A DNA stretch of 43,583 bases. Source: Bifidobacterium breve. Its GTDB lineage: Bacteria; Actinomycetota; Actinomycetes; S36-B12. Location: assembly GCA_945861925.1 (NCBI GenBank), contig CAMAWO010000003.1, positions 1 to 43,583 of the forward strand, in the 5' to 3' direction. Under the pieces are notes generated by a model. It worked only from the letters and a program-made list of their open reading frames with translations. It was not told where the DNA came from and did no database searches. How positions within the stretch are numbered: the stretch's first letter is position 1; the number at the start of each line of letters is the position of its first letter. Positions 1 through 43,583 of the stretch are shown in pieces. Both the position numbers and the translations under genes were made by a program.

Positions 1-111
1 ATACACATTTCGCAGGACTTGAAGCGACTCGATGACCTTCTGCGCGCCAACAAGATCCATCTCCGAAAGGCCTCGGTCGCGGACAGCCTTAAGTTCGGCA
101 TCGTCGGTCAT
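1..111 (-). CDS. N-terminus of a hypothetical protein running off the left edge
   Basis: Open minus-strand frame from ATG at 111 to the window edge: MTDDAELKAVRDRGLSEMDLVGAQKVIESLQVLRNVY. Too short for the ORF track. Divergent from the DUF3494 gene. Confidence 0.4.
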   Translation of the reverse strand, partial: MTDDAELKAVRDRGLSEMDLVGAQKVIESLQVLRNVY

Positions 112-203
112 TTGGGCCTTCCCTTTTGCGGTTGCGCATCATTTGATGCGTCGGCCTATTGCTTGGACGCTACCGCATCCTCGAATTGGCAGGAGGTGAT
201 CAC

Positions 204-1949
204 ATGAAGGGATCCTGGGCGGGGCGTCCATGGCGAGTCGTCGCCCTCGTCACCGCATGCGCCGTCATGACCACGGGACTCGCAATGGCGGCGAGTGCCT
301 GGGCCGTCACGACGCCAACGATGTCGATGGGCGCCGCGAGCGGATACGCGATCATCGCTCGCACCAGCATCACCAACGTTGGGACCACAGCGCTGATAGG
401 CGCGACAGGGAAGAACAACGTCGCTTTGAGCGACGCGGGGACCGCCTCGTGGGCGGTACCGGGCGGCTCGATCACCGGACTGGAGTTGACGTCTCAGGCG
501 GATGCCGCTGCAGGGAACGCCCAGATCGCTGGATCCTCAGCCTCGAGTTACGCCGCGTCCCTTGCCCGCGACTACGGGCTCGGTGCTGTCCTCGACGCGC
601 TGACGCTCATTCCGGGTGTGTACGACGCCTCCGCGGCAGTGAACATGGCGGCCAGCCAGACACTGACCCTTGATGGACAGGGCAACTCGAATGCAGTCTT
701 CGTGCTTCGCATTCATGGCGCGCTCACACTGGGGGCGAATGATGGTGTGAACTTGGTGAATGGCGCCCAGCCCGCGAATGTCTTCTGGATCGTCGACGGC
801 GCGGTGACGATCGGCGCCCACACATCGATCGCGGGCGTCATGATCACCCCGGCCGCCATCACACTGGGCGCGAATGCGAGCGTGCGAGGGCAAGTAGTCA
901 GCACGAGCGGCGCGATCACGCTTGATTCGAACACCATCGCGAACATATCGAGCACTGTCGGGACGTCGACTCCCACGGCCACCTCGAGCGCCACCCCCTC
1001 CTCGAGCGCCAGCCCGAGCGTGAGTTCGACCGCGAGTCCGTCGGCTAGTGGTTCAGGGGCAGTCGTGGTCTGGCTCGACGATCGACTATCCGGTGACCTA
1101 AAAGTCGGGGTTCCCTATTCGGACGAACTCTCAGTGTCGAGTTCCCTCGCGCCCACGGTCGAGATCAACAGCGCCGTGTTCAGCGTATCGGCTGGCAGAT
1201 TGCCGACGGGCATGTCGCTGGAACCGTCAACGGGCGTCATCTCCGGCACTCCTGGCGCGACGGGAACGTTCCCGTTCACGATTGAGGCATCGATTGCGGG
1301 GCTACCCCGCTCCTCGCGGCACTACGTCCTCACGACGTCGGCTGGAGCGAGCCCCGCGACCGTGTGGATCGATCATTCGCTTGCGAGCGATGCCACCGTC
1401 GGCATCTCCTTTGGTGATCGACTCACTGCTGGGAGCGCTGATCAGCCGACTATTGAGCACCCGAATGTCAGCTACTTCGTCGATTTCGGTGCACTTCCCC
1501 CCGGCCTGACGCTCACCGACGGCATCCTGCACGGCACGCCCACAGCGCCGGGGGTTTACCTGTTCGGCATCGACGCCAAGGTTCCCGGCCACTCCGTGGC
1601 GACCGAGGCGTTCAACATGAGGGTGGCCGATAGGAACGGCCAGGTGGCTTCGGCTGCACCAGGGTCCGAGCGCATCACCACGTCGGACATTGCATCGGCC
1701 CGCGTCATCTACCGAATGCGACGGTCGGGCAAATGGGTCGTCGTGCCACGCTTCCTCAAGGCCTCCAAGTCGATCCCCGTGTACGCCCATTTCACCGTGG
1801 TCCGATCCCCAGTGGGTCGACAGTCCAAGAACATCCCTGCAGCGCGGGCGAAGGCCAAAGCCTTGGCCAATGCGAATCAGGGACGAACTGGACCGGTGAT
1901 CAAAGGCAAGTTGTGGCGCGGCCCGGCTCGCATCATCGTGAACTGGTGA
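204..1949 (+). CDS. Secreted ice-binding-like (DUF3494) protein with Ser/Thr/Pro linker and putative Ig (He_PIG-like) domains
   Basis: Strong SD AGGAGGTGATC just before ATG 204; signal peptide; DUF3494-like motifs (GVYDASAAVNM..LTLDGQGNSNAVFVLRIHGALTLGA..NVFWIVDGAVTIGAHTSIAGVMI); TPTATSSATPSSSASPS linker; two LPxG(M/L)xL..TGxxSGTP repeats. Confidence 0.85.
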   Translation: MKGSWAGRPWRVVALVTACAVMTTGLAMAASAWAVTTPTMSMGAASGYAIIARTSITNVGTTALIGATGKNNVALSDAGTASWAVPGGSITGLELTSQADAAAGNAQIAGSSASSYAASLARDYGLGAVLDALTLIPGVYDASAAVNMAASQTLTLDGQGNSNAVFVLRIHGALTLGANDGVNLVNGAQPANVFWIVDGAVTIGAHTSIAGVMITPAAITLGANASVRGQVVSTSGAITLDSNTIANISSTVGTSTPTATSSATPSSSASPSVSSTASPSASGSGAVVVWLDDRLSGDLKVGVPYSDELSVSSSLAPTVEINSAVFSVSAGRLPTGMSLEPSTGVISGTPGATGTFPFTIEASIAGLPRSSRHYVLTTSAGASPATVWIDHSLASDATVGISFGDRLTAGSADQPTIEHPNVSYFVDFGALPPGLTLTDGILHGTPTAPGVYLFGIDAKVPGHSVATEAFNMRVADRNGQVASAAPGSERITTSDIASARVIYRMRRSGKWVVVPRFLKASKSIPVYAHFTVVRSPVGRQSKNIPAARAKAKALANANQGRTGPVIKGKLWRGPARIIVNW

Positions 1950-2041
1950 TGGTTTCTCCTCCCCAACGACACCGACCTCGGGGCGCACTCCGTTCGACCC
2001 GATGCACATCGATGAGCACGAACTAGGTGAAGGAGATTCAC

Positions 2042-2386
2042 ATGCACCACAACTCACGTTTGGCCAGCATCACCGTTGCACTCGGGTTGGCGGTGACGGC
2101 GATGGCTGGTTGCTCCGTCAGTGGGAGCATTGGAGGAAATTCAGTCGACAAGGGAGAACTCGCGGTGCAAGCCGTGGCCGCTCTGGAAGCGCAGACGGGT
2201 ACGACCATGGACCCGTCCGAGTCGGTGACCTGCCTCGAGGATCTCAACACGGATGCCGGCAGCATCGCGATGTGTGAATACAAAACGGCAAGTGGAGGCG
2301 TCTTCGACGTGACGGTGACCTCCGACGGTATTGGGTCAGATGACAAGGTGGCCTTCTCTGTCGTGGTGAGCGACACGCCCCGATAG
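2042..2386 (+). CDS. Small lipoprotein, DUF4333-like
   Basis: Lipobox VTAMAGC; C-terminal fold resembling DUF4333 (ESVTCLEDLNTDAGSIAMCEY..GVFDVTVTS); SD AAGGAG upstream. Confidence 0.65.
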   Translation: MHHNSRLASITVALGLAVTAMAGCSVSGSIGGNSVDKGELAVQAVAALEAQTGTTMDPSESVTCLEDLNTDAGSIAMCEYKTASGGVFDVTVTSDGIGSDDKVAFSVVVSDTPR

Positions 2387-2477
2387 GTCAGCATGGCGGC
2401 GGATCGACGGCGGCGGAGATCGGCTTTACGTCGTTTCAATGCCGCGCTGACGAGGCTGAAGCACGCATACTCAGTGG

Positions 2478-3287
2478 GTGCATCGACTCCTCCAGCGACT
2501 GCGCGCCGCGCCCCGGCGTCTCGTGGTCGTCGTCCTCGTCGCGAGTGTAGGGATCGTTGGGATTCCGGTGGCAGCCACGGGTACCTCGTTACTGGTCCGC
2601 CTCGCGAGCACGGGTGCGCAGGCAGCCTCCTACACGCCAATGGCTGAGCTCGCCAAGCGCCGCGACCCTCGGTGGCCAAACCGCATCGGCTGGCAGGGCT
2701 GCCCGGCCCCGATCTGGCCCTCGAACGTGGCCGAGGGCGCGCCGGGCAACGGCAGGAGGGTCCTCGTCGTGGGGGATTCCCTCGTTCGCGAGTCGAGGAC
2801 CCGCCTCATGACCCTGCTTCGCGACAGTGGCTGGGCGCCCACTGTTCGATGCTGGGGTGGTAGGCGGCTGGACTGGGTAAGCGACCAGATCAGCCGTGCC
2901 AAGAAGATCGATCAGCTCCCGAGCACCGTCATCGTGGTGGTCGGAACGAATGACATGCGCTGGGTCTCCAGGCCGGTCACGAAGGCGCGGATGCGATCAC
3001 TCGTCGAGCAGATTGGTTCGGACCGCGAGATCCTTTGGGTCAATACCTATGCATCCGGCGCAGACCGGTTCACTCGGCCGAAGGAGCGTTGGTTCAATCG
3101 TCAGCTGCGAAGGTTGGCGCGACAGCATGACAACGTCACGATTGTCGATTGGTCGTCTCAGGCACGGACACGCGGTGTTCGATTTGCAGATGGCCTTCAC
3201 TATCGCCCAAAGGGTCGACGGTTGTTGGCGGAGGTCATCGCAGATGACCTTGACCGAATCCAGAGCACGAGCGACGGCCGAGGTTAA
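2478..3287 (+). CDS. SGNH/GDSL-like hydrolase, secreted or membrane-anchored
   Basis: N-terminal hydrophobic segment; VLVVGDSLVRES (block I), VVVGTNDMRW (block III), DGLHYRPKGRRLLA (block V D-x-x-H). Confidence 0.85.
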   Translation: MHRLLQRLRAAPRRLVVVVLVASVGIVGIPVAATGTSLLVRLASTGAQAASYTPMAELAKRRDPRWPNRIGWQGCPAPIWPSNVAEGAPGNGRRVLVVGDSLVRESRTRLMTLLRDSGWAPTVRCWGGRRLDWVSDQISRAKKIDQLPSTVIVVVGTNDMRWVSRPVTKARMRSLVEQIGSDREILWVNTYASGADRFTRPKERWFNRQLRRLARQHDNVTIVDWSSQARTRGVRFADGLHYRPKGRRLLAEVIADDLDRIQSTSDGRG

Positions 3288-3299
3288 GCCCCCGGTCAG
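3266..3299 (+). repeat. Direct repeat copy A (hydrolase 3' end plus tRNA-3'-end-like sequence)
   Basis: CACGAGCGACGGCCGAGGTTAAGCCCCCGGTCAG; 33/34 identical to 4020-4053. Confidence 0.85.
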
Positions 3300-3455
3300 A
3301 TTTGTCGATGGGGCCCGAAGCACGTGGCGAATTGAGCCGTCATGAGTGCTGGGTGTGTCGGGTCGAACTGGGTTGCCAATGAGTGTGAGGGGAGTGCCCT
3401 CTTGCCCTGTGGGGGTCCTGCCCGTAGAGTGAAGAGGGACGAAAGGACGCGACCC

Positions 3456-3686
3456 ATGACCTCAGCTCGCCTTGTGACAGCAGATCAGCGCGGCCGCATG
3501 ACCGTCGGTCTTGCAGAAAGGTCTTACCTCGTTCACGAGGAACCTGACGGCACGGTCGTTCTCGAGCCTGCGGTCGTCATCACAGCACTTGAGCGCAGGT
3601 TCCTCGAGAACGCCGCACTTCAGGCAAGTATCGAGCACGCCCGCCAGCATCCTGAGGGACGCGTGAGCCGCCGGCCTCGCCCGTGA
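3456..3686 (+). CDS. Putative antitoxin of a type II TA module
   Basis: 76-aa protein; GTGA overlap (3683-3686) with a downstream relE/parE-like toxin reading frame. Confidence 0.55.
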   Translation: MTSARLVTADQRGRMTVGLAERSYLVHEEPDGTVVLEPAVVITALERRFLENAALQASIEHARQHPEGRVSRRPRP

Positions 3687-3943
3687 AGGTAGAGCTCGAT
3701 CCTGCTGCCGCAGCACAGTTGGACGCGCTCTATGGCCGTGACCCGAACGGTGGAGCTCGAATCGATGAATGCCTCGACTAGATCGAAGTGGAACCTATGG
3801 ACCCCCGCGCGTATCGGCGCATGTTCAGTGGTGGTGTCCGCGCGATCACACGAGACGTCAACGGCGAACCGTGGATCGTCCTGTGGGAACCAGATGGAGA
3901 CGTAGCTGTCATCCGCGCTGTCATGCCCGCCGATCAGCTGTGA
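3683..3943 (+). pseudogene. RelE/ParE-superfamily-like toxin interrupted by an in-frame TAG
   Basis: Continuous frame VKVELDPAAAAQLDALYGRDPNGGARIDECLD*IEVEPMDPRAYRRMFSGGVRAITRDVNGEPWIVLWEPDGDVAVIRAVMPADQL. The single amber at ~3779 sits where related toxins often read LDWIE. Confidence 0.6.
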
Positions 3944-3970
3944 CCGCTCAGCCCTGCAAGCACCCGCCCA

Positions 3971-4041
3971 AGCGTACTCGCGGTGTTCGATTCGCAGATG
4001 ATCTCAACCGAGCTCAGAACACGAGCGACGGCCGAGGTTGA
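3971..4041 (+). pseudogene. C-terminal fragment of the SGNH hydrolase with a 54-nt in-frame deletion
   Basis: RTRGVRFADDLNRAQNTSDGRG matches the 3287-ending hydrolase (RTRGVRFAD..[18 aa]..DDLDRIQSTSDGRG). The deletion lies between GCAGATG microrepeats found at 3186 and 3240 in the intact copy. Confidence 0.75.
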
Positions 4042-4053
4042 GCCCCCGGTCAG
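4020..4053 (+). repeat. Direct repeat copy B (hydrolase 3'-end fossil plus tRNA 3' end)
   Basis: CACGAGCGACGGCCGAGGTTGAGCCCCCGGTCAG; 33/34 identical to 3266-3299. Confidence 0.85.
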
Positions 4054-4088
4054 GATTGAACTGACGACCTACCGCCAACAAGGCGGAT
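4042..4088 (-). other. tRNA 3'-half fragment (Thr-TGT-like); candidate att site remnant
   Basis: Reverse complement TCCGC-CTTGTTG-GCGGT-AGGTC-GTCAG-TTCAATC-CTGAC-CGGGGGC-T: perfect T-arm, anticodon stem-loop with TGT, 3' acceptor strand. No matching 5' acceptor or D-arm. Confidence 0.6.
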
Positions 4089-4204
4089 GACAACCGATGT
4101 TGAGTTAGGAAATCTGTGAAGGGTAACTCACTTTCTAGGCATGTTTCCTAACGAATATTGCCCAACTATTTCCTAACTATCACCAGACCTCGTATGGTGA
4201 CCGG

Positions 4205-5641
4205 ATGAGGGGACTGCCTGGCGGTGCGGAACCAACGCCCTACAGGCACGCTGATGGCACGCAGCGGACCGATGCGAAGGGTGTGCCGGGATGGCGGCTG
4301 AGGTGGACTCCGATGGGCGGTGGCAGCCAGCGGTCACGGACGTTTTACGGCACTGAAGTCGCCGCTGCTCAGGAACTTTCACGCCTGACAGCAAAACGTG
4401 CCGTTGTTGCGGTGAGTCGGCGCAGGGTGACGCTCTATGACTACTTGGGTGCCTGGCAGGAGGAATACCGCCAGCGGTGTGAGCGCATGACGATGGCACG
4501 GTCGTCGTGGAAGGAGCACGAGTCAAACGTCCGACTGTATCTGCGCCCCGCATTGGAGGATTCTGAGTGGAAGGACAGGCGGCTCGGTTCCTTCGAGGCG
4601 GATGAACTCGTTGATCTCGCGAATGGCTTCAGGCTGGCAGGTGGTGGGGAACCCTCCAATTCGATGCGCCGGTCTGTGCGAAAGACCCTCGTCATGTCGT
4701 TAGGCCAGGCCGTTGAGGACGGCATCATCTCTACGAATCCGTTGAACGGCATGGCTGACTGGTCTATCGGTCAGCCGACGGTGTTCGTTCCAGACCTCGT
4801 CCAATTGCACAAGGTGGCAGCAATCATGGGGTCGATGCCCTCGCTGGTGACTGCGACAGAGTCGGTGCAGGCGAAGAAGGCTCGATTGAAGGCCAGACGT
4901 GAAGGCGAGCCGGCGAGGATGGTGTCTCGCGTACGTGAGGGTGCGGCGCGTCCGTGGCTGGAATGGATGCTGCTTGTAACGGGTTGGACGGGGCTGCGGA
5001 TCGGCGAACTTCTCGGCTTGCGGCTGGAAGATGTGGATTCAAACAACCGATTCTTGCGGGTGCGACAGTCGGCGACGGTGAGCGGCGGGCGTTACCGGGA
5101 AGGTGACACGAAGTCGAAGGCAGGTGTGAGGATCGTGCCGATCCTCCCCGACGCCGAATCTGCGATTAGCGCGTTGGAGGACAGGGCGTATGCGATGCCA
5201 TCGAAGCCGACGCACCTGTTCGCAGGCGGGGGGAGGCGTGCATCTCGGCTTGCCGCCGATGGAAGCCGCAAGACGGTGAGCCGGCCGGCCGCCATCGGCT
5301 ACTCGGAGATATCTCGGGAACTGCGAGAGGCATGCCGCATCGCAGTTGAGCAGGGCGTTATCCCCGAGCCATTCACCCTGCATGCTCTTCGCCACACGTT
5401 CTGCTCAGCCTTGTTGTCGGCAGGTGTCTCCGAGGAAAAGGTGTCGGTATGGGCTGGTCATTCAAGTCCGATAGTGACCCGGAATGTTTACGCGGTTGCG
5501 ATGCCCGGCAACATGGAAACGGTCGCGGCGGAGGTGGGAGCGCAGGTGGCTGACTACTTCGGACGTCAGCGAACGCCGTACGGAGTTCGAGTCGCCAAAC
5601 TGGAAGAGATGCGCAAGCGTGGACCCGAGGGCGTCAAGTAG
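4205..5641 (+). CDS. Tyrosine recombinase / phage-type integrase
   Basis: Catalytic motifs TGLRIGELLGL (R), HALRHTFCSALL (HxxR), VWAGHSSPIVTRNVYA (H..Y). Confidence 0.93.
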   Translation: MRGLPGGAEPTPYRHADGTQRTDAKGVPGWRLRWTPMGGGSQRSRTFYGTEVAAAQELSRLTAKRAVVAVSRRRVTLYDYLGAWQEEYRQRCERMTMARSSWKEHESNVRLYLRPALEDSEWKDRRLGSFEADELVDLANGFRLAGGGEPSNSMRRSVRKTLVMSLGQAVEDGIISTNPLNGMADWSIGQPTVFVPDLVQLHKVAAIMGSMPSLVTATESVQAKKARLKARREGEPARMVSRVREGAARPWLEWMLLVTGWTGLRIGELLGLRLEDVDSNNRFLRVRQSATVSGGRYREGDTKSKAGVRIVPILPDAESAISALEDRAYAMPSKPTHLFAGGGRRASRLAADGSRKTVSRPAAIGYSEISRELREACRIAVEQGVIPEPFTLHALRHTFCSALLSAGVSEEKVSVWAGHSSPIVTRNVYAVAMPGNMETVAAEVGAQVADYFGRQRTPYGVRVAKLEEMRKRGPEGVK

Positions 5642-5655
5642 AGTTAGGCATCACC

Positions 5656-5732
5656 GCCCCTGTAACTCAGTTGGCCAGAGTGCCGCACTTGTAATGCGGG
5701 AGTCGACGGTTCGAATCCGTCCGGGGGCTCCA
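5656..5732 (+). tRNA. tRNA-Thr(TGT)
   Basis: GCCCCTG...CCGCA-CTTGTAA-TGCGG...GACGG-TTCGAAT-CCGTC-CGGGGGC-T-CCA; complete cloverleaf with encoded CCA. Confidence 0.93.
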
Positions 5733-5909
5733 ATTCAAGAAAGGCGATTGCGGTCTCACTCGAGCAATCCCATGAAGCGGTCTCACCGGTAGGCGCGTAA
5801 GTGGCGGACGAATCCGAGTCCTCGGCTCCGAGCAGCCTTCCGTTCGCGTTCAGGGTGGCGAGGGTCGGGCGACGATTTTGGCTCGGCTGTCCGGTGTCCG
5901 TCGACTGAT

Positions 5910-6491
5910 TCACGCGGCTACTTCGGCGAGGTAGCGGTTGAGGGTGCGGCCGCTCACACCGACTCGTGCCGCCGCTGCGGGCACGGACATCCCCTCAGTC
6001 TCGATATAGGCACGGGCTCGGGCCACCATCGTGGAAGTAAGGACGCGGGCGCGCCCCCCGATTGCTGACTTGCCCTTCGCCTTCTTCGCCTCGGCAACCC
6101 GATTCATCATCAAGGTGCGTTCATAACTCGCCGCTGCAGAAAGCACGGCTATGACCAGCATTGACGAGGCAGAACCATCGAGGGTGACCCCGGCCTCCGT
6201 GAGCGACCTGAATCGGACGCCACTCTCCTGAAGGCGGGTGAGTGTGGAAATGACATCGGGGAGGCTCCGGCCCCAGCGGTCGAGGCGAACGACGACGACC
6301 TCGATGTGCTCACCCGCTGCGGCGGCGGTGATGGCCTCCTCGACGAGGGACACGAACACGGCGCGGTCGGATTTCGCCCCCGACCCGATCTCGACGCGGA
6401 TGTCGATAATGCCTTCGGCGGTCAGGAGTGCGTGCTGTGTCGCGAGGTCTTGTGACCCGCTGCTGACTCGTGCATAGGCGATTCGACGCAT
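5910..6491 (-). CDS. Serine recombinase (resolvase/invertase family)
   Basis: MRRIAYARVSSGSQD.., VVVVRLDRWGRSLPDVI, C-terminal HTH (GMSVPAAAARVGVSGRTLNRYL). Confidence 0.92.
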   Translation of the reverse strand: MRRIAYARVSSGSQDLATQHALLTAEGIIDIRVEIGSGAKSDRAVFVSLVEEAITAAAAGEHIEVVVVRLDRWGRSLPDVISTLTRLQESGVRFRSLTEAGVTLDGSASSMLVIAVLSAAASYERTLMMNRVAEAKKAKGKSAIGGRARVLTSTMVARARAYIETEGMSVPAAAARVGVSGRTLNRYLAEVAA

Positions 6492-6601
6492 TTCTGGGTT
6501 CCCCGTTTCGTCTCGTGTTTCGTCCCTCTGGAAACAGTGTCGTTCAGGGGTCTGACATAACTCGTGAGTTACGTCCTCGGTGTTCGACAGAGGTGTGCCG
6601 T

Positions 6602-6922
6602 GTGACAGCCCTGGAGGCGATGCACGTGGGCGGGCACCTGATGACTTTGTGGTGGTGGGTGTCGCGTCCTGCGGCGGCCGATCTGCACGCAGTCGCCATG
6701 CCGTTTCTCAAGCGGAGGCGTATTGTCGGGGTCCTTGCTGCCGTGGCTGTGCCGCCTCTGTCTCCCCCGTCAGTGGCTGGACTCCCGGCAGCGACATTGT
6801 TTGTGCCGGCTTTCTCCTGCGTAGCGTTCATTGCTGGCATTCGGACTGAACAGCGGACACTGGCCGGTAGGTTCGCACGAGGACCGTCAATGGCCGAGGA
6901 GTACGGGGGAGCGCATGAGTAA
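6602..6922 (+). CDS. Possible small membrane protein
   Basis: GTG start, two hydrophobic segments, stop overlaps the start of the next gene by 8 nt (ATGAGTAA). No recognised family. Confidence 0.35.
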   Translation: MTALEAMHVGGHLMTLWWWVSRPAAADLHAVAMPFLKRRRIVGVLAAVAVPPLSPPSVAGLPAATLFVPAFSCVAFIAGIRTEQRTLAGRFARGPSMAEEYGGAHE

Positions 6923-7301
6923 GAAGGCTTTTGGCGGTATGACACTGAAGTTGGCGGGTGTCCTGGCAGTGACGGGGATGCTGCTTGCGGGATGCGCGAC
7001 CGGCAGCACTGAGGGCGATGTGCAGGCTCCAGTTCCGGCTGCGGACACGAACGCCGGCACCACGACGACTGGCACCGGCGGACAACTGATTCAGATTCAG
7101 TCTGACAATGTTGCTGCTGCGGGCTACGACGCTGCGTCCCGCACGATGCTCGTCGAGTTCGATGACGGGTCGTTGTATGAGTACGCGCCGGTGCCGGTAT
7201 CAGTTTGGATGGATTTCGTTGCGGCGCAGCCGCATCCGTGGAGCCGAGTTGGCAATCCGGTTCTGGTCCAGGGCGGGGTCCCGTATCGGAAAGTCCGCTG
7301 A
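6915..7301 (+). CDS. Lipoprotein with KTSC-like domain
   Basis: Lipobox GMLLAGC; C-terminus IQSDNVAAAGYDAASRTMLVEFDDGSLYEYAPVPVSVWMDFVAA resembles KTSC (Y..L.V.F..G..Y.Y..VP). Confidence 0.7.
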   Translation: MSKKAFGGMTLKLAGVLAVTGMLLAGCATGSTEGDVQAPVPAADTNAGTTTTGTGGQLIQIQSDNVAAAGYDAASRTMLVEFDDGSLYEYAPVPVSVWMDFVAAQPHPWSRVGNPVLVQGGVPYRKVR

Positions 7302-7322
7302 CTTTGTGTTCCGGGGGTGGTT

Positions 7323-7348
7323 AGGCACTCTTCTGGGTGCCTCTTTTT
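7323..7348 (+). terminator. Rho-independent terminator
   Basis: AGGCAC-TCTTCTGG-GTGCCT followed by CTTTTT, just after the KTSC lipoprotein. Confidence 0.65.
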
Positions 7349-7443
7349 GGTCGGCGGGGGAGCGCGGGGTGCGCTCGTTGACTTTCCCTTCTCAGCCTGT
7401 CGAGTGTCTGCTTCCTGAAATGCGCCCCTCCTGAAGTCCACTG

Positions 7444-7685
7444 GGCGTGCTCTGGGCGACTGAGCGTGCTCCCTTGTTGGCAGCGAGTCCTTGCTGGCTG
7501 CTCATTTCATTGAAGTCGTCGTGCGCACTTCAGCGAACGAGGCCGGCCTAGAGACGGCTTTCGGTCGTAGTCCGACCATTGGTAGTAGGGGAGTTTCCTT
7601 CGTCATCTGAGGACACTCGGGCGCACTCGTTGACCGGGTTCCGGGCCCGCATGTCCCCCATGTAGGCGAGCATGCGGGCACGCCA
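7444..7685. repeat. ~240-bp noncoding repeat unit, copy 1
   Basis: Aligns along its length with 8767-9010 (shared TTCATTGAAGTCGTCG.GCGCACTTCAGCGAAC, GGGGAGTTTCCTTCGTC.TCTGAGGAC, GAGCATGC.GGCACGCC). Confidence 0.8.
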
Positions 7686-7691
7686 GATGCC

Positions 7692-8318
7692 TCATGCGGC
7701 GGCCGACCGCCGCGCTGCAGTCGTAGGACCACTCATGGCGTACAGAAAGTTCATGCTTACTCCGGATGGGGACGAAGGCATGACTGTCTCCCTCGGCGCG
7801 GTCGGCGGCTGCGCGGACGTCGTCGGATTCGATGTCGCCGCCGCACTGTCCTGCTTGCCGTTCGACAGCATCACTGCGGTCATCCCCTCCTCGCCCGGAG
7901 TGAGCATGATCGTTCCGGTTGCACCCACCCCGTACACGACGCCTTTGGGATTCATGACCATCAGGACTCGCGTCGGAGCCGTCCAGTTGGACTCGGTGAA
8001 CTTTCCTTCTTTAGCCGCTTTGCACTCGGTCGCTTGCACCGCGCAGTCCACCCACTGCTCCCACGCAACCGCAGCCGACCCCAACACCTTGCGAACGGTC
8101 AGCAGATGCTGCCAACTGACCGGTTGGCCGTCCTGGAATCCCGTCAACGACGTCCACCACGTACCTTTCATATCCGTCATCGAATCAATCGGCCCGGACG
8201 TCGGTGCGGCCACCGCTGACCCCGCCCCACCGACCGACAACGACACCGCGAACAGCGCCGCACCGACGACCGCCACCCCTCGACGTGCGGACCTACTCAC
8301 GTTCAAGCCTGTTCCCAT
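7692..8318 (-). CDS. Secreted protein of unknown function
   Basis: Signal peptide (RRGVAVVGAALFAVSLSVGGAGSAVAAP); good coding frame; flanked by repeat copies 1 and 2. Confidence 0.6.
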   Translation of the reverse strand: MGTGLNVSRSARRGVAVVGAALFAVSLSVGGAGSAVAAPTSGPIDSMTDMKGTWWTSLTGFQDGQPVSWQHLLTVRKVLGSAAVAWEQWVDCAVQATECKAAKEGKFTESNWTAPTRVLMVMNPKGVVYGVGATGTIMLTPGEEGMTAVMLSNGKQDSAAATSNPTTSAQPPTAPRETVMPSSPSGVSMNFLYAMSGPTTAARRSAAA

Positions 8319-8654
8319 AGCCGTACTCCGCTCCGTAACGATGAGGATCCGACTCATCCCGATGCCTCTTAGACGGACGATATCCCGTCAAGGTTCCCGG
8401 ACAGGTGAACAATTTCAATTTGTGACCTGAATAGCCGATTCCCCCAAGGGGATGTGGTGCCTGAACGGTCGACTTGCCCTCCCTTCGACCTATCTGCCTT
8501 CATTAATTGCGCCACCGGGGGGTCAAAGGCAGCGTACGTTGGCGAACGAGGTCGCTCCCTTTGAGTGCAACCTCATGCTCATGACTGTCACTGTTCGCAA
8601 AGAGTCAACTCGTGCACGCTTGAGCATGCTGAGCGTGCTGCCCTTCGACGGCCA

Positions 8655-8672
8655 GGCGAACTTCGGTTCGCC
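8655..8672. other. UUCG-type tetraloop hairpin
   Basis: GGCGAAC-TTCG-GTTCGCC, perfect 7-bp stem. Confidence 0.6.
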
Positions 8673-8766
8673 CTGTAGGCAGCCGGCTCGGGCGAACGGT
8701 TCGCTGAGTAGACGGTCCCCGTGTCATCGCAACTCTTCTATGTAGGGGACGTCCCCTTGGGCCGGC

Positions 8767-9010
8767 TGGCGTGCTTTCGGCGACCAGCGTGCTCCTTGTT
8801 GACGGCGAGTCCGTCCGTCCTGGCAGTTGGGTTCATTGAAGTCGTCGAGCGCACTTCAGCGAACTAGGTCGGCCTAGAGACTTCTTTCGGACGTAGTCCC
8901 ACCATTGGTGGCAGGGGAGTTTCCTTCGTCGTCTGAGGACGCAGGGCGCACTCGCTGGCTGGTCTCCTTGGCACGCTCGTCGCCCACGTAGACGAGCATG
9001 CAGGCACGCC
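8767..9010. repeat. ~240-bp noncoding repeat unit, copy 2
   Basis: Aligns with 7444-7685. Confidence 0.8.
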
Positions 9011-9065
9011 CGTCGCCCCCGTCAACGAGTAGGCAGCCGGCTCCGGCGACTCGGTTCGCCTCTTT

Positions 9066-9270
9066 CAGGGTTGACCTCGTGCTGGCTGCTCAGTTCATTG
9101 CAGCCGACTAGCGACCACGTTCGCCTAGTAGACGGAACTCCGCCGGCTAGAGCGCACTGGCGATCTCGGTAGACGGGTCGTCACGAGGACTCGGCGCTCT
9201 TGGTAGGCAAGGAGGCTCGAGCGAACATGTCGCCCCCGTAGGCGAAAGCGAGAAGGCATGCCCGTCATCC
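9066..9270. repeat. ~240-bp noncoding repeat unit, degenerate copy 3
   Basis: GTGCTGGCTGCTCAGTTCATTGCAGCCGAC..GTTCGCCTAGTAGACGG and TCGCCCCCGTAGGCG..GGCATGCCCGTC match the equivalent segments of copies 1 and 2. Confidence 0.5.
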
Positions 9271-9295
9271 CGTCTACGTGAGCGTCCCCGGCGTG

Positions 9296-10081
9296 TTAAC
9301 CGGTGACAGGGCCGATGAGGAGATTCGCGAGTTCCTGCTCGGGCTTGCGCTGACCGCCGTGCTGCGCTGTGAAGGCCGCGCTGGCGTCGGTCCCACACAT
9401 CCCGAGGATGACGCCCTGCCCCCCGGGATGCGCGGCGATCCATGAGGTGAGGTCGTACGCGCTGCCGTTGACCGCCGACCAGCAGTCGGTGGGCGAGTTG
9501 TGCTGGGCAACCTCGGCCATGGTGACGCTGCCGTCGCTGGTCGTGGTGGTGGCCGCCGATGCATCGCTCAATGACGTCGTGGCCGGCTGTCCTGTCGCGA
9601 GGGTGCGTCCCCACACGGCCTCAGCGCCCGTGTGCCCGACGAGGACCGTCATGACAATGGTTGCCATTGCGAGCAGCACGCCCACAATGGCGGTGAGTGT
9701 CGTGAGGAGCGATCGGCCCTCAGCACTACGAAAACGTGTGAGCCACACCCAGATCGCCGCGACCACGAGGAGGATGGCCGCGAGGTACACGAGGATCGAT
9801 CCCCAGTCCGCATGCTGCTGGGGCTGGCCGACGAGACCGGACAGGGCTTGACCGGACTGCTTCGCGAGGACGGAGCCGACCGCCCCGATCGCCAGACCCA
9901 CGAGGGCGATGAGGTCAAATGGTCGACGCCACTTCTTGACAAGCACGACAAAGATGAATAGCAGCGCAGCTAGTGGCAGGACAACGACCACGAGATGGAC
10001 GACGAGGGGGTGTAGGGGAAGTCCCGCGAACGACTCAAACGCCCCTTCGGACAATAAAGCCATCGCCGACCTCGGGATCAT
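9296..10081 (-). CDS. Membrane protein: DUF2231-like TM domain fused to a cytochrome b5-like heme-binding domain
   Basis: Four hydrophobic helices after LPLHPLVVHLVVVVLPLAAL; C-terminal MAEVAQHNSPTDCWSAVNGSAYDLTSWIAAHPGGQGVILGMCGTDASAAFTAQHGG with HPGG and a second His. Confidence 0.85.
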   Translation of the reverse strand: MIPRSAMALLSEGAFESFAGLPLHPLVVHLVVVVLPLAALLFIFVVLVKKWRRPFDLIALVGLAIGAVGSVLAKQSGQALSGLVGQPQQHADWGSILVYLAAILLVVAAIWVWLTRFRSAEGRSLLTTLTAIVGVLLAMATIVMTVLVGHTGAEAVWGRTLATGQPATTSLSDASAATTTTSDGSVTMAEVAQHNSPTDCWSAVNGSAYDLTSWIAAHPGGQGVILGMCGTDASAAFTAQHGGQRKPEQELANLLIGPVTG

Positions 10082-10173
10082 GACGGATTCCTTCCTGTCG
10101 ATCTGTTGCTTTGAGGCTACAGGGGTCGGGCCTCAATCGCAGCGCGGCCGGTTCTCACACCCGGCGATGCGGA

Positions 10174-12225
10174 TCACCGACTGATGAGTTCCTTGTCGGA
10201 CTGGCGCTGGCCAACCAAGACAGCGATGAGGTAGAGGCCGGCCGCGACGGCGAGGAGCCACTGGTAGCCGAGCACGAGCGATAGGTACTCCAGGCATCCG
10301 CCAACCATGGCCCCGAACAGGTTGGCCGCAAATGCAGCGGTTGGGTTCGCGGCATTCTTGAATCGCGAGGTGAAGAGCAGGTTCGCGAAGAACACCGGAG
10401 CGAAGGCGATCGCGACCGCGAAGAGCAGTCGAAGCGGTACGGCGAGGCCCAGGAGCGTCTCGTTCGGGATGAGGAAGGCGACGAGGAGTGACGCGAACAG
10501 AGCGGTGATGATGAAGGGTCTGGGAATCGGCCCGCGGGCGCGCTGGGTCACCTCGATAGCGAGGAGGACGGCGACGAGGACGCCCGTGAATACCAGCGCA
10601 TTCACGAGCCACGTTGTGCCGAAGAGTAGGGCGAATGTCGTGATCGACCTCGTCTCAAGGAGAAGGAAGGCCGCTCCCATGAAGAACAGGTCGCCGTATC
10701 CGCGCATCGCTTTGAACGGCCCACCAAAGACGCGGATGCCGATGAGTGACACACCGAGGATGAGGGCGATGACGATGAGGTAGATCGGCGGGATCGTCTG
10801 CGTTTTGAGATACAGGAACGGCCGGTCGTCGACGGCTGGCACGGGAATCTCCTGTGCAGCAGCAGCGATGGCGACTCGGTCCCACGTGGCACCAGGGGCA
10901 CACACCGCGTTGTCGGCGTTCTTGCCGATGGTGATCGCGGCGAGCGACTGCACGGCGGTGAAGGTGTCGAGGCAGGGCGCATGCCCGAAGACCTCGTCGA
11001 GGGTGCCGGCGAGCCGGTTGATGAGCCACGGCTCGCGGTAGTAGTTGTACATCGCGAACACGCCATCGTCCGTCAGATGATCGCGTGCAGCGGTGATGGA
11101 CTCCTCGGTGAACAGGTACGACTCGAGCCGCAGCTGGCTCGCCCCGGAGACAAGGGTGAGGGAGTCGGGGAGGGCGAAGAGGATGAGGTCGTACTTGTTG
11201 TCGTTGCCGGACAGGAAGGCGCGTCCATCATTGATATGGACCGAGACGCGCGGATCGTCATAGGGCTTATTGGGATTGACCTGACTGCCGATCTGCTGGA
11301 TCCGAGGGTCGATCTCGACGGCGTCGACATGCTTGGCGCCGCGGGAAAGAGCGAGGGCGACATCGGTTCCGGTGCCGGCGCCGACAACGAGCACGTTGCC
11401 CAGCGGGTTGTCGATCGCGCGCTCGTAGGGACGGCCGTAGACGGGCTCGGCCTTGAGCCGCTGCTCGACATCCATGACGTTTTGGTGCGGGATGCCGTTC
11501 ACCTGGATATTCGTGAACTCATTGATGGTGCCGGCATTTTGGATCTGGGTTTGGACCTTGTAGTACGGGGACCATGAGATGCCCGCCATGAGCGATTCGA
11601 CGACAAGGGTGCCGATGATGAGCACCATGGCGATTCGTGAGACCCACGGAAGGCCAGGGCCGTAGAGGAGCCACAGTGCGATGAGAGTGATGATCGGCCA
11701 GACCCACGACGGCGCCCGCAGGAACGCAATAAGGGTGAACGAAAGGGTGCCGAGAATCGAGCCGATGATGTCCCACCGGTAGGCGTCGAGGGCCTTGAAC
11801 TCGCGGAAGGCGCGGCCGGTGATCTCGCCGAAGCCGGTCATCGTGATGGCGATGACGATGAAGACGAGGGGGAGCGAGACCCAGGTGGGCAGGCCGGTCG
11901 GGCGAACCTCGGTGAAGAAGATGAGATCGGTTGACGAGCCCTCGATGCGGGCGGGGAAGAGCATGATGAAGGCGACGAGCAGGACAAGGCCGAGGGGGAC
12001 GTAGCGGCCGAAGTCGTTTGAGGTGCGTGAGCGCAAGAAGCCCAGGCCGATGCCGAGGAAGCTCGCGAGCAGGATGAGGTTTGAGAAGTAGGAGAGGTGG
12101 ACGAGGTTGGCACCCGACCATCTGATGAGGGCGAGCTGGACGAACAGCATGAGGGCGCTCGCCACGATGAGGCGGGCACGACCAGTGAGAACTCGTTCGC
12201 CTCGCAGCAAGGATGTGGTACTCAC
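10174..12225 (-). CDS. Polytopic membrane protein with spermidine-synthase-like domain
   Basis: Multiple TM segments around NVLVVGAGTGTDVALALSRGAKHVDAVEIDPRIQQIG...DDPRVSVHINDGRAFLSGNDNKYDLILFALPDS. Confidence 0.85.
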   Translation of the reverse strand: MSTTSLLRGERVLTGRARLIVASALMLFVQLALIRWSGANLVHLSYFSNLILLASFLGIGLGFLRSRTSNDFGRYVPLGLVLLVAFIMLFPARIEGSSTDLIFFTEVRPTGLPTWVSLPLVFIVIAITMTGFGEITGRAFREFKALDAYRWDIIGSILGTLSFTLIAFLRAPSWVWPIITLIALWLLYGPGLPWVSRIAMVLIIGTLVVESLMAGISWSPYYKVQTQIQNAGTINEFTNIQVNGIPHQNVMDVEQRLKAEPVYGRPYERAIDNPLGNVLVVGAGTGTDVALALSRGAKHVDAVEIDPRIQQIGSQVNPNKPYDDPRVSVHINDGRAFLSGNDNKYDLILFALPDSLTLVSGASQLRLESYLFTEESITAARDHLTDDGVFAMYNYYREPWLINRLAGTLDEVFGHAPCLDTFTAVQSLAAITIGKNADNAVCAPGATWDRVAIAAAAQEIPVPAVDDRPFLYLKTQTIPPIYLIVIALILGVSLIGIRVFGGPFKAMRGYGDLFFMGAAFLLLETRSITTFALLFGTTWLVNALVFTGVLVAVLLAIEVTQRARGPIPRPFIITALFASLLVAFLIPNETLLGLAVPLRLLFAVAIAFAPVFFANLLFTSRFKNAANPTAAFAANLFGAMVGGCLEYLSLVLGYQWLLAVAAGLYLIAVLVGQRQSDKELISR

Positions 12226-12321
12226 CGGGTCAGGCTAGTGCCTGCCGGCTTGGGGGCGGAATGGCCCGTCCCGGTTGGCTGAACAGTGCATCCCCACCCG
12301 CACCCAACGTCCAGCCCCCTT

Positions 12322-12352
12322 GTCATTTCAGCCGGAATCCGGCTGAAATGAC
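12322..12352. repeat. Palindrome P1 (14-bp stem, 3-nt loop)
   Basis: GTCATTTCAGCCGG-AAT-CCGGCTGAAATGAC. Confidence 0.9.
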
Positions 12353-12542
12353 CAGAAGAGTGGTTACTTGACGCTCTTCTTGGTCATTTCGACCAGAAAC
12401 AACGCTGATGGTGCGAATTGGCCCGTCGAACGCCTGCCATTGAGCGGACTCTCGTCGAATTCGATGCCGCGGTGTCTGGGGGTGGCGCCCTTGAGCAGTG
12501 GGATGAAATGACCTGGTTGTGAGTGATTTGACCAGATATTCG

Positions 12543-12573
12543 GTCGTTTCAGCCGGATGCTGGATGAAACGAC
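12543..12573. repeat. Palindrome P2, diverged copy of P1
   Basis: GTCGTTTCAGCCGG-ATG-CTGGATGAAACGAC; same length as P1 with a compensatory A-T to G-C pair. Confidence 0.85.
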
Positions 12574-12614
12574 GGGGGGTGGGAAGGGGTGGGTCGCGAA
12601 CTTAGACTTCAGGG

Positions 12615-13364
12615 GTGTTTTCGATCATTGCGCCAGAGCAGGTGTCAGGCCTGGCCTGGTGGCCACCGCTGGCAGTTGTCGTTCTCCTCGTCGTCATCAA
12701 CATCGTGAACAACAGGGTGGCGCCGCAAACGCACTACCTGCTGTGGTCCTTTGGAGGCTCAGTCCTCCTCCTCGCGGTGGGCTTTCTCGACGGAAACTCC
12801 TGGACGGACATGGGCTTGGGTTGGCGGTTCCTCCTTCCGGGCCTCATCTGGGCGGCGGCCTCCATCGGGATCATCACCGCCGTCTACGTCATCGGGTCGC
12901 TCTTTCGCCGAACCCGTGCAGCGTTCCACGACGAGCGGATGGCCGAGATGTCTGCTGGCCGCCTGATGTTCCAAGCGTTGATCGAGGTTCCGTTTGGGAC
13001 CGTGCTCTTTGAGGAGATCGCCTTTCGCGGGGTGCTGTTCGCGATGCTCGCCCGCCGATACGGGCTTGTCTGGGCACTTGTGGGCTCAGCGCTGCTGTTC
13101 GGGCTGTGGCACATCCTGCCGTCGATCGGCACGCACGAGCAGAATCCGGCGCTCGGTTCGGTCGTCGGGGAGGGGCGCAGGGGCAACATTCTCGCGGTGC
13201 TCCTCAGCGTGTTCACGACCGCGCTCGCCGGCATTCTGTTCGGCGGACTGCGCGTGCTCTCGGGCAGCGTGCTCGCCCCGATGGGCTTCCACTGGGGGAC
13301 GAATGGGCTCGGCTACGCGTTCAGTTGGGTTCTTATCAGGGCGCGGGAACGTCGCGCAAGGTGA
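12615..13364 (+). CDS. CPBP-family (Abi/CAAX-like) intramembrane metalloprotease
   Basis: FEEIAFRGVLFAML (EExxxR), FGLWHILPS, FGGLRVLSGSVLAPMGFHWGTN. Confidence 0.88.
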   Translation: MFSIIAPEQVSGLAWWPPLAVVVLLVVINIVNNRVAPQTHYLLWSFGGSVLLLAVGFLDGNSWTDMGLGWRFLLPGLIWAAASIGIITAVYVIGSLFRRTRAAFHDERMAEMSAGRLMFQALIEVPFGTVLFEEIAFRGVLFAMLARRYGLVWALVGSALLFGLWHILPSIGTHEQNPALGSVVGEGRRGNILAVLLSVFTTALAGILFGGLRVLSGSVLAPMGFHWGTNGLGYAFSWVLIRARERRAR

Positions 13365-13435
13365 CCGGATTGTACGTGGCGGCCGCGACCGGCCCCGTAT
13401 GCTGGAAATCGATAATACGCGAAGGACGTGGATAA

Positions 13436-13837
13436 ATGACATCGATGGGATTCAGCGTCTACGATAACGTTGCCGTCGTGGGGATGCCGCCAAGCCAAGC
13501 CGCGCCCGCATTGGAGCCAACGGAGGAAGCCGCCATGGAAGCCGCGCGATCGAGTGTCGACGAGCATGGCGCGGAGGCCCTGCTCTCCGATCGTGATCGC
13601 GGGATTCTCGAGTTCGAGCGCCAGTGGTGGAAGTACGCGGGGGCCAAGGAGCAGGCGATTCGCGACCTATTCGACATGAGCGCGACTCGTTACTACCAGA
13701 TCGTCAACGCCCTCATCGATACCCCGGAGGCCATGGCCTTCGACCCGATGCTCGTGAAGCGCCTGCGCCGACTGCGGGCCACTCGGCAGCGGGCGCGCTC
13801 GGCCCGGCGTCTCGGCGTCGAACTCGACCAGCGCTGA
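13436..13837 (+). CDS. DUF3263-family protein
   Basis: LLSDRDRGILEFERQWWKYAGAKEQAIRDLFDMSATRYYQIVNALIDTPEAMAFDPMLVKRLRRLR. Confidence 0.85.
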   Translation: MTSMGFSVYDNVAVVGMPPSQAAPALEPTEEAAMEAARSSVDEHGAEALLSDRDRGILEFERQWWKYAGAKEQAIRDLFDMSATRYYQIVNALIDTPEAMAFDPMLVKRLRRLRATRQRARSARRLGVELDQR

Positions 13838-13920
13838 AACGTCCGAAACTCTTCTCTTCGGTTCCTCGTCGGGCGATCGATGGGGCATGATTGCCCTGTT
13901 CGCGATCTAGGGAGCCCCTC

Positions 13921-15138
13921 ATGCGTTTTCGAATCCTCGTCACTACCTGCCTCGCCCTCACCGGCGCCCTTGTAGGCGCTCTAGGGGCCGCGCCAGGATC
14001 TCAGGCGGCAACGACCCCAATCGTCGTGTGGACGGATGCAACGCGCGCGCCCCTGCTCCAGCAGGCGTTCGCGAGTGGGTATGACGGCCACCCGGTGACC
14101 TTTGTCGTGAAGGAACTTCCGGCAATTCGCTCCGAGCTCAAGACTGTGGCCGCCGCTGATGCGCCCGATGTCATTTGGGCGGAGCACGACTGGACCGGCG
14201 AACTCGCCTCGGCGGGCCTCGTTCGCAAGCTTCCTCTCTCGGCGAAGCTCAAGGCACAGTTCGAATCGCGAACCCTCGATGGCTTCAAGTTCGGCTTCAG
14301 TTACTACGGCGTGCCCGTCATGGTCGAGAACGTGGCACTCATCACGAACGCGGCGCTCGTCCCGACTCCTCCGAAGACGTTTACTGCCCTGAGCAAGTCC
14401 GCACTGGCACTCAAGGCGGCCGGCAAGGTCGACGTCGGCCTCGCGGTGGCGCAGGGCTCTGCCGGCAATGCGTACTTCATGAACCCACTTTTCACCGGGC
14501 TGGGCGGGTACGTGTTCGGCAAGAACGCGGCCGGCAGCCTCGACCCGTACAACATCGGCATCACGAACCCGACCTTCCAGGCGAATATGCCCAAGATCAA
14601 CAAATGGAATTCGACCGGCCTCATCAACTCTGCTCTTGACGAGAAAGCGGCCACCGCGGCATTTGTCTCAGGCCGTGCTGCCTACTGGATCACCGGGCCT
14701 TGGAACCGAAATGAGCTCAAGACGCTCACCTTCCAGTACCGGGTCTCGTCGATTCCGGAGATCAAGAAGGGCATCGCACCGTCGCCATTCCTCACGATCA
14801 AGGGCTTCATGGTGACGGCATACGCGGACCAGCACGGCGTGCTCACTGCGGCGCAGGGTCTCGTGCGTAAGGGATTGACCCCGGCTCCGATCCAGTCGCA
14901 GATCGCGGCCATTACTGAACGCGCGCCGGCAAACATCGCCGGGACGATGGCACGTCTGCCGCAGGCATTCGCCGTGGCAGGCATGGCCGGTGCGCCGACG
15001 CCGAATATTCCTCAGGCAAGCGCTATCTGGGCGCCCCTCGGAAAGGCTTGGGCGACGTCAACGATGGGTGCGGGGGCCGTACCCGCGCAGACATCCTTCG
15101 CGGAGGCTCAGGCGACCGTCGCCGCTTCGGTGGGGTAG
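13921..15138 (+). CDS. Extracellular solute-binding protein (maltose-binding-like, ABC transporter)
   Basis: Signal peptide; TTPIVVWTDATRAPLLQQAF..APDVIWAEHDWTGELASAGLVRKL..FKFGFSYYGVPVMVENVALITNAALV..GRAAYWITGPWN. Confidence 0.88.
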   Translation: MRFRILVTTCLALTGALVGALGAAPGSQAATTPIVVWTDATRAPLLQQAFASGYDGHPVTFVVKELPAIRSELKTVAAADAPDVIWAEHDWTGELASAGLVRKLPLSAKLKAQFESRTLDGFKFGFSYYGVPVMVENVALITNAALVPTPPKTFTALSKSALALKAAGKVDVGLAVAQGSAGNAYFMNPLFTGLGGYVFGKNAAGSLDPYNIGITNPTFQANMPKINKWNSTGLINSALDEKAATAAFVSGRAAYWITGPWNRNELKTLTFQYRVSSIPEIKKGIAPSPFLTIKGFMVTAYADQHGVLTAAQGLVRKGLTPAPIQSQIAAITERAPANIAGTMARLPQAFAVAGMAGAPTPNIPQASAIWAPLGKAWATSTMGAGAVPAQTSFAEAQATVAASVG

Positions 15139-15218
15139 TCGGTGGAGTCGCCGGCGCCGTCTCGACGCGCAAATTGAGCGGACAACGGGCGCGAAGGCCC
15201 GATTCGAAGACTCCCACA

Positions 15219-15245
15219 TTTGCACTCACCGGGTGAGAGTGCTAA
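15219..15245 (+). promoter_or_regulatory. CIRCE element 1 (HrcA operator)
   Basis: TTTGCACTC-N9-GAGTGCTAA; one mismatch to TTAGCACTC-N9-GAGTGCTAA. Confidence 0.92.
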
Positions 15246-15252
15246 AAATGGG

Positions 15253-16954
<1,702 letters not shown>

Positions 16955-16974
16955 TCCACGCCTACGAACGCTCG

Positions 16975-17010
16975 AAAGGGCGGCTCCCCCGATACGGGGA
17001 GCCGCCCTTT
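16975..17010 (+). terminator. Rho-independent terminator of groL
   Basis: AAA-GGGCGGCTCCCC-CGATAC-GGGGAGCCGCCC-TTT. Confidence 0.9.
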
Positions 17011-17141
17011 CTGCGTCTTGTTGCCACGTGTGTTTGCTACGGGCCCAGCGTCAGGGATGCCTTGCCTCAGTCATGCGTCGGGGCCGACTCACTGAGCGAG
17101 TCGGCCCCAACGTGCATCCGGTGGTCACACCGGCCCGGTGC

Positions 17142-19415
17142 TTAAGACGCTGTGAACGTCCTCCCGGCGGAATTGACTGAGTCGCCGTACTCATTTGTGG
17201 CCTTCATTGTGAAGGTGTACTGAGTTCCAACCGTCAGCCCAGTCACGGTGACTGTTCCTGCGCTTGCGCCGACGGTCACGCTCTTATCTCCAGGGGTAGA
17301 CATGACCGTGTATGCGCTCACAGTCCCGCCCCCCTCCAAACCTGGAATGAAGGAGATGGTCGCCGTTCCTGTTCCTGCCGATCCTTGGACCACATTTGCG
17401 ATTTCGGGAGCCGCAGGTAGACCCTTAAACAGGTGAAGGTAGCCAGCAGATGGGGCTGAGTCGCCCTTTGTATTGGTGGCAGTCATCTGGAACGTATAGC
17501 TGATGCCCCCCATAAGCCCCTCAACGATGCATGTAGATGTGCAGGTCGCGGTGCTCCCTGCCATCGATGGGGACCACGACACGTTGTATCCCGTGATGGT
17601 CGAGCCCCCGTCACTTGACGGCGCGGTGAAGAACACCAAGGCCTTCCCCTGGGTGTTCGTCACGGTAGTGATCGACGGAGCCCCGGGGACGGTTGTGGCG
17701 GTGACAACGGATGTGGACGTGGTGCATGATGAACTTGTTGATCCGCCCGGGCAGGTGGATGCGGGGGTGAACATTGGGGTTCCATATGTGACCGAGGACG
17801 TGACCGCATTCACGAATCTGGGGATAACTTGGAACCCGTATCGCCAGTTAAGGTTGAAATTGTCGTTGGTGCACTGGGTGACAGTCGTGTTGAACGTTGA
17901 TTCACTTCCACACCCGCCACTAAGTGACATGTAGATGGGGGTACCGCCGTCGTCCACTCCGGCGAGGACCGAGTAGCCCTGTGCGCCCGGAACTTCAGTC
18001 CAGTCCACGACTATCGTTCTTGAGCCTGTGCCAGCAGTCGCAGACACGGATCCTGACGACGCTGTGGGCAGTCCCGTCGGAACGGTGACCGCGTTGGAAT
18101 AAATCAAGGGGTCCATTCCTTTTCGCCCACCGAGCCAAGCCTTTACGGAGAACGTGTATTCCGCGCCAGGAGTGAGACTGGAGGCGACGCACTGCGTTGC
18201 AGTTGAGTACATCGAAATTTCGTCCTCGCATAGACCGGTGGCGTTCTCCCAATCATTCCCGCTCTTTTTGAAGTAAATGACATAGCCGACTGCGCTTGCT
18301 GTGCCCGGACTCCACGACACGACCGCCTCGCCGCTGCTGGGGCCAGCGGTCGCCATGACAGCAAATCTCGGTGTGACCGTCCCAGATGGATTGGATGCAA
18401 GTGATGTGTTGCCGTTCGAGTCCGTCGCGGTGACGGTGAATGTGTATGCCTTCCCGAGCGTGAGTCCGGTGACATTTATGTTGCCGGATACCGCCCCGTT
18501 TCGGATGCCGATGATTCCGTCGGGTTCTGACGTCGCCGTGTACTTCGTGATCGTCGATCCGGCTTTAGCTTCCGGTGCCTCGAACGTGACGACAGCCGTC
18601 AATAAGCCTGCCTCAGTCGTAGGTCCTGCGATCGCAGTGACGTTCAATGGAGGATTCGATCCGGAGATGGTTGTGACCGGCCCCGACGCGGCGGACGCCA
18701 CGGAGGTGCCCAACGAGTTCTTCGCGGTGACGGTGAATGTGTAAGTCGTGCCGGGCATCAGCCCAGTGACGTTAATGATTCCGCTGCCCGCCTGTTCCAA
18801 AGTGCCGGACCCGCCAGCGGGGGACGACGTGGCCGTGTAGCTCATGATCGCCGCACCGCCATTCGATGTCGGTGCGGTGAACGCGACCGTCGCCGTCGTT
18901 GCCCCCGTTACGGTCGCAGCCCCAATCACTGGTGCGCCGGGAGCCCCGATCACGGTGACGGATTTCCAACTTGAGTAGGTTCCAGCGCCTCCGTTGCGGT
19001 ACGGCGCCACCCTGAACTTGTTTGTTCCGGTCGGAACGCTGGTGGCGGTGCATTGGAGGGCGGCCGAGAGGTACGTTATTGCATTGGCGCAGGAGCCCGC
19101 AGGATTGCGGTAGCCCGAACTACCCGGCTTCTGGTACTGGACGATGAAACCGGTCCCAGTCCCGATCCACGACACATTCACTTCGTTTGCATTGGCTCCA
19201 GCGACCGCGCAGATCACCGTGGACGTTGGCGTGCACGCCACCACATTGCCCACATTGCCCCTGATGACCGGGGCACTGCTCTCAGGGGCACTGTCCCCCG
19301 TGGCACCGCCACTACACGCAACGAGGACGGTCACCGCGCTCGCGAGGAGCGCGGCCGCGACTGTCCACCTCCCCGCAGTTGTCCGATTAGCCGTGCTTGG
19401 TCGTGCGTTCGGCAT
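17142..19415 (-). CDS. Large lipoprotein with multiple fibronectin type III-like domains
   Basis: Lipobox VTVLVAC; repeated P..V.A..G...A.V.F..P...GGS.I..Y...S/..GL..GT.YTFTV.A.N..G.S units. Confidence 0.85.
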   Translation of the reverse strand: MPNARPSTANRTTAGRWTVAAALLASAVTVLVACSGGATGDSAPESSAPVIRGNVGNVVACTPTSTVICAVAGANANEVNVSWIGTGTGFIVQYQKPGSSGYRNPAGSCANAITYLSAALQCTATSVPTGTNKFRVAPYRNGGAGTYSSWKSVTVIGAPGAPVIGAATVTGATTATVAFTAPTSNGGAAIMSYTATSSPAGGSGTLEQAGSGIINVTGLMPGTTYTFTVTAKNSLGTSVASAASGPVTTISGSNPPLNVTAIAGPTTEAGLLTAVVTFEAPEAKAGSTITKYTATSEPDGIIGIRNGAVSGNINVTGLTLGKAYTFTVTATDSNGNTSLASNPSGTVTPRFAVMATAGPSSGEAVVSWSPGTASAVGYVIYFKKSGNDWENATGLCEDEISMYSTATQCVASSLTPGAEYTFSVKAWLGGRKGMDPLIYSNAVTVPTGLPTASSGSVSATAGTGSRTIVVDWTEVPGAQGYSVLAGVDDGGTPIYMSLSGGCGSESTFNTTVTQCTNDNFNLNWRYGFQVIPRFVNAVTSSVTYGTPMFTPASTCPGGSTSSSCTTSTSVVTATTVPGAPSITTVTNTQGKALVFFTAPSSDGGSTITGYNVSWSPSMAGSTATCTSTCIVEGLMGGISYTFQMTATNTKGDSAPSAGYLHLFKGLPAAPEIANVVQGSAGTGTATISFIPGLEGGGTVSAYTVMSTPGDKSVTVGASAGTVTVTGLTVGTQYTFTMKATNEYGDSVNSAGRTFTAS

Positions 19416-19522
19416 GTGTTGGGTCCTTTACATACTCGGGTGTTGTCCGCTTGGGTGCGGTCAACTGCCTTGAAGGTAGAGCCAGGTGAGGGTGCCGCAC
19501 TACCGTGTAAACACGGTGTTCT

Positions 19523-19706
19523 TCGTCGCAAGAACCAGATTCGGGCCGAGATCGACAAGGCTGGTCGGGGCGAACAATTTCGCGTCGCCGTCAGCGCACC
19601 GCTGAAGCACATCGCCGAGAACGCCGGCCTCGATGCCTCGAACGGCGAGTACGTCGACATGATCGCCAAGGGCATCATCGACCCAGCCAAGGTCACCCGC
19701 TCGGCG
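19523..19706 (+). pseudogene. groEL-derived fragment with internal deletions
   Basis: Encodes [50 protein letters not shown], matching groL 16349-16375 + 16634-16701 + 16748-16831. Confidence 0.85.
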
Positions 19707-19717
19707 CGTCCTGCTAC

Positions 19718-20413
19718 TTAGGGCGCTTTGATGGAGGTTCGAAGCAGCACGGTGTTGTCGAGCTCCAAGTCGCTGCTCCAGATCGGTTTCGCGTTGGGGC
19801 TCCAGGTGATGGTGTTATAGCCGTCCTTCACACCGACCTCCTGGGGCGTGTACACGGAGGCGTTCGTCCAGCCGCTGTTCGAGGCACCGGTCCTTGACCA
19901 GTTTGCTGGTTCCGGGGTATTCGAGGATTTGCAGTCGGCGACTGGGTTGCTCGAGGTGACGCACTCGGGGTTCAGTGGCGCCTTGTTTACCACGAGGGCC
20001 TTCCACGACCCACTGGTCACAGCAATGATCTTGCCGGTCTTGTTGTCGCGCACCTGGGCGATGACCCCACCGTCGCCGATCTGCTGGCGACTGGTCCCGA
20101 TGTACTCCAGACCGGAGGCATTCTCAGTGAAGTCCTTGCCCATAATCCCGATGGTTAGGGGGTAGGTCGCGGTGAAGGTGATGGTCTCGGCGTTGAAGGA
20201 TTTCTCAGTCGTGATCGGTACGGAATCTTGGCCGACCTTCTTGCCGTTGACGTAGAGGGCGAACCAGTTGTCAGCCCACACCTGAGCTGTGAACGAGGAC
20301 GTCGGTTTAGCTGGCTGCGCGGCGTTCGCTTGTGTATACGAAAGCGCTGTGAGGCCAAGGAGGCAGACGCTGGCACCCACGGCGCAGCGCTGAATCAGCA
20401 TTCGGCGGTTCAT
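19718..20413 (-). CDS. Secreted protein, carbohydrate-binding/jelly-roll-like
   Basis: Signal peptide (MNRRMLIQRCAVGASVCLLGLTALSYTQANA); SSFTAQVWADNWFALYVNGKKVGQDSVPITTEKSFNAETITFTATYP. Start 2 nt beyond the stop of the YHYH gene. Confidence 0.65.
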   Translation of the reverse strand: MNRRMLIQRCAVGASVCLLGLTALSYTQANAAQPAKPTSSFTAQVWADNWFALYVNGKKVGQDSVPITTEKSFNAETITFTATYPLTIGIMGKDFTENASGLEYIGTSRQQIGDGGVIAQVRDNKTGKIIAVTSGSWKALVVNKAPLNPECVTSSNPVADCKSSNTPEPANWSRTGASNSGWTNASVYTPQEVGVKDGYNTITWSPNAKPIWSSDLELDNTVLLRTSIKAP

Positions 20414-20414
20414 G

Positions 20415-21410
20415 TCATGCCTTCCGTGCATAGGTTTGGGTGGACTCTTTTCCATTCGGATCGATGAAGGTCATGGATACCGACTGCAGTGTCGCGGTGT
20501 AGTTGATTCGGTATCGACTGCCGCCCAGCGTGTATGCGAGTGCGAACGCGGAGGATCCGTTCCGGGCGAATTCAGTGATCGTGGCACCCCTGAGCGGTTC
20601 GCCAGCGGGGCGGAATGGGGTGGCAACGGGCTGGGGGTCAACCTGACCGTCCTTCACGGTCACGACCCCGCGCATCCCGCCATTGGCATAGGGGTAGGTC
20701 TTCGTGCCGTGGTAGTGGTACTTGCCCTTGAACATGTGGCCGTTGTACTCGTCCAATGGCTGAAGTGCCGTGCCATTTGGCTCGACGGATCCATACATGG
20801 GATACCCATCGAGGGCGTAGGCGATGGGCTTCGTGGCTCCGATTGTCTTGGACAGGTGGAGCGGCGCCGTGTGGTAGTGGTAGTCGTCGGCGCGACCGCA
20901 GTGGCCGCCCCACTCATCGAGCTCGCCGATGAGATACGAATCCTCGCCACGGTTGTTCAGTGCATTGAAGATCGGGACACCGTTTGCCGCTAGGGCGATG
21001 GCACCGCGAAAGAGATTCGTCTTGGTGGAGATGGGATTGGCGGCCAGTTTCGGTGACACCGGGATCTTCCAGGCGTTGGAGCCTGAGTACGGCTGCGGGA
21101 CCGGCACCTGCTGCTGCCAGTTCGTGATGCCGACCATCATGTTGTGCGGGGGCAAGCCGCCGCTTTCGACGAGGTAGTACTGGCCCGACTTGAGGGTCTT
21201 TACCGATGAGGCGAAGGCACTGAACCCCGGGAGCGTGACGGTCGTTCCAGCGGCGACTGCCTCCTGAGCCGTCACGAGTGATGCGGCGACAGCGGCGCCG
21301 AACCCGAGGGCCATGCCCTGCAGCACCGTGCGCCGGGTGAGGCCGGGATGGCCATGCGGCACATGTGGGTGCACGTGATCGTGCGGGCCGCTAGTGGGCA
21401 TACGTGACAT
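20415..21410 (-). CDS. YHYH-domain secreted protein, Tat signal
   Basis: Tat-like signal LTRRTVLQGMALGFGAAVAAS; DDYHYHTAPLHLS..ALDGYPMYG and KGKYHYHGTKTYPYANGGMRG. Confidence 0.85.
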   Translation of the reverse strand: MSRMPTSGPHDHVHPHVPHGHPGLTRRTVLQGMALGFGAAVAASLVTAQEAVAAGTTVTLPGFSAFASSVKTLKSGQYYLVESGGLPPHNMMVGITNWQQQVPVPQPYSGSNAWKIPVSPKLAANPISTKTNLFRGAIALAANGVPIFNALNNRGEDSYLIGELDEWGGHCGRADDYHYHTAPLHLSKTIGATKPIAYALDGYPMYGSVEPNGTALQPLDEYNGHMFKGKYHYHGTKTYPYANGGMRGVVTVKDGQVDPQPVATPFRPAGEPLRGATITEFARNGSSAFALAYTLGGSRYRINYTATLQSVSMTFIDPNGKESTQTYARKA

Positions 21411-21933
21411 TGAGTGCCGCCTTCGAGATGGTGATGCCGGAAATGGATGAGAGAAGCGAATCCCTTGTTACGGATGCGGATGACTTCTTGGGGAGGTTGG
21501 GCGTGCCGGACAGTTCGTACACGGTGATCGTGTACGTCTTGGCTCCCGGGCCCTTTGAGCAAGGGGGAGCGTAGCCGATGTTCTTGTTGACACTGTTTCC
21601 GCCGAGGTAGCCAACCTTTGTTGAGTTGGCAGCGATCGCAGTCGTCTTGGCAGGAATGCCCCACATCAGCCAGTACCAATGGTGCCCACCCTCCGGCGGC
21701 ACGTGATCCATGACGACCGCGTAACCCTTGGCGCCCTTTGGCGCGTTCGTCCACGTGATCGGCGGGCTGGTGCCCACGCCGTCGCAGGTGTACTTGGCTG
21801 GGAGTGCGTTGCCGGCTCCAATACCTGGGCTGGTGAGAGTGAATGCGTCTGCGGCGCGAGCAGGCCCACTCACAGTGAACGCGGTCGCGATGGCGGCCGC
21901 GAGGGCGAGGGATACTCGCAAGGTGGGTCTCAT
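21391..21933 (-). CDS. PEBP (YbhB/YbcL) family protein, secreted
   Basis: AFTLTSPGIGAGNALPAKYTCDGVGTSPPITWTNAPKGAKGYAVVMDHVPPEGGHHWYWLMWGIPA; overlaps the YHYH gene by 20 nt. Confidence 0.9.
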   Translation of the reverse strand: MRPTLRVSLALAAAIATAFTVSGPARAADAFTLTSPGIGAGNALPAKYTCDGVGTSPPITWTNAPKGAKGYAVVMDHVPPEGGHHWYWLMWGIPAKTTAIAANSTKVGYLGGNSVNKNIGYAPPCSKGPGAKTYTITVYELSGTPNLPKKSSASVTRDSLLSSISGITISKAALNVTYAH

Positions 21934-22019
21934 GCTCCGGATGCTAGCTTCGAACGAGAGTGATCGCTTACTGGACGGTGTGCTGTGCGGAAAGGTCGTT
22001 GCCGTGCAAGGGTTGAGTC

Positions 22020-22517
22020 GTGAAAGCCGAGGAACAGTGGGCAGTTCTGGGCGGCGACAGCACCTATGTTCGCCTTCGCAGTGGGCGGATTGGGCTGATT
22101 TCCATCGATGTGAGGGCACCTGTCACTGCGGGAACGCTGCAGGTCGGGGCTGAGGGCATTCGGTTTTCACTCAGCCTTGCCCTCGATCAACTGAAGACTG
22201 GGAACATCCTCATGCAGGGCGCGGCCCGGTCCCTCCTCCGGCGCAACGACGCGCGGGTGCTCGACTACTCAGGGCATGGCGCGGGAGTCTCGAATCCTTG
22301 GCTGGTAAACGGCCACGCGACGTCTGGTGATGTGAACGTCGAACTCACGTTGACGATCACGGCGGTTGGTCCTGGGATTGACCCGATGGCCGAGATCGAA
22401 TTGGCCGGCGTTGCGAACCTCGGCACGGTCAATGTTCCATTGCCCGGCCTTGGCAGGGTTGACGACTTCTCATTTCAGGTCGACGCACGGCTGGCACTGT
22501 CTCGGATGAGTGACTAG
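22020..22517 (+). CDS. YceI-like family protein
   Basis: RIGLISIDVRAPVTAGTLQVGAEGIRFSLSLALDQLKTGNILMQGAARSLL..VNVELTLTITA..GLGRVDDFSFQVDARLALSR. Confidence 0.55.
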   Translation: MKAEEQWAVLGGDSTYVRLRSGRIGLISIDVRAPVTAGTLQVGAEGIRFSLSLALDQLKTGNILMQGAARSLLRRNDARVLDYSGHGAGVSNPWLVNGHATSGDVNVELTLTITAVGPGIDPMAEIELAGVANLGTVNVPLPGLGRVDDFSFQVDARLALSRMSD

Positions 22518-22526
22518 CCGGCCCAC

Positions 22527-23747
22527 TTAGGTGATTGGCTGATCGACACTGCTGGTTGACGTCGAACTCCGGCGTGACTTGAGTCGGTCGACCGCATCTT
22601 TCACGACGAAGCCACTTACGGCGCCGATGATGGCGAAGGGTGCGATGGCTGTACCGGCGACACCGACGAGGAGCATCGCCAGGAGTGCCGACGTGAATGG
22701 AAGCCGTGTCATGACGGTGGCAGTGGCAGCGATGCCAACCGCCGCCATCGCACTGATGGACAGGTCGGTGAGGACGAGAGCGGCGAGGCCTCCACAGGCC
22801 ACTCCGATGAAGGTTGCCGGGAAGATCGGCCCGCCACGGAAGCCAGAGCCGAGTGCGACCCCGTAAACGATGAGCTTGCCGACGATGATGACAAGGAGCG
22901 TGGTGATACTCGTCTCGGTGATGAGTGACGCCATGCCCGTCTGGCCGGAGAACAGGATCTGGTCAACCTCGATGTTGAATCAGGTCACCGCCGATACCGC
23001 GACTGCCGAGGTGATGATCGCGGCGAGCATGATCATGGCGGCGGGTCGCCGCCGGCTAAGAAGTGACGCTCGCTCGCCGATCTCGCGCGCAATGCAGGTG
23101 CCGATACTCACGACGATAGCTAGGACGAGCCCGGCGAAGAGATCACCCGGCTGAACGGATGGATAGTCCGGGAGCCCGGGGACGTTGAGCCCGTGCGTGC
23201 CGATGCCTGACCATGCGCCCCACCCGATCTGCGTGAGATAACCGGCACCGAGGGCAACGAAGGCTGGTAGCAGGATCACCTTTGGTGCGATGCCGCCAAG
23301 GAACATGACCATGCTCAGGACATTCGGCTCGGCCCTGCGCATGAGGAGAGCTGCCGCCGTGGATCCGACGACGATGAGCGGCCCTTCGGGGCCGAGGGAG
23401 GCGCCGAAGATGAGGGTCGCGGTTGCGGCGAGGAGGACCGATGGCACGGTCCGTACCGGATCGTTGAAGTGAAAGCCAGTGAGCGGGCTCTCGCCGGTGT
23501 GCCCGGGGAGGCGCTGGGCAAGGATGATGAGGAGGGCTGAAAGCACAAGGCCGCCGGCGATCCACCACTCAGGCGCCGTCTCCCAGCCGAAGCTGTTCGG
23601 CAGGTCGGTGAAGAAGAGGACCTGCCCCTCCTCGATGAGTCAGAGGAAGAGAGTGGCAACGCTGGCGCAGAGAAGGCCGATGACGAGCGCGAGGGCCAGC
23701 GCCTTGATCGGCAGGGACTCCGGGGGCTCACCTGGAATTGCGTTCAT
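22527..23747 (-). pseudogene. ClC-family chloride channel/antiporter with two in-frame TGA codons
   Basis: One continuous frame from ATG 23747 to 22527. TGA at 23640-23642 (..ATLFL*LIEEGQVLFFTDLP..) and 22980-22982 (..VSAVT*FNIEVDQILFSGQ..). ClC motif GASLGPEGPLIVVGS, then GSGFRGGPIFPA. Confidence 0.8.
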
Positions 23748-23781
23748 GCGCGCGTCATTCCGTATTCCTGCGGATCTGCAG

Positions 23782-24159
23782 CTAGCGGAGCGTGGTGCCT
23801 CGTCGCAGTTGCTCTGCCACCTCCGCTACCTCGTTCAGGTCACCGCTTGCGACGGAGATGACGAGGTCGTAGGCCTCATCATTCGTCAACGTGAGCGTCC
23901 AGCCGTTGACTCCGAGCATGACGATCGTGCCAGCCAGCGCGAGCCTCTTGTTGCCGTCAATCAGTGCGTGGTTCTTGCAGATTGAAAGGATAAATGCGGC
24001 TGCCTTCGCGTGGACATCGGGATAGGCGTCCTCCCCGAAAATCGTGGTTTGCGGACGGGCGGCCGCGGACTCTAGAAGCCCAGCATCGCGAAGCAGAACC
24101 TCTCCATCGATCACGCGATTGGCGACGATGAGCAGATCCTCGATGGTCAGATAGATCAT
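23782..24159 (-). CDS. Doc-type (Fic fold) toxin
   Basis: HALIDGNKRLAL motif; MIYLTIEDLLIVANRVIDGEVLLRDAGLLESAAARPQTTIFG.DAYPDVHAKAAAF. Confidence 0.9.
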   Translation of the reverse strand: MIYLTIEDLLIVANRVIDGEVLLRDAGLLESAAARPQTTIFGEDAYPDVHAKAAAFILSICKNHALIDGNKRLALAGTIVMLGVNGWTLTLTNDEAYDLVISVASGDLNEVAEVAEQLRRGTTLR

Positions 24160-24172
24160 TGGCCGACGTCAA

Positions 24173-24376
24173 TCATTGGCCCAGGCGATCAAGCGCTTCG
24201 GCGTAACGCGGCAGTTCGGAGTCCATCACCTGCTCGATGAGGGAGGCCCGGCCTTGACGTTCAATATATTCACGAATGGCGATGAGGACGATGTCGTGTT
24301 GGGAGCGATCCTCGAGGGCGGCGGTGCGCGCAAGGGCGAGGGAATCCTCAGTCGGGAGGCGAAGGGTCATGGCCAT
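24173..24376 (-). CDS. Antitoxin partner of Doc (ribbon-helix-helix-like)
   Basis: MAMTLRLPTEDSLALARTAALEDRSQHDIVLIAIREYIERQ; directly upstream of doc. Confidence 0.8.
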   Translation of the reverse strand: MAMTLRLPTEDSLALARTAALEDRSQHDIVLIAIREYIERQGRASLIEQVMDSELPRYAEALDRLGQ

Positions 24377-24465
24377 GCAGCCACGCTAGCACAGCGATAC
24401 CACAAGTGATACCAGATGGGCGAGCAAGAGGTGTTCGGGCTCGCCCACGCCGCTGGCGGCGAGGG

Positions 24466-26121
24466 TCAGGTTTCCCAGCTTCCGCTGCGGATGTCGTCTG
24501 CGTCGATGATCCGGTAGGAGTATCCCTGCTCGGCGAGGAACCGCTGCCGATGCTGAGCGAAATCGGCATCGACGGTGTCGCGGGTGACGATCGAGTAGAA
24601 GTGGGCGGTGCGGCCATCAGACTTCGGACGCAGGATCCGCCCGAGTCGCTGCGCTTCCTCTTGGCGTGAGCCGAAGGTGCCGCTCACCTGAATGGCAACC
24701 GAGGCCTCCGGCAGGTCGACGCTGAAATTCGCGACCTTGCTCACGACGAGCACACGAAGGCGCCCCTCGCGAAAGTCGCCGAAGAGTCGCTCACGCTCCT
24801 TCACTGACGATGCCCCGGTGATGACGGGGGCATCGAGCTGCTCGCCGAGCTCGGCCAGCTGATCGAGGTATTGCCCGATAACGAGCACCTGATCGGCGGC
24901 ATGCTTCTCGGCAATCTGCTGAACAATGCTGATCTTCTGCGGTGCGGATGCTGCGAGCCGGTAGCGGTCCTCCGGCTCGGCCATCGCGTAGGTCATCCGG
25001 TCCGAATCAGGGAGCGTGACGCGGACCTCAACGCAGTCTGCAGGGGCGATGTAGCCCTGGTTCTCGATGTCCTTCCACGGGGCGTCATAGCGCTTGGGTC
25101 CGATGAGGCTGAAGACGTCGCTCTCCTGGCCGTCCTCGCGGACAAGGGTAGCGGTGAGGCCGAGGCGCCGACGGCTCTGAATATCTGCAGTAAAACGGAA
25201 AATGGGCGCTGGAAGCAGGTGGACCTCGTCGTAGATGATGAGCCCCCAGTCGCGGGAGTCGAACACCTCAAGGTGGGGATAGATGCCCTGCCGTTTCGTC
25301 GTCATCACCTGATACGTCGCGATGGTGACCGGACGGATCTCCTTCTTCGCGCCCGAGTACTCCCCGATCTCGTCGGCGGTCAGGGTCGTGCGACGCAGGA
25401 GTTCATCGCGCCACTGCCGGGCAGCAACGGTGTTCGTGACGAGGATCAGGGTCGTGGCCTGCGCGAGGGCCATAGCGAGGGCGCCCACGATGGTCTTGCC
25501 GGCGCCGCACGGGAGCACGACGACACCCGAGCCACCGTGCCAAAAGCCCTCCGCTGCCTCGGTCTGGTAAGGCCGGGGCTGCCAGGTGTCGGTATTGAGC
25601 CCGATTGCGTGGCGCTCGCCATCGACGTAGCCCGCAACGTCCTCGGCGGGCCACCCGAGCTTGACGAGCGCCTGCTTGAGGTGTCCGCGCTCGCTCGGAT
25701 GAACGATGATCGTCGTGGCATCGACCCGGGCCCCGAGCAGGGGCGCCACCTTCTTGCTGCGAAGGACCTCCTCGAGGACGGCCTCGTCTAGGGCCTGTAG
25801 CACGAGCCCGTGGACGGGATGGTTGTTCACCTGCAGGCGGCCATAGCGCGACATCGTCTCGGCGACGTCGACGAGCAGCGCGTGGGGCACGGCATACCGC
25901 GAATAGCGAATGAGGGTGTCGATCACCTGCTCCGCATCGTGCCCCGCTGCCCGGGCATTCCACAACCCGAGCGGGGTGAGTCGATAGGTGTGGATGTGCT
26001 CCGGCGCTCGCTCGAGTTCGGCGAAGGGCGCGATCGCCTGCCGACAGGCGGGTGCGAGCGCATGGTCGACCTCGAGCAGGAGCGTCTTGTCGCTCTGCAC
26101 GATGAGCGGGCCGTCAGCCAC
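24466..26121 (-). CDS. XPB/ERCC3-type DNA repair helicase
   Basis: VVVLPCGAGKTIVGA (Walker A), YDEVHLLPA (DExH), GLTATLVREDG, QEEAQRLGRILRPK. Confidence 0.93.
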   Translation of the reverse strand: MADGPLIVQSDKTLLLEVDHALAPACRQAIAPFAELERAPEHIHTYRLTPLGLWNARAAGHDAEQVIDTLIRYSRYAVPHALLVDVAETMSRYGRLQVNNHPVHGLVLQALDEAVLEEVLRSKKVAPLLGARVDATTIIVHPSERGHLKQALVKLGWPAEDVAGYVDGERHAIGLNTDTWQPRPYQTEAAEGFWHGGSGVVVLPCGAGKTIVGALAMALAQATTLILVTNTVAARQWRDELLRRTTLTADEIGEYSGAKKEIRPVTIATYQVMTTKRQGIYPHLEVFDSRDWGLIIYDEVHLLPAPIFRFTADIQSRRRLGLTATLVREDGQESDVFSLIGPKRYDAPWKDIENQGYIAPADCVEVRVTLPDSDRMTYAMAEPEDRYRLAASAPQKISIVQQIAEKHAADQVLVIGQYLDQLAELGEQLDAPVITGASSVKERERLFGDFREGRLRVLVVSKVANFSVDLPEASVAIQVSGTFGSRQEEAQRLGRILRPKSDGRTAHFYSIVTRDTVDADFAQHRQRFLAEQGYSYRIIDADDIRSGSWET

Positions 26122-26130
26122 GTTGAATCC

Positions 26131-27240
26131 TCACTTGTTGTCGAGCCGTTCATTGAGGAGCCGTTGAACGAGCGCTGCTGCGAGCGCCGTCCTCGGCGCG
26201 AGGTCTGTGATCGACGCCCATTCATGATCTGCGTGGGCACCATCACCCACCGCACCTAAGCCGTCGAGGGTCGCAACACCGGCGGCGGCCGTGAGATTCC
26301 CGTCGCTCGCGCCGCCGACTGACGCTTGGCCCAAAGACGGTAGCCCCAGCGCGCCCGCGCACTCGCTCGCGAGCATGAACAGGCGCTCTGATGATGAAGC
26401 CTCCATGGCAGGCCGGTCGATTCCGCCGTCAAGGATGATGCTGCCCTCAAGGGGGGCCCAGCCGCGGACGGATGCATCGACGCGTTGCTGCTCCGCGGCG
26501 GTCCACGCCCGGACGTCGATCGTGAGGTTCGCCTGTGCCGGAACAGTATTTGCGGTCGTACCAGCGGTGAGAACGGTGGGCGTAACCGTGGTGCCCATGG
26601 CGGGGTCGGCCCAGTCGAGGGTCGCGATTGCCAGCCTTGCGGCGGCGAGCAGTGCGTTGATTCCCCGCTCCGGGTCGAGCCCAGCGTGCGCGGCGCGTCC
26701 AGTGAATTCGGCCTGATACCAGGAGGTCCCCTTGCGGCTGGTCTTGAGTGAGCCGTCAAGTGAGGGTTCGAAGACGAGCACGGCCCTCGCGCTGGTGATG
26801 GCCCGGCTGATGATCGCTCGTGAGCGGTGGGATCCGGTCTCCTCGTCGGTGGTGAGGAGCAATCCCACTCCGTCATCCGGTCCGAGGTTGAGCAGTCCGA
26901 TCGCAGCCATAGCCTGCACGACGCCCGCCTTCATGTCGAACACCCCAGGCCCCGTCATGCGTGCGGCATCGCATGTCCAAGGGAGGCGCTCGAGGGTCCC
27001 GAGCGGCCACACCGTGTCGAGGTGCCCGAGGAGGAGCACCTCGGGATGCTCAGGTCCCCAGCGGAGCACCGGCCGGCCCTCATGCTCCTCGATGCGCGCG
27101 GGGGACGTGACCCATTGCCCGCAGACCTCGTGGGCGGCCGTCACGGCCATCGCGCAGGCGTCGATGTCGGCCGTGGGGGATTCGACGACGACAAGGGCTC
27201 GCACACTCTCAACGAGGGAATCGGTGTCCGGTGCGGTCAT
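26131..27240 (-). CDS. M20-family metallopeptidase (carboxypeptidase/desuccinylase-like)
   Basis: EVLLLGHLDTVWP, TTDEETGSHRSR, PERGINALLAAARLA, HADHEWASI. Confidence 0.9.
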   Translation of the reverse strand: MTAPDTDSLVESVRALVVVESPTADIDACAMAVTAAHEVCGQWVTSPARIEEHEGRPVLRWGPEHPEVLLLGHLDTVWPLGTLERLPWTCDAARMTGPGVFDMKAGVVQAMAAIGLLNLGPDDGVGLLLTTDEETGSHRSRAIISRAITSARAVLVFEPSLDGSLKTSRKGTSWYQAEFTGRAAHAGLDPERGINALLAAARLAIATLDWADPAMGTTVTPTVLTAGTTANTVPAQANLTIDVRAWTAAEQQRVDASVRGWAPLEGSIILDGGIDRPAMEASSSERLFMLASECAGALGLPSLGQASVGGASDGNLTAAAGVATLDGLGAVGDGAHADHEWASITDLAPRTALAAALVQRLLNERLDNK

Positions 27241-27302
27241 GCGGTTCTCCTCGTGCGCCTTGTGGGACGGGCCTTGTCGGTGTGGTGCTCTACGGTTCGG
27301 GG

Positions 27303-28112
27303 GTGACGAACGAAGCGGCTCGTGCTGCGCTCGATGGCGCGCAGGCGCGCGCCGGCGTCACCGTCCGTACCCTGACAGACCTTAGTGAACTCTCCGATGC
27401 CCGCGAGATCTTCGACACCGTGTGGCCATCGGTGGCCGGTGGCTCGCAGGTGCAGGCGAACCTCCTCCGCGCCATCGTGCATGCCGGGGGCTACGCATCC
27501 GCGGCCTACGCCGGTGATAGGCCGGTGGCGGCGGCGTTTGGGTTCTGCGGCCGACACCGAGGCGCAGATGGTGCCTGGCATGACCTGCTCCACTCTCACA
27601 TGGCGGCGGTTCTCGATGAGGTCCGTGACCGCCACATCGGCACGACCCTGAAGCTGCATCAGCGGCTCTGGGCGCTCGAGCAGTCCATTCCCGTCATCAC
27701 CTGGACGTTCGACCCACTCGTACGTCGCAATGCGCGGCTGAACCTGCTCAAGCTCGGGGTCGAGGTCCGCGGATACGAGGTCAACTTCTATGGCGATATG
27801 GATGACGCCCTGAACTCAGGTGATCCATCGGATCGGGTGTTCGCCTGGTGGGTGGTCGCGTCCGACCGCGCCGAGCGGGCCGCGTGCGGGGGGCTCGAAC
27901 CGCTGACCGATATCGAGATTGAGTCGAGTGACCGCCGCTTCGTCGTCGAACTTCCAGACGACATCGTGGCGCTGCGTTCGAGTGACCCTGATGACGCACT
28001 TCGCTGGCGATTGCTCGTCCGCGACCGGCTCACGAGCGCCTTCGACGAGGGGTCCGTCATCATCGGCACGGACTTCGCCGGTAACTACGTCCTAGAAAGG
28101 CATCGCCTGTGA
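27303..28112 (+). CDS. GNAT-superfamily N-acyltransferase (COG3375-like)
   Basis: GTG start; SAAYAGDRPVAAAFGF..LLHSHMAAVLDEVRDRHIGTTLKLHQRLWALEQSIPVITWTFDPLVRRNARLNLLKLGVEVRGYEVNFYG. GTGA overlap with the next gene. Confidence 0.8.
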   Translation: MTNEAARAALDGAQARAGVTVRTLTDLSELSDAREIFDTVWPSVAGGSQVQANLLRAIVHAGGYASAAYAGDRPVAAAFGFCGRHRGADGAWHDLLHSHMAAVLDEVRDRHIGTTLKLHQRLWALEQSIPVITWTFDPLVRRNARLNLLKLGVEVRGYEVNFYGDMDDALNSGDPSDRVFAWWVVASDRAERAACGGLEPLTDIEIESSDRRFVVELPDDIVALRSSDPDDALRWRLLVRDRLTSAFDEGSVIIGTDFAGNYVLERHRL

Positions 28113-29233
28113 CCATCGACCTCCTGCGTCTCCACCGGCTCAGCATCCCCCTCGTACGCCCGTTCCGGACCAGCTTTGGTACTGAGCGCGTGCGCGACCT
28201 TGTCCTCGTTGAGGCAGTGGCCACTGATGGCATCCGGGGCTGGGGGGAGTGCGTGACGATGTCGTGGCCCGGCTACTCGGCCGAGTACACCGACGGTGCG
28301 ATCGACGTGATGCAGCGGCACCTCCTGCCGGCCCTGCGTGAGCTCCCGTTGGGCGCCGATCCGCAGGCGGTCCGCGAGGCTCTCGACGTCGTCCGGGGTC
28401 ACCCGATGGCGAAGAGCGCGCTGTCGACCGCCCTTCTCGACGCGTGGCTGCGGGCACGCGGGGAGTCGCTCGGTTCCTACCTCGGAGCCACCCGTGACCG
28501 AATCGACTGCGGGGTCTCAGTGGGCATCCCTGCGGCTGAGAGCATCGAGGCGCTGCTCGAGGAGGTTGGGTCGTACATCGATGCTGGCTATCGCCGAATC
28601 AAGCTGAAGATCGAGCCGGGGTGGGATCTCAAGCCCGTTGCGGCCGTTCGGGGCGCCTGGCCCGGGGTGCCCCTTCAGGTCGACGCGAACCAGGCCTACA
28701 CGCGCAGTCACGCCGATCATCTGGCGCAGCTTGATCCCTTCGACCTCATTCTCATCGAGCAGCCGCTCCACGAGGAGGACTGGTACGGCCACGTCATGCT
28801 CAGCGAGGTTTGCGCGACACCGATCTGCCTCGACGAGTCGATTCTTTCGGTCGATTCCGCCGATTCGGCGCTGCGATTCGGGGCCACGACCGTCATCAAT
28901 ATCAAGCCCGGCCGGGTCGGTGGCTACCTCACGGCTCGGGAGATCCACGACCTCTGCCTCGATCGAGGGGTGCCGGTGTGGTGCGGTGGCATGCTCGAAA
29001 CCGGGGTCGGCAGGGCTGCGAACCTCGCCCTCGCGGGCCTGCCGGGTTTCTCCGTCATCGGTGACACGAGCGCGTCCAGCCGTTATTACGAGGTCGACGT
29101 CACCGAACCGTTCGTGCTTGATGACGGCCGGCTAGACGTGCCCACCGGCCCAGGCATCGGCGTCGATCCGCTGCCCGATGTGCTCGCTGACCTCACAGTT
29201 TGGTCCACCGAGATCAGGCTGAACCAGGGCTAG
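28109..29233 (+). CDS. Enolase-superfamily OSBS / N-succinylamino acid racemase-like
   Basis: RRIKLKIEPGWD (KxK), LQVDANQAY, ILIEQPLHEEDW, ICLDESI, INIKPGRVGGYLTAREIHDLC, WCGGMLETGVGRAANLALA. Confidence 0.88.
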   Translation: MTIDLLRLHRLSIPLVRPFRTSFGTERVRDLVLVEAVATDGIRGWGECVTMSWPGYSAEYTDGAIDVMQRHLLPALRELPLGADPQAVREALDVVRGHPMAKSALSTALLDAWLRARGESLGSYLGATRDRIDCGVSVGIPAAESIEALLEEVGSYIDAGYRRIKLKIEPGWDLKPVAAVRGAWPGVPLQVDANQAYTRSHADHLAQLDPFDLILIEQPLHEEDWYGHVMLSEVCATPICLDESILSVDSADSALRFGATTVINIKPGRVGGYLTAREIHDLCLDRGVPVWCGGMLETGVGRAANLALAGLPGFSVIGDTSASSRYYEVDVTEPFVLDDGRLDVPTGPGIGVDPLPDVLADLTVWSTEIRLNQG

Positions 29234-30079
29234 CCGTCACAAGCCGGCGCCGCTGTCGCAGGGACCGCAGAACATCGCGGCAGATGTCCGGGCGGTAGGG
29301 ACGTGAAGCGGGCCAGTCGAGGACTGGCGCAGTTGCGATCAGGACCTCGTCGAGGACTCGGCTGGCGATCTTCTGGGGCAGGCCGATTGCTTCTCCGAAC
29401 TCGAGCAGTTTCCTTCTTGAGAATCCGGATCTCCCGTCCAGCATCTACAGGGCCATCGTGGTGTCGCGGTAAGGCAAGGTAGACGGCAGGTCGTAGGCAG
29501 GGGAAACGCGCCAATCACCTTCACTCTTGAGGATCGAAAGGTTTTTCGCGTACACATCTCCGTTCCCGGTGAGCCATGCGAACACGAGTTGCCGGCCAGG
29601 GCCACTGGGTCGATAACGCCAGCAGAGTCGAGCAGGTCTTCGAAGGACAATTGGTCGAAATCCCGGTCGGCGACGACGAGTGGTTGCGGCTCATGAGGGA
29701 CCTCTCCCACAGGGAGAATGGTGACGTTGCCAACGGTGTCCGCTCCTACCGCTCGGAGCAGGGACAGGTCGTCATCGGCCGATGTCTTTACTGCCCGCCT
29801 CAGGTTCGACAGCCGCCGACCCTCCGGGAGAATGCCGGCGAAGTACGGAGCAACCGCACCCGCAGGGGTCAGCGTCGGGGTGTCGGACAGCGGGAGCGTG
29901 GTGGCGACTGCTTGACCCCCGTCCGTGAGGTAGTCGGGCAGATACCTGAACTCCACTCCGCCGGGCAGCCGTCGCAGTACTGCGGCGAGCCTGTCGCCCT
30001 TGAACACGTTCGCTTCTCGGACCGACGTCAATTCGTGCAGATTGGACCGAGGACTTCGGGGAGCGCTGACGGCGCTCAC
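29214..30079 (-). pseudogene. hipA: Degenerate hipA toxin/kinase gene
   Basis: N-terminus FKGDRLAAVLRRLPGGVEFRYLPDYL..LTPAGAVAPYFAGILPEGRRLSNLRRAVKTSADDDLSLLRAVGADTVGNVTI; C-terminus LVFAWLTGNGDVYAKNLSIL..SPAYDLPSTLPYRDTTMAL*MLDGRSGFSRRKLLEFG. Middle missing, frameshift, in-frame TAG. Confidence 0.8.
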
Positions 30080-30288
30080 TCGCAGACTCGCAGTCGCGCG
30101 GTCAGTTCGAGGCCGAGTACCTCAAGAACAGCTTGCACCCTGTCTAGTCGGACGGTGGCCTTGCCTTGCTTGAGACTGCGAATGAACCGAACAGATGTGC
30201 CTCACAGGTCGGCCAAGTCCTCCCGCACGAGTGCCAGGGATGCCCTCCTCGCCCGAACCTGCTCCGCCAGGCTGGCAGCCGAATCCAT
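30076..30288 (-). pseudogene. hipB: hipB-like XRE antitoxin with in-frame TGA
   Basis: MDSAASLAEQVRARRASLALVREDLADL*GTSVRFIRSLKQGKATVRLDRVQAVLEVLGLELTARLRVCE; TGA at 30202-30204; GTGA overlap with hipA. Confidence 0.75.
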
Positions 30289-30322
30289 GAAACCTCCCTC
30301 GACCGGCACGATCGTGCCTCTC

Positions 30323-32344
30323 TCAGCCCTCGTTCTCGAGCAATGCGACGCCGCTGATTCGCGCGACCATGAATCCGCGAACCTGCTCCGTGCGGTGGTC
30401 AAACGCGGTGACCGTGCCTCCGCCGAGCCGAATCGGATCGATGATCTGCTCGGTCGTTGTCCCATCGGTGTCGGCGTAGCCGATCCACACGGGGGTTGCC
30501 TCGGCGATTGCCGTGCGAAGGGCTGCGACGATGACGGTGCTTGTCGTGGCTTTCACATGACTAACGCCGGCGGGCCCCGCGATGGTCGTCCGTCTCGGAG
30601 CATTGGCCGCTCGGTCTCCTGCCCGCAACCCCTTGATCGCCGCTGCGATGAGTGTTCCCGGGTCGGTGCGCGAAGCGGCGACCTTTCGATGACGCGGGCT
30701 GGCCGATCGATGCTGTCGTGGGTTACGCACGACGATGGTGCCGTCGGGGGACTCGGCTGCGGGCGCGTAACCTGCGCTGCGAAGACCGCTGATGAGTTCG
30801 GCGGACGGGGCCTGGCTCACGATAACCGTGTCGGCGATCCGGGAGAGGTCGAGGTTGCGAAGCCGACGATCGGTGAGAATCGCGGAAATGGTCGCCTCGT
30901 TGTCGCATCGCAGGTAACTCGAAGCCGTTCCGACCCGTACGGCCCCGTGACGTCGGGCGGTGTCATCGATGAGGTAGGCGAGGGGTTGGGGGAGCCCGGT
31001 CGTCGATGCTTCGGTGAGCACCCCGCGAATCTGAGCAGCGTCCCAGCCCGACTCGAGGGCGCGCTGGATAGACGATTCGCTGATTCGGTAGACGGTCGCA
31101 TGCCCCCTGGACTCGATCTCAGCGACCCGGCTCAGCGCCGCGCCAAGTCCCGGTTCGACCGGGCCTGGCGCGATGATCGTCATGTCTGCCTGGATGAGAA
31201 CGTGATCGACCTCCGCGGGCATGGCGCCGGTCATGGCCGCTGCCGCTCGCGCCTCGCGGCCCTTCGGCGACTCGGTGAGGAGTGCCCGCGCCGGACTGCT
31301 GAGCGCACCGCCAACGAGCATGCCGAGGAGCAGGCCCTCCGCAAGGGTTGCTCGAATGGCCTGCTCCCGGAGTTGGCCTGCCCTGCGGGGCTGACGGTCG
31401 TTCAGGACAGCGGATATTGAGGCCGGATCCACCAGGGCCCCGACCGGTGCCTCATTCATGAGGGACAGCACCGCAAGTCGAAGGCCGACGACCGCCTTGC
31501 GATCAAGCTCGTTGGAGAGGATGTTCGTTCGGTCAGAAGCAAGTGACGGCAAGCGCGGCATCGACAACCAGGCGACGGCAAGGGAAACCCATTGAGTGGG
31601 CGCGGTCGCCTCCTCCCAGAGGTCGAAGGCGTCAGTCGGTGTCCATGTCGGCCGCTCGTCCTGATCGTCGGCCAGGAGTCCAGCCGAATGCGCGAGCTCT
31701 ATGGATACCGAGGCGGTCGGGGCGTCAGTGTTGAGGAGTCGAATGGCCGCCGCGAAATCGCGGATGGCGAGCCCCCCGCTTCGCAGCACACCTGGCGGTT
31801 CTGCAGACCACGCCTCAAGCAGATCGCGAAGCTGGGCGATCGCCGCATGCGCGTGGCCGCCGGCCTGTTCGTCGACCTCGACCTGGCTCATGACCGATGT
31901 CCAGGTGAGCTGGGCGAGGGGCCACGCCGGCGCGGTAATGCCAGTCATGGCCTCGCGAACCGGGTGAATCGCCCGAACTGCCGTCGATGACCCCCATAAC
32001 AGGGCGAGGGAAATGAGTCGGTGAATGCTCGACGTGACGTCGCCACGCGCATCCGGGCTGATCTCCGCAACGGAGACCTCCGTCAGGTCGGTGATGCCGA
32101 CCGCGGCATCACCCGAGAGCCGTGCCGCCGTACTCAGGACGAACAGGTCGAGCGCAGTGAGCGAGTCGAGGCATCTGGAGACGGATGGCCCGCTCGTCGC
32201 CCGGGTCGCAAGGGCGGTGAAATCGGATGGCACCGGATGGAGCAGGTCCTGCCGCAAGGCGAGGAGATCGGCGATGTCGACGTCATCGCGCTGCCGCAGG
32301 GCATCGGCCAAGCTTCGCGGGGTTCCCTGCCTCGCCACTGTCAT
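30323..32344 (-). CDS. Helicase-associated (XPB/Ssl2-like N-terminal) domain protein
   Basis: MTVARQGTPRSLADALRQRDDVDIADLLALRQDLLHPVPSDFTALATRATS...VLIQADMTIIAPGPVEPGLGAALSRVAEIESRGHATVYRISESSIQRALESG; C-terminal WYL-like IGYADTDGTTTEQIIDPIRLGGGTVTAFDHRTEQVRGFMVARI. Confidence 0.8.
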   Translation of the reverse strand: MTVARQGTPRSLADALRQRDDVDIADLLALRQDLLHPVPSDFTALATRATSGPSVSRCLDSLTALDLFVLSTAARLSGDAAVGITDLTEVSVAEISPDARGDVTSSIHRLISLALLWGSSTAVRAIHPVREAMTGITAPAWPLAQLTWTSVMSQVEVDEQAGGHAHAAIAQLRDLLEAWSAEPPGVLRSGGLAIRDFAAAIRLLNTDAPTASVSIELAHSAGLLADDQDERPTWTPTDAFDLWEEATAPTQWVSLAVAWLSMPRLPSLASDRTNILSNELDRKAVVGLRLAVLSLMNEAPVGALVDPASISAVLNDRQPRRAGQLREQAIRATLAEGLLLGMLVGGALSSPARALLTESPKGREARAAAAMTGAMPAEVDHVLIQADMTIIAPGPVEPGLGAALSRVAEIESRGHATVYRISESSIQRALESGWDAAQIRGVLTEASTTGLPQPLAYLIDDTARRHGAVRVGTASSYLRCDNEATISAILTDRRLRNLDLSRIADTVIVSQAPSAELISGLRSAGYAPAAESPDGTIVVRNPRQHRSASPRHRKVAASRTDPGTLIAAAIKGLRAGDRAANAPRRTTIAGPAGVSHVKATTSTVIVAALRTAIAEATPVWIGYADTDGTTTEQIIDPIRLGGGTVTAFDHRTEQVRGFMVARISGVALLENEG

Positions 32345-32457
32345 GCCGTGCTTGTTTCGCCGTTGTCAAGCCCGACTGCCGCCGGCAGTGGGCGAGGCCG
32401 CATCCCGATGGTCACCCGAGGGAGCCTACGCGCCTGTGAGCCGGGTAGCCTCTGCTC

Positions 32458-32841
32458 ATGCCTACGGGAACTGTGAAGTGGTACGACGCGGACAAGGGTT
32501 TCGGCTTCATCTCATCAGATGAGGGTGACGACGTCTTCGTCCACATGTCGACGCTTCCGGAGGGAGTGGCCGCCCTCAAGCCCGGGAGCAAGCTCGAATT
32601 TGGCGTCGTCGACGGCCGCCGCGGGAAGCAGGCCCTGTCGGTCAAGGTTCTGAGCGCCCCAGCGTCCGTCGTCAAGGGATCTCGCAAGGACGCCGGCGAT
32701 CTTGCGGGCGTCATCGAGGACCTCATCAAGCTCCTCGACGGACTGTCGAATCAACTGCAGCGCGGTAAGTACCCGCCAGACGACATGGCGCGCAAGACAG
32801 CCGCGGTGCTCAGGGCCGTCGCGACCGACCTCGACATCTAA
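32458..32841 (+). CDS. Cold-shock-domain protein
   Basis: MPTGTVKWYDADKGFGFISSDEGDDVFVHMSTL plus a C-terminal extension. Confidence 0.95.
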   Translation: MPTGTVKWYDADKGFGFISSDEGDDVFVHMSTLPEGVAALKPGSKLEFGVVDGRRGKQALSVKVLSAPASVVKGSRKDAGDLAGVIEDLIKLLDGLSNQLQRGKYPPDDMARKTAAVLRAVATDLDI

Positions 32842-32845
32842 CCCT

Positions 32846-33016
32846 CCCCGTTTGTCCCATGAACTGGGGCAACGAGCAGAATTTCGCTGTTTCTGAGTCG
32901 GAGTCTACTGCTTGTCCCAGATTGGCCCTTCGGCGTCTGGACTGGGACAACGAGCAGAATCGGGGTGAAAATTGCTGAAATTGTGCCGGATCTCCCATGA
33001 GATGGGACAAACGGGG
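32846..33016. repeat. Complex palindromic element with 15-bp perfect terminal inverted repeats
   Basis: CCCCGTTTGTCCCAT (32846-32860) / ATGGGACAAACGGGG (33002-33016); internal TTGTCCCAG (32912-32920) / CTGGGACAA (32942-32950); direct repeat GGG(G/A)CAACGAGCAGAAT at 32867 and 32944. Confidence 0.85.
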
Positions 33017-33039
33017 GAGTGGTGGGGGTTTTGGTTGGT

Positions 33040-34095
33040 ATGGGCCACAATGAGCCTGTGGAGATCCTGAGCGTGGACCTGGCCCTCGATGAGGCGCTTG
33101 CCGCCGCTGTCGAATTTGCTCACGATGCGGTTGCCGCCGAGGTGGGCGCTGACCGAGTGGGCGAGCATCTCGAGGTCGCAATGGAGGACGAACGACTCGC
33201 CACTCATCAGTTCAATTGCACGAGCCCCGGCTACCGAGGCTGGCGCTGGGCCGTGACCTTGGCCCGCACCCCTGACTCCCCGGACCCGACCGTCTGCGAT
33301 GTCGTCCTGCTGCCCGGCCCTGACGCCCTTGTCGCCCCTTCCTGGGTTCCGTGGAGTGAGCGGGTGCAACCTGGCGACCTCGGTGTCGGAGACCTTTTCC
33401 CGACCGGCGCCCAGGACCCTCGACTGGTCGCCGGGTTCACCGATGAAGACGACCTCGATGGCGTCGGTTCGCAGTCCCCGTTGTTGCCGAGCACCTGGGA
33501 GCTTGGCCTTGGTCGTGCTCGGGTGCTCTCCCAGATCGGACGCGACGACGCTGCGGACCGCTGGTATGCGGGCGAAATGGGCCCGGACTCGGCGATGGCG
33601 AAGAGTGCGCCACTCACCTGCCTGACCTGCGGGTTCCTCATGCCGATGGGTGGGGCGTTTGGCCAGATGTTCGCCGTCTGCGCGAACGTTATGGCACCCG
33701 CCGATGGCCGCGTCGTAGCCCTCGATTACGGCTGCGGTGCCCACTCAGAGGTGCAGGTCGACGAGGTAGTAGACGATGTTGTGGACGATGTTGTGGACGA
33801 GGGAGCCGCTGAGGAGGCCCTTGCTGATGAGCTCACGTTCGACGACGAGGTGATGGACGACGCCGCGCTCGCGTTGGATCCGGAGCCAGGTGATGAACAC
33901 GTGGGAAGCGATGCCGGCGAATTGACGCCCGACCCGCACGACGATGATGTCCTCGAGGTCGAAGGCGTGCTCCCTGACGATGCAGGCACGCAGGATGCAC
34001 CTGAGGGGCCGGAAACTGTGACAGAACCTGTCGAACCCGTCGCTCCGGCCAAGCGGCCACGTGGCCGCGGTTGGCTCAGGGGTCGTTCAACCTAG
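33040..34095 (+). CDS. DUF3027-family protein with acidic C-terminal tail
   Basis: HQFNCTSPGYRGWRWAVTLAR..WVPWSERVQPGDLGVGDLFP..CLTCGFLMPMGGAFGQMFAVCANVMAPADGRVVALDYGCGAHSE. Confidence 0.88.
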   Translation: MGHNEPVEILSVDLALDEALAAAVEFAHDAVAAEVGADRVGEHLEVAMEDERLATHQFNCTSPGYRGWRWAVTLARTPDSPDPTVCDVVLLPGPDALVAPSWVPWSERVQPGDLGVGDLFPTGAQDPRLVAGFTDEDDLDGVGSQSPLLPSTWELGLGRARVLSQIGRDDAADRWYAGEMGPDSAMAKSAPLTCLTCGFLMPMGGAFGQMFAVCANVMAPADGRVVALDYGCGAHSEVQVDEVVDDVVDDVVDEGAAEEALADELTFDDEVMDDAALALDPEPGDEHVGSDAGELTPDPHDDDVLEVEGVLPDDAGTQDAPEGPETVTEPVEPVAPAKRPRGRGWLRGRST

Positions 34096-34310
34096 GAGCG
34101 ATGGGCTCGGCGTTGCCTACGCCGAAGGTAGAGGATCCCGCCCACACCGCTGATGATGGCGACGGCGCAGGTTCCGAGCCACCAGTCGCTGCCCTGCGGG
34201 ATTCGATCGCGCAGGACGAGCAGGACAACGCCGACCACCAGCCAGATGATGGTCCCGGTGCTCACTGCGACGAGTGCGTCGTCCTTCGCATGGTTCGTCT
34301 CGGCGGGCAT
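34092..34310 (-). CDS. DUF2530-like small membrane protein
   Basis: KDDALVAVSTGTIIWLVVGVVLLVLRDRIPQGSDWWLGTCAVAIISGVGGILYLRRRQRR; neighbour of the DUF3027 gene. Confidence 0.75.
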   Translation of the reverse strand: MPAETNHAKDDALVAVSTGTIIWLVVGVVLLVLRDRIPQGSDWWLGTCAVAIISGVGGILYLRRRQRRAHRS

Positions 34311-34369
34311 GTTTCCTACGCTACTCTGCGCGCGGTACACCGACCACCATGCGCCGAACAGGAGGAGTC

Positions 34370-35827
34370 ATGGCTGCAGATGCCCCATCCCGGCCTTCGG
34401 GCCGAATCGATATCTGGTTCTCGCTGTCGGCTCGAGGGTCAACATACGGCCGCGAGATTCGCGGGGGACTCGTCACCTTCTTCACCATGGCGTACATCGT
34501 TGTCCTCAACCCCCTCATCATCGGTACCTCCAAGGACATGAACGGCCTCTACGTCGGAGGCACGGACAACATGATCAAGGCGATCACGATGGTGACGGCA
34601 GCGACCGCGCTCGTCGCCGGGCTCATGACGATTCTCATGGGCGCGATTGGCCGGTTCCCGATAGCGGTTGCCGCCGGCCTTGGCCTGAATGGCTTTGTCG
34701 CATTCACCCTGGCCCCCCGGATGACCTGGGCTGATGCGATGGGCCTCGTCGTCCTCGAAGGGGTGCTCATCCTCATCCTCGCGCTCACCGGGTTCAGATC
34801 AGCGGTCTTCACCGCCGTGCCGGAGCCCTTGAAATACGCGATCGGCGTCGGGATCGGCCTGTTCATCACGATTATTGGCCTCGTTGACGCGGGGGTCGTC
34901 CGAACTGGCGTGCCGCTCGTGTCCTTCGGGGTTGCTGGTGAATTGCAAGGCTGGCCGATATTCACCTTCTGTGCTGGCCTCTTCATCACGATTGTCCTCG
35001 TTGTTCGCAAGGTGATGGGAGCCATCCTCATCGGCATCGTTGCGACGACCGTGTTGGCGATCGCCATTGAGGCATTCGTGGGCATTGGCGGCAGGTCAAT
35101 CACCAATGAGGATGGTTGGGGGTTGAACGTTCCGGTCCTCCCCGAATCGGTGCTCGCCGTGCCAGACCTCGGACTCCTTGGGCAGTTCAGCCTCTTCGGT
35201 AGCTTTGAGGTGATTGGCGTCCTCGCCTCACTTCTGGCGATCTTCTCCCTCATGCTCAGTGACTTCTTCGACACGATGGGTACAGCATTCGGCCTCGCCA
35301 CTGAGGCCGACCTCATTGACGATGAGGGAAGGATCCCCCACTTCGAGAGCATCCTCGTCGTCGACTCGATTGCGGCGGCAGCGGGTGGCGCCGCCTCAGT
35401 GTCGAGCAATACGGCCTATGTTGAGTCCGCTTCAGGTATCGCGGAGGGTGCACGCACGGGGGTCGCCTCGCTTGTCACCGGCGCACTCTTTCTCGTCGCG
35501 ATGTTCTTCTCGCCCCTTGTCACGATCATCCCCTACGAGGCGGCGTCGCCGGCACTTGTCGTCGTCGGCTTCCTCATGATGACGCAGATCCGTCATATCG
35601 ACTTCAGCGACTACTCGATCGGGATTCCGGCCTTCCTCACCATCGTGATCATGCCGTTCACCTACTCCATCACCAATGGGATCGGCGCCGGATTCGTCTC
35701 ATGGCTGGTAATCAAGATCTTCACCGGAAAGGCTAGTGAAGTGAACTGGCTGATGTGGGTGATTTCGCTCGCCTTCCTCGCCTACTTCGGGATCTATCCA
35801 ATCGAGTTGGTGCTCGGACTGAAGTAG
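34370..35827 (+). CDS. NCS2/AzgA-like purine permease
   Basis: GREIRGGLVTFFTMAYIVVLNPLIIG..AVAAGLGLNGFVAF..LSDFFDTMGTAFGLATEA..SSNTAYVESASGIAEGARTGVASLVTGALF. Confidence 0.93.
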   Translation: MAADAPSRPSGRIDIWFSLSARGSTYGREIRGGLVTFFTMAYIVVLNPLIIGTSKDMNGLYVGGTDNMIKAITMVTAATALVAGLMTILMGAIGRFPIAVAAGLGLNGFVAFTLAPRMTWADAMGLVVLEGVLILILALTGFRSAVFTAVPEPLKYAIGVGIGLFITIIGLVDAGVVRTGVPLVSFGVAGELQGWPIFTFCAGLFITIVLVVRKVMGAILIGIVATTVLAIAIEAFVGIGGRSITNEDGWGLNVPVLPESVLAVPDLGLLGQFSLFGSFEVIGVLASLLAIFSLMLSDFFDTMGTAFGLATEADLIDDEGRIPHFESILVVDSIAAAAGGAASVSSNTAYVESASGIAEGARTGVASLVTGALFLVAMFFSPLVTIIPYEAASPALVVVGFLMMTQIRHIDFSDYSIGIPAFLTIVIMPFTYSITNGIGAGFVSWLVIKIFTGKASEVNWLMWVISLAFLAYFGIYPIELVLGLK

Positions 35828-35837
35828 CCTTGAAGAC

Positions 35838-35927
35838 ATGAGTCCCCGAGCGCGACGAATGGTGACGCTCGCTGTGCTCGGCTCGCTGGTGGCGGCGGTG
35901 CTCATCGCCGCCGCGCTTGGGCGTTGA
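35838..35927 (+). CDS. 29-aa single-pass membrane microprotein
   Basis: MSPRARRMVTLAVLGSLVAAVLIAAALGR; stop overlaps the TTG start of the next gene (TTGA). Confidence 0.4.
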   Translation: MSPRARRMVTLAVLGSLVAAVLIAAALGR

Positions 35928-36808
35928 ACGGTGCACGAAGGGCCGCGATCCCTGCGGGGATCATGGCTCTGAGCGCGATCCTTGCCCTCAGTTTGCTCGT
36001 GGCCACACCGGCAATGGCAACTGGCGACGTTGTGTGCCGGTTTTCCGATTCGCGGTTCACCGAGATCAGCGGCATGGCGCCTTCGATTCGTCACCCGGAC
36101 GTCCTGTGGATCCACAATGATTCAGGGGGCGGCCCGCGCCTGTTCGCCGTCGATTCGACAACCTGCGAGACCCTTGCAACAGTCACCGTTCGAGGTGCCC
36201 GGGCCCGGGATTTCGAGGCGATCGCCTCGGGACGCGATGCGCAGGGCAAGCCGGTGCTCTGGCTCGGCGACATCGGCGACAATCTCGACTCCTGGGGCTC
36301 CGTTGAGGTTCTCGCGATCAAGGAGCCTAAGCGACTCCGCACAAGGAGCGTGTCGGCGAAGCCCTTCTCCATCACCTATGACGATCGCCCGCACAATGCC
36401 GAGGCGCTGCTGGCCTCCCCGCGGGACGGACGTCTGTGGGTGGTGACGAAGCAACTGGCCCACGGGTCGCTCTACCGGTTGCCATCCCCGCTGCGTTCGG
36501 GCGCCCTGAACGTGGCGAAGAAGATTCGCGTCGAAGGCGGGCTCATCACCGATGGCGCGGTGTCGCCCCAAGGGGATCGGTACGTCCTGCGCGATTATGT
36601 CGATGCCGTCATCTACCAAGGGTTACCGCCGGGCAGGGAGGTGGCGCGCATCCGCCTGCCCTATCAGACCCAAGGCGAGGCGATCAGTTGGTCCGGTGAC
36701 GGCCGATCGCTCCTGGTGACCAGTGAGCGCGACGATCGCCTTATTCGAGTGTCGGTACCCCTCGTGCTGCGCCCGGCTGATCAGGAACCGGTCGAACGAC
36801 CAGAATAA
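35924..36808 (+). CDS. Secreted protein, probable beta-propeller
   Basis: Signal peptide; HPDVLWIHNDSGGGPRLFAVD..RDFEAIASG..LWLGDIGDN..YDDRPHNAEALLASPRDGRLWVVTK..QGEAISWSGDGRSLLVTSERDDRLIRV. Confidence 0.75.
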   Translation: MNGARRAAIPAGIMALSAILALSLLVATPAMATGDVVCRFSDSRFTEISGMAPSIRHPDVLWIHNDSGGGPRLFAVDSTTCETLATVTVRGARARDFEAIASGRDAQGKPVLWLGDIGDNLDSWGSVEVLAIKEPKRLRTRSVSAKPFSITYDDRPHNAEALLASPRDGRLWVVTKQLAHGSLYRLPSPLRSGALNVAKKIRVEGGLITDGAVSPQGDRYVLRDYVDAVIYQGLPPGREVARIRLPYQTQGEAISWSGDGRSLLVTSERDDRLIRVSVPLVLRPADQEPVERPE

Positions 36809-37952
36809 CGAGCGCGATGACGAGGAATGCAGGAACGAGCAGGAACGCCTCATGGAACCCGATCGCATCGGAAAGTGCACCGAGGCCGAAGGGTGCGAGG
36901 GCAATGGCGATGCTGCCTGCGATGGACGCAGCGGCTGCTGCGTGATCGGTGAGGCCGCCTGACGAGCGAACTGCGCGGGCAAGCCCTAGCGGCCAGTGGA
37001 CCCCGATCCCAATCCCGGTGATGAGCATGCCAAGGATGACGATGGGCCACTCGGTGAAACCCTAGGCGAGTGCGAACCCGAAGAGCGCCAGCACGATCGA
37101 GCCCTTAAGGATGGACTCGGTGTTGAAGCGAATGGCGAGCCTAGACCCGAAGGAGCGTCCGATGAACATGCCTCCGACGACCGCCGCGAGGGAGGAGGCT
37201 GCGGCAGCGGGGCCGAAGTTGCAGCGCTCCCGCAGGAGGTCAGCGCCCCAGAAGGTGAGGGAGAACTCGGTCGCAAGGAAGCACATGAGCGCGGCGAGCG
37301 TCCAGTAGACGCGACGAGGTAGGTGACGCCCGTCGTGATGCCGGGCGACTCCGCCCGCCTGCCCGAACACGGCGACTTGCCTTCCGCGGATGATCTCTGT
37401 GATAACAAAAGCAACCACCACGGACCACATGCCGAATCTCCAGCCCAACAGGGTGGCGACACCGATGCCGACGACCAGCGGAGCGATGAGCCCGGCAAAT
37501 GAGGCCAACGCAGTCGACTCGGTGAGTGAGGAGGGGCCCGCCTCGCCCTGATGGTCGAGGATGAAGGCGTTCAAAGATATAAGGAGAATTGCGCCGGCGA
37601 ATCCGGCGAAGAAGATGCCGGACAGCGTGACGGGGAGGCCACCTGGTGCGGTGTAGACCAAGATCCCGGCAGCGGTCGCGATTGTCGCGATGCGCACGAC
37701 ATGTCCTCGGCCCCACCGATCGATGACCCGGGCCGCGAGTAGGCCACCGAGGAGTCCTCCAAACGCCAGGAGGCTCGCGTGGACCGATGACACCGAGCGT
37801 GACGTGCCCTGCTCGTCACGCAGCAGCGCCAGCGTTGCACCGAAGGAGTAAAGGAACCATGCGTAGCAGCACATTTGCGCATAGGCGATCCACGTGGGAC
37901 GGTCGCGCACCGGGGTCGTGCTGAGTCGCGTGACGACTGCCCCCTCGTTCAT
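36741..37952 (-). pseudogene. MFS transporter interrupted by a single in-frame TAG
   Basis: Continuous frame from 37952 to 36741, TAG at 37062-37064 (..VLALFGFALA*GFTEWPIVILGMLITGIGIG..). Overlaps the convergent gene by 68 nt. Confidence 0.75.
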
Positions 37953-37965
37953 GTCGTGAACGCCA

Positions 37966-39090
37966 CTACTGCAACTGCCCAATGACGTGGTCGATCGAGT
38001 GCATGAGCTGGCGGACGTCGTCAGGCTCGACCGCCGGGAAAACCGCGATGCGCAATTGGTTTCTTCCGAGCTTACGGTACGGCTCGGTGTCTAGGATGCC
38101 ATGAGCCCGCAGAGTCTGTGCGATGACGGCTGCGTCGATGGCCTCATCGATATCGATGGTGGCGACGACTCCTGACCGCTTCGCCGGATCGGTGACGAAA
38201 GGGGCCGCGACGCTGCTCGCCTCAGCCCAGTCGTAGACGATGCCTGAGGACTCATTCGTGCGGGCCACGCACCAGTCGAGCCCGCCATTGGCATTGAACC
38301 AGTCGACCTGCTCGGCCATCATGAGGATGGTGGCGAGGGCAGGTGTGTTGTAGGTCTGGTCCTGGCGCGAGTTGTCGATCGCGGTCTGCAGGTCGAGGAA
38401 GGGCGAGATCCACCGGTTGCTCGCCTTGATCCGGGCCGCACGTTCGATCGCGGTCGGCGACATGAGCGCGAACCACAGTCCGCCGTCGGAGCCGAAGCTC
38501 TTCTGCGGAGCGAAATAGTAGGTGTCGAACTGCTCCGGATCGACGGCTAGGCCACCGGCGCCCGAGGTGGCGTCGATGATCATCAGGGAGCCTGCGTCGG
38601 CTTCGGTGACCCGCTGGGGCGTGATCGCGACGCCGGTGGAGGTTTCGTTATGCGGGCTGCAGTAGGCGTCGATGCCAGGCTCGGCTCGGAATGCTGGTGC
38701 GTCGCCCGGGTCCGAGGTGATGATCGTGGGATTGCCGAGGAAGGGTGCTTCCTGAACCCCGCTCGCAAACTTCGCGCCGAACTCGCCGAAGGTGAGGAAC
38801 TGGGCGCGGTCCTCGATGAGCCCGAAGGCTGCGATGTCCCAGAAGGCGGTGGACCCGCCGTTGCCGAGGACGACCTCGTAGCCCTTGGGGAGGGAGAAGA
38901 ACGAGGCGAGCCCGGTACGAAGTCGCCCGACCTGCGACTTCACGGTTGGCTGGCGGTGTGATGTGCCGAGGTATGACTGCCAGACGCCAGCCAGTGCAGC
39001 GACCTGCTCCTCACGCACCTTTGATGGGCCCGATCCGAACCGGCCGTCGGATGGGAGGAGGTCGGCGGGGATTCGGATTGCGTCGGTCAC
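37966..39090 (-). CDS. serC: Phosphoserine aminotransferase
   Basis: IPADLLPSDGRFGSGPSKVR..LGTSHRQPTVKSQVG..LGNGGSTAFWD..SPHNETSTGV..TSGAGGLAVD..DTYYFAPQKSFGSDGGLW. Confidence 0.95.
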   Translation of the reverse strand: MTDAIRIPADLLPSDGRFGSGPSKVREEQVAALAGVWQSYLGTSHRQPTVKSQVGRLRTGLASFFSLPKGYEVVLGNGGSTAFWDIAAFGLIEDRAQFLTFGEFGAKFASGVQEAPFLGNPTIITSDPGDAPAFRAEPGIDAYCSPHNETSTGVAITPQRVTEADAGSLMIIDATSGAGGLAVDPEQFDTYYFAPQKSFGSDGGLWFALMSPTAIERAARIKASNRWISPFLDLQTAIDNSRQDQTYNTPALATILMMAEQVDWFNANGGLDWCVARTNESSGIVYDWAEASSVAAPFVTDPAKRSGVVATIDIDEAIDAAVIAQTLRAHGILDTEPYRKLGRNQLRIAVFPAVEPDDVRQLMHSIDHVIGQLQ

Positions 39091-39159
39091 GTTGGAGCTC
39101 CGGTCTGTGGGGTCGAGGACATTGCGAGCGAGGTCAGGCGAGGATCGATGCAGTGCTGG

Positions 39160-40287
39160 TCAGAGGCTGGGTGAGTAGCCCTTTGGTGCGACCATGACCG
39201 GATCCCACCCCGGGACGGCCTCGGGCTTTCGGGGTGCCGGGCCGACGTAGCGGGCGGAGGGGCGAATGAGGCGTCCGGTCTTCTTCTGCTCGAGCACATG
39301 AGCACTCCAGCCGGCGAGGCGGGCGCAGGTGAACATGGACGTGAACAGGCGAGCGGGTACCTCGGCAAAGTCGAGCATGATCGCGGCCCAGAATTCGACA
39401 TTCGTCTCGAGGACGCGGTCGGGGCGACGCGCGCGCAACTCGGCGAGAGCAGCCTGCTCGAGTGCGGCCGCCACCTCGTAGCGCGCTGCGCCCAGCTCCC
39501 GGGCGGTGCGGCGCAGCACTCGGGCCCGCGGATCCTCGGCCCGGTAGACGCGATGCCCGAAGCCCATCAGTCGCTCGCCACGGTCGAGGACGCCCCGGAC
39601 GTAAGCATCGGCATCGCCGGTGCGCTCGACCTCCTCGATCATGTGGAGCACCCGGGCAGGGGCGCCGCCGTGCAGGGGGCCGCTCATTGCGCCGATCGCG
39701 CCAGAAATCGCGGCGGCCACATCGGCCCCGGTAGAGGCGATGATGCGGCTGGCGAAGGTCGAGGCGTTCATCCCGTGCTCGGCGGCGGAGACGAAGTAGG
39801 CATCCATGGCCTGAATGTGTCGCGGCTCGGGCTCACCGCGCCAGCGGATCATGAACCGCTCGACGACGGTATCGGCCTGGTCGATCTGAGACTGGGGGAT
39901 CATCGGCTGGCCGAGACCACGGGCCGACTGAGCCACGAAGGAGAGCGCCATGACCGAAACGTGGGCGAGGTTCTCGCGGGCGGTGTCGTCATCGACGTCA
40001 AGCAGTGGCTTCAGACCCCAGGCGGGTGCGAGCATTGCGATCGCCGACTGCACGTCGACCCGTACATCACCTGAGTGGATGGGAATCGGGAAGGGCTCGG
40101 CCGGCGGCAGTCCGGGGTTGAACTCGTTGTCGACGAGGAGACCCCAGACGTTGCCGTAGGAGACCCGCCCGACGAGGTCTTCGATGTCGACACCGCGGTA
40201 GCGCAGGGCACCTCCATCACGGTCTGGCTCTGCGATCTGGGTTTCGAAGGCGATGACACCCTCAAGGCCGGGCACGAATTCAGGCAT
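39160..40287 (-). CDS. Citrate synthase (type 2-like)
   Basis: LRYRGVDIEDLVGRVSYGNVWGLL..AAEHGMNASTFASRIIASTGADVAAAISGAIGAMSGPLHGGAPARVL..LMGFGHRVYRAEDPRARVL. Confidence 0.93.
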   Translation of the reverse strand: MPEFVPGLEGVIAFETQIAEPDRDGGALRYRGVDIEDLVGRVSYGNVWGLLVDNEFNPGLPPAEPFPIPIHSGDVRVDVQSAIAMLAPAWGLKPLLDVDDDTARENLAHVSVMALSFVAQSARGLGQPMIPQSQIDQADTVVERFMIRWRGEPEPRHIQAMDAYFVSAAEHGMNASTFASRIIASTGADVAAAISGAIGAMSGPLHGGAPARVLHMIEEVERTGDADAYVRGVLDRGERLMGFGHRVYRAEDPRARVLRRTARELGAARYEVAAALEQAALAELRARRPDRVLETNVEFWAAIMLDFAEVPARLFTSMFTCARLAGWSAHVLEQKKTGRLIRPSARYVGPAPRKPEAVPGWDPVMVAPKGYSPSL

Positions 40288-40406
40288 GCGTCACTCCTCC
40301 AACAGTTATTGGCTCATCCAACCCGACCCGGATGTCCGGGATGTGTCCGGGTCGGGTGAACGTGACCTGCGTCGCGTCCTCGGTCATTTCATGGTTGGGT
40401 CGGTGC

Positions 40407-41102
40407 ATGAGCCTTTTGACGCCCCCGCCGGACGATGCACCGCGTCGCTTGGCCGATCTGCGTGTCTCGTATGACACGGGCACCCTCGCTGCAGAGCACC
40501 TTGCGGACAATCCACTCGACGCATTTCACACATGGTTCGACGAGGCGCAGGCGGCCCAATTGCCCGAACCGAATGCGATGATTCTCGCGACGGCGACCCC
40601 AAGCGCAACGCCAAGTGCGCGGACCGTCTTGCTCAAGCAGGCCGACGCTCGCGGATTCGTCCTGTACACGAATCTGGCCTCGCGGAAAAGCGATGAACTG
40701 CGTGAGAATCCGCAAGCCTCGCTCGTGTTCCCGTGGTTCGCCATGCATCGTCAGGTCTGCGTCGTTGGGACTGCGGAGCTCATCGGGCGAGATGAGGTCG
40801 AGGAGTACTTCCGATCCCGGCCGCGAGAGTCGAGGCTCGGAGCCTGGGCGAGCAAGCAGTCGTCGGTGATCGAGGATCGGGGAATCCTCGAGGAGCGGTA
40901 TTCACGTGTGGATGCCGATTTCGGCGACGAGGTTCCGGTCCCCGAGTTCTGGGGTGGCTGGCTCATCAGGCCCATCACGGTTGAGTTCTGGCAGGGACGT
41001 CCCTCGCGGCTCCACGACCGGCTGCGCTTTCGAAGGTCGGGCGCTGCCGTGGCGCCGCTGGACGATCCGGCGCGGTGGCGGGTGGAGCGCCTGTCCCCCT
41101 GA
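40407..41102 (+). CDS. pdxH: Pyridoxamine 5'-phosphate oxidase
   Basis: PNAMILATATPSATPSARTVLLKQADARGFVLYTNLASRKSDELRENPQASLVFPW..RQVCVVG..SRPRESRLGAWASKQSSVI..PEFWGGWLIRPITVEFWQGRPSRLHDRLRFRR. Confidence 0.95.
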   Translation: MSLLTPPPDDAPRRLADLRVSYDTGTLAAEHLADNPLDAFHTWFDEAQAAQLPEPNAMILATATPSATPSARTVLLKQADARGFVLYTNLASRKSDELRENPQASLVFPWFAMHRQVCVVGTAELIGRDEVEEYFRSRPRESRLGAWASKQSSVIEDRGILEERYSRVDADFGDEVPVPEFWGGWLIRPITVEFWQGRPSRLHDRLRFRRSGAAVAPLDDPARWRVERLSP

Positions 41103-41137
41103 CCTCCTTCGGGGCAAGAGCCGCGTAGGTTCGCCCC

Positions 41138-42397
41138 GTGGCCCGCCTTTTCGTCGACCTGACGCCTCTGCGGGCAAGTAAGCCGTACCGCCGGCTGTGG
41201 ACGGCGATGGGGATCAGCAACATCGGGCAGCAAATGACGGCCATCGCCGTCGGCCTTCAGGTGTACGAGCTCACCAAATCGAGCTTCATGGTCGGACTCG
41301 TCGGCCTGTTCCAGCTCGTGCCGCTCGTCGGGTTCGGCCTCTACGGCGGCACGCTCTCCGACGCCTTCGACCGGCGGCTTGTCGGGCTGATCTCCGCACT
41401 CGGCCTGTGGGCGTGCTCGGTGGGTTTCCTCGTGCAGTCCTCACTCGGCTTGGACTCCGTGGCGGTGCTCTACGGGCTCATCGCGATCCAGTCGGGGTTC
41501 TTCGCGGTGGGAAATCCTGCGCGTCAGGCCATCATCCCCCGTCTCGTCGGCCAGGATTTACTGCCGGCTGCGAACGCGCTCGGCATGCTCACCTGGAGTG
41601 TGGGATTCACGATCGGGCCCCTTCTCGGTGGGATTCTCGTCGCGACCTCCGGCACCGTCACCCTGCCCTATCTCGTCGACGTCATCGGGTTCGGTGTTGT
41701 CGTGTGGGCGATGTGGCAACTGCCGAAATTGCCGCCGACCACTGTCCCTGGCGACGCCGTGCCCCGCGCGGGCTGGGCGGCCGTGAAGGAGGGCTTTGTC
41801 TTCCTCAAGGGGAAGCGAAATCTCCAGATGACGTTCTACGAGGACCTCATCGCGATGGTCTTCGGGATGCCGCGCGCGCTCTTCCCGGCCATCGCCGCCC
41901 AGTGGTACGGGGGATCTGTCCGCGATGTCGCGACGGTGCTGGGGCTGCTCGCTGCGGCGCCGGCACTCGGCGCTGTGCTCTCCGGAATCTTCTCCGGTCC
42001 GCTCGGTCGGGTGCGCTGGCAGGGACGGGCGATCGTCATCTCGATCGTGGTGTGGGGCGCTGCGATTGCGGCCTTCGGTGGGGTTCGATGGCTCCCCCTC
42101 GCGCTGCTGTTCCTCGCCATTGCCGGCGCCGCCGATAACGTGTCTGCAGTGTTCCGGGCAACCATCCTTCAGTCGGCCACGCCTGATGAGTACCGGGGAC
42201 GGCTCCAAGGGGTGTTCACGGTAGTCGTGGCCGGCGGCCCGCGACTCGGCGATGTCGAGGCGGGCACGGTGGCGGTCATCTTCGGCGAGACCGTGTCGGT
42301 GATCTCCGGGGGTGTTGCGTGCGTCCTGCTCGCGGTTGGTCTCGCGCGCGCCGTGCCGTCGTTCTGGCAATACGACGCGCATGACCCGGTGCCCTAG
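41138..42397 (+). CDS. MFS transporter (EntS/MFS_3-like)
   Basis: FVDLTPLRASKPYRRLWTAMGISNIGQQMTAIAVGLQVYELTKSSFMVGLVGLFQLVPLVGFGLYGGTLSDAFDRR. Confidence 0.88.
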   Translation: MARLFVDLTPLRASKPYRRLWTAMGISNIGQQMTAIAVGLQVYELTKSSFMVGLVGLFQLVPLVGFGLYGGTLSDAFDRRLVGLISALGLWACSVGFLVQSSLGLDSVAVLYGLIAIQSGFFAVGNPARQAIIPRLVGQDLLPAANALGMLTWSVGFTIGPLLGGILVATSGTVTLPYLVDVIGFGVVVWAMWQLPKLPPTTVPGDAVPRAGWAAVKEGFVFLKGKRNLQMTFYEDLIAMVFGMPRALFPAIAAQWYGGSVRDVATVLGLLAAAPALGAVLSGIFSGPLGRVRWQGRAIVISIVVWGAAIAAFGGVRWLPLALLFLAIAGAADNVSAVFRATILQSATPDEYRGRLQGVFTVVVAGGPRLGDVEAGTVAVIFGETVSVISGGVACVLLAVGLARAVPSFWQYDAHDPVP

Positions 42398-43583
42398 CCC
42401 GCCATACCGGGGTAGGGCTTCTTCGTCTCGGCTAGGTCGGCCAACGCGACCTCGCGCTCCACCTTGTGGTCGACCATTCGCCTTGGGTAGGAAAGGTCGT
42501 AGCCGGCCGGCTGGTCCCAGGGCTCGTGTGCGGACGCTCCCGGAAGGTGGGCAAGTTCTGCGACGTAGCGGCGGACGTAGTCGCCGTCGGGGTCGAACCG
42601 CAGGCCCTGGGCCACTGGATTGAACACCCGGTAGAAGGGTGAGGCATCGGTGCCGCAGCCGGCGGTCCACTGCCAGCCGTGCGCATTGCTCGCGAGGTCG
42701 CCGTCGCGCAGCCAGTGCATGAACTCAGCGGCGCCCCGCTGCCAGGGCAGGTGCAGGTCCTTGACGAGGAAGCTGGCGACGACCATCCGGACCCGGTTGT
42801 GGACCCAGCCCTCTGTGCGCAGTTGGCGCATTCCCGCATCGACGAACGGGTAGCCGGTTCGACCCTGTGCCCAGTCGGCGAAGGCATCATCGGCTGCCGG
42901 GCCCGCGTTCCAGCGCATCTGTGTGTCGAAGCGCTCATTGAGCGACACGCGTGCTGAATCGGGCCGCTGCGACATCACCTGCGCATAAAACTCGCGCCAG
43001 CAGATCTCCTTGCGGAACACCTCATCGCTGTCAGTGAGTTCCACGAGCAGGCTGCGTGGATGGATCTCACCCCACTTGAGGTGGTGCCCGAGGGCGCTGG
43101 TGCCCGCGAGGTCGGCGCGGTTCCGGTTCTCGGCGTAGTCGTCGAGGGCCGAGGAACGAAAGGACTCCCAGCGCTCCCAAGCGGCCTCCTCACCGGCCGG
43201 CGGCAGGGTGAGTGCGCCAAGGTCGGCCGCGGCAGGAATGTCGTGGGTCTCAAGCGGCAGCCACCAATTGACCTCGGCCGGGATGTCTGCGGCTGGAGCG
43301 CGCCAACCGTGGCGCATCCAGGCGCGGTAGAACGGCGTGAAGACCCGATATGCAGTGCCGTCGTCCTTCGTAACCCGCCCGGGTGCTACTGCGTAGGGCG
43401 ACCCGGTGCGAATGAGGGGGACGTTCCCGAGGGCCTGCTCGACGGCGACGTCGCGCGCCCGGCCATAGGGCCCGAAGTCCTCGGCGATATGGACGCTTGC
43501 TGCGCCCGCTGCACGAACCACCTCGGGGAGCACGTTCACTGGGTCACCGTGCCGGATGAGGAGCGATCCGCCGAGCGAGGTAC
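42394..43583 (-). CDS. phr: Deoxyribodipyrimidine photolyase, N-terminus beyond the right edge
   Basis: C-terminal FAD-binding motifs (WREFYAQVM, RTGYPFVDAGMRQLRTEGWVHNRVRMVVASFLVKDLHLPWQRGAAEFMHWLRDGDLASNAHGWQWTAGCGTDASPFYRVFNPVAQGLRFDPDGDYVRRYV); frame stays open to 43583 (TSLGGSLLIRHGDPVNVLPE). Confidence 0.95.
   Translation of the reverse strand, partial: TSLGGSLLIRHGDPVNVLPEVVRAAGAASVHIAEDFGPYGRARDVAVEQALGNVPLIRTGSPYAVAPGRVTKDDGTAYRVFTPFYRAWMRHGWRAPAADIPAEVNWWLPLETHDIPAAADLGALTLPPAGEEAAWERWESFRSSALDDYAENRNRADLAGTSALGHHLKWGEIHPRSLLVELTDSDEVFRKEICWREFYAQVMSQRPDSARVSLNERFDTQMRWNAGPAADDAFADWAQGRTGYPFVDAGMRQLRTEGWVHNRVRMVVASFLVKDLHLPWQRGAAEFMHWLRDGDLASNAHGWQWTAGCGTDASPFYRVFNPVAQGLRFDPDGDYVRRYVAELAHLPGASAHEPWDQPAGYDLSYPRRMVDHKVEREVALADLAETKKPYPGMAG

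Follow-up and report, generated by a model that had tools for sequence, protein, structure and literature searches.

Two inverted copies of a dispersed, REP-like repeat with phased motifs in an actinobacterial genome

The window, by which we mean the whole 43,583-nucleotide stretch of DNA that was analysed, holds between its SpeE-like and CPBP genes an inverted pair of repeat units, which we read, with about even confidence, as members of an old REP-like family that is dispersed and specific to the genus, each unit serving as a phased array of double-stranded DNA sites for a putative protein at gene ends. The two halves of this reading are not equally firm. We are much surer that the repeat is dispersed, REP-like and under constraint than we are of the step to protein binding.

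Two inverted units between divergent genes

The original prediction for this region was a set of six alternating copies of GTC(A/G)TTTC/GAAA(T/C)GAC, at 12322, 12345, 12383, 12505, 12543 and 12566, with the outer pairs forming two 31-nt hairpins. All six copies are where they were placed, and GAAAYGAC is enriched in the window as a whole (nine occurrences against 2.56 expected, with nine or more in none of 100 shuffles). Hairpins P1 (12322-12352) and P2 (12543-12573) exist too. The description was nonetheless incomplete: the six sites and both hairpins are portions of a larger element, two inverted units of about 85 bp with G/C tracts, and the element is present in many copies.

A single unit is free of gaps and carries four copies of GGNTGAAATGACCA, in the orientations +, +, - and +, spaced by 20-21 bp and followed by a G-tract. 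The consensus runs GGATGAAATGACCA, spacer, nnGTCAAATGACCA, spacer, TGGTCATTTCAGCC-GGATTC-tGGATGAAATGAC, G-tract. When a motif matrix was slid along the whole unit, peaks appeared at columns 5 (+), 25 (+, weaker), 45 (-) and 66 (+), giving spacings of 20, 20 and 21 bp; since motifs 1 and 4 had supplied the matrix, it is motifs 2 and 3 that provide independent evidence. A spacing of 20-21 bp corresponds to two turns of the double helix.

At the window locus, unit A (12308-12394, minus strand; profile match 12396-12311, E=2.4e-22) is a complete unit that aligns without gaps to 33 other copies. It comprises motif 1 (GGTCGAAATGACCA; 12381-12394, minus), the degenerate motif 2 (12361-12374, minus; model columns 25-38), motif 3 (GGCTGAAATGACCA; 12341-12354, plus), which is inverted inside the unit, motif 4 (GGCTGAAATGACAA; 12320-12333, minus) and the outer G-tract (12308-12321, minus), which reads as a C-tract on the plus strand. 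Unit B (12501-12587, plus strand; profile match 12500-12583, E=5.1e-19) is inverted with respect to A, with motif 1 (GGATGAAATGACCT; 12501-12514, plus), a degenerate motif 2 (12521-12534, plus), an inverted motif 3 (12541-12554, minus), motif 4 (GGATGAAACGACGG; 12562-12575, plus) and its own G-tract (12574-12587, plus). The profile behind these scores was built from the repeat and returned nothing at E<10 from 3.5 Mb of shuffled window. P1 and P2 are simply motifs 3 and 4 of their units placed head-to-head, an imperfect palindrome with a 14-bp stem and a 3-nt loop. Between the units lies a 106-bp spacer (12395-12500) that is not repeated elsewhere in the genome (best match E=0.27). The neighbours are a SpeE-like membrane protein with a Spermine_synth domain (10174-12225, minus strand; PF01564, E=1.7e-9) and a CPBP/Rce1-like protease (12615-13364, plus strand; PF02517, E=2.6e-16).

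A family kept in place at gene ends

The motif is far from unique to this locus. Copy counts, which rest on searches of the genome, come to at least 40 distinct units in the 3.67-Mb genome of this uncultured actinobacterium (counted from the table of profile matches); two congeners have comparable numbers. When at most one mismatch is allowed, GTCATTTCAGCCGG has 20 matches in the genome and GGNTGAAATGACCA has 48 sites, most of them inside units; the reversed pattern gave zero in both cases. BLAST with the region hits about 25 further significant places, all of them to parts of the unit and never to the A-B spacer, and an alignment of 34 copies spans 91 columns and is nearly free of gaps. A sequence-only profile yields 67 matches here and 58, 32, 60 and 60 in four congeners, counts that contain opposite-strand duplicates; in one congener, G004, the matches are weak and come from diverged copies, and in other genera there are either none or a few weak ones. 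Across 84,980 GTDB genomes, the core pattern was found only in contigs of three congeneric metagenome-assembled genomes (MAGs) and in one Rhodobacterales contig, an outcome that by our own estimate is about what chance would give for that lone contig. Searches with the repeat gave no match of note in Rfam and zero matches among plasmid and phage records.

Units that lie close together as separate copies always point their G-tracts outward. At a few loci (C23, C29 and C31; L132, L130 and L129) two units share a common hairpin, and the dyads at C31, C29 and C23 form a near-palindrome of about 117 bp that is conserved in G001 and/or G003, two of the congeners. There is also a second subfamily of units, in which GATGAAC/GTTCATC replaces the TGACC motif copies (L136 1962-2051, L137 256-345 and L138 1982-2071); similar letters occur in loci of G004.

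Most units of this genome have an orthologue at the equivalent place in G001 and/or G003; the units are mostly inherited vertically. In 56 comparisons of orthologous units, divergence was 7.7% in motif 1, 10.6% in motif 2 and 7.2% in motifs 3 and 4 together, against 22% in the spacers and 31% in the G-tract. This set comes mostly from profile matches and is biased toward conserved copies. The few orthologues found from flanks only (two of them full-length) show a divergence pattern that agrees with it. A flank-based search in which the unit itself was not used found it kept in G003 at C8, C37b, C62 and C294, and G003 without it at C33, C39 and C50b. As judged from these alignments, the motif positions are under selective constraint across species.

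One pair of units, at C97 (L111), encloses a gene for a 329-residue protein (2173-3162), which sits at the equivalent place in four species (also G001 C47, G002 C103 and G003 C14). The protein has a DUF559/AbiEi-like appearance, with a weak AbiEi_4 match just under the cut-off. We considered it as an autonomous partner of the repeat and rejected it, because the gene is fixed at one orthologous place and other pairs enclose other genes.

The family also has a preferred address. The outer end of the unit, with hairpin and G-tract, adjoins the 3' end of a gene in 52 of 80 units (22/35, 19/27 and 11/18 in three genomes), counts that are not independent, since the three genomes share many orthologous loci, and that use gene calls from a simple script. 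The distance from outer end to stop codon is mostly within about 40 nt, and several units contain the stop codon itself. The window locus departs from this pattern: both of its units stand at the 5' ends of divergent genes.

DNA sites, RNA structures or transposon ends

Taken together with the phasing of the motifs, the constraint on them suggests sequence-specific binding of double-stranded DNA by a putative protein. Such a protein might dock cooperatively on one helix face of the four-site array and, once docked, could act as a boundary or a transcription roadblock at gene ends; a role as nucleoid anchor would be an alternative. The hairpins would then be a by-product of the facing motifs 3 and 4. 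Against this reading, the units at the window locus lie at 5' ends, and structures acting at the level of RNA would also produce a location at 3' ends.

The hairpins deserve a closer look, since a base-pair compensation at stem position 4 (A-T in P1, G-C in P2) had been put forward. The difference itself is real. As compensation it does not hold up across the family: in the 34 copies, 84.5% of hairpin cells are paired where shuffles give 83.9% (106 of 500 shuffles reach the observed level), and 76 of 500 shuffles attain the observed covariation score. At columns 50/74, the pair in question, the copies of this genome read AT in 31, AC in two and GC in one, so one copy has changed on both sides and two have a broken pair. 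Among orthologues there are four double changes, and single-sided changes dominate. Lengthening the stem does not help. The AGAAGAG...CTCTTCT extension is present in this one copy only rather than conserved, and pairing and covariation of the longer stem are no better than in shuffles. Wobble mismatches over the two stems show no consistent strand preference. Since the arms vary independently, we rejected the idea that base-pair compensation proves the element to be structured as RNA or single-stranded DNA. Lack of covariation and of a consistent wobble bias would be expected if the units are DNA sites, not if a fold of RNA or of a single strand were under selection, and a DNA motif present in two inverted copies would vary in just this way.

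These results bear on the alternative that survives best, which we nevertheless consider unlikely: that the unit acts in RNA when the gene upstream is transcribed, its C-tract and motif-4/motif-3 hairpin, directly behind the stop codon, terminating transcription or protecting the 3' end of the mRNA, a role proposed for many REPs. The tight placement behind stop codons would suit such a role, the region as a whole folds better than shuffled sequence whichever strand is taken (z -6.3 and -4.6), and published REPs of like kind are thought to be transcribed (PMC3733652). Against it, we looked at the units for the U-tract that follows a GC-rich stem in an intrinsic terminator and found none, the variation in the stems is as just described, and the constraint on motifs 1 and 2, which the hairpin does not include, comes close to that on the hairpin itself.

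The main rival on the question of origin is a transposon with multi-site ends (IS21-, Tn7- or Mu-like): the units would be its ends, alone or in pairs, and its transposase would have been lost or be missing from the assembly. We regard this as rather improbable. Ends of that sort carry several transposase-binding repeats (PMC10122671), units here occur in inverted pairs with like ends outward, and the family has dispersed, for which some duplication or transposition process, no longer visible, must once have operated. Yet the pairs enclose unrelated spacers or host genes (purE/purK, for example), copies sit at equivalent places in different species, and no clean empty site was found, the G003 loci that lack a unit being breaks in synteny. 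Recent mobility is not supported by the present data. The repeated TGGTCA...TGACC spacing resembles that of IS21 ends, and we tried the units in that role and rejected them: the sole convincing istB gene of the genome (C80) has no unit beside it, although the contig breaks off on its left. IS21-like terminal repeats of another kind (GTGGCTCA/GTGGTCA) do occur, at the end of L128, near a contig end, and near position 1000 of L070, after the istB gene; they are another repeat family, at which the assembly may break.

A REPIN- or MITE-like nature had also been proposed, and here the general likeness stood while the mechanism did not. The units are palindromic, alternate in orientation, lie between genes and are dispersed in many copies as inverted, REP-like pairs. 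Mobilisation by a RAYT (Y1) transposase is nonetheless very improbable: a search for PF01797 found it in none of five congeneric genomes, which are 61-92% complete, with controls positive in 5 of 14, and the terminal columns read GTC with a C/G-tract and show no GTAG/GTGG tag. As for MITEs, the inverted pairing is shared and a common interior is not, the interior of the present pair being unrepeated; neither target duplications nor clean empty sites were found, with synteny breaks at the G003 loci that lack a unit.

Least credible of all is a cooperative operator that serves the SpeE-like and CPBP genes alone, for, although a multi-site array does lie between these two divergent genes, an equal array stands at dozens of unrelated genes, and G001, G002 and G003 have no unit at either of the two. 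In those three congeners a CocE-like hydrolase gene is found beside the SpeE-like gene and an OppB-like permease gene beside the CPBP gene, and homology to the window ends at about 12279 and restarts at 12596. G004 has the two genes side by side, as here, and the DNA that separates them carries a cluster of GGTCGTTTGMGCCGGATAGYGGMYGAAAYGACC-like palindromes that has diverged.

Relation to known repeats and to sister genera

REP-like repeats without a transposase are common and unexplained. The closest known kind to our family is the RAYT-less REP/BIME repeats, particularly the CGTC REPs, such as Neisseria dRS3 and Rickettsia RPE-4 and RPE-6, which are likewise short intergenic palindromes, often dimers, lying within 20 bp of gene 3' ends and lacking a dedicated transposase (PMC3733652). 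CGTC REPs are defined by a terminal CGTC (or TGTC/CCTC), a stem of 8-9 bp and a loop of 4-5 nt (PMC3733652), whereas the present units, from an actinobacterial genus, are about 85 bp long, with four phased motif copies, a G-tract, a 14-bp stem and a 3-nt loop. In the units GTC is preceded by C in 46%, by A in 27% and by G in 23% (complement of model column 78). With the GTAG REPs, that is REPs, BIMEs and REPINs associated with a RAYT (PMC2817692, PMC3116915), they have in common multi-copy intergenic palindromes, alternating orientation or inverted pairs, and lineage-specific sequences; they differ in lacking the GTAG tag and any RAYT gene that we could find, and in numbering tens of copies where those often exceed 100. 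We have filed the family under neither heading because tag, stem and loop differ. The ends of IS21, Tn7 and Mu resemble the units in carrying several regularly spaced copies of one protein-binding motif (binding here being putative), and differ in that here one copy is inverted, no transposase lies alongside, positions are conserved between species and interiors are unrelated.

On such repeats in actinobacteria, including Acidimicrobiia, the literature we searched held nothing relevant, so the family comes from a phylum without one in that literature. In this family selection on a helically phased array of motifs can be measured, units are retained vertically at gene ends and the motif changes from genus to genus, which makes testable the question of whether REP-like repeats are relics or functional protein sites.

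The change of motif is seen in sister genera. Genus g4 (G007 and G019; loci L231-L246) has a repeat family of its own with other motif letters, for example GGGCGAAATCGCCA, and shares with ours the C-tract, the facing pair, the distal motif copy and the position behind stop codons. In genus g11 (G014; loci L247-L254) there are GCGTTTCCCCCGGATTCCGGGGGAAACG-type repeats flanked by C/G-tracts. The palindromes of all three genomes are dispersed, and many lie directly behind stop codons. From the g4 and g11 families we conclude that one layout comes back with different letters in each genus, as if the letters followed a trans-acting factor. A wider proposal, which is speculative and which we think doubtful, is that these are family-wide marker sites for gene ends in an actinobacterial lineage, phased 3'-end arrays that would work as roadblocks or chromosome-domain boundaries, with a putative fast-evolving DNA-binding protein forcing the genus-specific letters.

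A last observation concerns names. The congeneric MAG records CAMCSO01, CAMDKQ01 and CALPZT02 (about 2-3.3 Mb) are titled Bifidobacterium breve, and their size and their kinship to this genome suggest that the label is wrong.
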